Below the pieces are notes generated by a model that was not told the origin of the DNA, made no database searches, and worked only from the letters and a program-made list of their open reading frames with translations. DNA of 64,000 nucleotides from Leptolyngbya sp. NIES-3755 (GTDB lineage Bacteria; Cyanobacteriota; Cyanobacteriia; Leptolyngbyales; Leptolyngbyaceae): contig AP017308.1 in NCBI GenBank assembly GCA_001548435.1, positions 2,427,030 to 2,491,029 of the forward strand. The letters are read 5' to 3'. The position numbers were made by a program, and so were the translations under genes. Of this stretch, positions 1-64,000 are shown in pieces (position 1 is the first letter of the stretch; every line of letters begins with the position of its first letter).

Positions 1-388
1 AAGTAGACATCTCGTATTCTTCAGTCATCGATAAACAGTTCGTGGGGCAATATTCCACGCAGTTACCGCAGAAGATACAAACGCCGAAATCGATGCTGTA
101 GTGATTCAGCTTCTTCTTCTTCGTTTCTTTGTTGAATTCCCAATCGACGACCGGAAGGTTAATCGGGCAAACTCGAACGCAGACTTCGCAAGCAATACAC
201 TTGTCGAATTCAAAGTGAATCCGTCCCCGGAAGCGCTCTGAGAGAATCAGCTTTTCGTAAGGATATTGAACAGTAATCGGGCGGCGGCGCATGTGGTCAA
301 AGGTCACAGACAAGCCTTGACCGATATATTTGCCCGCTTGGATGGCCTCTTTCGTATAGTCACCGACTTGTTTGAGAAATTTCAGCAT
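1..388 (-). CDS. ndhI: NDH-1 subunit I, 8-iron ferredoxin type (partial)
   Basis: NdhI carries the two [4Fe-4S] clusters of the peripheral arm of the thylakoid NADPH/ferredoxin:plastoquinone oxidoreductase (NDH-1). The reading frame starts at an ATG complementary to 386-388 and runs off the left edge after about 129 codons, so the C-terminus is missing. Two cysteine clusters are visible: [12 protein letters not shown] near residues 64-75 and [12 protein letters not shown] near 104-115. They are spaced as in the NuoI/NdhI family. The gene lies 25 bases downstream of ndhA on the same strand, the usual cyanobacterial ndhA-ndhI order, so the two are probably cotranscribed; ndhG and ndhE would be expected beyond the edge. 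Confidence 0.95.
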
Positions 389-413
389 GAGGTGTTCTCC
401 ACTGGTTCAGAGG

Positions 414-1532
414 TTAGCCGCCAAATGCGACTGGGAACGCGAGCTTTAAACCTGCCGTCACCAGCAAGTTTACAAGCGAGACAGGTAGTAAGAATTTCCA
501 GCCGAGGTCGAGGAGTTGGTCAATCCGCACACGGGGCACAGTCCAACGCATCAAGATCGCTAAGAAGATCAGGAAGTAAGCTTTGAGAATCGTGGTTCCA
601 ATCCCGATCGCGGCAAAAATCAGTTGCAGCCAAGGGGTACTTTCAGAAACACCAATCAGCCCCGAAACCACACCTAACGGCACTGGAAATTCCCATCCTC
701 CCAGGTATAGCACCGCAAACAGGAGGGCTGACAACGTGAGGTTAACGTAAGACCCCAAGTAAAAGAGCGCAAACTTCATTCCGGAGTATTCGGTTTGATA
801 GCCTGCGACGAGTTCTTCTTCTGCTTCAGGTAAGTCGAAGGGAATCCGCTCACATTCTGCCAGTGCTGAGATCCAGAAGATGATAAATCCGACGGGTTGC
901 CGCCAAATATTCCAGCCTAAAACGCCATACCCAGCTTGCTGATTCACAATGTCTACAGTGCTGAGCGAGTTCGACATCATGACGATCGCTAACACAGAAA
1001 GCGCCAGTGGCAGTTCATAACTAATCGACTGTGCAGCGGCACGAAGACCACCGAGCAGCGAGTATTTATTATTCGAGGCATAGCCCGACATCAAAAGCCC
1101 GATCGGGACAACGCTCGATAAGGCAATCCACAAAAAGATGCCCAAACTGACATCAGTGATTTGTAGATTCTGTCCAAACGGCAGAATGAGATAGGACAAG
1201 AAAACGGGAATTACAACGATCGCGGGACCCAGCGTAAACAGTAATTTATCTGCTTTCGCGGGAACCACATCTTCTTTGAGTACCAGTTTCAATCCGTCTG
1301 CCAGCGGTGCAAGGACACCGAGGGGTCCGATAAATTCAGGACCGATCCGCTGTTGAGCGGCGGCTGAGATTTTGCGCTCTAGCCACACCACGACCAAGAC
1401 ACTGACCGTTGCTGCAACCAGCATGATCAGCATTGGCAATGGCATCCAGAGGGCTTTGGCTGCCCCGGCAGGAATGCCAAGGCTCTGCACAGTTTCAATA
1501 AAGGTTCCTTGAAGGTCAATTCCTGGATTCAT
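414..1532 (-). CDS. ndhA: NDH-1 subunit A, membrane arm (NuoH-like)
   Basis: NdhA is the membrane subunit that joins the quinone-binding peripheral arm of NDH-1 to the proton-pumping arm. The protein is 372 residues, the normal cyanobacterial length, with about eight hydrophobic segments. Conserved family stretches include [20 protein letters not shown] near the N-terminus and [20 protein letters not shown] in the quinone-pocket loop. The start is placed at the ATG complementary to 1530-1532 (MNPGIDLQG), because an upstream in-frame start at 1580 would add 16 residues not typical of the family. ndhI follows directly and gltA lies upstream on the same strand. Confidence 0.95.
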
Positions 1533-1734
1533 GGTTCCCGACTCGTAGGAAGGCAGTTGGGCTGATCGCTCTCCACACATGAAGATTTATCAATGTACCC
1601 AACGTCTTTCAGTATAGCGGTCTCGATGAAGCCGAAACTTATCCAATTACTGAATTTTCGCGTGTTTGAGTCATCAAAGTATCCAATGTGGTGGATTGAG
1701 TGGATCAAATGTTTAAACGGGGTTCGATGACGAT

Positions 1735-1778
1735 TTTTCTATTGATCGGGCAGTGGGAGTTTGTCGATCAATAGAAAA
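1735..1778. repeat. 14-bp perfect inverted repeat
   Basis: TTTTCTATTGATCG at 1735-1748 is the exact reverse complement of 1765-1778, with a 16-base loop. The flanks are A/T-rich on both sides and no T-run follows on the minus strand, so a simple terminator is not obvious. It sits about 200 bases upstream of ndhA and could be an RNA hairpin in its leader or a protein-binding site. Confidence 0.6.
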
Positions 1779-1835
1779 TTGGGTCAGGAGTCTCCAATCC
1801 TTCAATTCCTAAAATTCGCTCGATTTTCGTTCCAA

Positions 1836-1868
1836 CAAAGAAACCCTCAGAAGCAAGATTCCTGAGGG
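1836..1868 (-). terminator. putative gltA terminator
   Basis: CCCTCAG (1844-1850) pairs with CTGAGGG (1862-1868) across an 11-base loop. Read on the minus strand, the stem is followed by a T-rich stretch (TTTCTTTG). It lies about 95 bases after the gltA stop codon. Confidence 0.5.
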
Positions 1869-1962
1869 CTGGAGTTCCTGAAAATCGTCACGTGACTATA
1901 CTTGCAAGGGATCGAGGAAATCACAAGGGGGGTCTAACCCATCATCCCCGCTAATGAAATCT

Positions 1963-3105
1963 TCATTCTCGTTTCTCAATGGGAATGTAAGGCGAATTGT
2001 GTAGCCCCGTGTAGATCTGTGTTGGACGAAAAATCCGGTTTTCACCTAACTGTTCTTTCCAATGCGCCAACCATCCCGCAGCACGAGAAATCGCGAACAC
2101 AGGAGTAAATAAATCGGTCGGAATTCCTAACTTCCGATACACCAATCCGGAGTAGAAATCGACGTTCGGATAAATTCCCTTATGTCCCAGTTTTTCCTCG
2201 ACTGCTTTTTCCAGTTCAACCGCAATATCGTAATACTTATCTTGACCAAACTTTTCAAACAGTTGTTCGGCGAGGTGTTGCAGAATGATCGCTCTTGGGT
2301 CTTTGACTTTGTACACTCGATGCCCAAAGCCCATGATCTTGTCCTTGCGCTCTAAGCGATCGTCCAGGAATGGTCTAACATTCTCGACTGATCCGATCTC
2401 TTCGAGCATATTGATCACTTCTTCGCTCGCTCCACCATGCAGCGGACCCGCCAACGTTCCGACCGCTGACGCGATCACCGCATACGGATCAGTCAAAGTC
2501 GAAGCCGTCACCATTGCCGAAAAAGTAGACGCATTAATCGTATGCTCTGCATGAAGCGTGAGGCTGATATCGAAAATCCGAGCCGCAAATGGATCAGGTT
2601 CTTCCTCGCTCAACATATAGAGGAAATTCGCGGCATAGCTCAGATCATCACGCGGCTGAACTGGATCATTTCCCTTCCGCATTAATTGAAACGCCGCCAC
2701 CATCGTCGGAATCTTTGCCAAAATCCGCACGACTGCCGCCCGAATATAACTCGGATCGTCTAATGCCCGTTTCGAGTAAAACAATCCCAACGCCGCCGCA
2801 CACGCTTGCAAGGCATCCATTGGATGCCCACTTTCAGGAAAACACTTCATCATGTCGCGAATCCTGTACTTTAAGCGACGATGAAACTGGATCTCATGCT
2901 CAAACTCTGCCAAGGTTTCCCGGTTCGGCAGTTCGTTCCAAATCAAAAGGTAGGCGGTCTCCAAAAAGGTATTGCCTGGATGCTGGGCAAGTTCCTGAAT
3001 CGGAATTCCACGATACTCCAGAATTCCTTTTTGTCCGTCTACAAAACTGATACTGGACTGAGTTGCAGGAATGCCTTCCAGACCTGCCCGATATTCGACA
3101 GTCAT
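1963..3105 (-). CDS. gltA: citrate synthase
   Basis: It condenses oxaloacetate and acetyl-CoA to citrate, the entry step of the cyanobacterial TCA branch that supplies 2-oxoglutarate for nitrogen assimilation. The protein is 380 residues. Family landmarks include the N-terminal GLEGIPATQSSISFVDGQ and the active-site blocks GPLHGGAS, MGFGHRVYK and NVDFYSG, which supply the catalytic His, His and Asp. The ATG at 3103-3105 is chosen because the reading frame extends 81 codons further upstream only as non-conserved, A/T-rich sequence. It lies upstream of ndhA-ndhI on the same strand, separated by a probable terminator. Confidence 0.95.
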   Translation of the reverse strand: MTVEYRAGLEGIPATQSSISFVDGQKGILEYRGIPIQELAQHPGNTFLETAYLLIWNELPNRETLAEFEHEIQFHRRLKYRIRDMMKCFPESGHPMDALQACAAALGLFYSKRALDDPSYIRAAVVRILAKIPTMVAAFQLMRKGNDPVQPRDDLSYAANFLYMLSEEEPDPFAARIFDISLTLHAEHTINASTFSAMVTASTLTDPYAVIASAVGTLAGPLHGGASEEVINMLEEIGSVENVRPFLDDRLERKDKIMGFGHRVYKVKDPRAIILQHLAEQLFEKFGQDKYYDIAVELEKAVEEKLGHKGIYPNVDFYSGLVYRKLGIPTDLFTPVFAISRAAGWLAHWKEQLGENRIFRPTQIYTGLHNSPYIPIEKRE

Positions 3106-3440
3106 TAGTTCACCACTGGCTGAATTAAAGTCACAAGTTAACTTATCAGATCCGTTACCCAGCTTTGTAGTGTAACTACCAGACGATGCACGATCGCGCA
3201 ATTTTTTACAGAACTTCTCACAATCTGGAATAACACACTTTCGTGCTGAAAAATACAAAAAATCGATACAGATCTGTAAACATTTGCGGTTTTTTATAAA
3301 AGCGAATACTATCAAGATAGAAAGCTTTACATCTTGACGAAATTGCATCTACCCCCTAGCCAACTCACTCCAGTCGCGACCCGGTTTCTGTTCCGACGGA
3401 GTTGTTTGGCGATTTTTTATATTCGATCGTAAGGAGTTTT
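3106..3440. other. divergent promoter region gltA / small gene
   Basis: This 335-base A/T-rich spacer separates divergent gltA and the small unknown gene at 3441. It should carry both promoters. The gltA reading frame stays open through most of it, but the composition does not look coding. No known operator was recognised. Confidence 0.4.
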
Positions 3441-3770
3441 ATGCCTCACAAAATGTCTCAAAAAAACCAAACGGCTCACAAAAATCATTCTCACCGCTAT
3501 CGCGAAGACGTGCCTCGCACGATGCTCACCCGACTGATTGAACAAGACGCTCCACTGTTCTCGCATAGTCATCTGGTGTTGATGTATGGATTCTTTCAGG
3601 CAGAGATGGCTCCCGAAGCGAACCAAGGCGTAGCTTCCTGGATTCGAGACTGCATTCGACAATACGGACTACCGAGCCTGGTTCGATTTGATTCTCACCG
3701 TCGCGCTCAGATTTTCCGACGGGATCAGTTCCAACCCTGGATTGAACCCCTGATTGATCAGGCTTGCTAA
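3441..3770 (+). CDS. conserved-looking hypothetical protein
   Basis: A 109-residue soluble basic protein of no family I recognise. The start at 3441 is supported by AAGGAG at 3431-3436, four bases upstream; an in-frame ATG at 3402 has no such site. The N-terminal 25 residues are polar and rich in Lys, His and Asn. They are followed by a helical region with a FFQAEMAPEANQG segment and a basic RFDSHRRAQIFRRDQF segment. There is no signal peptide or membrane segment. It stands alone between divergent gltA and codA. Good codon content and a strong ribosome-binding site favour a real gene. Confidence 0.6.
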   Translation: MPHKMSQKNQTAHKNHSHRYREDVPRTMLTRLIEQDAPLFSHSHLVLMYGFFQAEMAPEANQGVASWIRDCIRQYGLPSLVRFDSHRRAQIFRRDQFQPWIEPLIDQAC

Positions 3771-3932
3771 AACGTTTCAGGTCTAGTTGTTAGCCTTTAT
3801 CAGCTTGGGAACGCACAATCCGGATCGATTCGCTGCTAACAACCGAGTTTCTGAAAATTTGCACGATTCAGCACCTTTTGAATCCAACTGAATCCGCTAG
3901 AGTTGGATGAAGATCTTTGCGGTGCTGGAATT

Positions 3933-5198
3933 ATGCCGAACTATGACCTTCTGCTGCGTGACTGTCAGTTGCTTCGCTCAGTCAATGTTTCCGAACGAGT
4001 GGATGTTGCGATTCATGCAGGTGAGATTGTGGAGATTGCCCCTCACCTATCGAATGCAGCAACAGCGGAGATGGAACTAGAAATCCAAGGGCATCTAGTC
4101 AGCCCTCCGTTTGTTGAGTCGCATATCCACTTAGATTCTGCTCTGACCGCAGGCGAACCCCGCTGGAACCAAAGTGGGACACTGTTTGAGGGCATCGAAA
4201 TTTGGCGAGAACGCAAGCAAGATCTCTCGCTGGATGACGTGAAACAAAGAGCGATCGAGACGCTGAAACAACAGGCGTTGCAGGGGGTTCTTTTTGTGCG
4301 AAGTCACGCAGATGTAAGTGAGCAGAGTTTGACAGCGCTCAAAGCTTTGCTCGAAGTCCGTGAAGAGGTGAAAGATTGGATTACTCTGCAAGTTGTCGCG
4401 TTTCCGCAAGATGGGATCTATGGCGGGGCGAAGAATGACGAATTGATGGAAGAAGCGATGCGATTGGGTGCGGATGTGGTTGGGGGAATTCCGCATTACG
4501 AACTGACTCGTGAAGATGGAGTTCGATCGATCGATCGTATTTTTGAACTGGCGCAGAAATACGATCGCTTAATTGATATTCACTGTGATGAAATCGATGA
4601 CGATCAATCTCGCTTTCTGGAAGTCGTTGCTGCTTGTGCCATTCGTACCGAAATGGGGTCAAAAGTCACTGCCAGTCACACCACTGCATTTGGTTCTTAT
4701 AACAATGCGTATGCGTTCAAACTACTGGGATTTCTCAAACGCACTCAGCTTAATTTCATTTCTAATCCGCTGATCAACATTACGTTGCAAGGTCGGACTG
4801 ATACTTATCCAAAACGTCGCGGAGTGACGCGAGTGAAAGAACTCTGGCAACAAGGAATGAATGTGAGCTTAGGACATGATTGTGTTCAAGATCCTTGGTA
4901 CTCACTTGGTACAGGGAACATGCTCGATGTCGCATCAATGGCAATTCATGTCTGTCAAATGACTGGAACGACTGAGATTGATGCTTGCTACAACATGGTG
5001 ACTTGGGGCGGTGCAAAGACATTGAACATTGAAAATCAGTATGGAATTGAAGTGGGTAAGCCTGCGAACTTGATCGTGATTGATGCGATCGACAAGTACG
5101 ACGCAATCCGCCGACGTGCCACTGTGCAATATGTGATCTCTCAGGGCAAACTCTTGGCGCAAACTGAGCCACCGAAATCGAAATGGCGTGGATATTAG
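3933..5198 (+). CDS. codA: cytosine deaminase-like amidohydrolase
   Basis: A 421-residue amidohydrolase-superfamily enzyme closely resembling E. coli CodA, which deaminates cytosine to uracil in pyrimidine salvage. Shared blocks include the metal-binding HIHLDSALTAG, QSGTLFEGIE, VAFPQDGI, the catalytic HCDEIDDDQSRF, TASHTTA, TYPKRRGVTRVKE and GHDCVQDPWYSLGTGNM. The second Asp of the CodA GHDD motif (D314 in E. coli) is Cys here, a position known to affect substrate preference, so the natural substrate may differ. The start is set at MPNYDLLL; an in-frame ATG ten codons upstream is possible. No permease gene (codB) adjoins it. Confidence 0.88.
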   Translation: MPNYDLLLRDCQLLRSVNVSERVDVAIHAGEIVEIAPHLSNAATAEMELEIQGHLVSPPFVESHIHLDSALTAGEPRWNQSGTLFEGIEIWRERKQDLSLDDVKQRAIETLKQQALQGVLFVRSHADVSEQSLTALKALLEVREEVKDWITLQVVAFPQDGIYGGAKNDELMEEAMRLGADVVGGIPHYELTREDGVRSIDRIFELAQKYDRLIDIHCDEIDDDQSRFLEVVAACAIRTEMGSKVTASHTTAFGSYNNAYAFKLLGFLKRTQLNFISNPLINITLQGRTDTYPKRRGVTRVKELWQQGMNVSLGHDCVQDPWYSLGTGNMLDVASMAIHVCQMTGTTEIDACYNMVTWGGAKTLNIENQYGIEVGKPANLIVIDAIDKYDAIRRRATVQYVISQGKLLAQTEPPKSKWRGY

Positions 5199-5250
5199 AC
5201 ATCCATCTTTGCGGTATCGTAAGAAAATCTATTGAGTGAAGGGCAATTTT

Positions 5251-6030
5251 ATGACTTCTTTCCTAAGCCAACTCAATTACGACCCTGACACGATCTATCC
5301 GGAGTCCGATGGAAATCCCATGACCGAGAGCGACCCAACCCGCGATTATTTGGTTTACAGCGTTGAGGCGCTCAATCTCTATTTTCAAAATCGCCCAGAT
5401 GTCTACGTTTCAGGTAATCTTTTTGTTTATTACGAACGAGGTGTGCCGGATGCCGTTGTTTCTCCAGATGTGTTTGTGATTTTCGGAGTCGAGAAAAAGA
5501 AACGCCGCACTTATAAAGCTTGGGAAGAAGGAAATAAACTGCCGTCGTTTGTTCTAGAAGTGACTTCTAAAACCACTCGTGGCAACGACGAACAAGACAA
5601 ACCCCAGAAGTATCTACGCATGGGCGTATTAGAGTATTTTCAATACGACCCAACTGGAGATTACTTAAAACCGCCGTTGAAAGGATCACGCTTGGTTGAG
5701 AATCGATACGAACCGATTCCAGTCACAACTTTGTCCAATGGTACTGTTTCCATCTACAGTCAAACGCTTGGGCTTGATTTGAGATTAACGGATGGTGAGT
5801 TGCGATATTACGATCCACGTACAGAAACCAAGCTCTTGACTCATGCCGAGACAGATCAAGCACGACGGGAAGCAGAACAGGCAAGATTAGAGGCGGAACA
5901 AGCAAGACTAGAGGCGGAACAAGCAAGACTAGAGGCGATCGCTCGTTTAGCAGAAATGGGACTGAGTGTTGAACAGATTGCGATCGCGCTTAGTTTATCG
6001 ATCAACCAAGTTCAATCTGCATTGAGGTGA
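5251..6030 (+). CDS. Uma2/DUF820 family protein with heptad-repeat tail
   Basis: A 259-residue member of the Uma2 (DUF820) family, a PD-(D/E)XK-like nuclease fold hugely expanded in cyanobacteria; its cellular role is not established. The core (about residues 20-190) shows VYVSGNLFVYYERG, SPDVFVIFGVEKK and SFVLEVTSKTTR, where the Asp, Glu and Lys of the nuclease-like site are expected. The tail is a charged coiled coil made of repeated AEQARLE heptads, encoded by tandem 21-base units. It ends in a short helix-turn-helix-like segment (LAEMGLSVEQIAIALSLS). The ATG at 5251 follows GAAGGG; an upstream GTG at 5236 is less likely. Confidence 0.85.
   Translation: MTSFLSQLNYDPDTIYPESDGNPMTESDPTRDYLVYSVEALNLYFQNRPDVYVSGNLFVYYERGVPDAVVSPDVFVIFGVEKKKRRTYKAWEEGNKLPSFVLEVTSKTTRGNDEQDKPQKYLRMGVLEYFQYDPTGDYLKPPLKGSRLVENRYEPIPVTTLSNGTVSIYSQTLGLDLRLTDGELRYYDPRTETKLLTHAETDQARREAEQARLEAEQARLEAEQARLEAIARLAEMGLSVEQIAIALSLSINQVQSALR
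5875..5937 (+). repeat. three tandem 21-bp units in Uma2 gene
   Basis: Units 5875-5895, 5896-5916 and 5917-5937 each encode EQARLEA. The last two are identical and the first differs at two bases. A more diverged unit precedes them at 5854-5874. They lengthen a coiled coil in frame and look like recent slippage. Confidence 0.85.
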
Positions 6031-6062
6031 CAGAAAAATATCACTCAAAGTGGCATAGCAAA

Positions 6063-6097
6063 ATCCCCTCGGCAAGACAGAATCTCACAGAGGGGAT
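6063..6097. terminator. hairpin between convergent genes
   Basis: ATCCCCTC (6063-6070) pairs with GAGGGGAT (6090-6097). It lies between the ends of the convergent Uma2 and gpmI genes and may end both transcripts, although the T-runs are short. Confidence 0.5.
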
Positions 6098-6118
6098 GGT
6101 TTGAAATTTACGATCGCA

Positions 6119-7717
6119 CTATCGCGCAATCTTCACCGGAGTCCGATTTGCTCTGACATCGAATTCGGCTTTCTCAATTAATGAACGACCCGTCATTTCT
6201 TCAGGAATCGGCAGCTTCAAGATCTCTAAAATCGTCGGAGCTACATCTGCCAGTCGTCCATCTTCTCTCAGCGAGACCTCAGTTCCATGTCCTGGAATCT
6301 TCAGCCCTTCGCCTTCTACGAGAATGAATGGAACTGGATTCGTCGTGTGTGCTGTCCAAGGATTGTGGTTTTCGTCCCACATCTGTTCAGCGTTTCCATG
6401 GTCGGCGGTGATCAATGCAGTTCCGCCTGCTCGGTTAATTGCTTCTAACAATCGTCCCAAACATCGATCGACGGTTTCCAATGCCTCGATCGTGGCTTCA
6501 ATTTGTCCCGTATGCCCAACCATATCAGGGTTTGCATAGTTGAGGATAATCATTGAATAGATGCGCTTCTCAATTGCCGCGATCGCACCTTCGGTCACTT
6601 TCTCCGCTGACATGGCAGGCTTCTTATCGTAGGTCAGCACCATTGGACTCGGTACTAATTCGCGATCTTCTCCAGGGAAAGGTTCTTCCAAACCACCATT
6701 GAAGAAGTAAGTGACGTGAGCATATTTCTCGGTTTCAGCCGTTCGCAGTTGGCGCAATCCATGACGGGAAACGACTTCTCCGAGGATGTTGTTAAAATTC
6801 TGTGGCTCAAATGCAACTTTAACGGAAAGCGAGGGATCGTATTGCGTAAAGGTGACAAATGAAAGCGGCTTGATCAACGATCGTTCAAATCCAGCAAACT
6901 TGGGATCAACAAGGGCTTGCGTCAGTTGTCGCGCTCGATCGGGTCGGAAGTTGAAGAAGATTACACCGTCTCCAGACTCAACCGCTCCTGGTGCAATCCG
7001 AACGGGTTCGATAAATTCGTCGGTGATCCCTGCTTCGTAGGAAGTTTTTAGCACATCAATCGCGCTTTGTCCTGTGCCTTCTTCGGTCGCGGCCATGACT
7101 TTGTAGGCTTTCTCAACGCGATCCCAACGTCGATCGCGATCCATTGCATAATAGCGACCGCTCACCGTTACAATTCGCCCGATCCCTAGACGATCGATCT
7201 CAAGCTGTAATTTCTGAAGTTCTTCGACTCCCGACATTGGGGTGGTATCGCGTCCATCGGTGATCGCATGAATGCAGACTTGTTCAATCCCTTGCGATTT
7301 GGCTAATTCGAGCAATCCGACAAGGTGCGAAATATGAGCATGAACGCCGCCATCCGAACACAAACCGATCAAATGCAGCTTTGATCCTCGCGATCGTACT
7401 TCTTCGCAAACTTCAACCAACTTAGGATTCTTGAGCAGGCTCTTATCTTCTACAGCGTCGGAAATTCGCACTAATTCTTGGGGAACGACGCGCCCTGCAC
7501 CAAGATTGAGATGTCCGACTTCTGAGTTGCCCATTTGACCGTCTGGCAATCCCACATCCTTGCCCGATGTGCGAATCAGCGTGTGAGGATACGCTGCCCA
7601 TAAGCTATTCATTACAGGCGTGTGAGCTTGTGCGATCGCGTTACCGTCGCGATCTTCTCGGTACCCCCAGCCGTCAAGAATAATAAGCACCACAGGAGAA
7701 ACAGGCGGTTGCCCCAT
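6119..7717 (-). CDS. gpmI: 2,3-bisphosphoglycerate-independent phosphoglycerate mutase
   Basis: It interconverts 3- and 2-phosphoglycerate in lower glycolysis, using two Mn ions and a phosphoserine intermediate. The 532-residue length is standard. The N-terminus VVLIILDGWGYRED carries a metal ligand, and DGQMGNSEVGHLNLGAGR contains the catalytic serine. Further sites are HAITDGRDT, FNFRPDRARQL and the metal-binding TADHGNAEQM near the C-terminus. The start is placed at MGQPPVSP; an in-frame ATG six codons upstream exists. The gene is convergent with the Uma2 gene and follows the ABC-F gene on the same strand, but 250 bases separate them. Confidence 0.96.
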   Translation of the reverse strand: MGQPPVSPVVLIILDGWGYREDRDGNAIAQAHTPVMNSLWAAYPHTLIRTSGKDVGLPDGQMGNSEVGHLNLGAGRVVPQELVRISDAVEDKSLLKNPKLVEVCEEVRSRGSKLHLIGLCSDGGVHAHISHLVGLLELAKSQGIEQVCIHAITDGRDTTPMSGVEELQKLQLEIDRLGIGRIVTVSGRYYAMDRDRRWDRVEKAYKVMAATEEGTGQSAIDVLKTSYEAGITDEFIEPVRIAPGAVESGDGVIFFNFRPDRARQLTQALVDPKFAGFERSLIKPLSFVTFTQYDPSLSVKVAFEPQNFNNILGEVVSRHGLRQLRTAETEKYAHVTYFFNGGLEEPFPGEDRELVPSPMVLTYDKKPAMSAEKVTEGAIAAIEKRIYSMIILNYANPDMVGHTGQIEATIEALETVDRCLGRLLEAINRAGGTALITADHGNAEQMWDENHNPWTAHTTNPVPFILVEGEGLKIPGHGTEVSLREDGRLADVAPTILEILKLPIPEEMTGRSLIEKAEFDVRANRTPVKIAR

Positions 7718-7879
7718 ATTGTTCTGCCCTTTCACTGAAATATTCTCCGCAAATCATACCATTGCTATCGTGACCGTTCGCTTTTTCCTACATACGAAAT
7801 CCTGAACTGATTGTTTTGTTAATCATCTTTTAAGATTCACATCAGATCTGCAAATCACAGCAGGAAATTCCTCTCAACA

Positions 7880-7925
7880 ATAAATGGCTTGCCATCAGTC
7901 GAAATGCTCATAGCAAACCATTTAT
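7880..7925 (-). terminator. imperfect hairpin after ABC-F gene
   Basis: ATAAATGG (7880-7887) followed by TTGC can pair with GCAA and CCATTTAT (7918-7925). It lies about 45 bases downstream of the ABC-F stop codon in the minus direction and is followed by a weak T-rich tract. Confidence 0.35.
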
Positions 7926-7968
7926 CCTTTGTTCTTCTGTTTTGAATAGTAGCGGTTTTCAACAGAAA

Positions 7969-9687
7969 TTACGCGCTCTTTTGAGCTTTCTTTTCCTTTT
8001 CTTTGGCTTTCTGTTTATTCCGTTTTTCTGCGGCTTTTGCAGCTTGTTCTGCCTCGATCGCTGCGAGTTTTGCTTTTTCTCTTTCCTCAGCGGTTTTCTC
8101 TAGATAATAGTGATAATCACCCCGATACAAGCGGAGTTCACCGTCTCGAATCTCGACAATTTTGTTTGCTGTTTGTGAGATGAAATATCGATCGTGCGAC
8201 ACAATTACAACGCTGCCATCGTAATTCTGAATGGCTTCTTCCAACATTTCTTTGGCGGGAATATCCAAGTGATTGGTCGGCTCATCTAGAATCAGCAAAT
8301 TGGCGGGTTTCAGGAGCATTTTTGCTAATGCTAATCTCGCTTTCTCGCCACCGCTGAGAGATTCTACTTTCTTGAAAACGGTATCACCGCTAAACAAAAA
8401 TCGCCCCAAATGTGTCCGAACTTCTTCGTTTTTCCAGTCCGGAACCTCGTCGTGAATCGTATCAGCAACAGTTTTATTCAAATCTAGCGCTTCTGCTTGA
8501 TTCTGCTCGAAGTAACTTGGAATCACGTTATGATCCCCTAACTTTATCGTGCCTTCGACGGGTTGTTCGCTACCTGTCATCAGGTGAAGTAAAGTTGATT
8601 TTCCAGCCCCATTCGGTCCTAAAATCGCAATGTGATCCCCACGTTCAATTAACAGTTCTGCACCTAAGAACAGAATTTTGTCTCCATACATGTGAGTGAG
8701 ATCTTCAATGATCACAACTTCGCGACCGCTTCTAGGTGCAGGCGGAAATCGGAAATGCAGCGTTCTAACATCCGAATCGGGAGCTTCGATCCGTTCAACT
8801 TTGTCTAATTGTTTCTCACGGCTCTTGGCTTGAGTGCTTCGAGTCGCACTGGCACGAAATCGATCGACAAATGCCTGCTGCTTTTCGAGTTCCTTCTGTT
8901 GCCGCTCAAAGGCACTCATCTGAGCATCCCGCTGTTCTTGTTTCTGCTGCAAGTAAGCGGAATAGTTGCCCAAATAAGTGGTCGATATGCCACGCTCGGT
9001 TTCAACAATCTGGGTACAAAGTCGATCGAGGAATTCACGATCGTGCGACACGATGACCATTGGAGTGGTCAATTCTTTCAGGTAATTCTCCAACCATTCG
9101 ATCGTTTCCAAGTCCAAATGGTTTGTCGGCTCGTCTAGCAGTAAGAGATCTGGAGATTGGAGCAGAATTTTACCCAAGCTCATTCGCATCTGCCAACCAC
9201 CACTGAATGCGCTGACTAATCGATCGCCATCATCCGAATCGAATCCCATCTCTGGCAGAATCTTCTCGATTCGAGTTTCCAAGCCATACCCGTCCATTGC
9301 CTCGAATCGTCGCTGCAACTTGTCCATCTTGTTCAGCAACTTATCGAGTTCTTCCGGTGTTGCCGTTTCCATTGCCCGATGCACTTCAGACAGCGATTCA
9401 TGCACTTCGTTGGCTTCCTTAAATGCTCGCCAAAACTCTTCTCGAACGGTTCGAGTCGGGTCAACTTCAAATTCTTGCGTCAAATAAGCAATGTGCAGAC
9501 TGCTTGGACGAATGACTTCCCCGTCTGTCGGCTCGATTTCGCCTGCAATAATCTTCAACTGCGTGGACTTGCCTGCACCGTTCACACCAACCAAACCAAT
9601 TCGATCGCCAGGTTTGACTTCCCAGTTCACATCTTTCAGAACTTCGCCAGTCGAATAGATTTTGCTGACGTGTTCAAGTCGCAACAT
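7969..9687 (-). CDS. ABC-F family ATPase
   Basis: A 572-residue soluble protein with two ABC ATPase domains and no membrane segment, as in ABC-F factors (EttA, Uup, antibiotic-resistance types) that act on ribosomes. Domain 1 shows GVNGAGKST, SAFSGGWQMR and LLLDEPTNHLDLET. Domain 2 shows GPNGAGKST, SLSGGEKARLALA and LILDEPTNHLDIP. A charged linker (QQKQEQRDAQMSAFERQQKE) joins them, and the C-terminus is a Lys/Ala/Glu-rich coiled tail. The start is taken at MLRLEHVS, four codons inside the longest frame. The exact subfamily cannot be settled by eye. Confidence 0.92.
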   Translation of the reverse strand: MLRLEHVSKIYSTGEVLKDVNWEVKPGDRIGLVGVNGAGKSTQLKIIAGEIEPTDGEVIRPSSLHIAYLTQEFEVDPTRTVREEFWRAFKEANEVHESLSEVHRAMETATPEELDKLLNKMDKLQRRFEAMDGYGLETRIEKILPEMGFDSDDGDRLVSAFSGGWQMRMSLGKILLQSPDLLLLDEPTNHLDLETIEWLENYLKELTTPMVIVSHDREFLDRLCTQIVETERGISTTYLGNYSAYLQQKQEQRDAQMSAFERQQKELEKQQAFVDRFRASATRSTQAKSREKQLDKVERIEAPDSDVRTLHFRFPPAPRSGREVVIIEDLTHMYGDKILFLGAELLIERGDHIAILGPNGAGKSTLLHLMTGSEQPVEGTIKLGDHNVIPSYFEQNQAEALDLNKTVADTIHDEVPDWKNEEVRTHLGRFLFSGDTVFKKVESLSGGEKARLALAKMLLKPANLLILDEPTNHLDIPAKEMLEEAIQNYDGSVVIVSHDRYFISQTANKIVEIRDGELRLYRGDYHYYLEKTAEEREKAKLAAIEAEQAAKAAEKRNKQKAKEKEKKAQKSA

Positions 9688-9756
9688 ATAAAACTCCAAG
9701 GGTTAGGAATGCAGGCAAGTTTTAAAATCTTAACAAAACCTGTGATTTTCGGAGAT

Positions 9757-10095
9757 TTAAGTTAACAACTGCTTTGGCAATGTGAAAGAGCCGTCAGAAT
9801 TGGGCAGAAAATCGATGATTTCAACGATCGCATCCGCATTCAGTTCCCCATAGAGATGAGGAAAGTCTCCAACTCCTTCGACGGGTTCGTATTTCACCTC
9901 AGCATGAACACGATCGACATCGATCACCAACAGCACGAGCGAAGATTGTCCCCGATAAAACTGATTCGCAACCCAAATCACTTGCTCAGTCGTTGAACAA
10001 TGAATGAATCCTTCGGTATCGAGTGAATCGGCTCGGTAAGTTCCCGATTGTTTTGCTGCGATCGCACGTTCTCGATCGGTAATGTGCAGCAACAT
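9757..10095 (-). CDS. DUF952 family protein
   Basis: A 112-residue cytosolic protein of the DUF952 family, whose fold is related to ADP-ribosyltransferase-like proteins; its function is not established. Family features are the opening LLHITDRERAIAAKQSGTY, the block TEGFIHCSTTEQV and the hydrophobic strand LVLLVIDVDR. Its ATG overlaps the stop codon of a 48-codon reading frame by one base (TAATG), so it is probably translated by coupling. It lies upstream of the ABC-F gene on the same strand, 69 bases away. Confidence 0.85.
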   Translation of the reverse strand: MLLHITDRERAIAAKQSGTYRADSLDTEGFIHCSTTEQVIWVANQFYRGQSSLVLLVIDVDRVHAEVKYEPVEGVGDFPHLYGELNADAIVEIIDFLPNSDGSFTLPKQLLT

Positions 10096-10241
10096 TAATT
10101 CAGCGATCCCAGGTTTAGGAGTGGAAGGGAAAAGGCGTGAAAGAATGGGTTTGGTACTTCTTTGGGTTTCGGTGTCCCAATACCAGCGAACAATGCCAAC
10201 AGTAGCGTTATGGCGATCGCTTGTAGGAATTTTTCTAGCAT
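10095..10241 (-). CDS. 48-residue putative membrane peptide
   Basis: This short frame starts at an ATG complementary to 10239-10241 and stops at 10095-10097, overlapping the DUF952 start codon by one base. It begins MLEKFLQAIAITLLLALFAG, a positively charged start followed by one hydrophobic helix, then IGTPKPKEVPNP and a hydrophobic C-terminus. GAGG lies about eight bases upstream of the start. The stop/start overlap and credible ribosome-binding site favour translation. No family was recognised. It may be a leader peptide setting DUF952 expression or a small membrane protein in its own right. Confidence 0.5.
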   Translation of the reverse strand: MLEKFLQAIAITLLLALFAGIGTPKPKEVPNPFFHAFSLPLLNLGSLN

Positions 10242-10569
10242 CTCAAACCTCACTCAATTCTCAGGAAAGTGAAAACCGTTCACCCTTTGCATAATCTTAC
10301 TCAAGAATGATGCAAACGTGCGTATCTTTTAGAGTCTTATAAACTCGTTGTTCTTCCAGTGATCTAACTCACTCAAAGCTCAGAAGGAAAGACCCGATTG
10401 GGCGAAACTGAATGACCTGATTGGGTGAGGCGAAACCGAGAGAAAAAACGATACTGTATCAACATTGCTACTCTCATTGATTCGAGACCATGTTTCAATC
10501 CCTTCTTAAGAATTGGTGGATTTGAATCGATCATCTCCACAACAACTGTGCAGCCGTTCCGCTGTGATC
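10242..10569. other. intergenic region with lone CRISPR-like repeat
   Basis: This 328-base spacer lies between minus-strand genes. It holds two imperfect direct repeats of GATTGGG(...)GCGAAAC (10396-10408 and 10419-10436) and a single 37-base element at 10492-10528 that resembles cyanobacterial CRISPR repeats. No reading frame is convincing. Confidence 0.5.
10492..10528. repeat. solitary CRISPR-repeat-like 37-mer
   Basis: The element begins GTTTCAATCCCTTCTTAAG and ends TGGTGGATTTGAATC. Common cyanobacterial CRISPR repeats begin GTTTCAATCCCT and end in GATTGAAAC-like sequence at the same length, as far as I recall. There is no second copy 70-80 bases to either side and no cas gene in the window, so at most this is a degenerate remnant. 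Confidence 0.4.
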
Positions 10570-11022
10570 CTATGGTGCAGGATTGCAGCGGATTTCTAAT
10601 AAAAAGCCATCTGGATCGTAGAAGTAGATTCCGCTCCCGGTGGGACGAGTGACGGGACCGTGATCGATCAACACGTTGTAATGATGTAAAACTTCGACGG
10701 CTCGATCGAACAATTCTGGTGCAATATCAAACGCGAAATGATTCATCCGTGTGAAGCCTTTTTTCGGGTCAGGATCAGGCGGCGTTAAATCTGGCTCCCA
10801 GAATAAATCAATAATCGTTCCATCCGGTGTTTTGAAGTTAGCAACTTTTCCAGCGGCAACTTCATTTTTCAGCGTTTCGGGCACTTCTGATCCGGTCAGT
10901 TCATGCAGCCCTAAAATAGTGCCATAAAAATAGCGGGAGGCTTGCATATCTTTCACATTGAGTGCGAGATGATGCACTTCGCGGAGACAACCTGCAAGAG
11001 AAACCGTAGGAGTTGATAGCAT
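10570..11022 (-). CDS. VOC (glyoxalase/dioxygenase) family protein
   Basis: A 150-residue vicinal-oxygen-chelate protein with paired beta-alpha-beta-beta-beta modules. REVHHLALNVKDMQASRYFY gives the first metal-ligand His, FTRMNHFAFDIAP the second, and the C-terminal GIYFYDPDGFLLEIRCNP the Glu. These are the expected positions for a divalent-metal site as in lyases, dioxygenases and fosfomycin-type enzymes. The substrate cannot be read from sequence. It follows the aminotransferase gene by 28 bases on the same strand, so the two are probably cotranscribed and could act on one amino-acid-derived compound. Confidence 0.85.
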   Translation of the reverse strand: MLSTPTVSLAGCLREVHHLALNVKDMQASRYFYGTILGLHELTGSEVPETLKNEVAAGKVANFKTPDGTIIDLFWEPDLTPPDPDPKKGFTRMNHFAFDIAPELFDRAVEVLHHYNVLIDHGPVTRPTGSGIYFYDPDGFLLEIRCNPAP

Positions 11023-11050
11023 TGTTTGTGATTGGAATTTTGTCTCAGTT

Positions 11051-12223
11051 TTAGCGTGTTTCCACGATCGTTTTCAATCCAGTGACGAGGCGTTGAATTC
11101 CCTCGATCGCAGTTTCCTTTTCTAACGCGCCATATCCCACTCGCAAGTAGCAGCCATTCTCTAAACCGAATGTGAATCCCGGAAGCACTGCGACTCGGTG
11201 ATCTTGAATCAATCGTTTGACCAATTCCATTGTGTCCATCTCGGTGTGAACTTTGAGCAGAAAATAGAACGCACCATCGGCTTGAGGAACGGTGCAAATG
11301 TGGCGAATCGTTTCGAGTTCAGATAAAACGATTTCGCGAACTTGAGCGATCGCTTTCAATTTCTCTTCACAGTACGATCGTCCCGCTTCCAATGCTCCAA
11401 CGGCTGCAAACTGAGAAATCACAGACGAACAAATGACATTCGTATCCTGAATCTTTTGCACCGATTCAAGCAAAAACGCTGGGATGACCATGTAACCGAT
11501 TCGCCAACTTGCAAAGCCATACGCCTTAGAGAGACTAAAGATCGAAATCGTATGGTTAGCACTATCAGCAATACTAGCCGCAGAGAAATGATCAACACTG
11601 TAAGTAAAATATTCGTAAGCCTCATCGGTAATGTGAAAGCAATTAGAATCGCGACACAGTTGATTCACTTTTCGCAATGCTGATTCGGAATAGACTGCCC
11701 CTGTTGGATTGTTTGGAGAAATGGTTACGATCGCACGAGTTCGCTCTGTGATTGCAGCCTGAATTAAATTTGGTTGAATCTGATAGTTCTCATCGGTTGG
11801 AACCAGTACCGCTCGACCACTCGCAATCTCGATCGCCATTTCATGATTGAAGTAAAACGGCGTTTGCAGAATAATCTCATCACCTGGATCAGTAATTGCT
11901 AGAACGACATTGAGAAAAGCCATATTGCTGCCTGCGGTGACAACAATTTCGCGGTTCTGCAAATCGATTTTGTTTTCGGTTCTGAGCTTATCGGCGATCG
12001 CAGTTTTCAGCGCTGGAATTCCTTCGACAGCTTGATATTTATGATTATTCGGATTGCTGAGAAATTGCGTAATTTGGTCGATCGCGCTTTGAGGTGGCGG
12101 ATAGTTCACCACACCTTGACCGAGCGAAATCGTTCCTGGATGTTGGCGGATCAGTTCCCCAACAATTGGAATAATCGGGGATTGAACGGCTTGCATTCGA
12201 GACGGAAGACGATTGAAATTCAT
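11051..12223 (-). CDS. class I/II pyridoxal-phosphate aminotransferase
   Basis: A 390-residue fold-type I aminotransferase. Visible are TISLGQGVVNYPPP near the N-terminus, TAGSNMAFLNV (cofactor phosphate site), SPNNPTGAVYS, DEAYEYF and FSLSKAYGFASWRIGYM with the Schiff-base lysine. The C-terminal Arg region is LRVGYGALE. It resembles the aspartate/aromatic aminotransferases; the true amino donor and acceptor are unknown. The start is placed at MNFNRLPSRM. It heads a likely two-gene operon with the VOC gene and is divergent from the DUF3288 gene. Confidence 0.88.
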   Translation of the reverse strand: MNFNRLPSRMQAVQSPIIPIVGELIRQHPGTISLGQGVVNYPPPQSAIDQITQFLSNPNNHKYQAVEGIPALKTAIADKLRTENKIDLQNREIVVTAGSNMAFLNVVLAITDPGDEIILQTPFYFNHEMAIEIASGRAVLVPTDENYQIQPNLIQAAITERTRAIVTISPNNPTGAVYSESALRKVNQLCRDSNCFHITDEAYEYFTYSVDHFSAASIADSANHTISIFSLSKAYGFASWRIGYMVIPAFLLESVQKIQDTNVICSSVISQFAAVGALEAGRSYCEEKLKAIAQVREIVLSELETIRHICTVPQADGAFYFLLKVHTEMDTMELVKRLIQDHRVAVLPGFTFGLENGCYLRVGYGALEKETAIEGIQRLVTGLKTIVETR

Positions 12224-12282
12224 GCCAGATTTGAGGACGCTTAGGACTATCATGGTATCGAACTTCATTCCAGTCGGACGCT

Positions 12283-12570
12283 ATGGCGCAAGAGCAAAAA
12301 GATCAGGAACATCCGTTGTGGAAACTCGATCGAGAAATTGTTGATGGTTTACTCGCAGGTGAAGCAACCGACTGGAATCTTGCAGAACTGGCACGTCTTC
12401 GGATTCGGTACAATGGCTTTCCCGGTGCACGGGACATTCAAGCGGATTTAGACAAGGTGCTCAAACAGTGGAATTTATCTGAGGATGCTTTGTTTGAGAA
12501 GACTCGGACAATTCATGCTGAATCACAACCGTACAAAGGACGCGGCGCGAAACGAGACGATTGGAGCTAG
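12283..12570 (+). CDS. DUF3288 family protein
   Basis: A 95-residue soluble protein of a small family (DUF3288) that I know mainly from cyanobacteria; its function is unknown. It opens KDQEHPLWKLDREIVDGLL, then has the central ELARLRIRYNGFPGARDIQ and ends with a charged, Gly/Arg-rich tail (YKGRGAKRDDW). There is no signal peptide or membrane span. It is divergent from the aminotransferase gene, and its last four bases overlap the end of the convergent CadD-like gene. Confidence 0.8.
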   Translation: MAQEQKDQEHPLWKLDREIVDGLLAGEATDWNLAELARLRIRYNGFPGARDIQADLDKVLKQWNLSEDALFEKTRTIHAESQPYKGRGAKRDDWS

Positions 12571-13190
12571 GAAAAGATTTGCCAAGTTTCGTTCTCGATC
12601 AAGATGTAAATTCCTAAACCGATGAGCACGATCGGAACAAGGATTCGATTGTATTGTTCCAACACAGGCGCGATCGCGGGATGAGTCGCTAACCAATTCG
12701 CGATCGAACACCAAACCGCAACGAGAATGAGAAAGACTGCTAATACGATCGCTAATCGCTGCCAATCCAAACTTGCAAATAAAGGAATGTATGTTGCGAT
12801 ATTATCTCCACCATTTGCAAAAGTGACGATCGCAACACTCAAAATCTGAGGCTGGAAGAATTTCAGAAGGAACTTAGTAATGGCATTGTTCGGCAGAGTT
12901 GCGCCTTGAATTTCGTCGTCATCCTCACGAGTGACGATCGCTCGAATTCCCAGAAAAATCGGTAAAAGTCCGAGCAAACCAATCCAAGTTTGCGGAATCA
13001 GTAAGCCTCCCAGAAATCCGACGAGACTACAGGCGATAATTCCACTAAGTCCTAAGTACTGACCGAGATAAATCTGAGTTTTTGTGAAAGAAGCCTGCGA
13101 AAAGAACAGCATCAACACGAACAAATCATCGATATTCGTTGCTGCAAATGCGATCGTACCTGTCAAAACGGTCGAGAAGAACCAGAGCAT
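12567..13190 (-). CDS. CadD-like cadmium resistance/transport family protein
   Basis: An integral membrane protein of about 207 residues with five or six hydrophobic segments, in the cadmium-resistance transporter (CadD) family of the LysE superfamily. Signature stretches are AFAATNIDDLFVLMLFFSQ near the N-terminus and VTFANGGDNIATYIPLFA in the middle; their conserved Asp residues are typical. An acidic loop (REDDDEIQG) lies between the halves. The start is set at MLWFFSTV; an in-frame ATG ten codons upstream would overlap more of the neighbouring promoter. A paralogue lies at 23266-23985. The transported ion is unproven. Confidence 0.82.
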   Translation of the reverse strand: MLWFFSTVLTGTIAFAATNIDDLFVLMLFFSQASFTKTQIYLGQYLGLSGIIACSLVGFLGGLLIPQTWIGLLGLLPIFLGIRAIVTREDDDEIQGATLPNNAITKFLLKFFQPQILSVAIVTFANGGDNIATYIPLFASLDWQRLAIVLAVFLILVAVWCSIANWLATHPAIAPVLEQYNRILVPIVLIGLGIYILIENETWQIFS

Positions 13191-13242
13191 CGAGCAAGAC
13201 ACCTTAAGATCTGAAGTCAACCCTATCAGATTTAACGAAGCT

Positions 13243-14067
13243 ATGATGCACGGCTTTATTCCCAGCGATCGCTATTTTCCCTATCTCAGTTGGACAGATA
13301 TCGAATCGATGCCCGACAAAGAGAATGTTGTGATTGTGCAGCCGATTGGCGCGATCGAACAACATGGCGCACATTTACCTTTAGCAGTCGATTCTGCGAT
13401 TAGTGTTGCTGTTTTGGGGAAAGCCCTCGATCGACTTGATGCGAACATTCCAGCCTATTCTTTGCCACCTTTGTACTACGGCAAATCAAACGAACATTGG
13501 CACTTTCCTGGAACCATCACACTCAGCACTCAAACGTTGTTAGCGGTTTTGATGGAAGTAGCGGAAAGCATTTACCGGGCTGGATTTCGCAAACTTGTAT
13601 TCATGAATTCTCATGGGGGACAGCCTCAGATTCTTGAAATTGCCGCACGAGATTTGCACCAACAATACGAAGATTTTGCTATCTTTCCGCTGTTTACTTG
13701 GAAAGTCCCGACGGTTGGCTCGATCGCAAAAGAACTGTTCACGTCAAAAGAACTCGAACTCGGTATCCATGCAGGAGATGTTGAGACAAGTTTGCTACTT
13801 TCGATTCTGCCTGATCACGTAAAGATGGAACGGGCGAAGGCGGAGTATCCACTCGGTGAACCGCAGGCGGGAGTTTTGAGTATGGAAGGTGCGTTGCCGT
13901 TTGCTTGGATGACTCGTGATTTAAGCAGCAGCGGAGTTCTAGGCGATCCTACAACGGCAACTAAGGAAAAAGGCGATCGTATTCTTACCGCGCTGGTCGA
14001 AGGTTGGACTCAAGTTCTAAATGATGTTTATCAATTTTCATTACCAACTGCGTGGAAGTGTAAATAA
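13243..14067 (+). CDS. creatininase family amidohydrolase
   Basis: A protein of about 274 residues in the creatininase superfamily of metal-dependent amidohydrolases, which includes creatinine amidohydrolase, FAPy deformylase (ArfB) and mycofactocin MftE. Metal-ligand blocks are visible: PIGAIEQHGAHLPLAVDS, NSHGGQPQ and GIHAGDVETSLLL. The start is MMHGFIPSD at 13243 (or the next codon); the frame stays open upstream but crosses the divergent transporter gene. The reaction is unknown. It is divergent from the CadD-like gene and precedes a 66-residue gene. Confidence 0.85.
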   Translation: MMHGFIPSDRYFPYLSWTDIESMPDKENVVIVQPIGAIEQHGAHLPLAVDSAISVAVLGKALDRLDANIPAYSLPPLYYGKSNEHWHFPGTITLSTQTLLAVLMEVAESIYRAGFRKLVFMNSHGGQPQILEIAARDLHQQYEDFAIFPLFTWKVPTVGSIAKELFTSKELELGIHAGDVETSLLLSILPDHVKMERAKAEYPLGEPQAGVLSMEGALPFAWMTRDLSSSGVLGDPTTATKEKGDRILTALVEGWTQVLNDVYQFSLPTAWKCK

Positions 14068-14150
14068 GTTGAAGAAATTGTCGCGATTTTTACTGCAATT
14101 TTCGGTAGATCAGTAGAATTGGAGGCAAATCGCATCCTTTGGAGGTTTGT

Positions 14151-14351
14151 ATGGATACTGCGATCGTTGCTCCAGTGTTTCAAGTGTTACAAACAGCACA
14201 AGAACTCGATGAAGCCGTCAGAACCTATATCTTGTCTGATTGGCAAGGCGAAGAACTGCTGCAACACTGGCAAGCAATTCGAGATGCTTCGCTCACTTTA
14301 CTCAATTCCGACTCCGACCCCTTCAAAGTTCCAGGAGAAGATAGTTACTAA
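14151..14351 (+). CDS. 66-residue hypothetical protein
   Basis: A short acidic protein of unknown function. The start ATG at 14151 has a strong GGAGG at 14141-14145. The product opens MDTAIVAPVFQVLQTAQEL and is predicted helical, with SDWQGEELLQHWQAIRDAS in the middle and a disordered DSDPFKVPGEDSY tail. There is no membrane segment. A hairpin with a T-run follows at 14376-14412, so this looks like a complete expressed unit. It begins about 80 bases after the creatininase-family gene. Confidence 0.6.
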   Translation: MDTAIVAPVFQVLQTAQELDEAVRTYILSDWQGEELLQHWQAIRDASLTLLNSDSDPFKVPGEDSY

Positions 14352-14375
14352 TCATCCAATTGACGAATAGAAAAT

Positions 14376-14412
14376 AAGCGATGTGTAATTTTCAAGTTGC
14401 ATGTCGCTTTTT
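14376..14412 (+). terminator. rho-independent terminator
   Basis: AAGCGA (14376-14381) pairs with TCGCTT (14404-14409); the stem extends inward with G-U pairs and is followed by TTTTT. It would end the transcript of the 66-residue gene before the Rrf2 gene. Confidence 0.6.
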
Positions 14413-14485
14413 AATTGAGACAAACTCGAAATCTTTTCGATCGTGCAGTAAACTACACTAAGTCGATCAATCAAGTGCGGTTTAG

Positions 14486-14947
14486 ATGCAAGCAAATTCC
14501 CAGGTTTGTACGGTCTTAGAACTTTCTGCCAAAGTAGAATACACGTTACTGGCGCTTCTAGAATTAGCCAGTCATCAGAATAAGCCTTACCCGCTGACCT
14601 CTGCTGCGATTAACGAGAAGCATCACATTCCAGAGCGGTATCTTGAACAAATTTTGGCGATTTTGCGGCGGGGCGGTTTAGTTCGCAGTCTTCGCGGATC
14701 GAGAGGTGGTTTTGTTCTCGCACGTGAACCCCATGAAATCACATTATTGGAAATTATCACGCTGATGGACGGTGAGCGGAAGCAGCGGAGCTTGGAGAAT
14801 ACACCGACGATCGAGCGCGAAATTATTTACAAGGTTTGGGATGAAAACAATTTGCGATCGCAAGAATTTCTCGGCTCAATTACGCTCAGTAATCTCCGCC
14901 AGCAGAGAGATGCACGGATAGAATCGCATCCAATGTACTATATTTAA
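14486..14947 (+). CDS. Rrf2 family transcriptional regulator, cluster-less
   Basis: A 153-residue winged helix-turn-helix regulator of the Rrf2 family. The DNA-binding part (about residues 10-80) contains KVEYTLLALLELASH, HHIPERYLEQILAILRRGGL and the wing RSLRGSRGGFVLAREP. The only cysteine is C8, so the three-Cys [2Fe-2S] site of IscR/NsrR is absent. This resembles CymR, which senses sulfur status through partners rather than a cluster. It stands at the head of the sulfate-uptake genes on the same strand, making it the prime candidate for their regulator. No clear Shine-Dalgarno precedes the ATG. Confidence 0.85.
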   Translation: MQANSQVCTVLELSAKVEYTLLALLELASHQNKPYPLTSAAINEKHHIPERYLEQILAILRRGGLVRSLRGSRGGFVLAREPHEITLLEIITLMDGERKQRSLENTPTIEREIIYKVWDENNLRSQEFLGSITLSNLRQQRDARIESHPMYYI

Positions 14948-15066
14948 CACTTTTAATTCCAAAGGCTGGAAGACTACAAGAGTAGGCTGTTTGAGTGATT
15001 ATCAGGTTTTGAATCTTCCTTGGATTTCCGTATAAGCACGAGGCTCCTTTGTCTTTCTTTGAAAAG

Positions 15067-15140
15067 TACGGTAACTTTATCAAATTATCGCTCTCTGGCT
15101 GTTTTTCTGGTAATATACGGTAAGTTTATCGATTTATCGC
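15067..15140. promoter_or_regulatory. two 25-bp direct repeats, candidate operators
   Basis: The 25-base elements at 15067-15091 and 15116-15140 both read TACGGTAA, then TTTATC, then TTATCGC, with three mismatches in all and a 49-base start-to-start spacing. They lie in the spacer between the Rrf2 gene and the small membrane protein gene. The core TACGGTAA recurs at 17637-17644 upstream of sbpA. I infer binding sites for the Rrf2 protein or another sulfur regulator. Confidence 0.5.
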
Positions 15141-15147
15141 ATTACGC

Positions 15148-15573
15148 ATGAAAGAGTTGGAAACAGAGCAAGCTGCAACAGGGCGATGGATAGAGAGGGT
15201 GTCTCTTAAGAAAGTTCGCGGATGGCTATTATTCGCGATCGGGTGGTTGCTTTCGCCGCTGTGCTGGTGGAATGATTTGATCTTCAATCTGCCTGTCGCG
15301 TATGGATTTGGCTATCTGTGCAGCTTGTTCTCGCCTCAGTGGATCGTTCCGGGCACGATCGTAGGGTATTGGTTCTCGAACTTGATTGGGATTCTGCTGA
15401 TGCAGGCAGGCGCGATCGATGTGTTTCAGCCTCAAGAACGGAATCTTAAGAAAGAACTGTTCTGGGGTGTTGTTTCTTCTACCGTTTTTACGATCGCGAT
15501 CGTCCTACTCCTTCAATTCAAGATTCTTGATCTCCCAGTGCTTGATGCTTCTCTGCCGGTTGGAGGTCAATAG
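15148..15573 (+). CDS. small membrane protein in sulfur region
   Basis: A 141-residue protein with three or four hydrophobic segments (WLLFAIGWLLSPLCWW, VAYGFGYLCSLF, GYWFSNLIGILLMQAG and VFTIAIVLLLQF), preceded by a short charged N-terminus. I recognise no family. Its stop is three bases before the TauE/SafE start, so the two are almost certainly cotranscribed and possibly form a complex. Tandem TACGGTAA repeats lie directly upstream of its start codon. Confidence 0.72.
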   Translation: MKELETEQAATGRWIERVSLKKVRGWLLFAIGWLLSPLCWWNDLIFNLPVAYGFGYLCSLFSPQWIVPGTIVGYWFSNLIGILLMQAGAIDVFQPQERNLKKELFWGVVSSTVFTIAIVLLLQFKILDLPVLDASLPVGGQ

Positions 15574-15576
15574 AAG

Positions 15577-16377
15577 ATGGATGATTATGTACTGCTCTCA
15601 GCTCTGAGCTTTGTGGTTGGAATTGTGGTGGGATTAACTGGGATTGGCGGCGCATCATTGATTACACCGATATTAGTGTTTGTGTTTCAAGTGCCTGCTT
15701 CTGTCGCCGTTAGTTCTGATGTGGTGGCAGCAACTTTGATGAAGGTCGTGGGCGGTGTAAAACATTGGAGACAGCAAACGATCGATTGTTCAGTGGTGAA
15801 GTGGTTAGCTTTGGGCAGTGTTCCAGGTTCGCTGTGTGGTGTGACATTACTTCATCGATTGCGGAATATTGAAAGTGTGAATTTAGATGGCTTATTGTTG
15901 CATCTGATTGGATATGCAATTTTATTGGTGACAGTTACGGCTCTGGCGCAATTGTTAGTGATGTCGATCGCGCCTGAATGGAAATTGCCCTCGCCACCCA
16001 AGCTAGATTTGGGAACGGTTAGCGGTCGGGTTAGCTCGATCGTGATTGGTGCAGTTCTGGGTTTGATTGTGGGATTAACTAGCGTTTCTTCAGGGTCTAT
16101 GTTCGCGCTAGTACTGATCATTTTCTTTCAGCTTGATGCTCGAAAATTAGTTGGAACTGATTTAGCGCAGGCAGCACTTTTGTTAGTGTTTACGTCGATC
16201 GGGCATTTGACTTTAGGAACAGTGGACTGGAGTTTAGTGATTCCAATTTGGATTGGTTCTGTGCCGGGAGTATTGATCGGATCAAGAATTTGTAAGTTAA
16301 TTCCGCAACGTCCACTGAGGTTTAGTATCTATCTATTATTAGTGATGGTGAGTTGGAAGTTAGCACACACCGCTTAG
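15577..16377 (+). CDS. TauE/SafE family sulfite/organosulfonate permease
   Basis: A 266-residue membrane protein with about eight spans, made of two similar halves. The repeated family motif is seen as VVGIVVGLTGIGGASLITP near the N-terminus and LGLIVGLTSVSSGSMFALV in the second half. TauE/SafE proteins move sulfite, sulfoacetate or related sulfur anions, and the setting between an Rrf2 regulator and sulfate transporter genes supports a sulfur substrate. It starts three bases after the preceding stop. Two further family members lie at 21057 and, more distantly, 30317. Confidence 0.85.
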   Translation: MDDYVLLSALSFVVGIVVGLTGIGGASLITPILVFVFQVPASVAVSSDVVAATLMKVVGGVKHWRQQTIDCSVVKWLALGSVPGSLCGVTLLHRLRNIESVNLDGLLLHLIGYAILLVTVTALAQLLVMSIAPEWKLPSPPKLDLGTVSGRVSSIVIGAVLGLIVGLTSVSSGSMFALVLIIFFQLDARKLVGTDLAQAALLLVFTSIGHLTLGTVDWSLVIPIWIGSVPGVLIGSRICKLIPQRPLRFSIYLLLVMVSWKLAHTA

Positions 16378-16397
16378 GCTCGATCGCGAGGTAACTT

Positions 16398-16673
16398 ATG
16401 ACATTCAATCGATATCAACCTTTAAATCGCATTCGGCTACGCTTAGAAATTCCAGCTTCTTCGTACCAAGATCCGATTCTGTCTCGATTAGTGTCAGATT
16501 TTAAGCTAGTGGTGAACATTACAGCCGCACAACTGCATCAAACGCTTGAGAGTTATTGTGATGTTGAACTTCAAGGAACACCGCAGCAGATTAATCAAGG
16601 ATTGAGCTATCTTCGATCGATAAACGTTCGGTTGACGGGGAAGCCCAATGCCGCAGAAGATGATTGGTACTAA
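16398..16673 (+). CDS. NIL-domain protein
   Basis: A 91-residue protein consisting essentially of one NIL domain, the ACT-like ferredoxin fold found at the C-terminus of MetN methionine importer ATPases. Typical features are the opening RIRLRLEIPASSYQDPILSR, the strand-helix FKLVVNITAAQL and the closing YLRSINVRLTGK. By analogy it could bind methionine or another sulfur compound and report sulfur status; that is inference. Its stop overlaps the SPFH gene start (TAATG), so the two are translationally coupled. Confidence 0.8.
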   Translation: MTFNRYQPLNRIRLRLEIPASSYQDPILSRLVSDFKLVVNITAAQLHQTLESYCDVELQGTPQQINQGLSYLRSINVRLTGKPNAAEDDWY

Positions 16674-17533
16674 TGAAGTCTCAGATTAAATCTTTGAACG
16701 TGCCGAAAAAGAACAATCAAGATTCTCAAATTGCTTTTAATCTCATTTTGGTGTTGCTCTGTTTGGCGTTGCTGTCGAGCTTTTTTGCGATCGTCAATGC
16801 TGGAGAGCGCGGCGTTTTGATGCGATTCGGTGCAGTGCAAGAAACTGTTCTATCTGAAGGGATTCATCCGATCGTTCCGATTGTTTACACTGTTGAAAAG
16901 CTAAGTGTTCGCATCCAAAGTCAAGAAATCTCAGCAGAAGCATCCTCAAAAGATTTGCAAGATGTCTATGCGGATGTTGCTCTGAATTGGCACATTGTTC
17001 CTACAGAAGTTCATTTGCTCTATCAGGACATTGGTAATAAGCAAGCCGTGATTGAGCGAATTATTAGTCCTGCGGTCGAAGAAGTCCTTAAAGCAGTGAT
17101 GGCGAAGTATACAGCAGAAGCAATCATTACAGAGCGGGGAACTGTCAAAGCAGAAGTCGATCGAGCATTGACCGAACGATTACAGCCGTATCATATTGCA
17201 GTCGATGATTTGTCGTTAGTGCATATCAAATTTTCAGAACGATTTCGCGAAGCCGTTGAAGCGAAACAGGTTGCAGAACAACAGGCGAAACAAGCGGAAT
17301 TCGTCGCACTTAGAGCCGTTCGGGAGGCTGAAGCGATCGCGAATCGAGCCAGAGGAGAAGCTACAGCACAACAACTTCTACGCGACAGTTTGACTCCTGA
17401 ATTGTTACAGCGCCAAGCGATCGACAAGTGGAATGGAAATTTACCCTTTATTGTCGGTGGCGAAGGAACAAAGTTACTAGATTTAAAGCACTTAATTGAA
17501 ACGAGCCAGCGTGTGAGCCTCTCAACGCCTTAG
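16673..17533 (+). CDS. SPFH/prohibitin-like membrane protein
   Basis: A 286-residue protein with one N-terminal membrane span (ILVLLCLALLSSFFAIV) followed by an SPFH/band-7 domain starting GERGVLMRFGAVQETVLSEG and a long Ala/Glu/Gln coiled region (EAKQVAEQQAKQAEFVALRA). The C-terminus contains LPFIVGGEGTKLLDL. Such proteins form ring-shaped membrane scaffolds and often govern FtsH proteases. The start codon overlaps the NIL-domain stop by one base. Placement among sulfate-uptake genes suggests a job tied to that transporter's assembly or turnover, but this is inference. Confidence 0.87.
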   Translation: MKSQIKSLNVPKKNNQDSQIAFNLILVLLCLALLSSFFAIVNAGERGVLMRFGAVQETVLSEGIHPIVPIVYTVEKLSVRIQSQEISAEASSKDLQDVYADVALNWHIVPTEVHLLYQDIGNKQAVIERIISPAVEEVLKAVMAKYTAEAIITERGTVKAEVDRALTERLQPYHIAVDDLSLVHIKFSERFREAVEAKQVAEQQAKQAEFVALRAVREAEAIANRARGEATAQQLLRDSLTPELLQRQAIDKWNGNLPFIVGGEGTKLLDLKHLIETSQRVSLSTP

Positions 17534-17636
17534 TTTCAGTTCATGTTGTCTCGAAATACACATAATCCGAGCAAGAAATTGTGGTTTACCTATTGCGAAT
17601 TTCGATATTCCTCGATACGATATGGATCGATAAAAA

Positions 17637-17644
17637 TACGGTAA
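17637..17644. promoter_or_regulatory. TACGGTAA motif upstream of sbpA
   Basis: The eight-base core shared with the tandem elements at 15067 and 15116 occurs here, 37 bases before the sbpA start codon, in an A/T-rich stretch (CGATAAAAA) that could be promoter sequence. A single 8-mer match is weak alone; it is notable for its position. Confidence 0.35.
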
Positions 17645-17680
17645 TTCAAGCGACAAGCCGTAGGATGTAAGGAGAACGCA

Positions 17681-18826
17681 ATGAAGTTTTGGCGCTACGA
17701 TGCTTTGGAGTCAGTTGTCCGAGCATTTCAATCCATATTAAATCCCAGATCAGCTAGGAAATTTTTGTCCCTGTTTGTGATTGGAGCGACACTGAGTTTA
17801 ACGATCGCAGCCTGTAGCAGTGGTGACAACGCTTCAACGCCCACCGCTGGAGGAGGAGCCAGCCCAGTTGCCAATCAAGCCAAAGATGTGGAATTAACGC
17901 TCGTCGGTTATGCCATTCCGAAAGCGGCTCATGATGCGATCATTCCCAAGTTCGTTGAGCAGTGGAAGAGAGAGAAGGGTCAAAACGTTACCTTCAAGCA
18001 AAGCTACGGCGGCTCTGGATCTCAAACTCGTGCGATCATTGATGGATTAGAAGCGGATGTGGCTCACCTTGCACTGGCAGCCGACACTGGAAAACTGGTA
18101 AAAGCTGGGCTGGTAAATGCAGACTGGGATACGAAAACCCCCAACAATGGAACAGTTGCGAAAACCGTTGCCGCGATCGTCGTTCGTCCAGGTAATCCCA
18201 AAAATATTAGAACCTTTGAAGATCTGACTCGCGATGATGTGAAATGGGTCACGGCTGATCCAAAGACTTCTGGTGGCGCACGTTGGAACTATCTTGTTTT
18301 GTGGAATGATGCGCTCAGACGCAACAATAACGACGAAGCAAAAGCTAAAGAATTTGTGGCTAGAGCTTACAGAAATGTTGCAGTTCTCGCCAAAGATGCT
18401 CGTGAATCGACTGATGCGTTTTCTAAACAAGGTCAGGGTGATGCACTGATTAACTATGAAAACGAAGTGATCTTGGCACAGCAGAAAGGCGAAAAGCTGG
18501 AGTATGTTGTTCCACAGACGAATATTTCGATCGATACTCCAGTTTCGCTGATTGATAAGAACGTCGATCGACACGGAACTCGCGAAGTTGCAGAAGCGTT
18601 TGTGAAGTTCTTGTTCACGCCAGAAGCGCAGGCGGAATTTCTCAAACTGGGCTTCCGTCCTTTAGATGAAGCTGCCGCATCTGCAAACAAAGCGGTCGTT
18701 GAGAAGCTACCTCCGGTGAAGACATTGGCATCGATCAAAGATTTCGGTGGCTGGGACGAAGTGCAGAAGAAATTCTTTGAAGATGGTGGCGTGTTTGATC
18801 AAACATTAGCGGCTGCAAAACAGTAG
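17681..18826 (+). CDS. sbpA: sulfate-binding lipoprotein of ABC transporter
   Basis: The 381-residue periplasmic substrate-binding component of the sulfate/thiosulfate importer. An N-terminal hydrophobic stretch ends in a lipobox (SLTIAAC), so it is probably a lipoprotein anchored after cleavage; the segment before it is unusually long, about 45 residues. Family blocks include FKQSYGGSGSQTRAI, DVAHLALAAD, DPKTSGGARWNYL and YENEVILAQQKGE, which form the anion pocket. AAGGAG lies six bases before the ATG. A strong hairpin sits between this gene and cysT. Confidence 0.94.
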   Translation: MKFWRYDALESVVRAFQSILNPRSARKFLSLFVIGATLSLTIAACSSGDNASTPTAGGGASPVANQAKDVELTLVGYAIPKAAHDAIIPKFVEQWKREKGQNVTFKQSYGGSGSQTRAIIDGLEADVAHLALAADTGKLVKAGLVNADWDTKTPNNGTVAKTVAAIVVRPGNPKNIRTFEDLTRDDVKWVTADPKTSGGARWNYLVLWNDALRRNNNDEAKAKEFVARAYRNVAVLAKDARESTDAFSKQGQGDALINYENEVILAQQKGEKLEYVVPQTNISIDTPVSLIDKNVDRHGTREVAEAFVKFLFTPEAQAEFLKLGFRPLDEAAASANKAVVEKLPPVKTLASIKDFGGWDEVQKKFFEDGGVFDQTLAAAKQ

Positions 18827-18837
18827 GTTAGATTGAG

Positions 18838-18872
18838 CCGCGATCGAGAAATGAAGCTCGATCGTGGTTTTT
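18838..18872 (+). terminator. hairpin between sbpA and cysT
   Basis: CCGCGATCGAG (18838-18848) pairs with CTCGATCGTGG (18857-18867) with one G-U pair, an eight-base loop and a following TTTTT. It looks like an intrinsic terminator. It probably lets sbpA be made in excess over the permeases, with partial read-through into cysT. Confidence 0.7.
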
Positions 18873-18891
18873 CATTTGGGAGCAATGAACA

Positions 18892-19782
18892 ATGGTGACG
18901 GCTAGTTCTACGGAATCAGAGAAAGTTTCGGTTGGGAAAATGTTTGTGAGGTCGATCACGCAAGCGCCTTGGACTTGGCGAATTATGCTGACGTATCTCA
19001 CGATTATGCTGTTTATCCCTGTGATTGCGATGTTGTTAAAGGCATCGACCGTGGGATTTGCGCGATTTTGGCAGATTGCGACAAGCCCGATCGCGCTTGC
19101 AACGTATGACATTACGTTTACGACTTCATTAGTTGCTGCTTTGATCAATGGTGTGTTTGGAACTTTGATTGCTTGGGTGCTGGTTCGCTATGACTTTCCC
19201 CTAAAGCGATTCATTGATGCTTCGGTTGATTTACCATTTGCACTACCAACAGCGGTCGCAGGTCTGACCCTTGCAACGGTTTACAGTGAAAACGGTTGGA
19301 TTGGTTCGCTGCTTGCACCCTTTGGAATTAAAGTTGCCTTTACTCGATTGGGTGTTGGAATTGCGATGATTTTCATCTCGTTGCCATTTGTAATTCGGAC
19401 CGTTCAACCTGTGTTAGCTGAGATGGAAAAAGAAATCGAGGAAGCGGCTTGGAGCTTGGGCGCATCAGAGTGGCAAACGTTTCGATATGTGATTTTACCG
19501 CCATTGTTGCCAGCGATTTTGACTGGAGTAGCATTAGGATTTTCGCGGGCAGTCGGTGAATATGGCTCAACGGTGATTATTGCTTCAAATACACCGTTTA
19601 GAGATTTGATTGCTCCTGTACTGATTTTTCAACGCTTGGAACAGTATGACTATGCAGGCGCGACTGTGATTGGAGTTGTATTGTTAGGAATTTCTCTTGT
19701 GATGCTGTTGGGCTTGAACCTGTTGCAAGCTTGGGGTAGACGCTACGACACCAGTTCATCAACTCGACGAGTAGGACATTAA
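18892..19782 (+). CDS. cysT: sulfate ABC transporter permease CysT
   Basis: A 296-residue inner-membrane permease, one half of the CysT/CysW channel. It has about six or seven spans and the cytoplasmic EAA loop [20 protein letters not shown], which contacts the ATPase. Other family segments are [19 protein letters not shown] and [16 protein letters not shown]. It is followed four bases later by cysW. The first 25 residues are polar. A second start choice is not evident. Confidence 0.93.
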
Positions 19783-19786
19783 AATT

Positions 19787-20629
19787 ATGGCAATGATCGC
19801 TTCTCCCTCTCAAGACGGTAAAAAGGTTGCATGGGTTCCGATCGTATTAATTACAATCTCGATCGCGTTTCTTGCACTGATCATTTACATTCCTGCCATC
19901 AATGTCTTTTACCAGGCATTTAGAAAAGGAATCGGTCCGTTTCTGGCAAACACACGACAGCCGAATTTTTTGGTCGCGGTGAGATTAACGATCGCACTTG
20001 CCGCAATCTCGGTTCCACTTAATACTATTTTTGGATTATGTGCAGCATTGGCACTGTCACGGAAACAGTTTCGGGGACGAACTCTACTTCTGAGTTTGAT
20101 TGATTTACCGTTTGCAATTTCGCCTGTGGTCGCGGGTTTGATGCTCGTGCTCTTATACGGTCGTAATGGTTGGTTCGGTCCATTGCTAGAAGGAACTGAT
20201 GTCAGAATTATCTTTGCATTCCCAGGGATGGTACTAGCAACCATGTTTGTCAGCTTGCCTTTTGTGGCGCGAGAAGTGATTCCAGTGTTGGATGAGATTG
20301 GTCCAGAGCAGGAAGAAGCCGCGAGCACATTAGGCGCAAATGCTTGGCAAACTTTCTGGCGAGTGACATTGCCGAGTATTCGGTGGGGATTGCTCTACGG
20401 ATTGATTCTAACGAATGCGAGAGCAATGGGTGAATTCGGTGCGGTTTCGGTTGTATCGGGTAATGTGGCTGGAAAAACTCAGAGTTTGCCGCTGTTTGTG
20501 GAAGAAGAGTACAAACAATATGCGACTGAATCAGCTTATTCGGCTGCGGTGTTGTTGGCACTTTTAGCGGTTGTGACGCTGGTGGTTAAGCAGATCATGG
20601 AACGTAAAACTCGGATTAGTGATGAGTGA
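19787..20629 (+). CDS. cysW: sulfate ABC transporter permease CysW
   Basis: A 280-residue permease paired with CysT. Spans begin after about 15 residues. Family blocks are DLPFAISPVVAGLMLVLLYG, the EAA loop EEAASTLGANAWQTFWRVTL and NARAMGEFGAVSVVSG. It starts four bases after the cysT stop. In most cyanobacterial clusters cysA follows cysW. Here the next genes are on the opposite strand and encode DUF1634 and TauE proteins, so the ATPase must be supplied from elsewhere. Confidence 0.93.
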   Translation: MAMIASPSQDGKKVAWVPIVLITISIAFLALIIYIPAINVFYQAFRKGIGPFLANTRQPNFLVAVRLTIALAAISVPLNTIFGLCAALALSRKQFRGRTLLLSLIDLPFAISPVVAGLMLVLLYGRNGWFGPLLEGTDVRIIFAFPGMVLATMFVSLPFVAREVIPVLDEIGPEQEEAASTLGANAWQTFWRVTLPSIRWGLLYGLILTNARAMGEFGAVSVVSGNVAGKTQSLPLFVEEEYKQYATESAYSAAVLLALLAVVTLVVKQIMERKTRISDE

Positions 20630-20630
20630 A

Positions 20631-21056
20631 TCAGAGGTACGCACCAATAAAGCTATAAATCAAGCCAGAAAGCACGATCGCAGTAATCGCAGTGTAGGTA
20701 AAGTCACGCCAGCGAAGAAACGAGATAAATGAAACAATCACTCGCACGATCGGGGTTGCAATCAAAATCAGCAATCCAAACTGAATGATGCCGCGACGAT
20801 GACCTGTGAGCATTGCAGTGATGATTCCTGTGGGCGATCGATAAAGTGCAGGTTCGCCCCGAAACACTCGATAATCCACAGGTTCGTTTCCATGACGCAT
20901 CAGATAGAGGATGCCTCCGATCAGCACAATCATGCTGGATAGCCAAACTCCGTATGTTAGTAGATTGCGAATGGATTGTTCTAATTGAGCTTCGTGGGAG
21001 GGAACAATCGGCTGAGGCTCGATCGCGGAAGTTCTAGATTCTGCTTCTTGATACAT
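20631..21056 (-). CDS. DUF1634 membrane protein
   Basis: A 141-residue protein with three hydrophobic segments (YGVWLSSMIVLIGGILYLM, IIQFGLLILIATPIVRVIVS and YTAITAIVLSGLIYSFIG). It belongs to DUF1634, a family commonly encoded next to TauE/SafE permeases. The function is unproven; a partner subunit is the usual inference. It starts one base after the stop of the upstream TauE gene, so the pair is one transcriptional unit. It is convergent with cysW. Confidence 0.82.
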   Translation of the reverse strand: MYQEAESRTSAIEPQPIVPSHEAQLEQSIRNLLTYGVWLSSMIVLIGGILYLMRHGNEPVDYRVFRGEPALYRSPTGIITAMLTGHRRGIIQFGLLILIATPIVRVIVSFISFLRWRDFTYTAITAIVLSGLIYSFIGAYL

Positions 21057-21893
21057 CTACATTGCTCCCACGAGGCTGTTATAAACCATTTTAAGCGCCA
21101 TCACGACGAGAACTAAGCTAAATAAAATTCGTAACAGTTGAGTTTTCGCGCCGATTAAAACTTTTGCTCCAAGTAATGCACCTGGAAACACTCCAAGCAT
21201 CACAGGCATCGATAGTCCTGGATCAATGTAACCTCGTGCAAGATAGACTCCCGCAGAAGCCGCAGCAGTAACACCGATCATAAAATTGCTCGTTGTGGTC
21301 GAAACTTTGAATGGGAGTTTCATGGCTTGATCCATTGCTAAGACTTTGAATCCACCTGATCCAATTCCTAACAATCCAGACAATGCACCCGCCAGCACCA
21401 TAATGCTAAATCCGGTTGAAACAGAATGAGCCTCATACGCGATCGCACCATTCGGAGTTGGACAAGATCCATTTAGATGCAATTGTGCTGCTAATGGATC
21501 GCCTGGTTCTGTATCGCAAAACTCCGATCGCGGTTGTTGAGCTAGATAAGCGGAATACAACAAGGTCATCGCAAGAACGATCGCTAACATTTTCACCGAT
21601 ACAAACGTCGCAATCAGCGCACCAATCAAAGCCCCGATCACCGTTGCAACTTCGAGAAACATTCCAATTCGGAGATTGGCAAATCCTTGTTTAATGTAAG
21701 TGGATGCGGCTCCTGAAGAAGTGGCAATCACAGAAACTAGAGAAGCCCCGATCGCATATCGAATATCAATCCCAAACACTGAAGTCAGCAGCGGTACGAG
21801 AACGACACCCCCACCCAATCCAGTCAGTGCTCCCAAGAAGCCTGCAACGAATGATCCAAACCAAACTAACAGCGAAAACTCTAGGATATTCAA
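21057..21893 (-). CDS. TauE/SafE family permease
   Basis: A 278-residue permease with about eight spans and the two family repeats, FVAGFLGALTGLGGGVVLVP and LSGLLGIGSGGFKVLAMDQA. It is paired with DUF1634 directly downstream. A soluble-looking loop of about 40 residues (with CDTEPGDPLAAQLHLNGSC) separates the halves and holds two cysteines. The likely cargo is a sulfur anion such as sulfite, judged from the family and the neighbouring sulfate genes. It belongs to a minus-strand group continuing from the PAP2 gene 16 bases upstream. Confidence 0.87.
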   Translation of the reverse strand: MNILEFSLLVWFGSFVAGFLGALTGLGGGVVLVPLLTSVFGIDIRYAIGASLVSVIATSSGAASTYIKQGFANLRIGMFLEVATVIGALIGALIATFVSVKMLAIVLAMTLLYSAYLAQQPRSEFCDTEPGDPLAAQLHLNGSCPTPNGAIAYEAHSVSTGFSIMVLAGALSGLLGIGSGGFKVLAMDQAMKLPFKVSTTTSNFMIGVTAAASAGVYLARGYIDPGLSMPVMLGVFPGALLGAKVLIGAKTQLLRILFSLVLVVMALKMVYNSLVGAM

Positions 21894-21909
21894 GATAAAG
21901 CCTGTCCTT

Positions 21910-22620
21910 CTAATGCGAAGTGGATTGTAGTTCGTCAGGTAACAGCGCGGTTTCTTGGGACGATTGCAGATCAGGACGGATGACTAAGCTTACTCCAATT
22001 GCCCAAGATAAGGAAATCAGCCAACCTGCTAAGATATCGCTCGGATAATGAACACCCAGATACAGACGAGTCCAAGCGATCGATAAAACAAAAATGCTGC
22101 CGATCGTGCTCGTCCACTGATACCAGCGAGTTCCCCAAGTCAAAATTACTAAAGCTGCAACCAGTGACATACTCGACATGGCATGACCACTCGGAAATGA
22201 GAAGTCAGTATGCGGTGTGAGCGAATCCCAAAATGCAGGTCGATCGCGATGCAACCAAACTTTAGCAGTCCGATTGATCAAAGCACTTCCTAGCAGCGTC
22301 ACTAATAAGTAAGTGAGCGATCGCCATTTTTGCTGATAGAGCAATCCAATCGAAATCACGGTTGTAACGGGAAAAACGCCATAGAACACACCCAAGGGCG
22401 TAATCGTCGTGGCAATGCGATCGAGAATCGGCTGAGCCGTTCCATGAATTGCCAGCAGAATTGTCCGATCCCAAGCAAAAGTTCCTTGATGTTGAATGAT
22501 GACAGTGAACTGTTCTACAACAATTAGCGGCAGTACAACACCCAGGAATAATAGGAGTAATGTCTGCCACCGAGCCTCTAGAAGTTGCCGAAAAAATCGT
22601 AGGAATGCTTTTGTCATCAT
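21910..22620 (-). CDS. PAP2 family phosphatase
   Basis: A 236-residue membrane phosphatase with about six spans. The three catalytic motifs of PAP2/type 2 phosphatidic acid phosphatases are intact: KVWLHRDRP (KX6RP), FPSGHAMS (PSGH) and TRLYLGVHYPSD (RX5HX3D). It would dephosphorylate lipid phosphates or undecaprenyl diphosphate at the membrane. It lies 37 bases after the secreted-protein gene and 16 bases before the TauE gene, on the same strand. No sulfur link is evident beyond position. Confidence 0.9.
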   Translation of the reverse strand: MMTKAFLRFFRQLLEARWQTLLLLFLGVVLPLIVVEQFTVIIQHQGTFAWDRTILLAIHGTAQPILDRIATTITPLGVFYGVFPVTTVISIGLLYQQKWRSLTYLLVTLLGSALINRTAKVWLHRDRPAFWDSLTPHTDFSFPSGHAMSSMSLVAALVILTWGTRWYQWTSTIGSIFVLSIAWTRLYLGVHYPSDILAGWLISLSWAIGVSLVIRPDLQSSQETALLPDELQSTSH

Positions 22621-22657
22621 TCAATCACCAGAGCGATCAAGAGTTCTAAAGACTTAT

Positions 22658-23266
22658 CTAATCTTCGATTGGAGCATTTGGAGCCGTGGTTTCAACACTA
22701 GCTAAAGTTAGATTCGGAATCGGTAAAGCAGTTTCAGCCGATGCGGTGAGTGTCTTTGCAGGGGGCACATTTAATTCAATCTCACCGTTTGCATTCGTTG
22801 TCGCAACTAACTGAGTTCCGCTGATGAATTGAAGCGCGATCGGTTCGGTTCGCTCTGGTTGTCCGGCGAGTTTTGCACCTGTGGGTAAGTAGATGCCATC
22901 ACAGTTCCAATCATCACTGGTCGTCTCTCCGGTTGCTAGATAGTATAAGCTACTCGGTAACGCCGTTTTCTTCGCTTTGTGGGCATAGATCGCGATCGTC
23001 TTTCCGGTTTCATTGCTGCACTGCGACCATTCAGAAGCCGTTTCTAAAATGTACTTCTCTAAATTCAGCACCCCAAGCTTTTGTTCGATTTCGACTGGAC
23101 TGAGTTCTGAAGCGTCGGGATCAGACTTCGCATTGAGTAAATCCGCGATCGCAGTGGTCACTTCAGCATATTCTGGCAAGGTCGTGAACTTGGGCGGATC
23201 GGCGAGAACTGGAAATGCGATCGTAAACTGAAGCAACATGACGAATGCAATTAAAAATCGTTTCAT
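22658..23266 (-). CDS. exported protein of unknown function
   Basis: A 202-residue protein with a clear Sec signal peptide (MKRFLIAFVMLLQFTIAFPV, probable cleavage after VLA-D). The mature part is about 180 residues with two cysteines (SQCSNE and WNCDG) that could form a disulfide, and a beta-rich C-terminus. It has no membrane segment. I recognise no family. Its start ATG overlaps the stop region of the CadD-like gene by one base, so the two are coupled in a minus-strand operon. Confidence 0.72.
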   Translation of the reverse strand: MKRFLIAFVMLLQFTIAFPVLADPPKFTTLPEYAEVTTAIADLLNAKSDPDASELSPVEIEQKLGVLNLEKYILETASEWSQCSNETGKTIAIYAHKAKKTALPSSLYYLATGETTSDDWNCDGIYLPTGAKLAGQPERTEPIALQFISGTQLVATTNANGEIELNVPPAKTLTASAETALPIPNLTLASVETTAPNAPIED

Positions 23267-23985
23267 TAGGGTTCTCCTTGATTCATCGTTTCTGAGAGTC
23301 GAACAGTACGCATCAGATGGATTAAGCCCATTCCACTAATCACTAGGGCAATCACCGCTAAACCGCGATCTTCGAGCGTATGGCTATCTATCAAAATTAA
23401 TGTTCCTAATCCAATCAGCACAAAGGGAACAAGTTGATTACCATACCGGGTTAATGTTTCTGCGATCGCGGGAACTCGGCTAAATTGATAGGCGGCATAG
23501 CACCACACACCGACCATTGAGAAGAACGTCGTCACAATCACAATCAAACTGTCCCAGGTAGCACTGGCGAACAATGGCACATAGATTCCAATGTTATCGC
23601 CTCCATTTGCAAAGGTCACGGCTGCCACACTATAAGTTTGTGGAGACATTAGACCAGAAAACCAGTGTTGCTGAGACTGTTCATGCGATTGTTCTTCTTC
23701 CTCATCGTCAGCATCAGGATTGAGTAATCGAGCAACCCCGATCGCGATTGGAACAAGACCGAGCAATCCAATCCAAGGACGAGGTAACAATGCGTTTCCG
23801 AAGAAGCTGGGTAAAGTCGCAAAGACTAGCGCCCCGAATCCGAGATACTGTCCAGCAATGATGTGTTTGCGTCGAAATAGAACAGTCACTTGAGAGAAAA
23901 ACAACATCAGAATCACAATGTCGTCTAAGTTCGTCGCAATGAAAGCCGTGATTCCAGTTGTAAGAGCTTTGAGCAATTCAGTCAT
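23266..23985 (-). CDS. CadD-like cadmium resistance/transport family protein
   Basis: A 239-residue membrane protein and paralogue of the protein at 12567-13190. It shares TAFIATNLDDIVILMLFFSQ near the N-terminus and VTFANGGDNIGIYVPLFASA in the second half, separated by an acidic cytosolic loop (DADDEEEEQSHEQSQQHW) that includes histidines and could bind metal. Its ATG overlaps the APC permease stop (ATGA), and its own stop touches the next start, so it is in the middle of a tightly packed operon. The substrate is not proven to be cadmium. Confidence 0.85.
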   Translation of the reverse strand: MTELLKALTTGITAFIATNLDDIVILMLFFSQVTVLFRRKHIIAGQYLGFGALVFATLPSFFGNALLPRPWIGLLGLVPIAIGVARLLNPDADDEEEEQSHEQSQQHWFSGLMSPQTYSVAAVTFANGGDNIGIYVPLFASATWDSLIVIVTTFFSMVGVWCYAAYQFSRVPAIAETLTRYGNQLVPFVLIGLGTLILIDSHTLEDRGLAVIALVISGMGLIHLMRTVRLSETMNQGEP

Positions 23986-25439
23986 GATTCATCTTTTTGG
24001 TTCGCGTGATGGGCATGGATGGCTTCAATCGATCGCTGCATTTGTCGAACTAATCTGGGCGATCGACATCGCTGAAACACAAACCAGCCAAATCCAGCCG
24101 CAATGTACAGAGCAAACAAGTAAGGGAAAACGTTCGTGGGTGCTTCAGGAGCAAGGAATAAATCACTACCCGGAATCCCGATCGTGCCAATCAAAGGCAG
24201 CGCCATAAATCCAACCCCTAAGATTGAAAACAGAACGTTCATCGGGCGGAGTTCACCTAATCGATGTAAGTACACCGGAGCTGCGATCGAGATTAAGATG
24301 TACACGAGCAAAAAGCCGTAAGTACAAATCGTGCCAAAGTAACCTTGACTATCAAACGGCGACACTCCACATAGAACGATCGCAGTCGGGAGCACAAAGG
24401 TTAGGAGCGACGAAAGCGCGATCGCAGTATGCGGTGTTAAATTCTCTTCGTGTGAAGCTCCGAGCGAAGTATGAAACACACCATGTCGCGCCATGAGAAA
24501 CATTACTCGTGCAGTCGGATTAATGCAGCCTAGCGTACAAGTGAAGAAGCTCAACAATGCACCTAAGCTAATGATGATCCCCAGAAAATCCGCGCCTGTT
24601 TGATGTGCCAGAAAGTCTAATGGAGCTTCAGTTTTGGCGAGATCGGTCGATGCACCTTGGAAGCCTAGCACTTCGACGTAAGCCATGAAGATAAAGAACA
24701 CTCCAGCTAAAATCGTACTTTGCATCACTGATTTCGGAATTGACTTTAGCGGATCTTTGGCTTCATCACCGAGCGAAGTTGAACTCTCAAAGCCTGAGAA
24801 TCCGAAGACGACTAGGACAATTCCAGCAGTGATCCCGCCTGGAGTTGCGTTTTGCAGCGTCAATTGTGCGGGGTCGATCGCAAACTCATGATGTCCCCAA
24901 ATTAGAATACCGAGCAGCAGAATTGAAGCGATCGAGGCTCCTTCTAGCAGCAACATCAGTTTGGCAGACAGTTGAATATCTTTGTAAGCTGCATACCAAG
25001 CCGCCGCCACTCCAACCGCAAACAGAGTCAAGATGTGCGTATGAATTCCAACATAGCCAAGCAGTTTCTGACCAAAGATTGCAAAGCCGCACAGCGTAGA
25101 CATTCCTGTGAACAAATATGCCAGAATCAATCCCCAACCGCTTAACACGCCTGCGGTCGGACCTAACCCTTTCACAATATATGAATAGAGCGATCCCGGT
25201 GAGGCAGAGCGTCGAGCAAACTGATTGATATTGATCCCGACAAACACCAGTCCGATCATGCCGAGTAGAAAACTGAGCCAAGTGCCATTCCCTGACGACG
25301 CAAAAATCAAGCCCATGACCGCCGCTGGAACCGTCGTTGGAGCGAGAACGGCAAACGATTGAGCTAATACTTCACCGTAGGAAAGACATTCCCGTTTTAA
25401 GCCATGCACACTGGGAGAAATGGGTATTTCAGCGGTCAT
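23982..25439 (-). CDS. APC superfamily amino acid/amine permease
   Basis: A 485-residue transporter with about 12 membrane spans in the amino acid-polyamine-organocation superfamily. Visible family features are the first helix with VPAAVMGLIFASSGNG, the GSLYSYIVKGLGPTAGVLSG loop and VVFGFSGFESSTSLGDEAKD in the middle. The substrate is not readable; an amino acid is likely, and a sulfur amino acid would fit the neighbourhood. It heads the minus-strand group with the CadD-like and secreted-protein genes and overlaps the next gene by four bases. Confidence 0.88.
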   Translation of the reverse strand: MTAEIPISPSVHGLKRECLSYGEVLAQSFAVLAPTTVPAAVMGLIFASSGNGTWLSFLLGMIGLVFVGININQFARRSASPGSLYSYIVKGLGPTAGVLSGWGLILAYLFTGMSTLCGFAIFGQKLLGYVGIHTHILTLFAVGVAAAWYAAYKDIQLSAKLMLLLEGASIASILLLGILIWGHHEFAIDPAQLTLQNATPGGITAGIVLVVFGFSGFESSTSLGDEAKDPLKSIPKSVMQSTILAGVFFIFMAYVEVLGFQGASTDLAKTEAPLDFLAHQTGADFLGIIISLGALLSFFTCTLGCINPTARVMFLMARHGVFHTSLGASHEENLTPHTAIALSSLLTFVLPTAIVLCGVSPFDSQGYFGTICTYGFLLVYILISIAAPVYLHRLGELRPMNVLFSILGVGFMALPLIGTIGIPGSDLFLAPEAPTNVFPYLFALYIAAGFGWFVFQRCRSPRLVRQMQRSIEAIHAHHANQKDES

Positions 25440-26081
25440 GTGAGCGTTCCTTCATCAATAAGAGATCTAAGCAGATTCGTGGGACGTGAATGAGATGGAT
25501 TTCTGATTCAAAAGCAATTTTCACTCACTTGTTTTTCACTCTATTCCTAATGACTTATAGGAGCAAATAGTCTTTTTTGTTAAAACGATAAATCAAATTA
25601 ATTGATCTCAAATATTAATAGATACTGAATTTACTTTTATTTCTGTGAGCGCGAATACAAAAGGGTTCTATCGATTTGTCTGATGTAGAAGAGCTTTCTA
25701 TTCCGCCTAATCCGATTGCGATTTTAGGGATTACAAAAGCTAGGAACTATTCAAACAGATTCGTAATTATTAGAGCAATTTTCGCAAAGTTTATCTAGTT
25801 ATGGGAATTTGTGAATCAAAAGATACTTGAGATTTTGCAGTACGTGAAAAAGCGATCGCAAATTGTTCCACGATCGACAAAGATTCACCCCGAATCAAAC
25901 ACGATCGAGCAATCCCAGTTCAATCTCCTTGGCTGCCAAATGTTTTACAAATTCAGCGATCGTGTTACTATCGATTTCATAAATACGATAATCCGGTCAA
26001 GTTATTGTAATTGCGGGTTCTGATTCAAGAATCGCGCCCCCTATAGCCGGAGAACTTCAGAAACTTGATACAAAGGTCGCC
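25440..26081. other. A/T-rich divergent intergenic region
   Basis: This 642-base spacer separates the divergent APC permease and Crp/Fnr-type regulator genes. It is richer in A/T than its neighbours and has no long inverted repeat that I can see. One 70-codon frame at 25811-26023 starts with GTG but lacks a ribosome-binding site and family features, so I leave it out. Promoters of both genes should lie here. Confidence 0.4.
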
Positions 26082-26660
26082 ATGCACTCCACTGTTCTTC
26101 CTCGATCGCTGCCTGAAATCCGATCCTTCAAACGTCGATCGACCATTCCACTCCGACACACCGCACTTTGGCGCATTGAATCGGGTGTGGTGCGAATGGT
26201 GACTTGGCTCGAAGATGGTTCAACGGTCACATTGGGATTGTGTGGTGCAGGCGACGTGGTTGGAACTTATCTCTCCGCGATCGAGCCTTACCAAATTGAG
26301 TGTTTAACCGAGGTTGAAGCGACTCCACTCTCTGCCGATGAATGGTTTCCTGATCCCGCTCAACTCTTAGCACGAGTGCAACAAGCCGAAGAATTCATGC
26401 TGATTCGCAGTCATCGCAGAGTCGAAGAGATGTTGCTAAAACTGCTGACTTGGCTTTCAAAAAAGTTCGGGCGCAAAGTGAGTAAAGGTCATTTGATTGA
26501 TCTGCGACTCACCCACCAAGATCTAGCAGAACTATTAGGAACAACTCGTGTGACGATTACTCGTGTTCTGAAGCAGTTTGAGCAACAAGGTTTAGTTCAA
26601 CGATTGCCCAATCATTTAACGCTATTGCAACCAGATGCTATGTGGCACTACGAAATTTAG
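26082..26660 (+). CDS. Crp/Fnr family transcriptional regulator
   Basis: A 192-residue regulator with an N-terminal cyclic-nucleotide-binding-like beta barrel (residues about 20-90: LWRIESGVVRMVTWLEDGST, LGLCGAGDVVG), a long dimer helix (SHRRVEEMLLKLLTWLSKKF) and a C-terminal helix-turn-helix (LTHQDLAELLGTTRVTITRVL). It is shorter than Crp or NtcA because the N-terminus is abbreviated. There is no FNR cysteine cluster. CysR, a Crp-family regulator, controls sulfate uptake in Synechococcus; the context here makes a CysR-like role plausible but unproven. Confidence 0.85.
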   Translation: MHSTVLPRSLPEIRSFKRRSTIPLRHTALWRIESGVVRMVTWLEDGSTVTLGLCGAGDVVGTYLSAIEPYQIECLTEVEATPLSADEWFPDPAQLLARVQQAEEFMLIRSHRRVEEMLLKLLTWLSKKFGRKVSKGHLIDLRLTHQDLAELLGTTRVTITRVLKQFEQQGLVQRLPNHLTLLQPDAMWHYEI

Positions 26661-26701
26661 TCAGTGTCCGAACCACTGCAATTCTATTGAGAGTCTTAGT
26701 C

Positions 26702-26809
26702 ATGAATAGTATGACTCCTCTTTTGACCTTGACGTTATTCTGCGTTATCAGCTTGGTGGTATTGCTAGGTCTATTGTTAGTTCCTCCACTTTCGAGAGGA
26801 CAGTTTTGA
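26702..26809 (+). CDS. 35-residue single-span membrane protein
   Basis: A short frame opening MNSMTPLLTLTLFCVISLVV and continuing with a hydrophobic LLGLLLVPP helix end, then SRGQF. This is one transmembrane helix with a small positively charged tail, the build of small photosynthetic or NDH subunits, but it matches none I know (PsbX, PsbM, PetM, PetL, PetN, PsaM). The ribosome-binding site is weak (a GAG about 13 bases upstream). It begins 41 bases after the Crp/Fnr-type gene. Confidence 0.42.
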   Translation: MNSMTPLLTLTLFCVISLVVLLGLLLVPPLSRGQF

Positions 26810-26937
26810 ACAATTCTGAGCATTCAAAACTTTCGATGCAAATAGACTTGAGTTTTTTTTCAGTTTGTGAAATTCATGTCGATTACCGTCTGATCCACCG
26901 CCTAAAGAACCGCCTGGATCGCTCTAGTCTTCTGAAG

Positions 26938-26973
26938 CACGATCGCACCTTGTGTAATCCGCGATCGTGTTTT
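26938..26973 (+). terminator. hairpin upstream of metY
   Basis: CACGATCGC (26938-26946) pairs perfectly with GCGATCGTG (26961-26969) across 14 bases, followed by only four T. It probably ends the Crp/Fnr-small protein transcript. A regulatory hairpin in a metY leader is an alternative. Confidence 0.5.
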
Positions 26974-27001
26974 ACACTTCAAAAGTACAGTATCTAGATA
27001 A

Positions 27002-29415
<2,414 letters not shown>

Positions 29416-29540
29416 GGACGAAGGGCATAGAACGATCGATTTGTGCATACAGAGTAGGCTTGAAAGACGGGGGCTTAATGCCTACACCCTGTGAAGAGAT
29501 CGAGTATGCTCACAATAGGGCAGGGTTTGAAGCTGACAAA

Positions 29541-30314
29541 ATGTGTCAATTACTGGGAATGAATTGTAACGTTCCGACGGATATTTGCTTCTCGTTTGAG
29601 GGCTTTTCGGCACGGGGCGGTCGAACCGATGAGCATCAAGACGGGTGGGGAATTGCCTTCTTTGAGGGAGCGGGATGTCGATCGTTTATTGATATTCAAC
29701 CTGCAACCAGTTCTCCTGTCGCAGAATTAGTTCGTCAGTATCCGATTCATTCAACTCATGTGATTGCTCATATTCGGAAGGCGACGTTTGGAAGAGTTGC
29801 TTTAGAGAATTGTCATCCGTTTCAGCGAGAACTCTGGGGACGTTATTGGGTCTTTGCTCATAACGGAGATTTGCCGAACTTTGAGCCAGAACCAGAAGGA
29901 ATTTATCGACCTGTGGGACAGACAGATAGTGAGCGGGCGTTTTGTTTGATGTTGAATACGATGCGACAGGCGTTCCCGATCGAGAAACCAACCCACGCCG
30001 AGTTGTATCCGGTATTGAAATCGATCACAAGTGCGATCGCGAATTATGGAACGTTCAATTATTTGCTTTCTGACGGGGAAACATTTTTTGTGCATTGTTC
30101 CACGAAGCTTTGTTATATCGTGCGGCAGGCTCCATTTGCAGCAGCACATTTGATTGATGCGGATTTGACCGTGGATTTTCAGGAATTGACAACTGTGAAC
30201 GATCGAGTCGCCGTGATCGCAACTACGCCTTTAACCGATAATGAGGTTTGGACGACGATCGAGCCTGAAGAATTGTTAGCATTTCAAGACGGCTTACCTG
30301 TGCGATTTGGTTGA
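29541..30314 (+). CDS. class II glutamine amidotransferase (YafJ/GatB-like)
   Basis: A 257-residue N-terminal-nucleophile amidotransferase domain protein. The start MCQLLGMNCNVPTD exposes the catalytic Cys2 after Met removal, which fixes the start at 29541. Other family blocks are RGGRTDEHQDGWGIAF, VIAHIRKATFGRV, NCHPFQRELWGRYWVFAHNG and GQTDSERAF. No synthetase domain follows, so the ammonia acceptor is unknown. It begins about 125 bases after metX, and its stop is two bases from the next start. Confidence 0.88.
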   Translation: MCQLLGMNCNVPTDICFSFEGFSARGGRTDEHQDGWGIAFFEGAGCRSFIDIQPATSSPVAELVRQYPIHSTHVIAHIRKATFGRVALENCHPFQRELWGRYWVFAHNGDLPNFEPEPEGIYRPVGQTDSERAFCLMLNTMRQAFPIEKPTHAELYPVLKSITSAIANYGTFNYLLSDGETFFVHCSTKLCYIVRQAPFAAAHLIDADLTVDFQELTTVNDRVAVIATTPLTDNEVWTTIEPEELLAFQDGLPVRFG

Positions 30315-30316
30315 GA

Positions 30317-31525
30317 ATGCTTGATTTATTGTTGATTGCCAGCGTCGGATTTTTAGGAAGCTTCGGGCATTGTTTGGGGATGTGTAGCCCTTTGACCGTG
30401 GCATTTTCGCTGTCTCATGAGCGCGGATCTCGGTGGCAACAAGTCCGATTTAATCTTCTGCTCAATCTCGGACGAGTTCTGAGTTATGCGATCGTGGGAA
30501 CTGCGATCGGTGCTCTGGGATCGGTGCTGATTGCGGGTGGACAGTTAGCAGGAATTGATAGCGGATTGCGGCGGGGACTCGCGATCGTGACTGGATTGCT
30601 TTTAATCTGGTTTGGACTGTCGAATATTAATGCGAGTTGGCTTCCGCGAGTTCCGATTTTGCATCCAATTCAGGGGAAAATGCACGATCGCTTTAATTCG
30701 TGGATGTCGGAATTAGCGCGATCGCATCATTGGGGAACACCTGCATTACTGGGAATGATTTGGGGCTTGATTCCTTGTGGATTTCTCTACGCAGCACAGA
30801 TTAAAGCGGCTGAAACTGGAAATGCCACACAGGGCGCATTGACGATGTTGGCGTTTGGATTAGGAACCGCGCCGATGATGATTAGCACTGGATTGTTTGC
30901 ATCGGCATTGAGTCGCGATCGTCGAAGTCAGCTTTTCAAATTGGGCGGATGGGTCACTTTGACGATCGGTCTTTTGACTTTGCTCAGAAGTAGCGATATG
31001 GTCGATTACACCGGACACGCGGCTTTAATTTGCTTGATGTTGGCGTTGATTGCCAGACCGATCAGCCGAATTTGGGCGGCTCCGATGAAGTACCGGCGGG
31101 CGTTGGGTGTGGGGGCGTTTGTTTTATCTGTGGCGCACATTGGTCACTTTTTGGATCACACATTTAACTGGAATTTAGGCGCGATCGTATTTCTGCTTCC
31201 GAGTCAACAATTTGGGATGTGGTCGGGCATTTCAGCATTTGGCTTAATGCTTCCCGCAGCGTTGACGAGTTTTGATCAAGCCGTTTCTAAACTCGGTGCG
31301 GTTTGGCGAAAGATTCACTTAATCAGTATTCCTGCTTTGATTCTTGCGGCGATTCATACCAGTTTCTCTGGATCAAATTATTTGGGCGAAATTAGTATTG
31401 ATTTTAATCATCGTTTCAGAGTTGGTGTTTTAATCTTTTTAGTGATTAGCGTATTGTTAGTGCGATCGCGCTTTTTCTGGTCGTTGTTATCGTTGGAAAA
31501 ATGGTATGTCTCAGCTAAAAAATAA
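30317..31525 (+). CDS. fusion: UreH/TauE-like membrane domain + ferric-reductase-like domain
   Basis: A 402-residue membrane protein with two halves. Residues 1-215 resemble the UreH/TauE-SafE-DsbD_2 type: GFLGSFGHCLGMCSPLTVAF has the CxxxC seen in metal-handling members, and GLIPCGFLYAAQ is the second signature. Residues about 225-400 resemble the heme-binding ferric reductase/MsrQ fold: TGHAALICLMLALIARP, VAHIGHFLDH and KIHLISIPALILAAIHT place histidines in successive helices as heme-ligand candidates. It overlaps the next gene by 20 bases. I infer a membrane metal or thiol redox device. The amidotransferase gene ends two bases upstream. Confidence 0.72.
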   Translation: MLDLLLIASVGFLGSFGHCLGMCSPLTVAFSLSHERGSRWQQVRFNLLLNLGRVLSYAIVGTAIGALGSVLIAGGQLAGIDSGLRRGLAIVTGLLLIWFGLSNINASWLPRVPILHPIQGKMHDRFNSWMSELARSHHWGTPALLGMIWGLIPCGFLYAAQIKAAETGNATQGALTMLAFGLGTAPMMISTGLFASALSRDRRSQLFKLGGWVTLTIGLLTLLRSSDMVDYTGHAALICLMLALIARPISRIWAAPMKYRRALGVGAFVLSVAHIGHFLDHTFNWNLGAIVFLLPSQQFGMWSGISAFGLMLPAALTSFDQAVSKLGAVWRKIHLISIPALILAAIHTSFSGSNYLGEISIDFNHRFRVGVLIFLVISVLLVRSRFFWSLLSLEKWYVSAKK

Positions 31526-32072
31526 ATCAATTTATCTTGTTCCTTTTTTACTCATTGCTTCTCCTGTTTACGCTCACAATGTTAAGACAGAGGGCAATGT
31601 CGCGTCGATTTTTCACATCGAACCCGATCACAATCCAAAAGCGGGAGAACCTTCTAAAGCTTGGTTTGCGTTGACGAGAGCAGGCGGAGAAGTGATTTCT
31701 CTCGATCGCTGTAATTGTCAATTAAGAGTCATCTCTAACAATCAAACGATCGCGCAACCTCAACTCCAAGCGATTTCTGCTGAACAATACAAAGGCATTC
31801 CAGGCGCACAAATCACCTTTCCCAAAGCTGGAATCTACACGCTAGAAATCAGCGGTGCTCCCAAAGCCGAAAACGATTTTAATACTTTCAAATTTGCCTA
31901 CGATGTCACGGTTCAAGGAGGAGCGGCTCCTCAGTCGAGTCCCGTGGCACAAGTTCCGACCGTTCAGAATCCCGCACCCGAAGCCCAGCCCAATTGGATT
32001 CTTCCAGGCACGATCGCTGGAATCGTTCTTCTTGCTACTGCCTGGTTTGTAAAAAGAAGCGTGAAAAACTAG
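31506..32072 (+). CDS. exported, C-terminally anchored protein, possible metal-binding
   Basis: A 188-residue protein with a signal peptide (IYLVPFLLIASPVYA) predicted to be cut just before His-Asn-Val, leaving histidine as the mature N-terminus, as in CopC-like copper proteins. The mature domain is beta-rich and has FHIEPDHNPK and a CNC pair (LDRCNCQLRV). A Pro/Gln-rich linker leads to a C-terminal span (WILPGTIAGIVLLATAWFV) and a KRSVKN anchor. The family was not recognised. The 20-base overlap with the upstream fusion gene suggests a joint function outside the membrane. Confidence 0.68.
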   Translation: MSQLKNKSIYLVPFLLIASPVYAHNVKTEGNVASIFHIEPDHNPKAGEPSKAWFALTRAGGEVISLDRCNCQLRVISNNQTIAQPQLQAISAEQYKGIPGAQITFPKAGIYTLEISGAPKAENDFNTFKFAYDVTVQGGAAPQSSPVAQVPTVQNPAPEAQPNWILPGTIAGIVLLATAWFVKRSVKN

Positions 32073-32126
32073 CAGAATCGCGAAATCAGGGGAAAATGGG
32101 AAATGCGAAACATTCCCGGACAAACC

Positions 32127-33854
32127 ATGATTGATCACGATGTCATTATTGTGGGTGGTGGACTCGCCGGATCGCGTGCAGCGTTAGAAATCGCCCGCAC
32201 GAATCCGAGTTTGAGTATCGCCGTTGTAGCCAAAACTCACCCGATTCGATCGCACTCTGTCGCCGCTCAAGGTGGCATGGCAGCTTCTCTCAAAAACGTC
32301 GATGAAACCGATTCCTGGGAAGCTCACGCCTTCGATACGGTCAAAGGTTCAGACTATCTTGCGGATCAGGATGCAGTCGCGATTTTGACCCAAGAGGCTC
32401 CTGATGTCGTGATTGATCTCGAACACATGGGCGTATTATTCTCGCGTCTTCCTGATGGTCGGATTGCTCAACGCGCTTTCGGAGGTCATTCGCACAATCG
32501 CACCTGTTACGCCGCAGATAAAACCGGACACGCGATTTTGCATGAATTGATCTGTAACTTGATGAAATATGGAGTCAAGATTTACGAAGAATGGTACGTG
32601 ATGCGGCTGATCCTGGAAGACGGACAGGCGAAAGGCGTAGTGATGTATCACTTGTTAGATGGAAGTATCGAAGTGGTACGTGCTAAAGCTGTCATGTTCG
32701 CGACAGGTGGATATGGGCGCGTTTACAATACCACTTCTAATGATTATGCTTCGACGGGTGACGGACTCGCGATGACTGCAATGGCAGGGTTGCCGCTCGA
32801 AGATATGGAATTTGTGCAGTTTCATCCGACGGGCTTGTATCCGGTTGGAGTACTGATTTCGGAAGCGGTTCGGGGTGAAGGTGCGTATCTGATTAACAGC
32901 GAGGGAGAGCGATTTATGGAGCGGTATGCTCCGAGTCGAATGGAGCTTGCACCGCGTGACATTACCTCTCGTGCGATCGTATCTGAGATTCGAGCCGGAC
33001 GCGGAATCAATCCGGATGGTAGCGCGGGCGGCAATCACGTCTATCTCGATTTGCGGCACATGGGTAAAGAGAAAATCATGAGCCGTGTTCCGTTCTGTTG
33101 GGAAGAAGCTCATCGTTTGGTGGGAGTCGATGCGGTGACTCAACCGATGCCCGTTCGTCCTACGGTGCATTACTGTATGGGCGGAATTCCAGTGAATACG
33201 GATGGAAAAGTTCGAGCGGGAGCCGACGAGTTCGTTGAAGGATTTTTTGCAGCGGGTGAAACTTCTTGTGTGTCGGTACATGGTGCAAATCGTTTGGGAA
33301 GTAATTCGCTGCTCGAATGTGTCGTGTATGGGCGCAGAACTGGAGCCGCGATCGCTCAATATGTGCAAAATCGGAAGCTACCGGAATTGAATGTCGATCG
33401 ATATATTGAAGACGCGAAAGAACAGATCCAGGCACTGTTTGATCAATCTGGACAGTACCGCATTCAAGAGATTCGCCAAGCTTATCAAGACTGCATGACC
33501 GAACATTGTGGCGTGTTCCGCACTGAGGAAGTAATGCAAACGGGTTTGGGTAAATTGCGGGAATTGCAGCAAAAGTATAGTCAAATTCGATTAGACGATC
33601 GCGGAAAATCTTGGAACACCGAACTGATTGAAGCTTTGGAACTACGATCGCTGTTTGTGGTTGGTGAAATGATTCTATTCTCTGCCATCAACCGCAAAGA
33701 AAGTCGAGGATCACATTTCCGAGAAGACTATGCTCAGCGCAACGATCCGGCATTTCTAAAACACACTTTGGCATACTATTCTGCGGCTGGAATTGATATC
33801 AACTATATGCCTGTAGTGATTAATCAGTTCGAGCCTCAAGAGCGGAAGTATTAA
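32127..33854 (+). CDS. sdhA: succinate dehydrogenase/fumarate reductase flavoprotein
   Basis: The 575-residue catalytic subunit oxidises succinate to fumarate and feeds the plastoquinone pool. It has the Rossmann start [17 protein letters not shown], the covalent-FAD histidine in [17 protein letters not shown], and the active-site segments [23 protein letters not shown] and [13 protein letters not shown]. The C-terminal [11 protein letters not shown] is typical. MIDHDVII is taken as the start; an in-frame ATG eight codons upstream exists. The iron-sulfur subunit gene sdhB is not adjacent, as is common in cyanobacteria. Convergent hisC overlaps its end by four bases. Confidence 0.93.
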
Positions 33855-34894
33855 CAGCTTTGCAATGCTTGAATCAATGTTCGATTCTGTTCATCAGTTC
33901 CGACAGTGATTCTTAGTTTGTCATCTAATCCTGGCTGCTTGAAATATCGCACCAGGATTGCGCGTTCTTTAAGAGCGAGATAAATCTGTTCGGCACTGTT
34001 TGAAGGTTGAGTCAATAAAAAGTTAGTTTGTGAGTCCCAAACCTTCCACCCCAGTTTCGTTAAATCCAGTGCTAGAGCTTGACGCGATTTTTTCACTTTC
34101 TCTGCACAGGTGTTCTTATAGTCCTGATCTTGCATTGCAGCAGTCCCTACTAAAGTCGCGATCGCATCAATGTTATAGCTATCTTTGATCTTGAACAGTC
34201 CGCCGAGTAAGTGAGGTTGTGCGATCGCAAATCCAAGCCTTAATCCTGCTAATGAATACCCTTTTGATAGCGTTCTCAGAATCAATACATTCTCGAATTC
34301 ATGTACTAACGATAAAGCAGTTTCTTCAGCAAAATCGACATAAGCTTCATCAATGACGAGAACTCCAGTTAGTTTTGATGCAAGAAGTCTTAGATCTGAA
34401 ATTGCAATACTATGACCCGATGGACTATTCGGAGAAGCAATGAACGTGATTGCTCCTTGAGCCGCGATTAGTTCATCGATCGGAAATTCATAGTTTTCGC
34501 CGTAGGGAATTTCAACACGATCGGCAACTTGCATTTCAACCAGAGTCCGATACAGAACATAAGTCGGCATCGGATAAACTACTTTTCGTCCCGGTTCCGC
34601 ACAAGCCCGAACAATCACATTTAAGAGATCATCGCTACCATTCCCGACCATGATCCAATCTTTGGGAATGTTTAGGGCTTCGCTGGTTGCTTGTCGGAAG
34701 TCATTGGCATAGGGATCAGGATAGCGTCTGAGCCATTCGGGATCGAGAGAGCGGAGAACTGCGATCGCATTCGGGGACGGGGGATAAGGATTCTCATTCG
34801 TATTCAGTTTAATGATCCGAGTTCCAGGTTTAGGTTGCTCACCGGGAATGTATCCGGTCATCGCATCAACACTAGAGCGAAAGTAAGAAGACAT
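33851..34894 (-). CDS. hisC: histidinol-phosphate aminotransferase
   Basis: A 347-residue fold-type I aminotransferase of histidine synthesis, converting imidazole-acetol phosphate to histidinol phosphate. Family blocks are [48 protein letters not shown] and [19 protein letters not shown] with the cofactor lysine. The start is MSSYFRSSV, five bases after the upstream ABC permease stop. Many cyanobacteria have more than one HisC-like protein, so the precise substrate could differ. Confidence 0.9.
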
Positions 34895-34898
34895 CGTT

Positions 34899-35717
34899 TT
34901 AGTTTTTAATCCCCGTTGTAGCAATCCCGCGAATCAGTTGACGTTGACCGATCGAGAAAATAACCACGATCGGAATCGTTGATAATACGATCGCAGCCAT
35001 TAATAACGTCCAACTATTCGTAAATTGTTCTTGAAAACTCGCTAATGCCAACTGCACCGTTCTCAACTCCGGGCGCGTCGTAAACACTAGCGGCTTAAAC
35101 AAATCATTCCACTCGCCAATAAATGTAAAGAGCGATAACGTCACCAAGGCAGGACGAGACAACGGCAGCATCACCTTCCAGAGAATCGATAAGCGATCGG
35201 CTCCATCCAACATCGCGGCTTCCTCTAACTCGATCGGAATTCCTAGAAAAAATTGCCGCATCAAAAAGATCCCAAAGCCATTCACCGCAGTCGGCAGAAT
35301 TAACGCCCCATACGTATTAATCAAGTGCCCCCATTTCAGCACGAGAAAAATCGGAATCACCAGAATTTGAAACGGAATCACTAAAGTCGCGAGAACGATC
35401 AGGAGAATCGCTTGTTTTCCTTGGAACTTTAATCGAGCCAGAGCGTATCCTGCCAGCGCGGATGTGAAAATCTGGAACAGCGTCACTGCGATCGCCACAA
35501 ACATCGAATTTGCGAACGCCAGCAAAAACTGACCCCGCTTCCAGACGATGCGATAATTCTCGATCGACCAACCTGGAGAATTCAGGGAACTTCCTGGCGG
35601 CTTAAACGACGTAACTAAAACCACTAGGAGCGGCAGCAGAATGACTCCCGCCCCAAAAAGCAGCAAAACCAAGCTGAGTGCGCGATTTAGATTAGGAACT
35701 CGGTGTCTCAACTCCAT
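34899..35717 (-). CDS. sugar-type ABC transporter permease (MalG family)
   Basis: A 272-residue permease with six spans of the carbohydrate-uptake type. The first span is LVLLLFGAGVILLPLLVVLV, and the EAA loop EEAAMLDGADRLSILWKVML identifies the MalG-like subfamily. The partner permease, binding protein and ATPase are not in the window, so the complex is encoded at separate sites. It sits four bases upstream of hisC on the same strand. The sugar carried, possibly glucosylglycerol, sucrose or trehalose as in other cyanobacteria, cannot be decided from this subunit. Confidence 0.88.
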   Translation of the reverse strand: MELRHRVPNLNRALSLVLLLFGAGVILLPLLVVLVTSFKPPGSSLNSPGWSIENYRIVWKRGQFLLAFANSMFVAIAVTLFQIFTSALAGYALARLKFQGKQAILLIVLATLVIPFQILVIPIFLVLKWGHLINTYGALILPTAVNGFGIFLMRQFFLGIPIELEEAAMLDGADRLSILWKVMLPLSRPALVTLSLFTFIGEWNDLFKPLVFTTRPELRTVQLALASFQEQFTNSWTLLMAAIVLSTIPIVVIFSIGQRQLIRGIATTGIKN

Positions 35718-35892
35718 CCCAAAACCCCCAAAGAATCGGTCATTTTAGCGCCTCAATGCCCTTTAGTGCAGATATTTTATCGATTCTTAGCGTCATCCTC
35801 AACCGAAGACGGTAAAGTGAGAGGGGGGAGATTGGCAACACCGTACCCAAATCAACCCAAATTTGTCGTCATGACCAGGAGAAATCTGATCT

Positions 35893-36588
35893 ATGCCCCA
35901 ACTTGAGGCGATCCCAGAGATTGACTTCCAAAGTGAACATTACAAAGATGCGTATAGCCGAATTAACGCGATCGTCATCGAAGGCGAAGAAGAAGCGCAT
36001 TCCAACTATCAAAAATTGGCAGAACTCCTGCCTAATGATAAAGACCAACTGATCAGCCTCTCACGCATGGAAAACCGCCACAAAAAAGGCTTTGAAGCCT
36101 GTGGACGAAACCTTAGCGTCGTCGCAGACATGGATTTCGCCCGCGAGTTCTTCTCCGCGTTGCACAACAACTTCCAAGTTGCCGCAGCCGAAGGCAAAAT
36201 CGTCACCTGTCTATTGATTCAATCGCTGATCATCGAATGTTTCGCAATCTCGGCGTACAACATCTACATCCCCGTTGCAGATGATTTTGCCCGCAAGATT
36301 ACCGAAGGCGTGGTGAAAGACGAATATCTCCACCTCAACTACGGCGAAGAATGGCTAAAAGCAAACTTTGAAGCCTCGAAAGCCGAATTGGAAGAAGCAA
36401 ACAAAGCGAACCTTCCCTTGGTTTGGAAGATGCTGAATCAAGTAGAAGCCGATGCCCACGTGCTTGGCATGGATCGGGAAGCTCTGGTCGAAGACTTTAT
36501 GATTCAATACGGTGAAGCGCTGACGAATATTGGCTTTACGACCCGCGATGTCATGCGGATGTCGGCTCACGGACTCGCGGCAGTCTAA
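35893..36588 (+). CDS. ado: aldehyde-deformylating oxygenase (alkane synthesis)
   Basis: A 231-residue ferritin-like di-iron enzyme that turns fatty aldehydes into alkanes plus formate. The iron ligands appear in order: [43 protein letters not shown] and [15 protein letters not shown]. The length matches the cyanobacterial family. It starts [13 protein letters not shown] after an AGGAGAAATC ribosome-binding region. aar, the reductase that supplies the aldehyde, follows 140 bases later, with a strong hairpin between them. Confidence 0.97.
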
Positions 36589-36611
36589 CGACTCCGTACA
36601 GATAAAACCCA

Positions 36612-36647
36612 GACGATGGACCGGGCAACCCCCTTGCGTCCATCGTC
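36612..36647 (+). terminator. strong hairpin between ado and aar
   Basis: GACGATGGAC (36612-36621) pairs perfectly with GTCCATCGTC (36638-36647) around a 16-base loop. The following GATTTGTGGCATTTTCTC has only a scattered T tract, so it may be an imperfect terminator or an RNA-stabilising hairpin. An aar promoter could lie in the A/T-rich 36650-36720. Confidence 0.55.
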
Positions 36648-36728
36648 GATTTGTGGCATTTTCTCTTTAAATTCGTTTACTTCGTTTATCCATCTCACTG
36701 CCTTTAGTCGGGCTTCTTCATACGATCG

Positions 36729-37748
36729 ATGTTTGGTCTAATTGGTCATCTCACAAGCTTAGAACACGCTCAGTCTGTTGCCCGCGAGCTAGGGTATCCC
36801 GAATACGCGGATCAAGGATTGGATTTTTGGTGCAGCGCTCCGCCTCAGATCGTGGATACGATCCGAGTGAAAAGCGCCACGGGTCAGGAAATCGAAGGGC
36901 GTTACGTCGAGTCCTGCTTTTTGCCTGAAATGCTGGCAACTCGTCGAATTAAAGCCGCCACTCGTAAAGTGATTAACGCGATGGCACACGCTCAAAAGCA
37001 TGGCATCAACATCACGGCATTGGGCGGATTTTCCTCGATTATCTTTGAGAATTTCAATCTGTCACAGATTCGCCAAGTGCGAAATGTAATGCTGGAATTC
37101 GAGCGGTTTACCACGGGAAATACTCACACCGCTTATATTATCTGTCGTCAAGTTGAGCAAGCCTCGAAACAATTGGGGATTGAGCTATCAAAAGCGACGG
37201 TTGCGGTGTGTGGTGCAACCGGGGACATCGGTAGCGCGGTGTGTCGCTGGTTGAATTCGAGAACGGATGTCGCGGAATTGCTGTTGATTGCTCGAAACCA
37301 GGAACGATTGCTCGATCTGCAAGCGGAACTGGGACGCGGCAAGATTCAAAGCTTAGAGGAGGCTTTACCGCAAGCGGACATTATCGTTTGGGTGGCAAGT
37401 ATGCCGAAAGGAGTCGAGATTGATCCGACGCAGTTAAAACAGCCTTGTCTGTTGATTGACGGAGGCTATCCGAAGAACTTAGGCACGAAGGTTCAGCATC
37501 CCGGTGTGACTGTTTTGAATGGTGGCATCGTGGAGCATTCACTCGATATCGATTGGCGAATTATGAGCATCGTGAATATGGATGTTCCTGCACGTCAATT
37601 GTTCGCGTGTTTTGCGGAGTCGATGCTGCTGGAGTTTGAGAAGTTGCACACGAATTTCTCTTGGGGACGCAATCGCATTACCGTAGAGAAGATGGAACAA
37701 ATCGGTGAAGCTTCGGTGAAGCATGGATTTCGCCCATTGTTGATTTAG
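36729..37748 (+). CDS. aar: long-chain acyl-ACP reductase (alkane synthesis)
   Basis: A 339-residue NADPH-dependent reductase that converts fatty acyl-ACP to fatty aldehyde for Ado. The N-terminus [15 protein letters not shown] is characteristic. A Rossmann motif [16 protein letters not shown] lies in the middle, and the thioester-forming cysteine sits in [19 protein letters not shown] near the C-terminus. The length equals the family norm. It lies directly downstream of ado, as in nearly all alkane-producing cyanobacteria. Confidence 0.97.
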
Positions 37749-38089
37749 TGTGTTTCTTGAATCCCTCGTAGAGATACCCTGCACATATAGGTTGGTTGAT
37801 CTGTCTTTGCTGAAATCTTTCGCCCCCTAAATCCCCCATTCTGGGGGACTTTGAGCAAGAGAAAATTCTCTGATTCCAGGGATGCTTCAGATTCAAAGTC
37901 CCCCAATTTTGGGGGATTTGGGAGGCACAAGCAAACTGAAACGAAGCGATAAGATTCTGTGTCTACAGTAGATTCAGATTTGGTGAATCGCGTCTCTGAG
38001 GGGATTTTGCATGACAGTTTACCCTGTCATTCTGGTGTCACAAATCTTCTTCATCATAAAAATATCGTTTCTGATTCATCTCTTTCACG
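37749..38089. other. intergenic region with nested inverted repeats
   Basis: This 341-base spacer follows aar. It is dominated by the palindromic element at 37826-37922. The remaining sequence, up to the 140-residue gene, shows no convincing frame; a 62-codon frame at 37959-38147 overlaps that gene and lacks a ribosome-binding site. Confidence 0.45.
37826..37922. repeat. nested palindromic repeat (MITE/REP-like)
   Basis: The left arm (37826-37854, CCTAAATCCCCCATTCTGGG...) and right arm (37893-37922, TCAAAGTCCCCCAATTTTGG...) are near-complementary inverted copies of about 30 bases. Each arm is itself a small palindrome (TCCCCCA-TGGGGGA). A 38-base centre separates them. This build resembles the dispersed intergenic repeats and foldback elements common in filamentous cyanobacteria. 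Confidence 0.7.
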
Positions 38090-38512
38090 ATGTTTCACTC
38101 CTCTTCAAATTCTGTTAAACGTTCCCCGGTTTGGATGGCGGCATTAGTTGGAAGTATTGTGACTGCTCAAGGATTTTTTGGACTCGCTTCACGTCCGCTC
38201 AATACAGCCCAATTTTCTGAACCCCGATCGATTCAAGTCGAATCTCCAGAGTCAGACAATCGATCGACGGCTGCGATCGCGCTTGCGGCTCTGGGATTGG
38301 GTGCAATTGGCTACGGTTGGTCACAATCGAGAAAGCCTTCTGGGACTCAAGTGAATCGGGGACAACTCGATCAACAATTATTGCTCTTAATGCACCAAGA
38401 TCGGGCAGCGGCTGAAAGATTGATCGCTCAAATGCAGCGGAAACATCCAGAAAAATCGCGTCAGTGGTGTATTGAGAAAGTGAAGTATGATTTACAACGC
38501 GATCGACACTAG
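38090..38512 (+). CDS. membrane-anchored protein of unknown function
   Basis: A 140-residue protein with an N-terminal hydrophobic segment (VWMAALVGSIVTAQGFFGLA), a polar linker, a second hydrophobic segment (TAAIALAALGLGAIGYGW), and a basic helical C-terminus (QDRAAAERLIAQMQRKHPEK, then WCIEKVKYDLQRDRH). No family is recognised. It begins after the palindromic element and precedes the TonB-like gene by about 100 bases. A weak GCGATCG/CGATCGC hairpin at 38521-38545 may end its transcript. Confidence 0.6.
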   Translation: MFHSSSNSVKRSPVWMAALVGSIVTAQGFFGLASRPLNTAQFSEPRSIQVESPESDNRSTAAIALAALGLGAIGYGWSQSRKPSGTQVNRGQLDQQLLLLMHQDRAAAERLIAQMQRKHPEKSRQWCIEKVKYDLQRDRH

Positions 38513-38608
38513 CAACTAGCGCGATCGGGATACTCTCTCGATCGCTGCTTTCTCGAAGTGGAGCTAGGATAGAATCGTTCCCGTGGCATCCCCGTGTGAG
38601 AGTTCAGC

Positions 38609-39772
38609 ATGGCGTTTTCTGTTCTGACTAAGCGATCGAAACCCCAAGATTCTCCAACGTTTTGGCTATCCCTTGTAGCTGGATCGCTGTTGTTGCATCT
38701 GGTGTTACTTTTGTTGGGTCGCTGGTATTTTTCGCAAGCTGCAAGTGCGCCAGCGGGACTGACTCAGGCTCCCCTGGATTTTGTTGAGATTGATCCGAAT
38801 GCGCCACCTTTAAAACAAGCAAAGCCGATCGCACCTTCTAATACACAAACTCAAGCAGAATTACCCAAAACTGCACCGCCTCAAGAATCAGTAGCGGAAA
38901 CAACTCAGGCTCCGAACTCGATCGCGAATCTACCGCGTCAAACTCCGGAGCGATCCCAACCTCGTACTGCGCCTTCTCCGAGTCCTTCGCCCACAACTCC
39001 GATCAATCAGCCGAATCGTTCTCAGCCGACCCCACCATCAGGGCAACTGCCGAGCGATCGCACAACTCCCAGACAGAATCCGACTGCACCTTCCACACCA
39101 GATCGCGGCGGAACGAATCCTTCTAGCCCCGGTGCGTCCACACCTGGAGCCACAACACCCGGTGCATCTCCTGGAACTACAACGCCTGGTGCATCCACAC
39201 CTGAAACTACAACACCTTCTCCCAGTCCAACTCAATCCCCCGATTCAAATGGCACAACATCCGGAACAACGGGTCCGACTGGAGGAAATTCGACAGGTCC
39301 GATCAGTGGAGGAACACCGCTTGCGAGGGAAGCCAATGTGCAAGGTTTGATAAACGGAGCACTTCAGGAAGACACGTTTCGACCTGAACAGTATGCAAGA
39401 GGCACAGTTACTCTGAAATCGGCTGAATTGTCCCCAATCAAAATAGAAGATTCAAGTCAGCTTGCAGAGAAAGTTCTTGATTTGCGCTTAGGGCTTTCGA
39501 TCAACTCTGAAGGACAGGTTGTTGATACAGATGTCAGAGATGATAGTCCGACCTTGATGCGAAATCCGAAGTTTAGCGATCCGGACAGCGCTGAAGCACA
39601 ACAGGCGAGAGCAGAAATTAAGCAGATTGTTGAGCAATTGGTTTTCCAAGCTAATGCAGATGGTAGCTTAGCATTTGATGTGAATTTGGAATCAAAGGGA
39701 GCGAATGCCTACCGAATTATCAACGTTCGAGTTACCGTTGAGCCATTGACATCAAATGCTCCTACCCCATAA
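38609..39772 (+). CDS. TonB-like protein with Pro/Thr-rich periplasmic spacer
   Basis: A 387-residue protein with the TonB plan: a short cytosolic start, one membrane anchor (LSLVAGSLLLHLVLLLLG), a 190-residue spacer rich in Pro, Thr, Ser and Gln, and a C-terminal globular domain of about 140 residues (RLGLSINSEGQVVDTDVRDD). The first half of that domain is compatible with a TonB-type fold, but the match is distant. The spacer contains repeated TPGAS/TPGAT units. It would link energy or mechanics of the inner membrane to the outer membrane; a second such protein lies at 56507. Confidence 0.6.
   Translation: MAFSVLTKRSKPQDSPTFWLSLVAGSLLLHLVLLLLGRWYFSQAASAPAGLTQAPLDFVEIDPNAPPLKQAKPIAPSNTQTQAELPKTAPPQESVAETTQAPNSIANLPRQTPERSQPRTAPSPSPSPTTPINQPNRSQPTPPSGQLPSDRTTPRQNPTAPSTPDRGGTNPSSPGASTPGATTPGASPGTTTPGASTPETTTPSPSPTQSPDSNGTTSGTTGPTGGNSTGPISGGTPLAREANVQGLINGALQEDTFRPEQYARGTVTLKSAELSPIKIEDSSQLAEKVLDLRLGLSINSEGQVVDTDVRDDSPTLMRNPKFSDPDSAEAQQARAEIKQIVEQLVFQANADGSLAFDVNLESKGANAYRIINVRVTVEPLTSNAPTP
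39112..39225 (+). repeat. TPGAS/TPGAT repeat tract in TonB-like gene
   Basis: The spacer region encodes runs of GASTPGATTPGASPGTTTPG-type repeats from short, imperfect 12-18 base units such as GGTGCATC...ACACCTGG. This is a low-complexity, slippage-prone tract, and its length probably varies between strains. Confidence 0.6.
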
Positions 39773-39791
39773 TCCCAGCTTTTTCTCCCGG

Positions 39792-42356
39792 TTAATTCTT
39801 TGCTTTTGCCTCCAAATTCTCTAGACGACTCTTCAGATCTTGATTCTCTTTCTTAAGCTGGTCAAGTTCTTCTCGAAGTTGTTTCACCGCTTTGTCTGAT
39901 CCAGCATTTTTCTGCACCTTCTGAACTGACTCCTCAGCAATGCGACGAACTCGACCATCAGGAGTTTGATCAGCAAGCGATTGAAGAATCCCGATCGCTT
40001 TCGTCGTTTCCATTTGTCCCAGAGATACAGCAACCGCAACTTGAGTCAGAAAGAATGTTTCGCGTGACAAAGTTTTCAACCGTTCAAGAATTCGTTCTAA
40101 ATTAATCTTGTCTTGTCCCGTTGAAATCGGTCCTAATGCTCGAATGGCAGCTAGTCGAAGCGGTTGGGGAACTCCAGTCTGAGTGTATTCCAGAATTAAA
40201 TCTAATGCTGCTTCTGAAGTTTTGAGTTGGCTTAGAGCGCCGATCGCGCCTGCTCTAACGACTTCATTCCAGCCCTGTCGCTCTCTCAGAACAGTTTCGA
40301 TCAATTTTAAGGTTTGCTCTTCAGATGAACCGCTTAATCCAGAGGCAGCTACTTTTCCAAAACTTCGGAGTGCGGTTGCTTCGACATAGTAGCTGGCATC
40401 CCCTTTTTCTACGATCGAGCCAAGGGCGGCATAACTCTCAGGCGTTGCAATCTGAGCAAGACAACCGACGATCGCACGTCTCACTCTCGCTTCTGAATCA
40501 TTTAATCCTGCAATGACAGCTTCAACTGCTTGATCGAGTTTGATTGATGCGAGACTTTCAGCGATTTCCGCACGAACGCCCCAGAATCGATCGCTGTTCA
40601 ATGCTTCAGAGAGAACTTTAACGGCTTCGAGTCCGCCTTTTTTCGCGATCGCTTGTGCAGCATAAAGTCGCGAAACTGGGTCAGAATCATACTTCAATTG
40701 AGCTTTGAGTTCGGGCATTGGATACTCTAGCTCAACGGTTTTGAGATGATAGTTATCGACATCAAAGCTAATGAAATCAGGCTTCTTCTCTAATGGGAAA
40801 TAGAAGCTCTGTTCTTTCTCGTGAATGCGAACGGTGAATGTTCTTTGATCGACTTTGCTATCATTCGCAAAATTGATACCGATCGGAATTCTTAGATCAA
40901 ATAGCTCTGATTGGGTTTGGCTCACTGTAATTTTTGCCAAGTTACTATCTGAATCCCAGGCATAGTTAATTTTGAAATCAGGATGTCCGCCGCGATAGAC
41001 ATATTGATCAAACAGGAATGTTAGATTGCGTCCAGTAGCTTTCTCGATCGCTCTTAATAAATCAATCGTTTCCACTGTTCGATGAGCATTGTCATTGAGA
41101 AAAGTCGCGATCGCACTGTAAAACAATTCATCTCCTAGCTCGGCTCGAACCATGTGATACACACAAGAGCCTTTCTCATAGATATGTCGATCGTAAAGCT
41201 CGATCGCTTCTCGATAAACGTGTGTCACCAGCGATCGACGATAGCGAGAAGCATCTTCATCTAAATACTCTCGTGCTTGACCTAGTAAGTAATACAGCGC
41301 TTCTTCCCGTCCGTATTCTTCCTCGATCCACATCACTTCGGCATAAGAAGCCATTCCTTCTTTCACCCAAGCATGTGACCAATGTTTGATCACGACTAAA
41401 TCACCAAACCATTGATGCGCCAGTTCGTGAGCGACTAGAGATTCAGTACTTCGATTGTCGATCGCAGCCCTTTGATCAATCAAACAGCGATCGGTAAGCA
41501 ATGTAGTTGAAGTGTTCTCCATTCCGCCAAAGATGAAGTCATCCACACAGACTTGTGCATACTTCGGGAACGCATATGGATAGCCATATTTCTGACTGAA
41601 GAACTCAATCATCTGAGGCGTTTTACCCATGCTGAGACGAGCTTGCTCTTCGCGTCCTTTCTCCACATAGTAAGTCACAGGCTTACCTTTCCAGTCGTCA
41701 CGCAATTCGGCAAAATCTCCGATCGCTAATGTCATTAGATAAGTCGGATGAATCTCTCTCTGATACCAGTGGAAAATCTGAGCATCTCCCCGATCTTCTG
41801 TCGAAATCAATTCACCGTTTGAAACTGCAATAAACGGTTTAGGAATCTCGACTCGAATTTCCGAAGTCGCTAACTGTCCGGGATAGTCAAAACACGGGAA
41901 CCAGAAGCGTGAATCCTCATCTTCGCCCTGTGTCCAAACTTGAGTGGGCTTATTCGGATAGTCCTCAGTCGGAGCAATAAAGTACAGTCCGCGTTGAGGC
42001 TTTTCAACGTGATAAGCGATCGCTAATTCAATCTTTTCGCCAATCTTCGTCGGTTGTTTAAGCTGAATCTGCAATTGTTCCCCATCATAGTCAAACGGTT
42101 GAGGAACATCATCAATACTGACCGATTCAATGTTGAGATTAACCGCATCTAACGTTAATCGATCGATACCATTGCGAATCGGATTGATTCGAATCGTACA
42201 AGTGCCTTGATAACTTTGATTCGGAATATCAAGGATCAGATTGAGGAAAATATGCTCGACTTGACCAGGACGATCGGGATTGTAGTGAGGACGAGCACCG
42301 GGAAGCTCAAACGATCGATGTCCATTCTCCGTATCCAGCGAAAATTGATGAAGCAT
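39792..42356 (-). CDS. M1 family aminopeptidase with HEAT-repeat C-terminus
   Basis: An 854-residue zinc aminopeptidase of family M1. The N-terminal beta domain is followed by FGGMENTSTT, the exopeptidase motif, and the zinc site HELAHQWFGD with the downstream WVKEGMASYAE glutamate. After about residue 530 the protein changes to alpha-helical HEAT-type repeats (EAVIAGLNDSEARVRRAIVG, ALGSIVEKGDASYYVEATAL). It ends in a coiled coil (REELDQLKKENQDLKSRLEN). There is no signal peptide, so it is probably cytosolic and acts on peptides. The HEAT part may bind partners or substrates. Confidence 0.93.
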   Translation of the reverse strand: MLHQFSLDTENGHRSFELPGARPHYNPDRPGQVEHIFLNLILDIPNQSYQGTCTIRINPIRNGIDRLTLDAVNLNIESVSIDDVPQPFDYDGEQLQIQLKQPTKIGEKIELAIAYHVEKPQRGLYFIAPTEDYPNKPTQVWTQGEDEDSRFWFPCFDYPGQLATSEIRVEIPKPFIAVSNGELISTEDRGDAQIFHWYQREIHPTYLMTLAIGDFAELRDDWKGKPVTYYVEKGREEQARLSMGKTPQMIEFFSQKYGYPYAFPKYAQVCVDDFIFGGMENTSTTLLTDRCLIDQRAAIDNRSTESLVAHELAHQWFGDLVVIKHWSHAWVKEGMASYAEVMWIEEEYGREEALYYLLGQAREYLDEDASRYRRSLVTHVYREAIELYDRHIYEKGSCVYHMVRAELGDELFYSAIATFLNDNAHRTVETIDLLRAIEKATGRNLTFLFDQYVYRGGHPDFKINYAWDSDSNLAKITVSQTQSELFDLRIPIGINFANDSKVDQRTFTVRIHEKEQSFYFPLEKKPDFISFDVDNYHLKTVELEYPMPELKAQLKYDSDPVSRLYAAQAIAKKGGLEAVKVLSEALNSDRFWGVRAEIAESLASIKLDQAVEAVIAGLNDSEARVRRAIVGCLAQIATPESYAALGSIVEKGDASYYVEATALRSFGKVAASGLSGSSEEQTLKLIETVLRERQGWNEVVRAGAIGALSQLKTSEAALDLILEYTQTGVPQPLRLAAIRALGPISTGQDKINLERILERLKTLSRETFFLTQVAVAVSLGQMETTKAIGILQSLADQTPDGRVRRIAEESVQKVQKNAGSDKAVKQLREELDQLKKENQDLKSRLENLEAKAKN

Positions 42357-42662
42357 AATCTCTATCTGATCCTACGATTTTCAAGTTTAGCGAGAGTTCG
42401 CTGATTTGAACTCTTCCAGGAAAAATTAACTCAAATCCCGCAAATCGAGCCAGCGTGGTAAGTGGCACTCTCATCAGGGTACACTCGATCACAACCTTGA
42501 GTGAATCCATTTTGCCTTGAATCACGAACATTTGGAACTTTGCCGCACTCAAACGGGACAACAACCACAACCCTGTTTTATTCAGCGCTCAACCACCCCA
42601 AAAACTGACACACACTTCGCGAGAATTTCCCGAAGCTTCGTCGATCCAGCGTGTAGCGACTG
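42357..42662. other. divergent promoter region peptidase / HetZ-like gene
   Basis: This 306-base spacer separates the divergent M1 peptidase and HetZ-like genes. Apart from scattered A/T-rich stretches that may hold promoters, I see no repeat, RNA or convincing frame. Confidence 0.4.
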
Positions 42663-43880
42663 ATGTATCTACCAAGACCGAACCTCATGAAAGCAAAGTC
42701 TCCCAAAGCGCCCAACTGCGATTCCGCTCTGCTCACCGCTCCTGATACCGAAGTCTCGCAAACCGAACAACTCGCAAACCAATTAGCGATCGAACTCGCG
42801 ACTGAATTGAACATTACCGGAAGCGCGATCGCACCTGTGGCTCATCGCATTGCAACTGAAGTCGATCGTATTTGTGCGAAGAGCGATCGGATTCAGTCTT
42901 CAGGACAAATTAGCTCTTGGCGGTTGACTTTGGCGCGGTATCGCTCACAAAAATGTGTCCACTTCTATCAACTTGGGTCGCAACGGGGACGGGTCGAGCT
43001 ACATAGTAATCTCAGCACGATGGTGTATCGCCCGATCGCGCCTGCTCATTTGCAGTTATCTTTCCAAGCGCGTTACACCCTAATCGAAGACTTTCTACAA
43101 GGCTTTTACACTGAATCGCTCAGAGCTTTCCGCCGCGAAAATGAACTCCCAGAGAACTATCAGCCGCGTACCCGTTTGGAACTCGCAGAGTACATGGCAT
43201 TTACTGAACAATACGCGAAACGGCGAATTACTCTACCCAGTCAGCACAATCAACAGTTAATCATTCTTCGCGCTCAACGGTTTGCCAGTCGCCAACCTCA
43301 AGAAATTGCAGTGGATATTGAAACTGCAATGGAAACAGCGAAAAGTGATGAAACTGAAGCGTATGGACGCTCTGGAATCATGCAGATGATTCGGGAACAA
43401 ATGGTTTCGGAAAAAGCCGATCCGTCTGAATCGGTATTACGCGATCGAGTGGTGATCGAACTGATGCGCTACCTCGAATCTCAAGACCAAAAAGACTGTG
43501 TAGACTATCTCACTCTGAAGCTGCAAGATCTCTCAGTGCCAGAGATTGATGAAATTCTAGGGTTAACTCCACGTAAACGGGACTATCTCCAGCAGCGGTT
43601 CAAGTACCACGTCGATAAATTCATCACCTCTGGAAACTGGAAGATCGTGCATGAATGGTTAGGAGCCGATTTAGATCAAAATCTAGGACTATCTCCGAAT
43701 CAATGGGATGCGTTTCTGGATTCACTTTCTGATGAGCAACATCAACTACTAGAACTAAAGCGATCGGGAGTGAGTGATCAAGAGATTGTGCAGATTCTCA
43801 AATGCACTTCAAAGCAACTCCAGAAACGGTGGGGCGCTTTGCTTGATTTAGCTCGACAACAACGAAATCAAGCAAAGTAA
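42663..43880 (+). CDS. hetZ: HetZ-like regulatory protein
   Basis: A 405-residue soluble protein that resembles HetZ, a DNA-binding protein needed early in heterocyst differentiation of Anabaena and also present in non-heterocystous cyanobacteria. Recognised stretches are TEQLANQLAIELATELNITG, RGRVELHSNLSTMVYRPI, LIEDFLQGFYTESLRAFRRE and TRLELAEYMAFTEQYAKRRI. The C-terminus contains helix-turn-helix-like segments (SDEQHQLLELKRSGVSDQEI). The start may instead be the ATG at 42687; neither has a good ribosome-binding site. A terminator follows at once. Its target in a possibly non-heterocystous strain is unknown. Confidence 0.65.
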   Translation: MYLPRPNLMKAKSPKAPNCDSALLTAPDTEVSQTEQLANQLAIELATELNITGSAIAPVAHRIATEVDRICAKSDRIQSSGQISSWRLTLARYRSQKCVHFYQLGSQRGRVELHSNLSTMVYRPIAPAHLQLSFQARYTLIEDFLQGFYTESLRAFRRENELPENYQPRTRLELAEYMAFTEQYAKRRITLPSQHNQQLIILRAQRFASRQPQEIAVDIETAMETAKSDETEAYGRSGIMQMIREQMVSEKADPSESVLRDRVVIELMRYLESQDQKDCVDYLTLKLQDLSVPEIDEILGLTPRKRDYLQQRFKYHVDKFITSGNWKIVHEWLGADLDQNLGLSPNQWDAFLDSLSDEQHQLLELKRSGVSDQEIVQILKCTSKQLQKRWGALLDLARQQRNQAK

Positions 43881-43904
43881 GCCTTTGAGTCTTGGTAGAG
43901 GGAT

Positions 43905-43932
43905 GGGATGGATCACTCCATCCCGTTTTTTT
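43905..43932 (+). terminator. rho-independent terminator after HetZ-like gene
   Basis: GGGATGG (43905-43911) pairs with CCATCCC (43918-43924) over a six-base loop and is followed by GTTTTTTT. It ends just at the stop codon of the convergent secreted-protein gene. Confidence 0.85.
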
Positions 43933-44731
43933 ATCGACACAAAGTGGGTGCTTTACGCTGTCCAATGTTGATGCGATTGAAGTTCGTTAAATTCAGCGTA
44001 GAAGGACTGAAAGCACCCAGATTTCCTTGATTAGTCCAAGTTCCGAGTCTTAAAGCTCCAGCCGGATCAAAGGCTCGATTTTGTCTTGAAGCAGGATTGG
44101 CGAATTTGGCAGGAGGATTTACAACGCCTGTGATTGTATTGCCTTGAGCGGTTCCTGTGATGCACATCGAATCATCATTCGGACGAGCAAAGAAACCAAC
44201 AATTCTGTTTCCGGTCTTTGTAAACAGGAAAGTATAAGATCCTTTCTCTAACAGTTGTTGATCCGTTACGTTGAAAGAAGGTGCACCATTCCACATTCGA
44301 TAGGAACCATCTGCCAAATCCGCGATCGCGGCTCTGTTTTGAGCGGCTTGATTCTGACACACGAGCAAGTCATTAACAGCTTTGAAGCCTTCAGAATCGC
44401 TAGAGCCACGAAGCTCATTAAAATACTTCGGATCTTTCAACATCCGTTCTCGTGCGGCTGCCAAGGTGGTCTTGTAGAAAATCATCGTGCGACTCTGCTC
44501 GATCGTCACAGGCGGTTGGTCAGCACTCACCGGAGTTGGCAAATTCTTATACGTGAATGTGACATCTCCACCTTTTTCTTCAACATCGAGTGTAGTCCGC
44601 ATTCCTAACGGACTCGGTTGATTGGCACGAGGCTGAATTTGACAGCGGGTAACAACTTGAGCTTTCACGGAAGTAGATGCAGCAAAAACGGTCGTGCTGG
44701 CAAGTAGAACACTCAGACTCAGAAACTTCAT
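43931..44731 (-). CDS. exported protein of unknown function
   Basis: A 266-residue protein with a signal peptide (FLSLSVLLASTTVFAASTSV, cleavage near VKA-Q). The mature part starts with a Cys (TRCQIQPRA), has several other cysteines (LLVCQNQ, SMCITG and the extreme C-terminal LCR), and is rich in beta-type sequence (SYTFLFTKTGNRIVGFFARP). No family or catalytic motif is recognised. Disulfides are likely. It is convergent with the HetZ-like gene and lies between it and the DUF362 gene. Confidence 0.7.
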   Translation of the reverse strand: MKFLSLSVLLASTTVFAASTSVKAQVVTRCQIQPRANQPSPLGMRTTLDVEEKGGDVTFTYKNLPTPVSADQPPVTIEQSRTMIFYKTTLAAARERMLKDPKYFNELRGSSDSEGFKAVNDLLVCQNQAAQNRAAIADLADGSYRMWNGAPSFNVTDQQLLEKGSYTFLFTKTGNRIVGFFARPNDDSMCITGTAQGNTITGVVNPPAKFANPASRQNRAFDPAGALRLGTWTNQGNLGAFSPSTLNLTNFNRINIGQRKAPTLCR

Positions 44732-44849
44732 AGCAGTAGATCGAAAAACCTCTGAGATATTACGCGATTTTGAGGAACGGTGGCACGATCGAGTCTCGAA
44801 TTCTGATAAAAAGAGCCAGATTCATAGATCTAGCCCTTTAACGGTTTAA

Positions 44850-45806
44850 TTAACGGTAAGCGGTCATCGGTTCTTTGATAAATCGAATGTACAGATGCTT
44901 AAAGGTCGATTTGAGCACACGAGGCGCACCAAAATCGATCGGCATCAATTTATCAGGGAGTCGCCAGTCTGCAATTTGCAATTCACTTGGATGCAGATTC
45001 GGAAATTCGATTTCATCGATCGACGAACACAATCCCAACCGCTGACTTTCTACGATCGTGGGAACTGTTGCTGGATCGACTCGGAGAATTTCAACAATCG
45101 AGCGATCGAGTGCGAACACATCCCGCGAAGCTCCTAACACGCCCAATTCTCTCGGTTCTCCGCCACTCGGACCATTTCCCTCATGCCCGATAATGCCATC
45201 TACGATCGTCAAATCTGGATCGATCGTTCTCGCAGTTTCGACCAACATCGTGCCAAATCGTGATTGATCCTTTCCAGCTTCCATGTGCCACCAAGCTTTC
45301 ATCTTGCCCGGAACACAGCCGAATAGATTCTTCACGCCCATTGTGACCGTCAATTGCATGTGCGATTTCACTTTCGGCAAGTTAATCACGACATCCGCCT
45401 CGATCGCTTCTTTACACAGCAACAAATGATTGAACTCTTCGCCGATCGTTTCGTAGCGTTTTCCTTTGAATTCTACGATCGGTAAGTCGATCGATTCAAT
45501 CAGCGGCAAATATCCGCTAGCTTTCGCAACTCCTTGAGCACTTCCAAACGCAGGACTATCTCCAAGAAACGGCTTGCCACCCGCCTCCTGCACCATTTTC
45601 GCCACACAGTAAACGATTTCAGGGCGAGTGACACATTCTTTTCCTGGACGAGCACCCGTGAGCAGATTCGGCTTTAATAAAACGCGATCGCCGGGTTTAA
45701 CGATCGTACTCATGCCACCCAACGGTTCCAGCAGCGTTTCCAATGCCGCCCGCAATTCAGTCAAATCGTAGGAAGTCGCCCGCAGCAAACTAACAGCAGA
45801 ATTCAT
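44850..45806 (-). CDS. DUF362 family protein
   Basis: A 318-residue protein of the DUF362 family, whose members are often fused to or associated with iron-sulfur proteins and are of unknown function. Typical stretches are VKPGDRVLLKPNLLTGARPG, CVTRPEIVYCVAKMVQEAG, VINLPKVKSHMQLTVTMGVK, NLFGCVPGKMKAWWH and DGIIGHEGNGPSGGEPRELG. No separate ferredoxin domain is visible. The start is MNSAVSLLRA at the ATG complementary to 45804-45806; upstream codons are non-conserved. Confidence 0.82.
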   Translation of the reverse strand: MNSAVSLLRATSYDLTELRAALETLLEPLGGMSTIVKPGDRVLLKPNLLTGARPGKECVTRPEIVYCVAKMVQEAGGKPFLGDSPAFGSAQGVAKASGYLPLIESIDLPIVEFKGKRYETIGEEFNHLLLCKEAIEADVVINLPKVKSHMQLTVTMGVKNLFGCVPGKMKAWWHMEAGKDQSRFGTMLVETARTIDPDLTIVDGIIGHEGNGPSGGEPRELGVLGASRDVFALDRSIVEILRVDPATVPTIVESQRLGLCSSIDEIEFPNLHPSELQIADWRLPDKLMPIDFGAPRVLKSTFKHLYIRFIKEPMTAYR

Positions 45807-46420
45807 AAGGTCAGCGAAATAGAGGTTTTTGATACTGTACCCTCGATTTTCAAGATTTCCAATCTGTAGATCTCGGTAGCCCACCGCAAGTTTGAAAAAG
45901 TGCAAAACTGGACCAAATTGCGTTTACGAATTTTTAACTAACTTGCCAAAATTTAGAGGTGTTCTATATTGCGGACTTTTCTAGGTTTTCTGATGTGATA
46001 TTTCAAGGTCGATCGCAATTAAGTTTCTAATACGAAAGCCCTTATGCTGAAAAAATATTTTCCTCGCACAGCCACAACTTTTTTACTCGTTAAAAACTCT
46101 CCGGATGAGAAAGATGCTGAATTGATTATTGAATCTTTAGCGACTTATTTTTTTACTGAAATGGGTTTAGTTTATCTCTGATGATTTAGCTCGATCGCTT
46201 TATCCATCTCGACTTAAAGCCCGAATACTTTATTTTTTGCTCAGGAATATTAGCCAAATTCTGTGCAATCTCAATTCAATCTTTCGCCTCATTCTTTTAC
46301 TAAAAGATTGCTTAAAAGCACATTACGGTTTAATATTTATACACGAGTTATTTCTGCTATAAACTCTTTACAAGCAAGGCTAACTGAAATCCCGTGAGAA
46401 CGGAGGTAGTGAAAGGATTC
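45807..46420. other. A/T-rich intergenic region with a degenerate frame
   Basis: This 614-base spacer is markedly richer in A/T than the flanking genes. On the plus strand, 46044-46181 encodes 45 residues and is followed in another frame by a 60-codon open stretch to 46362, which may be a broken gene. No known element was recognised. Confidence 0.4.
46044..46362 (+). pseudogene. possible frameshifted small gene
   Basis: The first part opens at an ATG and encodes MLKKYFPRTATTFLLVKNSP and 25 further residues ending EMGLVYL before a stop at 46179-46181. The +1 frame immediately after remains open for 60 codons (DDLARSLYPSRLKARILYFL, then a hydrophobic stretch) to 46360-46362. Together they would make about 105 residues. 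The region is A/T-rich and has no ribosome-binding site, so it could equally be non-coding. Confidence 0.22.
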
Positions 46421-47578
46421 ATGACGAACGATTTCGCCCAACTTTTGAAACTGCTTGAATATGGGTTGATTGTGTCTTGTCAAGCCCCACCCGAATCCCC
46501 TCTTCGTCGTCCATTGATCATTGCCGCGATCGCAGAAGCCGCTCTTAATCAAAATGCAGTTGCAGTCCGAATTGATACTCCTGAACAGATTGCCGCTGTT
46601 CGCCAACGCACCAAAGCCCCCATTCTCGGACTGTGGAAACAATCTCTTCCCAATTCTGAAATCTATATCACTCCAAAGTTTGAACATGCTGTCGCTATCT
46701 CCAAAGCAGGAGCCGATTTGATCGCGATCGATGCAACCTTACGCGATCGTCCTGAATCTGTAGCCACACTCACTGAGCGAATTCACAACGAACTTCATAA
46801 ACCTGTCGTTGCCGATGTCGATAGTTTAGAAGCTGCGATCGCGGCAGTTGACGCAGGAGCCGACTTAATCGCGACCACACTCTATGGCTACACAAAGGAA
46901 ACCGAGCAACAAACGCCTCCAGGCTTCAATCTCTTGAGCGAAATCGCTGAAAAAATCAAGACTCCAGTGATTTGTGAAGGTGGAATCGCAACTCCGGAAA
47001 TGGCAAGACAGGCACTCGATTTAGGGGCTTATGCGGTGGTCGTCGGGACTGCGATTACTGGAATTGAAGCTCAAGTTCAAGCCTTTGATCGTGCGCTTCG
47101 ACATAAACTGCCAGCTCAGGTAATTGAACATAGCAAAGACTATCACTTTGCAGTGTTTTCTCAGGAGCATCCGTCTTATCGAAGCTATGTCCGATCGAAA
47201 TTACGCCAGTACAACACTGAAAGTACGGTGAGAGATGGATTCTTTGAGCAGAGCGCACTGCGAGGAACGCCGTTAGAGATTTTTCTGATTGACGATCGAC
47301 AAAAGATCAAAGCGGGATTAGTGGGGTTAACTCGCTGGAATTGGCTACTGATTGAAGCGCTTTGGGTGGAGGAATCTCTGCGGCATCAAGGGTTTGGTCG
47401 TCAATTAATGAGGGTGGCAGAGCAAGAAGCAAAACAGCGCGGTTGTACTGAAGCGATTTTAGATACGTTTAGCTTTCAGGCGAAAGGATTCTACGAGAAA
47501 TTAGGGTACGAGATGTTTGCTCAAGTCGATGACTATCCATCGGGCTATAGTTTCTTTCAGTTGAAGAAAGAGTTTTGA
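46421..47578 (+). CDS. fusion: NanE-type ManNAc-6-P 2-epimerase + GNAT acetyltransferase
   Basis: A 385-residue two-domain protein. Residues 1-230 match N-acetylmannosamine-6-phosphate 2-epimerase (NanE), a TIM barrel: ILGLWKQSLPNSEIYITPKF contains the conserved Lys, and VICEGGIATPEMARQALDLG contains the conserved Glu of the epimerase site. Residues about 235-385 match a GNAT N-acetyltransferase, with the acetyl-CoA loop VEESLRHQGFGRQLMRVAEQ and GFYEKLGYEMF. The start ATG at 46421 has AAAGGA four bases upstream. Coupling of epimerisation to acetylation of an amino sugar is inferred. A separate kinase or lyase gene is not nearby. Confidence 0.8.
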   Translation: MTNDFAQLLKLLEYGLIVSCQAPPESPLRRPLIIAAIAEAALNQNAVAVRIDTPEQIAAVRQRTKAPILGLWKQSLPNSEIYITPKFEHAVAISKAGADLIAIDATLRDRPESVATLTERIHNELHKPVVADVDSLEAAIAAVDAGADLIATTLYGYTKETEQQTPPGFNLLSEIAEKIKTPVICEGGIATPEMARQALDLGAYAVVVGTAITGIEAQVQAFDRALRHKLPAQVIEHSKDYHFAVFSQEHPSYRSYVRSKLRQYNTESTVRDGFFEQSALRGTPLEIFLIDDRQKIKAGLVGLTRWNWLLIEALWVEESLRHQGFGRQLMRVAEQEAKQRGCTEAILDTFSFQAKGFYEKLGYEMFAQVDDYPSGYSFFQLKKEF

Positions 47579-47671
47579 ATTTAGCGATTTTTAGTGGATT
47601 CGATGCGATCGACTGTGTTGGGCGCAAGGCAAACCTACTAAAAATCGCGCTATCTCCAAAGGCTCGTCAGA

Positions 47672-48556
47672 TTAGCCTAAGAGATTCTTTCTAGCTCGTT
47701 CTTGTCGAGATTCTGCCTCTTCCATCACTTTGGCAAACTCCTCGATCGCTTCTCCCGGATAGTTCTCGAACACTCTCGTCGAAAGCGAAATTCGTCCGCG
47801 CCCTTCATCCAAATCGACAATCATCGCTTTAATCACTTGCCCGACTTTTAACAGCGAAGACAGCGATTCGACATAGTTCTTGCTGATTTGATTAATGTGC
47901 AACAATCCGGTTGTGCCAGCGAATTCTGCAAAGGCTCCAAACGGTTTCAGACCCGTAATCGTTGCTTCGACCAGTTGACCGACTTCGAGTTGACTGAAAT
48001 TAGCGGCTCTAGCAGCGAGACGATTCGAGAGCACGATCTTGTTACGATCGCGATCCAAGTCCAAGATCGTTGCAGAAAGTGTCTGACCTTTCAGAGCATC
48101 TAGATCCTCACGTTCGACCAAATGCGATCGCGGAATAAACCCACGCAATCCTAGAGCATCAACCGTCACGCCGCCTTTATTAGAACCTGTGACGCGCACT
48201 TGCAAACTCTGATTCGTCGTCTGCAAATCGACTAACCGTTCCCAAACTTTCCGCAGTTCAAGCTGGCGGAGCGAGATCGTCACCCGTCCATCCGCATCTT
48301 GTTCACGAACAATGATAAATTCTCGCTCTTCATCTAAAGGGAGAACAGATGAAACATCGGCAACCCGTCGAACGCTGGCTTCCTCGATCGGCAAAAAGGC
48401 AGGAGATTTTCCACCGATATCGACTAGCGCACCATCGCTTTCATAGCTAAATGCTTTACCCGTTACGAGTTTTCCTTTCTGAAATTCGTAATCGTGCTGT
48501 TCGAGGGCTTTTTCAAAATCTTCCATCGAAAAGGAAGCATTCGTTCGATCTGGCAT
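47672..48556 (-). CDS. rps1b: 30S ribosomal protein S1, short form
   Basis: A 294-residue protein with three S1 RNA-binding (OB-fold) domains at about residues 28-95, 110-180 and 190-265. Family stretches are KGKLVTGKAFSYESDGALVD, RVTGSNKGGVTVDALGLRGF and VEATITGLKPFGAFAEFAGT. Cyanobacteria carry two short S1 proteins, Rps1A and Rps1B; which one this is remains a guess, and I lean to Rps1B from the domain spacing. It follows the dienelactone-hydrolase-like gene by 50 bases on the same strand. Confidence 0.82.
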   Translation of the reverse strand: MPDRTNASFSMEDFEKALEQHDYEFQKGKLVTGKAFSYESDGALVDIGGKSPAFLPIEEASVRRVADVSSVLPLDEEREFIIVREQDADGRVTISLRQLELRKVWERLVDLQTTNQSLQVRVTGSNKGGVTVDALGLRGFIPRSHLVEREDLDALKGQTLSATILDLDRDRNKIVLSNRLAARAANFSQLEVGQLVEATITGLKPFGAFAEFAGTTGLLHINQISKNYVESLSSLLKVGQVIKAMIVDLDEGRGRISLSTRVFENYPGEAIEEFAKVMEEAESRQERARKNLLG

Positions 48557-48606
48557 TGCAATGTGATTCCTAAAAAGACGATCGCCACATTTGCGGCTTT
48601 TCAATT

Positions 48607-49317
48607 CTAGTGCCTTAGTCTGGAAAATAACGCTTTAACCTGTTCCCAAGCATCTGCCGCCGCTTCCGAATTGTAGTCCGATCGCTGATTACAGAAAAAT
48701 CCATGTCCAGCAGGATAACGAAACACTTTGTAATCAATTTGATGTTGCTCTAGAGCAGCTTCCACTTGATCAATCTGCTCAACCGGAATCAGCGGATCTT
48801 CAGTGCCGAAAAAGGCATATAGCGTTCCTTGAATCTCCGGTGTTCTCGTAATCGTTGGTGCTCCACCTCCCGGAGTCATCGTTGCGATTCCCGCTCCATA
48901 AAACGAAGCCGTTGCTGTCACTTCCGGTAAAGTTGCCGCCAGATAAGCGACGTGACCACCGAAACAAAAGCCGATCGCGCCAACTTCTTGAAATCCTTTG
49001 GTCTGAAGAAACGCGATCGTCGTTTTCAAATCACTCAGAAGTTGCTCCGCAGTCGTTTGGTCTTTATGCGATCGACCGAGTTTCGTATCGTCCTCACTGT
49101 ATCCCACCTCGAATCCGGGGGCAGTCCGTTGAAAAATGGCGGGTGCGATCGCGACATATCCTTCTCGTGCAAACCGTTCTGTCACGTCTCGAATATGCGA
49201 ATTAACCCCAAAGATTTCTTGAATTACAATAATCGCGCCTTTTGCGGAATCATCCGGTTCCGACAAGTAGGCATCAATTTGGAGACCATTATTTGAAAGT
49301 TTGATCCAGGAATTCAC
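48607..49317 (-). CDS. dienelactone hydrolase family protein
   Basis: An alpha/beta-hydrolase of about 236 residues in the dienelactone hydrolase family. The nucleophile elbow is GAIGFCFGGHVAYLAA with Cys in place of Ser, the acid residue is in FGTEDPLIPVEQ, and the histidine lies in FRYPAGHGFFCNQRSDYN. No ATG precedes the conserved N-terminus; the GTG at 49315-49317 (VNSWIKLS) is preferred over a TTG six codons upstream. There is no signal peptide. It is followed at 50 bases by the S1 gene. The physiological substrate is unknown. Confidence 0.88.
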   Translation of the reverse strand: MNSWIKLSNNGLQIDAYLSEPDDSAKGAIIVIQEIFGVNSHIRDVTERFAREGYVAIAPAIFQRTAPGFEVGYSEDDTKLGRSHKDQTTAEQLLSDLKTTIAFLQTKGFQEVGAIGFCFGGHVAYLAATLPEVTATASFYGAGIATMTPGGGAPTITRTPEIQGTLYAFFGTEDPLIPVEQIDQVEAALEQHQIDYKVFRYPAGHGFFCNQRSDYNSEAAADAWEQVKALFSRLRH

Positions 49318-49661
49318 GATCGATTTACCCCGCAACTTTAATATTTTTAACGAAACTTAAACTCGAAATCTAGTAGTAACACCATATCTTTCCTAAAATG
49401 GCAATCGAAAAACTACGGGTTATACTGTTTTTATCAGGGCGGGTGAAATCGTTGAATACTGGACAATAGGCGATTTGGGCAAGCTCAGCGATATTACTGA
49501 GTAGCTTAAGTCAATCAAATCACAATCCGAGATAACACCCAACTTTCTCCAGATTGTGTCACCTAAAATAGTGGACGACGCTGGCAAATTCTATGCGAAA
49601 AGTCGTGTATGGAGTTGCTTTCTACCATTGAAAAACTACGAGTGAGACTTGAGGCGCGGGC
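49318..49661. other. divergent promoter region with a 17-bp direct repeat
   Basis: This 344-base spacer separates the divergent hydrolase and PlmA-like genes. AT(C/T)GAAAAACTACG(G/A)GT occurs at 49404-49420 and again at 49627-49643, 19 bases before the plmA start codon. A TTATACTGT sequence follows the first copy and could be a -10 region. I saw no frame. Confidence 0.45.
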
Positions 49662-50645
49662 ATGGTGCAATTTCATATTCAGACCGACAGCGACATCCCG
49701 GCATCAACTCAACTCTATAATCAGATTTTGTTTGCGATCGCTTCTCGGCAGTTTCCACCGGGACACCGTTTACCGAGTACTCGTCAGTTGGCGATGCAAA
49801 CTGGACTGCACCGAAATACAATCAGCAAAGTTTACCGTCAATTAGAAGATGCGGGTGTCGTTGATGCTCAAGCGGGTTCTGGTATTTATGTTCGCGATCA
49901 GGGACATGCCACCGCTGCTCACATCAAATCGCCACTCTTAGAGCAATATCCGCAAGCGCACAAGATTATTCAATCGAGCCTAGATGAATTGGTAAAACAA
50001 GGCTGTTCACTCGGACAAGCGCGAGAGCTATTCCTTGCAGAAGTCGATTGGCGCTTGCGTTGTAGTGCTTCAGTTCTGGTAACGGCTCCCTCGCACGATA
50101 TTGCCAATGGCGAAGTTCTACTACGGGAATTAGAACGTGCTCTAGCAATTCCGATGCAGCTTGTTCCGATGGAAGAACTTGGACAAGTTTTGGATCAGAC
50201 GCGATCGAGCACCGTTGTCACAAGTCGGTATTTCATCGCGCAAGCTGAAGCGATCGCATCTCCGAAAGCGGCACGGGTGATTCCTGTAGATATCTATGAT
50301 TTTGAGCAGGAATTGAAGCTGATTAAAGCGATGCCGAAAGGAACTTGTGTTGGCATTGTGAGTTTGAGTGCAGGAACGGTTGGGGTTGCAGAAGTGATCA
50401 TTCACAGTTTACGTGGGGATGATTTGCTGGTGATGACTTCGCAAATGAACGATCGATATAAATTGAATGCAATGGTGAGAACAGCGCAGACAATCTTTAG
50501 TGATCAGGTCAGTTGTGCAGCCGTTAAAGCGACCATTTCGGCTTCTCGTGATGATATTATTCGTCCGCCTCAAGTGATTTGCTGCGAGAACTTTATTGTG
50601 AGTAAATCCATTAACTTGCTTAAACGAGAGTTGGGATTGGAGTAG
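49662..50645 (+). CDS. plmA: GntR/YtrA-type regulator, PlmA-like
   Basis: A 327-residue transcription factor. The N-terminal GntR winged helix (residues 5-80) has PGHRLPSTRQLAMQTGLHRN and TISKVYRQLEDAGVVDAQAG. The C-terminal two-thirds is a long effector domain unlike FadR or HutC types (LEQYPQAHKIIQSSLDELVK, RVIPVDIYDFEQELKLIKAM). Length and layout match PlmA, a cyanobacteria-wide regulator that binds the PII-PipX complex and affects plasmid maintenance and photosystem balance. An 18-22 base direct repeat upstream could be its own operator. Confidence 0.72.
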   Translation: MVQFHIQTDSDIPASTQLYNQILFAIASRQFPPGHRLPSTRQLAMQTGLHRNTISKVYRQLEDAGVVDAQAGSGIYVRDQGHATAAHIKSPLLEQYPQAHKIIQSSLDELVKQGCSLGQARELFLAEVDWRLRCSASVLVTAPSHDIANGEVLLRELERALAIPMQLVPMEELGQVLDQTRSSTVVTSRYFIAQAEAIASPKAARVIPVDIYDFEQELKLIKAMPKGTCVGIVSLSAGTVGVAEVIIHSLRGDDLLVMTSQMNDRYKLNAMVRTAQTIFSDQVSCAAVKATISASRDDIIRPPQVICCENFIVSKSINLLKRELGLE

Positions 50646-50766
50646 AGATATAGCGGGCTAAGAATATAGTTCTTGCGTGAATCCGCAATGCCCACCGAAT
50701 TCTATTCGCCAAGGCATCCGTGCAAGAAGTCTAATGTTTGAGAATGAGCGATCGTTTTCTCATCAC

Positions 50767-50799
50767 TAAAAAAATCGGGAGATCAACACCCCCCGATTT
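50767..50799 (-). terminator. rho-independent terminator of hemerythrin-domain gene
   Basis: AAATCGGG (50772-50779) pairs with CCCGATTT (50792-50799) across a 12-base loop. Read on the minus strand the stem is followed by seven T. It lies about 50 bases downstream of the hemerythrin-domain stop. Confidence 0.8.
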
Positions 50800-50847
50800 A
50801 ACAACCCCTTAAATTAAACCCTGAGTTAGAAGACAGTCAGTTGCGAA

Positions 50848-51885
50848 CTACATCTTTGCAGCTTGGCGTTGTACTTCGCTCTTCTTCGCCTTGAACTCAG
50901 TTGCGATTTGCTCCAGTTGTTGACTGCTGAAGTTATCACGCAATGCTGCAAAGAAGGTGCTTTCTTCTTGACGAACGTGATCCATGATTTCGTCCATCAA
51001 ACGGTTGAGCGAAGACATGAACTGCTCTGACATCACATCCATTTTCTCCATCGCATCAAGCGCGGGGAACCAGGAGTTTTGCTCATCATACAGTTCTTGC
51101 AAATCGCTTTCTGCGTACTTACCACGGACTGCGGGATAAGCCACTTCGTTTTCTGCGATCGCATGTGCACGAAGATCTCCATCCAACTGTTGGAAGAACT
51201 CTTTCCGTTTTGCAGGATCTTGCGTACCTTTGATTTCCGCAAACAGAACATTCACTTTCTGGTGATCCATACGGAGCACGTCTTGAATGTTCATGTCAGA
51301 CTTATCGGTGCTTTGAGTAACAACGCTACCTGCAACACCTGTGAGGGCTGCAACGGCATCTTGAACTCGTGCCCACAGACCTTGATCCGCATCCATTCCG
51401 GTGAGTTCGCGAACTCCAAGCTGTTCGATTACACCTTTGAGTTGTTCTTGGTGAGCGCGGCTTTCAAAGTTCACCGTGTTCAAAGGTGCGATCGCTGCTT
51501 CGATGTCTGCACCGACCTTTTGTGCTGCCTTATGGATCACAATACCTGACATGGTTTGCTGGTGCTTGAGCAATTCATGTTGGAAGACCTTTTCAAACAA
51601 AGTCAACTCAGAACCGGACATCATTTGATCGATCTTTTGCACCATTTCGGTGATGCTGTCTTTCGGCTTCGATTGCACACCATATTGCACGATTACGGTG
51701 TCGAGGATGCCCAAGTTCTTTTGGTCATCTTTCAACATGTCTTGGAACCGCTTCACCAACTCAGAGTCGGTGGTTGCCGAGATGAACTTTTGTTCGTTTG
51801 CAATAATAAGTTCTTGGACAGCTTTGATGTCTGCAAGCTTCATCGCGATCGCTAGACGCTTGGTATCATCCATTGTGGCTACCAT
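50848..51885 (-). CDS. hemerythrin-domain protein
   Basis: A 345-residue protein in two parts. Residues 1-200 are helical (QELIIANEQKFISATTDSEL, GSELTLFEKVFQHELLKHQ), of unrecognised family and possibly of DUF892/ferritin-like character. Residues about 200-330 form a hemerythrin (HHE) domain: LRMDHQKVNVLFAEI, LRAHAIAENEVAYPAV and MDHVRQEESTFFAAL supply the His/Glu ligands of a di-iron oxygen or NO site. No signal peptide or membrane segment is seen. A start at 51900, five codons upstream, is also possible. A strong terminator ends the gene. Confidence 0.82.
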   Translation of the reverse strand: MVATMDDTKRLAIAMKLADIKAVQELIIANEQKFISATTDSELVKRFQDMLKDDQKNLGILDTVIVQYGVQSKPKDSITEMVQKIDQMMSGSELTLFEKVFQHELLKHQQTMSGIVIHKAAQKVGADIEAAIAPLNTVNFESRAHQEQLKGVIEQLGVRELTGMDADQGLWARVQDAVAALTGVAGSVVTQSTDKSDMNIQDVLRMDHQKVNVLFAEIKGTQDPAKRKEFFQQLDGDLRAHAIAENEVAYPAVRGKYAESDLQELYDEQNSWFPALDAMEKMDVMSEQFMSSLNRLMDEIMDHVRQEESTFFAALRDNFSSQQLEQIATEFKAKKSEVQRQAAKM

Positions 51886-52099
51886 TTCTGTGTTCTCCAA
51901 ATTTATCTATAGGATCGGCATCCATTCAGCTTTGAGTTTCGCGCACAGAATTTGGATCAACATCTTTCCCGTGGTTGACTTGCAGGTGCAATAAATTACC
52001 TCAGAAATGTTAAAAAGATTGACCCTGGGATAGTGGAATCCGCTCGGTTTGTACTAGAGTCTAAACAATAGACGACTTCCTCTCTCTGGAGCAAATACA

Positions 52100-53788
52100 A
52101 TGTCTACTTATGATGTAATTATTATCGGGGCGGGTCACAATGGTCTAACTTGTGCAGCTTATCTATTGAAAGCGGGCTACAAGGTTCTCTTGCTAGAAAA
52201 GCGATCGGTTCCGGGTGGAGCAGCAACGACAGAAGCGGTGATTCCAGAATTACCAGAGTTTCGATTTAATCGATGTGCGATCGATCATGAGTTCATCCAT
52301 CTCGGTCCCGTGGTCGAAGAGTTGGAACTGGAAAAGTATGGGTTAGAGTATCTTTACTGCGATCCGGTAGTGTTCTGTCCGCATCCTGATGGAACCTATT
52401 TTCTGGCGCATCAATCAGTTGAAAAAACTTGTGCGAACATTGCCAAGTTCAATGAACACGATGCGAGAAAGTATGCTGAATTTGTGGACTTGTGGCAGCG
52501 AACAATCAATGCAATGATTCCGATGTTCAATGCTCCACCCAAATCGATCATTGATATTGCTGGGAACTATGACTTTAAGAAGGTCAAAGATTTCTTGTCG
52601 GTAGTGGGTTCCACAAACAAGGCTTTGGATTTCGTGAGAACAATGCTATCGAGCGCGGAAGATATCTTGCACGAATACTTTGATACGGAAACCGTGAAGG
52701 CTCCACTGGCGAGACTTGCAGCGGAAATGGGTGTACCGCCATCTCAGAAAAATTTAGCGATCGGGGCAATGATGATGGCAATGCGACATCACCCTGGAAT
52801 GGCACGTCCGAAAGGGGGAACGGGTGCGCTCACAGCCGCGTTAGTAAAATTGGTTCAAAGCTTAGGTGGAGAGATTCTAACGGAGCAAAGTGTAAAACAG
52901 ATTCTGATTGATGATGGTCGCGCAGTTGGAGTACGAGTTGCTTCAGGTCAAGAATATCGCGCAACACGAGGCGTAATCTCTAACATTGATGCGAGACGAG
53001 TATTTCTACAATTGATTGATCCAAGCGAGGTGGATTCAGCCGATGAACATTTGCGGGAAAGACTCGATCGTAGAATCGTCAACAACAATGAAACGATTCT
53101 GAAAATCGATCTAGCAATGTCTGAACCACTGAAGTTCATCTACCACGATCACAAAGACGAATATCTAATTGGTTCAGTCCTGATTGCAGATTCAGTCAAG
53201 CACGTTGAGATTGCTCATGCTGATCCAGCGATCGGTCGAATTCCCGATGCTGATCCGTCAATGTATGTAGTTCAACCCACAATGCTCGATCCATCAATGG
53301 CTCCGCCCGGACAGCACACCGTTTGGATCGAATTCTTCGCGCCCTATCAAGTCGAGAACATGGAAGGACAAGGCTTGAATGGAACGGGTTGGACTGATGA
53401 ATTGAAGAATAAAGTCGCCGATCGAGTTATCGATAAATTAGCCGACTATGCTCCAAATGTGAAAACCGCTACGATCGGACGGGCGGTGGAAAGTCCCGCT
53501 GAATTAGGTGAACGATTGGGAGCTTACAAAGGCAACTACTATCACATTGATATGACGTTAGAACAAATGGTGTTTTTCCGTCCGTTGCCTGAAATTGCGA
53601 ACTATAAAACCCCGATCGATAATCTCTATCTCACGGGTGCAGGAACGCATCCAGGCGGCTCAATCTCAGGAATGCCTGGAAGAAACTGCGCTCGTATATT
53701 TCTCCATGCTCAACAGCCTTTCCTACAGACATTCCGCGATGCTGGATACTCAATAAAATCAGCGTTTGAGGGAATTCTGAATCGGTAA
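52100..53788 (+). CDS. crtO: beta-carotene ketolase, CrtO type
   Basis: A 562-residue FAD-dependent carotenoid oxidoreductase related to phytoene desaturases, which adds a keto group to beta-carotene to give echinenone. The Rossmann start DVIIIGAGHNGLTCAAYLLK is followed by CrtO-specific stretches: PELPEFRFNRCAIDHEFIHL, KAPLARLAAEMGVPPSQKNL, ARPKGGTGALTAALVKLVQ and NLYLTGAGTHPGGSISGMPG near the C-terminus. It is slightly longer than Synechocystis CrtO. It has its own transcription unit, convergent with nrdJ. Confidence 0.92.
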   Translation: MSTYDVIIIGAGHNGLTCAAYLLKAGYKVLLLEKRSVPGGAATTEAVIPELPEFRFNRCAIDHEFIHLGPVVEELELEKYGLEYLYCDPVVFCPHPDGTYFLAHQSVEKTCANIAKFNEHDARKYAEFVDLWQRTINAMIPMFNAPPKSIIDIAGNYDFKKVKDFLSVVGSTNKALDFVRTMLSSAEDILHEYFDTETVKAPLARLAAEMGVPPSQKNLAIGAMMMAMRHHPGMARPKGGTGALTAALVKLVQSLGGEILTEQSVKQILIDDGRAVGVRVASGQEYRATRGVISNIDARRVFLQLIDPSEVDSADEHLRERLDRRIVNNNETILKIDLAMSEPLKFIYHDHKDEYLIGSVLIADSVKHVEIAHADPAIGRIPDADPSMYVVQPTMLDPSMAPPGQHTVWIEFFAPYQVENMEGQGLNGTGWTDELKNKVADRVIDKLADYAPNVKTATIGRAVESPAELGERLGAYKGNYYHIDMTLEQMVFFRPLPEIANYKTPIDNLYLTGAGTHPGGSISGMPGRNCARIFLHAQQPFLQTFRDAGYSIKSAFEGILNR

Positions 53789-53833
53789 AAACAAAGGATT
53801 CCGATCGCTAAAATGATCGGAATCCCTCATGAT

Positions 53834-56164
53834 TTACTGCTCTTTTTTTGTGTCAGAGAACAGGCACTTGTCCGAATCACATCCTGCTGGACCTGCTTCG
53901 ATCAAGTCACCACCATCGTGGCGAACTAACGCGGTATAGAAATCATCTGTCGATCGACGTTCCAATACTTCCACCTGCAAGCGATCGAAGGTTGCCTTAT
54001 CAATCTTCTCAAACGGCAGTCTGGGGAACGGTGCATCGAATCGAGCTAACAATGCAGCACTAATGTAGCCTTCATTGTTCTCGATCGCTTGATGAATCCG
54101 AGTTGCCAAAGCTTCGATCTCATCTTCACGAAGCTCGATCGTTGCACTGGTATTGTGCGCCGTATAGTACTTCTGGACTTGCAGATAGAAATCCATCTGT
54201 GCCAAAGCTGAGAACTTCTCAATCTCGATCTGATCGGCTCCCGGAATGTTTGCCCAAGGTACTTCGACCGGAATTTCGACCAACCATTCAGTACAACGCG
54301 GATCAAACGGATCATTTAACAGATTGCCGTTTTCATCTTTGTCAGACTGTGACGGAACAATGCTGTACCCATAATCCAAACAAGCCATGGCAACCGGATC
54401 ATTCTTACGGAAAGTGATTCGACGAATGAATCGTTGAGCTTTCGGAGGATGCCATCCAGAGCTTGCACCTGTGAGCAATGATTTTGTTCCTGCGGGTTGA
54501 ACAGTCGTGCAGCGGTTAGGACGACGAATATTGTGTCGATCGCAGTACTCACCCACGACCCGATGAACAATCTCTTTCCAACGCGATAGATATTCTTTCT
54601 CGCGCTCTTTGAACTGCATTCCGGTTAAGGTGTCCGGTCTGCCCGCTTCCCACCAGCGCAACCATTCAGTACCAAACGCATGAACAAAGAAATCAAACAA
54701 TCCGGTGAAAGACACACCCACGATCGGATCAACTTCTCTTGAATACTGATAGCGTGGTTCTTGGAATTTGTGATTTAACAATGCTGCAACCGAGAGCGCG
54801 CCAGCCGTAAAAGCCTGCTCTTGAGCTTCATAGTCTAAGGGATCAATTTGATTTAAGTGAACCTCAGATAAGTTGCAGTGAAAATTGATACCCAAAATTT
54901 CCCCGCACGGATTCAATCCATACCGTTCCAAGCGGTGTTCAAGCTCTGCGATCGGCATTGTTGGATATCTTTCTTGTATCCATTGTTTCCCATTACCCGC
55001 TTCGTAAGCTTGGATAAAATCAGCTTTGAGTTCGGGAGTCGTCAAGATATCAGCATTCGATCGAGCAATAGCTTCCGGTGCATATTGAATTGCACCTTCA
55101 CCCGAATAGAACTGTTTACGAACCGCATCGATCGATTCTTGCAGCGTCGGCTTGTGATGATAAACGCGAGTATGATTCGCCATTCTTAAGGCATCACGAT
55201 CCGGATCAATCCGCCAGTTGCCTTGCTCGTCCTGTTGCCAGAGATTATCCTTCGCACCTGCAAACTCCGCATCGTCACTGCCGCCTTGACGCATACCCGC
55301 CGAGCGACGCACGTTTCCGGCTACTACGACTACCGCCGCTTCATCGATTAAGAGACAGCATTCAACAGGTGTTAGCTTACGACCTACTGCCTTATTCAAA
55401 ACAGCAGCACAACGCCCGTATAAATTAGGAAGCTTGATTGGATTCGCAACACCACCAAATCCTTTCAACCTTTCACCCGCAGGACGCACCGAACCAAGGT
55501 CGATCGACACTTCCACCTCACCCGTAAAGCGATCGTCACTCGATAGCTCTAACAAGGTTTGATACGACTTCACCCAGCCTTGACGACTATCGCCGACTTG
55601 AATCGTGACTGAATTGCCATCAATTCCGACGATCGTTCGATCTTCTCTCAAGAAATCAGCTACTTCGCCAATTTCTCTCGTAATCTGCACATTCAACCGA
55701 TTGCGAATTTCGGGAAGCTGATTCGTATATTTCGGCTCCAGAACGGCTCCTGTACCGCTGCCCATCATCGCCAAATCCATCATTAGACCAAAGGCTCGCC
55801 AGTCTACAAGATTGGTGCTGGTGCAGTTGTATGATCCAGAGAAATTTTCAGGCTTATTGATCCAAGTCGTGCCACCGACCCAGAGCCAGCGACCGGAGGG
55901 TAAACAGCGCATCGATCGCTGCATCAATTCAATCAATTCCTGTTCTTCTGGGGTAAAATTCCCAAGGTCAGCGAGTCCTTGGATAGTGCGCTGACTCACC
56001 TGTGCCCAAGACTCGCGACGGGTTTCGCTCAGTTTGCGGCTATAGGTTCGGTAAAAAACTGGATTAGCGGCAGGAGCGGAAGCCGGAAATTGACTGTTAT
56101 TAGCATCAAATTCTGGCAAATCAGAGCCAGAGGACTCTTTCGGGCGTGTGATATCCTGAACCAT
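53834..56164 (-). CDS. nrdJ: adenosylcobalamin-dependent class II ribonucleotide reductase
   Basis: A 776-residue enzyme that reduces ribonucleotides to deoxyribonucleotides through a B12-generated thiyl radical. Recognised are GRWLWVGGTTWINKPENFSG near the N-terminus, YGLNPCGEILGINFHCNLSE with the radical-site cysteine and Glu, PAGTKSLLTGASSGWHPPKA and the C-terminal redox pair AGCDSDKCLFSD. It resembles the monomeric triphosphate-type class II reductase. No intein interrupts it, unlike some cyanobacterial nrdJ genes. An NrdR-box-like palindrome lies 52 bases upstream of the start. Confidence 0.94.
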   Translation of the reverse strand: MVQDITRPKESSGSDLPEFDANNSQFPASAPAANPVFYRTYSRKLSETRRESWAQVSQRTIQGLADLGNFTPEEQELIELMQRSMRCLPSGRWLWVGGTTWINKPENFSGSYNCTSTNLVDWRAFGLMMDLAMMGSGTGAVLEPKYTNQLPEIRNRLNVQITREIGEVADFLREDRTIVGIDGNSVTIQVGDSRQGWVKSYQTLLELSSDDRFTGEVEVSIDLGSVRPAGERLKGFGGVANPIKLPNLYGRCAAVLNKAVGRKLTPVECCLLIDEAAVVVVAGNVRRSAGMRQGGSDDAEFAGAKDNLWQQDEQGNWRIDPDRDALRMANHTRVYHHKPTLQESIDAVRKQFYSGEGAIQYAPEAIARSNADILTTPELKADFIQAYEAGNGKQWIQERYPTMPIAELEHRLERYGLNPCGEILGINFHCNLSEVHLNQIDPLDYEAQEQAFTAGALSVAALLNHKFQEPRYQYSREVDPIVGVSFTGLFDFFVHAFGTEWLRWWEAGRPDTLTGMQFKEREKEYLSRWKEIVHRVVGEYCDRHNIRRPNRCTTVQPAGTKSLLTGASSGWHPPKAQRFIRRITFRKNDPVAMACLDYGYSIVPSQSDKDENGNLLNDPFDPRCTEWLVEIPVEVPWANIPGADQIEIEKFSALAQMDFYLQVQKYYTAHNTSATIELREDEIEALATRIHQAIENNEGYISAALLARFDAPFPRLPFEKIDKATFDRLQVEVLERRSTDDFYTALVRHDGGDLIEAGPAGCDSDKCLFSDTKKEQ

Positions 56165-56506
56165 GCGAAACTCCCTTTGATCTAGCGTCCTGTATTGGAT
56201 TTAAGAGATGAGCGACGCTATATATAGCGTTTATGTAGTTAGCGATCTACTCTACACCATCTTTCCGGAATTTGGATCGATCAATTTTTCATCCTTCGAT
56301 CGCACCTAAAAAACTGTGGCAAAAGTATAGAGTAAATTTGTCCTATCCACAATGGCAAAAAAATTGCAATTCTCACTCTGTCTCAAGTTGCGATTCGCGC
56401 CATTTTTCTCGTTTCCATTTCTAAAACCAAGATGCCAATGTCCGGTCCAGTAGCCTAAAATCTGAATAACTTCTTAGATCTCGACTGTCCCCTTTCCAGT
56501 GTAGCC
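56165..56506. other. divergent region nrdJ / TonB-like gene
   Basis: This 342-base spacer carries the NrdR-like palindrome on the nrdJ side. The rest is A/T-rich and shows no convincing frame. A 33-codon frame near 56352 has no ribosome-binding site. I saw no cobalamin-riboswitch B12 box (GCCACTG), although one might be expected for a B12-dependent enzyme. Confidence 0.45.
56216..56231 (-). promoter_or_regulatory. NrdR-box-like palindrome upstream of nrdJ
   Basis: ACGCTATATATAGCGT is a perfect 16-bp palindrome. It fits the NrdR box consensus acaCwAtATaTwGtgt, with GC in place of AC/GT at one position of each arm. It lies 52 bases upstream of the nrdJ start codon, inside the likely promoter. 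A second tandem box about 31 bases away, as is usual, is not obvious on either side. Confidence 0.75.
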
Positions 56507-57592
56507 ATGTCCTCGATCGCGACCTTTTTCCGCACCCTACCCGATACCCTCCAGCAACCCGCTGCACTTGCGATGTTAGGGTCGCTTGGAGCACATCTCT
56601 TGGTTTTTGCGACCCTACCCGCGTTCACCTCTTCAAACGAACCGCGTCCAGAAGCAGAAGTGCGCCGCGTCCGACTGATCGAACCCCCTCAAGGCAGTCC
56701 GGGATCGCAAATTGCGCGATCGCAAGCTGGTCTCCCTCCCGTTCCGAATACTCCCAATAGCAGAATTCAACTGCCGATCGCGGGTTCAGGTAATTCCCCG
56801 ATTCCAAATCCGCTCTACACGCTCCCTGATTTGGCTCCGGTTCCAGTTCCCGGTACGCCCAAGCCTCAATCTTCCGCCGATCGCTTTAACGAACTGCTGC
56901 GTCGTCTTCGGGAGCGTCAGGCACAACAACAGCGCCAACAGCAAATTCCAACGCCTCCGCCACCAAAACCTCCCGCATCTCCGTCGCCTTCCCCGTCACC
57001 GACGATCGCATCTGGGACAACTGTTACGCCCTTTGACCCCAGTACTCTTGAAAAACCGACTCCAGGACAGTCCGGTTCTACCACTGCGACAGCAACTCCA
57101 ACGCCAACTCCCTCGCCTTCCCCGACTCCCACACCGCAGACCCCGAACGATCGACTACTCGCTGCAACCCGCTACATTCCTGAAGGCACAACACGGGACG
57201 ACTATCTCCAAGGCTCAGCCAATCTCACCGCACAACTGAATACCCAATTCCCTGAACGTTGGGACTATATCCGCTTGCAACCGCCTACAGAGCCGACTAG
57301 AGAACTAGATTATCCGCTTCCGTTTGCACTCCAGAACTATCGGCAAAACCCGATCGCGATCGCAGTTTTCGTCGGGAAAGATGGCAAACCGTTACCAAAT
57401 CAACCGCCTGTTGTATTGCAGAGTACGGGGTATCAGATTTTAAACGACAAAGCAATCGAGATTGTGCAAAAAGATGCCAATCAGCCGAATCGATTTCCAG
57501 CGATCGACCAAGATCGACTCCGAGTATTTGTGTATGAATTCAAATTCAAAGCACCGAATACAGGTGGAACTGTGTCGCGGGCGAATCCCTAA
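56507..57592 (+). CDS. TonB-like protein with Pro-rich spacer
   Basis: A 361-residue protein with an N-terminal hydrophobic anchor (ALAMLGSLGAHLLVFATLPA), a long spacer rich in Pro, Ser and Thr that includes an Arg/Gln-rich coiled segment (LRRLRERQAQQQRQQQ), and a C-terminal domain of about 100 residues (NPIAIAVFVGKDGKPLPNQP). That domain ends with the beta-strand-like LRVFVYEFKFK. The plan is that of TonB energy transducers. It differs in sequence from the protein at 38609. No ExbB/ExbD gene is adjacent. It ends one base before convergent prmA. Confidence 0.6.
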   Translation: MSSIATFFRTLPDTLQQPAALAMLGSLGAHLLVFATLPAFTSSNEPRPEAEVRRVRLIEPPQGSPGSQIARSQAGLPPVPNTPNSRIQLPIAGSGNSPIPNPLYTLPDLAPVPVPGTPKPQSSADRFNELLRRLRERQAQQQRQQQIPTPPPPKPPASPSPSPSPTIASGTTVTPFDPSTLEKPTPGQSGSTTATATPTPTPSPSPTPTPQTPNDRLLAATRYIPEGTTRDDYLQGSANLTAQLNTQFPERWDYIRLQPPTEPTRELDYPLPFALQNYRQNPIAIAVFVGKDGKPLPNQPPVVLQSTGYQILNDKAIEIVQKDANQPNRFPAIDQDRLRVFVYEFKFKAPNTGGTVSRANP

Positions 57593-57593
57593 T

Positions 57594-58481
57594 CTACGAT
57601 CGACGCACATTCAAACAACACCAATCGCCGCGTTTCCAAAGTGCAGCCACAATCCAGCCATTCGCCTCTAAAGTGTCTGCAACGGGTTTGGCTTGCTCAA
57701 GTAAAATTCCGCTCAAGACACCCCAACTGGTTGATTTCACAAGCGGAGTCCACTGCGGAATCAAATCGATGATCACTTCCGCCAAAATATTACAAACTAA
57801 ACCATCAACAGGCTGATCAATCAATTGAATCAGTTCTGAAACACTACCTTGATCGACGATTAATCGGTTTGGATCAATATGGTTTAGTTCAATGTTCTCT
57901 TTCGTTGCTTTAACTGCTAATGGATCGGTATCGACTGCATACGCCTTCTTTGCACCCATTAATAATGCACCGACTGAGAGAATCCCAGATCCGCAGCCGA
58001 CATCAGCGATCGTACTCTTCTCTGGTTCTTCCCCCAGTCGCATCTCCAATGCTTCTAAACAAAGTTGCGTCGTGGCATGATCCCCCGTTCCAAATGCAAC
58101 ACCGGGTTCAAGCTGCATTACGATTCGGTTACTTGCTGGGACGGGCAACCACGCAGGATTGATTAGAAAGCGATCGCCGATTTCTTGTGGCTTCCAGTAG
58201 GTTTTCCAACTGCTCGACCAATCTTCCTCGTCAATGATCCGCCATTGTACGATCGGGGTCTGCAACTTCATACAGAGCGCATCTTGTCTGAGCAACAAAG
58301 AAAACGCAGATAAATCTAATAGTTGTACTTGCTGTTGTGGTAGATAACCAGAAACGACACAAGACGCGCCTTGTGATTGACTCGAAGCGCCTCGACATCC
58401 GAAGTTCTCGAATCGCCAAATTGCCGTCTCTTCAAGAGCCGCATCACAGAAAACCTGAATTTCCCACCAACTGTTTGACAT
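57594..58481 (-). CDS. prmA: ribosomal protein L11 methyltransferase
   Basis: A 295-residue S-adenosylmethionine-dependent methyltransferase that trimethylates ribosomal protein L11. The Rossmann motif I is [20 protein letters not shown], and [19 protein letters not shown] and [19 protein letters not shown] are typical. The N-terminal substrate domain starts [20 protein letters not shown]. It follows serA by 46 bases on the same strand, a common cyanobacterial pairing. It is convergent with the TonB-like gene. Confidence 0.93.
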
Positions 58482-58527
58482 AGTGTTGCAAATAAAGGGT
58501 GAAGGACTACTCCACCCTCAGCGAATC

Positions 58528-60108
58528 TTACAAAGTGACGGTATAAGCGTCTCGAATTCCAGAGACTTCTTTAATCTGATTCAGAATGTTTTCTGGCAGC
58601 GGATCATCAATGCTCAGAACCATCACTGCATCGCCTCGAACAATCTTCCGCCCGACCTGCATACTGGCAATGTTGACATTCGATTCACCAAGCAGTGAAC
58701 CAATTCGTCCAATGATTCCCGGTGTGTCTCGGTGCAAGGTAAATAACATATAGCGATTCGGCGGAACATTGACCGGAAACTCGTTAATGCTCGTAATCCG
58801 AATTTCATCATCTCCGAGCAATGCACCTGTGACCGAATGTTCTCCAAGTGTTCCTTTCGCAGATAAATGCAGTGATCCAGCATAGTCTTTGATCGAAGCA
58901 TCACGAGTTTCAATCACGCGAATTCCACGCTCTTTTGCTTCGATGCTGGCGTTGACATAGTTCACTCGCTCTTGAAGTGCAGGGGACAACAATCCTTTCA
59001 AAGCTGCAATCACGATCGGTTGACTTTGATTGGTTGCTAAATCGCCGCGTAGCCCAATGTTCAGCGATTCGATTCGTCCACCTGCTAACTGTCCAACCAT
59101 CTTTCCGAGCGTTTCCGCTAACTGTAAGTATGGCTTCAGTTGCTCCATCACATCAGGACGCAATCCTGGAATGTTGACTGCCGATCGAGCAGGTTCACCG
59201 AGCAACACATCCCGAATTTGTTCTGCGACATCGATCGCCACATTCACCTGAGCTTCTTCGGTCGAGGCTCCTAAGTGTGGAGTCAGAACAATCTCTTTAC
59301 CTAACGCTGTGAGCGGCGATTCTCCTAAAGGTTCAGACGAGAATACATCTAATGCGGCTCCCGCAATCTTTCCAGCTTTGAGTGCTTCAGCGATCGCAGT
59401 TTCATCAATGATTCCACCCCGTGCACAGTTAATGATGCGAACGTTCGGTTTCATTTTCGCGATCGACTCTGCGTTGATCAAATTCGCAGTCTCTGAAGTC
59501 TTAGGAATGTGCAACGTAATATAGTCTGCTGACTGGAACAATACATCCAATTCCACCAAACTACAGCCCAACTGTTCCGCCCGTTCCAGTGAGATGAACG
59601 GATCATAGGCAAGCAACTTCATACCCATTGCTCTCGCAACTGTGGCAACGTGCGCTCCAATCTTACCTAAGCCAACTACACCAAGGGTTTTGTTGTAAAC
59701 CTCATTTCCGGTGTAGCTCTTTCGATCCCATTTTCCTTGTTTCAGCTTCTCATTCGCTTCCGGAATGTAGCGCGACAAAGACAACATCATCGCCAACGTA
59801 TGTTCCGCCGCAGCGATCGTATTTCCTTCAGGCGAGTTGACAACAATAATTCCTTTTCGAGTGGCAGCAGGCACATCGACGTTATCCACACCGACACCAG
59901 CCCGCCCAACAATTTTCAGATTGCGTCCCGCTTCGATCACTTCAGCAGTGACGCGGGTTCCAGAGCGAATCATGATGGCATCATAGTCTGGAATGACTTC
60001 AACAAGCTGCTCTTTTGTGAGATCAGTTTTGACATCCACTTGAGCGACTTGCGACAAAATATCAATTCCAACTTGGTCGATCGGATCAGAAACAAGAACC
60101 TTGGGCAT
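58528..60108 (-). CDS. serA: D-3-phosphoglycerate dehydrogenase
   Basis: The first enzyme of serine synthesis oxidises 3-phosphoglycerate. This long 526-residue type has an N-terminal catalytic and NAD domain ([50 protein letters not shown] and the catalytic His in [13 protein letters not shown]), an allosteric-substrate-binding domain in the middle and a C-terminal ACT domain ([20 protein letters not shown]) that usually binds serine. MPKVLVSDP is the likely start; an upstream start at 60165 is less conserved. It is followed by prmA. Confidence 0.95.
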
Positions 60109-60279
60109 AACGGCGGGCGGGGCGAGTGAGTAGATTGTGAAAAATTCAGTCTCCGAGTTTTCCACAGATAGTCATTCTAGTAGATCCCGGTAATTCCCCC
60201 CATTCATTCCTGAAAAGTTTTTGATTTGGGTCTTGACGCAGCCTTTATCATGAGAACAGCGTTACTAGAGCCTTTGATT

Positions 60280-61059
60280 ATGGTTCGTTTAGATGCGACT
60301 CCTCCCCAATCGGAAACGTCTGAATCTCTTTTAGTTGAAACTGGCTCTTTAGAGTTGGTTTCTCCAGAAGGGGTTAAATTTCCTCCGACTAATCTTTACA
60401 GTGATGAGCCACCCTTGGAAACCGATTTTCACCGTCGCCAAATTGATCTATTGATTCGACTGCTTGAATTCTGGTGGAGCGATCGCCAAGATTTTTACAT
60501 TTCTGGTAATCTAACCGTCTACTACAATGAGCAGCAATTAAGAAAACGAGATTTTCGAGGTCCGGATGTCTTCGTCGTTCTAGGGGCGGAAAAGCGCGAT
60601 CGACGCAGTTGGGCAACCTGGGAAGAAGGCGGCAAATATCCGAACGTAGTCATTGAACTCCTGTCTAATTCAACGGCAACGGTTGATCGTGGTAAGAAAA
60701 AAGATCTTTATCAAGATGTATGGCGCGTTCCAGAATATTACTGGTTCCATCCCGAAACGATGGAGTTCGCTGGATTCCGATTGATTGGCGGAACCTATGC
60801 CGAGATCGAGCCAACTGAAGACGGCAGATTACCGAGTGAACAATTGGGCTTAGAGTTGGGAATTCACGATCGACAATTACGCTGGTTCACCGCAGGAGAT
60901 TTGATCCCGTTCCCTGAAGAAGTAGAACGGCAGCGAACAGAACAAGAACACCAACGAGCAGAACAAGAACACCAACGAGCAGAACAAGAACGCCAAGCCA
61001 AAGAGCGATTGGCAAATTATTTACGATCGCAAGGCATCGATCCGGATCAGATCACCTGA
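60280..61059 (+). CDS. Uma2/DUF820 family protein with heptad-repeat tail
   Basis: A 259-residue second Uma2 family member. Conserved parts of the nuclease-like core are FYISGNLTVYYNEQQ, GPDVFVVLGAEKRDRRSW and PNVVIELLSNSTATVDRGKK, so the Asp, Glu and Lys positions are kept. The C-terminus is a coiled coil with AEQEHQR repeats, encoded by identical 21-base units. MVRLDATPPQS is taken as the start; earlier in-frame starts exist at 60226 and 60250. It differs enough from the protein at 5251 to be an old paralogue. Function is not established. Confidence 0.83.
   Translation: MVRLDATPPQSETSESLLVETGSLELVSPEGVKFPPTNLYSDEPPLETDFHRRQIDLLIRLLEFWWSDRQDFYISGNLTVYYNEQQLRKRDFRGPDVFVVLGAEKRDRRSWATWEEGGKYPNVVIELLSNSTATVDRGKKKDLYQDVWRVPEYYWFHPETMEFAGFRLIGGTYAEIEPTEDGRLPSEQLGLELGIHDRQLRWFTAGDLIPFPEEVERQRTEQEHQRAEQEHQRAEQERQAKERLANYLRSQGIDPDQIT
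60940..60981 (+). repeat. two identical 21-bp units in Uma2 gene
   Basis: GAACAAGAACACCAACGAGC-A occurs exactly at 60940-60960 and 60961-60981; the next unit begins the same way at 60982 and then diverges. Each encodes EQEHQRA. It is the same period as the repeats in the other Uma2 gene, though a different sequence. Confidence 0.85.
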
Positions 61060-61093
61060 TAAGATTCCTAACAAACGAGTAACGGTGATTTAG

Positions 61094-61378
61094 ATGAGTA
61101 CCGAAAACACGACTGGGGCAGATGCGATCGATGTCGCGATCGCAAAAGGAATCGATTTCGATGGATCTCCGATTCCCGCTGAGAAATTAGATTTGTATAA
61201 CAAAGTGATGGCACTTGAGGCTGGACGGCAACGCAGCGGAGTCTCGAACACGATGCGATCGAGAATTGTTCGCATCGGTGCAAAACACATTCCTCAAGAT
61301 GAACTGAATCAACAGCTTGAAGCAGCAGGATTCGCCCCGCTTAAAGAGAAAGAAATCGCCTTTTTCTATAACAAATAA
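61094..61378 (+). CDS. DUF4090 family protein
   Basis: A 94-residue protein of a small family (DUF4090) that I know only from cyanobacteria; its function is unknown. It opens with an acidic low-complexity stretch, then AIAKGIDFDGSPIPAEKLDL, the basic RQRSGVSNTMRSRIVRIGAK and a C-terminal LKEKEIAFFYNK. The basic centre could bind nucleic acid. It begins 35 bases after the Uma2 gene, and its stop is directly followed by the dehydratase ATG, so the next gene is probably cotranslated. Confidence 0.82.
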   Translation: MSTENTTGADAIDVAIAKGIDFDGSPIPAEKLDLYNKVMALEAGRQRSGVSNTMRSRIVRIGAKHIPQDELNQQLEAAGFAPLKEKEIAFFYNK

Positions 61379-62389
61379 ATGTCTGTCACCTACTCGGATA
61401 TCTTAGCGGCTGCCGATCGTCTCTCAGGTGTCGCACACAAAACGCCCGTGATCACCTCGAATACGGTGAATCAAAAAACGGGTGCTCAAGTGTTTTTCAA
61501 GTGCGAGAACTTTCAGCGATCAGGGTCGTTTAAGTTCCGAGGGGCTTACAATGCAATGTCCCAATTAACCGATGAACAGCGCAAACAAGGTGTAGTCGCT
61601 TATTCATCCGGTAATCATGGGCAAGCTTTAGCCTTAGCAGGTCAAATTCTCGATGTACCTGTCACGATCGTGATGCCCAATGATGCGCCCGCTGTGAAAA
61701 AAGCCGCTACACAGAGTTACGAAGCAGAGGTGATCTTTTACAATCGTGCCTTTGAAAAACGCGAAGAAGTCACGCAAAAGATCGCAGACGATCGAGGTTT
61801 AACTTTAATTCCACCCTTTGATTTTGCTTCAGTGATTGCAGGTCAAGGCACTACAGCAAAAGAACTAATCGAAGAAGTTGGCGATTTAGATGTTCTACTC
61901 GTTTGCTGTGGCGGTGGAGGATTGATATCGGGATGTGCGATCGCAGCTAATACCTTAGTTCCGAACTGTCAAATTATTGGAGTCGAACCGAAACGAGCCG
62001 ATGATGCGACTCGATCGTTCTATAGTAAAATGCTGCAAATTGTAGAGAATCCGAATACGATCGCGGATGGTGCAAGAACTCGATCGCTTGGAACTCTAAC
62101 ATTCCCATTAGTTCTCGAATACGTTGATGAAATGGTTACAGTGTCCGAAGCTGCAATTTTACGAACATTGTTCTTCGTTTGGGAACGGCTCAAAATTGTG
62201 GTCGAACCAACTGGAGTTTTAGCTGCAACTGCATTACTAGAAGGCATTGTTTCTTTTCCCGATGCCAAAGTTGGGGTGATCATCAGTGGTGGAAATGTTG
62301 ACCTCAAAGAAGTTGGAAAGCTATTTAGTAAAGCGACTCCACGGGAAAAAGCGTCCAAACGTCTTCCGCTTGCTCCAGAAATGAGTTGA
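61379..62389 (+). CDS. serine/threonine dehydratase (or serine racemase type)
   Basis: A 336-residue fold-type II pyridoxal-phosphate enzyme without the regulatory ACT-like domain of biosynthetic IlvA. Seen are GSFKFRGAYNAM with the cofactor lysine, SSGNHGQALALAG and CCGGGGLISGCAI for the phosphate. This class includes catabolic threonine dehydratase, serine racemase and threo-3-hydroxyaspartate ammonia-lyase, and sequence alone does not separate them. The ATG abuts the stop codon of the DUF4090 gene. Not annotated as ilvA because of the missing C-terminal domain. Confidence 0.88.
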   Translation: MSVTYSDILAAADRLSGVAHKTPVITSNTVNQKTGAQVFFKCENFQRSGSFKFRGAYNAMSQLTDEQRKQGVVAYSSGNHGQALALAGQILDVPVTIVMPNDAPAVKKAATQSYEAEVIFYNRAFEKREEVTQKIADDRGLTLIPPFDFASVIAGQGTTAKELIEEVGDLDVLLVCCGGGGLISGCAIAANTLVPNCQIIGVEPKRADDATRSFYSKMLQIVENPNTIADGARTRSLGTLTFPLVLEYVDEMVTVSEAAILRTLFFVWERLKIVVEPTGVLAATALLEGIVSFPDAKVGVIISGGNVDLKEVGKLFSKATPREKASKRLPLAPEMS

Positions 62390-62491
62390 TCTCCGGAACA
62401 AATTTATTCTTTGTTGTAGTTGCTCGACAAGAGGAGTGTAAGGATTTACTGGGTACGCTAATTTATCCAACTCAACCAAGGACAAACCTGT

Positions 62492-63307
62492 ATGCAAGCT
62501 TCCTTGAATCGTCGATCGATGATTCCGATGTTCATTGCATTTGCCCTACTCGGATTCGGTGGACTAATCACCTTACTGCGCTCCGTGACTGTGATCCAAA
62601 CTGGAGAAATTGGCATTGTTGATCTCTATGGTCAAGTTTCTGATCAACCGCTAACCCCTGGTATTCACCTGAAAAATCCAATGGCTCGAAAGACCACGTT
62701 TTCAACCCAAATTCGGGAAGTCAAGGAAACACTAGAGACACCGACCAAGGATGGTTTAATGCTCACGGTGGATGTGAGTGTTCTCTATCGCATTGATCCA
62801 AGCAAAGCAAAACAGCTTTATCAAACCGTTGGGACGAACTATGAGGAAGTGATTTTAGTGCCTCAAATCCGATCGATGATTCGGGCTGCAACTGCAACCT
62901 ATCAGTTCAACACGATTTACACGAGCGATCGCGAAAAACTGGCTCAACAGCTTCGGGACAATTTGAACAAAACCTTGAACGATCGCGGCATCATCATTGA
63001 AGAAACGCCGCTGCGGAGTGTCACGCTTCCCGACAGCATTAACCAATCGGTGCAAGAACGGCTCAAAGCTGAACAAGAAAGTCAGCGGATGAAATTTGTG
63101 CTGGAGAAAGAGCGACAAGAAGCCGATCGTAAACGCATCGAAGCTCAAGGAAATGCAGATGCTCAGAAGATTCTGGCGCAAGGACTAACGGATCAAACTC
63201 TGCGATTCAAGCAAATTGAAGCCATGCAAGAATTAGCAAAATCCCAGAATTCCAAAGTGATTGTAATGAATGGCAATCAGAATGCACCTGTGATGTTGCA
63301 ACCGTAG
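62492..63307 (+). CDS. SPFH/prohibitin-like membrane protein
   Basis: A 271-residue prohibitin-family protein. An N-terminal span (IPMFIAFALLGFGGLITLL) is followed by the SPFH domain (VIQTGEIGIVDLYGQVSDQP, LTVDVSVLYRIDPSKAKQLY) and a coiled region (RLKAEQESQRMKFVLEKERQ). The C-terminus is KVIVMNGNQNAPVMLQP. It is a paralogue of the SPFH protein at 16673, but more like canonical prohibitin. It begins about 100 bases after the dehydratase gene and ends before a hairpin shared with a convergent gene. Confidence 0.9.
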   Translation: MQASLNRRSMIPMFIAFALLGFGGLITLLRSVTVIQTGEIGIVDLYGQVSDQPLTPGIHLKNPMARKTTFSTQIREVKETLETPTKDGLMLTVDVSVLYRIDPSKAKQLYQTVGTNYEEVILVPQIRSMIRAATATYQFNTIYTSDREKLAQQLRDNLNKTLNDRGIIIEETPLRSVTLPDSINQSVQERLKAEQESQRMKFVLEKERQEADRKRIEAQGNADAQKILAQGLTDQTLRFKQIEAMQELAKSQNSKVIVMNGNQNAPVMLQP

Positions 63308-63314
63308 GACTGAA

Positions 63315-63366
63315 GTTCCTGTTAAGGTGAACAGAACTTTTTCATTTGATTCACTTTAACAGGAAC
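63315..63366. terminator. bidirectional hairpin between convergent genes
   Basis: GTTCCTGTTAAGGTGAA (63315-63331) pairs with TTCACTTTAACAGGAAC (63350-63366), 17 bases with one mismatch and an 18-base loop. It lies between the convergent SPFH gene and the Cys-rich gene and could terminate both. Confidence 0.65.
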
Positions 63367-63371
63367 CAATA

Positions 63372-64000
63372 CTACAGATTACCGAGATATTCCCCTTCAT
63401 CATCAAAGACAGCATCGTTATCGTCTACCCGATCGGCTCCAGGGAATTGGCAACGTGCCTGCGTCACTTCATCTTCAATCGGTTCAAGGTCAAGGGCAGC
63501 ATCATTCCATTTAGATTGTGGTTGTACAGAATTAAGCGCCTTCCATTTCTGAAAACACACATCACAAGATTTGCCTGGTTTTCCATCTGTGATGCGTGTG
63601 ACGTACTTATCTTCTTTGCAAACAAAACATCGAATTGGAAATCGCTTGAAACCCTGGCTTACAATACATTTGCAGTCAAGAAAGTTAGCAATTTTGTCAT
63701 TATCCTCTCTGTATTTCGCAAGCTTCTTCGGATGACGATACAGTGCAGCTACGACTAACTCTTGCAAATCTGACAACAGTGCTGCGTGGCTATAACGATA
63801 AGATTTCTTATCGATCGTATGTCTGTATGCGGTAAATACGTTAGCGCCATCATTTGTTATCAACATCACACGATAGCCATAATGAGGCTTTTTCGTGCTA
63901 CCCAAGCGACCAAAGATCAGGGTAAAGTCTTCGTTGAAGAGAACATTCGCATTGCCGCTTTGCACTCTTCGCGTGTCAACCTCTACAGAGTCAAAGTCAA
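63372..64000 (-). CDS. unknown protein with zinc-ribbon-like Cys pairs (partial)
   Basis: The minus-strand frame is open to the right edge, so the N-terminus may lie outside the window; a GTG at 63963-63965 gives 197 residues, and the codons upstream stay open. The visible part has a positively charged helical region (YRHPKKLAKYREDNDKIANF), then cysteine pairs CFVCKEDKY and KSCDVCFQKW spaced like a zinc ribbon, and an acidic tail (DDNDAVFDDEGEYLG). No family was recognised. Zinc or nucleic-acid binding is inferred from the Cys spacing only. Confidence 0.65.
   Translation of the reverse strand, partial: DFDSVEVDTRRVQSGNANVLFNEDFTLIFGRLGSTKKPHYGYRVMLITNDGANVFTAYRHTIDKKSYRYSHAALLSDLQELVVAALYRHPKKLAKYREDNDKIANFLDCKCIVSQGFKRFPIRCFVCKEDKYVTRITDGKPGKSCDVCFQKWKALNSVQPQSKWNDAALDLEPIEDEVTQARCQFPGADRVDDNDAVFDDEGEYLGNL

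Follow-up and report, generated by a model that had tools for sequence, protein, structure and literature searches.

Overlap of a stand-alone NIL gene with a prohibitin-type SPFH gene beside a relocated sulfate operon in Leptolyngbya sp. NIES-3755

NIL and SPFH compared with described systems

The described system closest to the stand-alone NIL protein studied here is the C2 (NIL) domain of the methionine importer ATPase MetN (PDB 3dhx and 3dhw). In E. coli MetN, the N295A exchange removed L-Met binding at the C2 domain and raised the inhibition constant 28-fold (PMC12357092). In Synechocystis, the sulfate operon is induced by sulfur starvation (PMC2491639). In the literature searched, no paper on stand-alone NIL proteins was found. 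SPFH proteins of the type considered here resemble the prohibitins (SPFH4; human PHB1/PHB2 and Synechocystis Slr1106), and for prohibitin-type bacterial members the SPFH domain was proposed to face the periplasm (PMC2636767). Slr1768 of Synechocystis, implicated in thylakoid maintenance (PMC3100299), also belongs to the cyanobacterial prohibitin family; the neighbors named for it there differ from those of our SPFH gene.

The window, that is, the whole 64,000-nucleotide stretch of Leptolyngbya sp. NIES-3755 DNA analyzed here, contains the following features around the NIL and SPFH genes.

14486..14947, plus strand: Rrf2-family regulator (CymR/IscR-like; Pfam/NCBIfam), found beside cysA in three same-genus genomes
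15148..15573, plus strand: M141, an uncharacterized small membrane protein of 141 aa, the steadiest genomic partner of SPFH
15577..16377, plus strand: TSUP1, TauE/SafE family (sulfite exporter-like; Pfam), directly upstream of NIL
16398..16673, plus strand: NIL, a stand-alone NIL-domain protein of 91 aa (Pfam NIL PF09383, MetN C2 regulatory fold)
16671..16675, plus strand: TAATG junction, with one base common to the NIL stop and the SPFH start
16673..17533, plus strand: SPFH/Band 7 protein of prohibitin type, 286 aa (Pfam Band_7 PF01145)
17572..20626, plus strand: relocated block (DNA comparison) of the sbpA upstream region, sbpA, cysT and cysW
17681..18826, plus strand: sbpA, sulfate-binding protein (NCBIfam TIGR00971)
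18892..19782, plus strand: cysT, sulfate permease (NCBIfam TIGR02139)
19787..20629, plus strand: cysW, sulfate permease (NCBIfam TIGR02140)
20631..25439, minus strand: DUF1634, TSUP2, PAP2, a 202-aa unknown protein, a CadD-family protein and an amino acid permease

NIL is a member of its Pfam family (50.7 bits against PF09383, gathering cut-off 24) and consists of this domain only, its 91 aa lacking the ABC ATPase domain of a MetN importer ATPase. Its predicted structure (pLDDT 80.7) adopts the MetN C2 fold, beta-alpha-beta-beta-alpha-beta, and the best PDB match of the model in Foldseek was the MetN C2 domain 3dhx (probability 1.00, TM 0.73, rmsd 1.7). A profile of 40 NIL proteins likewise finds MetN chains, and its match to 3dhw places N40 of the window protein, conserved in at least 90% of the 40, on MetN N295. 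The equivalent of Asn295 also occurs in a NIL-ferredoxin protein and is hence not specific, so that the conserved asparagine may have a structural role. NIL and MetN C2 thus share the fold, the aligned asparagine and a genetic association with an ABC importer that takes up a sulfur compound, but NIL is a separate protein without the ATPase domain, is associated with a sulfate rather than a methionine transporter, and shares only about 25% identity with MetN C2.

SPFH scored 125.6 bits against PF01145 (cut-off 23.6), and its best solved relatives are prohibitins 1 and 2 (PHB1, E 1.5e-31). With its Band_7 domain, a single N-terminal membrane helix (hydrophobic stretch at about residues 22-42), a positively charged tail and prohibitins as closest relatives, it is of the SPFH4 prohibitin type, with which it has the N-terminal membrane helix, SPFH domain and helical tail in common. 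The single helix and charged tail fit the periplasmic orientation proposed for such bacterial proteins (PMC2636767). It differs from the described prohibitins in being accompanied by five further Band 7 proteins in the genome (six in all) and in its sporadic occurrence, and it is about 40% identical to a commoner cyanobacterial paralog group. The FtsH modulators HflK and HflC are related (NCBIfam matches with E 1e-9 to 1e-12). Assignment to HflK/HflC was rejected, with scores of 47.9 against a cut-off of 134.4 and 35.8 against 159.4 (NCBIfam), and SPFH here is not part of an hflKC pair. Another of the six Band 7 proteins is a second SPFH protein encoded in the window at 62462-63304.

The NIL stop codon TAA occupies 16671-16673 and the SPFH start codon ATG 16673-16675, with the SPFH stop at 17533, which is exactly the one-base TAATG overlap described in an earlier, sequence-only reading of this DNA. 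That reading also placed the pair just before sbpA, correctly, with 147 bp between the end of SPFH and sbpA-cysT-cysW. The same-strand run M141-TSUP1-NIL-SPFH has gaps of 3, 20 and -1 bp, and in this genome the NIL and SPFH proteins may, as that reading held, be produced jointly. No strong Shine-Dalgarno sequence was seen in the window before the ATG at 16673. The SPFH start differs in relatives, in which the frame appears to open at a TTG just downstream, where the window has ATT; by this comparison, the ATG of TAATG appears to be new in this genome and the SPFH start not to be conserved.

Linkage of NIL, SPFH and sulfate genes among cyanobacteria

Positions of SPFH orthologs, NIL and CysT were recorded in a sample of 194 cyanobacterial genomes. 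SPFH orthologs, with E at most about 1e-65 and clearly apart from paralogs near 40% identity, were present in 31 of them; NIL was counted in 51 genomes, the weakest matches being excluded, and CysT in 65. A second sample comprised 80 named SPFH loci from another collection, which contains some of the same assemblies (L227 is G213). The linkage counts below ignore phylogeny, and contigs ending near a gene lower them.

All 51 genomes of the counted NIL set possess cysT, and in 38 of these NIL lies at most 3 kb from it, always on the same strand (25 downstream of cysT/cysW and 13 upstream of cysT). As a family, NIL belongs with the sulfate-uptake genes. NIL and SPFH were found within 3 kb of each other in a single one of the 27 genomes having both, namely, that of the window, and within 6 kb in 5/80 named loci, direct adjacency being observed in 0/80. 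On these counts, together with CadD lying between the two genes in relatives, a conserved NIL-SPFH operon was rejected.

The sequence-only reading had taken the pair to be a module that is translated together, senses sulfur and controls how the membrane transporter is assembled or turned over. The one-base overlap within a same-strand run is consistent with this, as are the tie of NIL to sulfate genes and the looser one of SPFH (cysT within about 45 kb in 7/30 genomes, sbpA within 6 kb in 9/80 loci). Adjacency in 1/27 genomes and 0/80 loci, the separation of NIL from SPFH by a CadD gene on the other strand in three same-genus genomes, and the new SPFH start codon in the window argue against it. 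Moreover, the two proteins probably reside in different compartments, with NIL in the cytoplasm and the SPFH domain in the periplasm (PMC2636767); because NIL is soluble, direct contact would be unlikely if the SPFH domain is indeed periplasmic. We regard a co-translated module as very improbable, and this one-genome story of a sensor-scaffold pair should not be pursued as a general module. What stands of the earlier interpretation is the link to sulfur genes in other genomes for NIL by itself; it does not extend to a conserved pair.

The loose link between SPFH and sulfate genes is real. For the seven of 30 genomes with cysT within about 45 kb, the binomial p is about 3e-7 (indicative only, assuming uniform positions and independent genomes); SPFH and cysT were within 10 kb of each other in 3/30 genomes. 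In Calothrix NIES-4101 and Scytonematopsis, for example, sbpA directly precedes SPFH on the same strand. SPFH might be a sulfur-linked prohibitin that, without any involvement of NIL, supports the membrane transporters TSUP1, TSUP2 and CysTW. Apart from the cysT linkage, recurrent sulfur-type neighbors in the 80 named loci agree with such a role (TSUP1 in 8, TSUP2 in 16, sbpA in 9, Rrf2 in 11, and ABC ATPases found with a CysA query in 13). However, the commoner neighbors, M141 (36), CadD (30), the 202-aa protein (26), LysR (21) and the APC permease (21), are not genes with a known sulfur role, SPFH is seldom closely linked to cysT, and some of the 13 ABC matches are not CysA, one of them (L301) being MetN-like. 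We consider this role rather unlikely.

M141, for which no Pfam or NCBIfam match was obtained, was present in 29/31 genomes with SPFH, versus 8/163 others, and in 17 of them within 3.5 kb of SPFH. CadD, the APC permease, the 202-aa protein, PAP2, TSUP2, DUF1634 and LysR recur around SPFH as well. We read SPFH as a prohibitin-type membrane scaffold paralog within a cluster made up of M141, TSUP, DUF1634, CadD, APC permease and PAP2 genes; it would probably form an oligomeric ring that organizes or protects membrane proteins, and is not a partner dedicated to NIL. The co-occurrence of a prohibitin paralog with an uncharacterized small membrane protein inside a conserved transporter cluster is a feature of interest in itself. 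Among the 17 nearby loci, M141 is often immediately beside SPFH in convergent orientation, and the cluster of DUF1634, TSUP2, PAP2, 202-aa protein, CadD and APC permease around SPFH is conserved in cyanobacteria (window 20631-25439 and loci L199-L203).

Origin of the junction and of the proximity to sbpA

The genus of the window is represented by eight genomes in the set. In three of the four same-genus genomes with a NIL-SPFH region (G210, G212 and G213), the order is NIL, opposite-strand CadD, SPFH. The separation by an opposite-strand gene makes a single NIL-SPFH transcript unlikely in these CadD-bearing relatives. Only the window and G211 have no intervening gene between NIL and SPFH in this genus, and G211, in which CadD is lost, retains before SPFH a segment with TTGTATATTAACGGAA. 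Elements like TTGTATATTAACGGAA, with at most two changes, were found upstream of SPFH in 5/5 relatives having this SPFH, and none was found upstream of SPFH in the window. CadD and SPFH diverge from the stretch that holds the element, so it could serve either. Because relatives carry CadD or the conserved upstream element at this position, the NIL-SPFH overlap is best read as the scar of a recent, lineage-specific deletion.

DNA comparison with G211 showed the window segments 14438-16679, 16674-17502 and 20638 onward to be collinear and in the same order, whereas 17572-20626 matches elsewhere in the relatives in which it could be placed: in G211 at a distance of 3.2 Mb, and in G212, G213 and G216 on different contigs. 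In the window, the segment with CadD and the element is removed from between collinear blocks, and 17572-20626 is inserted. The genes at 20631-25439, from DUF1634 to the amino acid permease, are directly downstream of SPFH in relatives without the relocated block. At the sites of sbpA in relatives, about 110 bp upstream of the gene are conserved, so sbpA probably came with its own promoter. In this genome alone, sbpA-cysT-cysW has thus moved beside NIL and SPFH together with its upstream DNA, making the proximity of SPFH to sbpA accidental; the order SPFH-sbpA that had been taken as meaningful is specific to this genome. Overall, we think it probable that the junction is a deletion scar joining a sulfate-linked, putatively regulatory NIL gene to an unrelated prohibitin-type SPFH gene, beside which the sulfate operon was relocated.

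NIL subfamilies and a possible role in sulfate uptake

The window NIL represents a diverged, less common subfamily, in which the GWFDL motif is replaced by SYCDV. The NIL tree suggests one large set linked to cysTW, a group of double-NIL proteins near Rrf2/cysA, and the window set near cysA/Rrf2/TSUP1; with too few columns for the deep forks, these are weak, and firm support is confined to a same-genus group of four. Members of the window subfamily adjoin Rrf2, M141-TSUP1 or cysA (L182, L183, L184, L186, L199-L201, L206 and L207), and in G211, G212 and G213 the same-genus orthologs have cysA at a distance of 2-3 kb. The ABC gene beside Rrf2 in G211 and L206 is CysA according to NCBIfam. The adjacency of the window copy to sulfate genes arose by relocation. 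NIL genes also occur between sbpA and cysT in genomes of family f6 such as G143 and G014, a position that is likewise occupied by a gene in Synechocystis PCC 6803; the window NIL, in contrast, is of another subfamily and lies upstream of sbpA. A second NIL gene in the genome (L002) is of the cysTW-linked type, and the window copy could have a role different from that of cysTW-linked NIL proteins. The cysA gene of the window's genome lies far from the window (G000:C1:4710070-4711098, L309), and its ortholog in G211, G212 and G213 adjoins Rrf2-M141-TSUP1-NIL.

Given the neighbors of its subfamily, NIL might have Rrf2 or TSUP1 as its partner instead of the sulfate ABC transporter, sensing a sulfur metabolite in the control of transcription or sulfite export. 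The larger NIL family, however, tracks cysT/cysW rather than TSUP1 or Rrf2, and MetN already offers a case of an ABC transporter under NIL control; we therefore consider an action through Rrf2 or TSUP1 unlikely. Instead, we favor NIL as a member of a stand-alone family accompanying the sulfate ABC transporter, either cysTW-linked or together with cysA and an Rrf2 regulator. Because it folds like MetN C2 and retains a counterpart of Asn295, we propose that NIL would bind methionine, cysteine or a similar sulfur metabolite and regulate sulfate uptake in trans, most likely via CysA, in the manner of a detached MetN trans-inhibition domain. In general terms, by analogy with MetN, stand-alone NIL proteins might be dissociable CysA-inhibiting subunits that bind a reduced-sulfur metabolite and exert protein-level feedback on sulfate uptake, a possibility that we put forward tentatively. 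That cyanobacterial sulfate transporters are accompanied by a conserved separate NIL protein is the part of these results worth following. In relatives, CysA carries a TOBE domain but lacks a NIL domain. A candidate CysA-NIL fusion of 384 aa (L301), considered as direct support for an action on CysA, was rejected as MetN-like (362 bits against TIGR02314, versus 211 against the sulfate model).

Several further NIL architectures were observed. Proteins of ~220-250 aa with two NIL domains are encoded near Rrf2/ABC ATPase genes (L183:7706-8359, L185:14441-15190, L186:5038-5685 and L187:7025-7702). L001 (G000:C1:4540373) is the NIL-ferredoxin protein, with NIL and two 4Fe-4S motifs in a 157-aa frame, and weak matches in frames near 140-150 aa occur in most sampled NIL-bearing genomes. 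In Argonema antarcticum (L272:1470-4364), a single sulfate operon carries a NIL gene after cysW and another, of 206 aa, between sbpA and cysT; SPFH is divergent beside sbpA at this locus.
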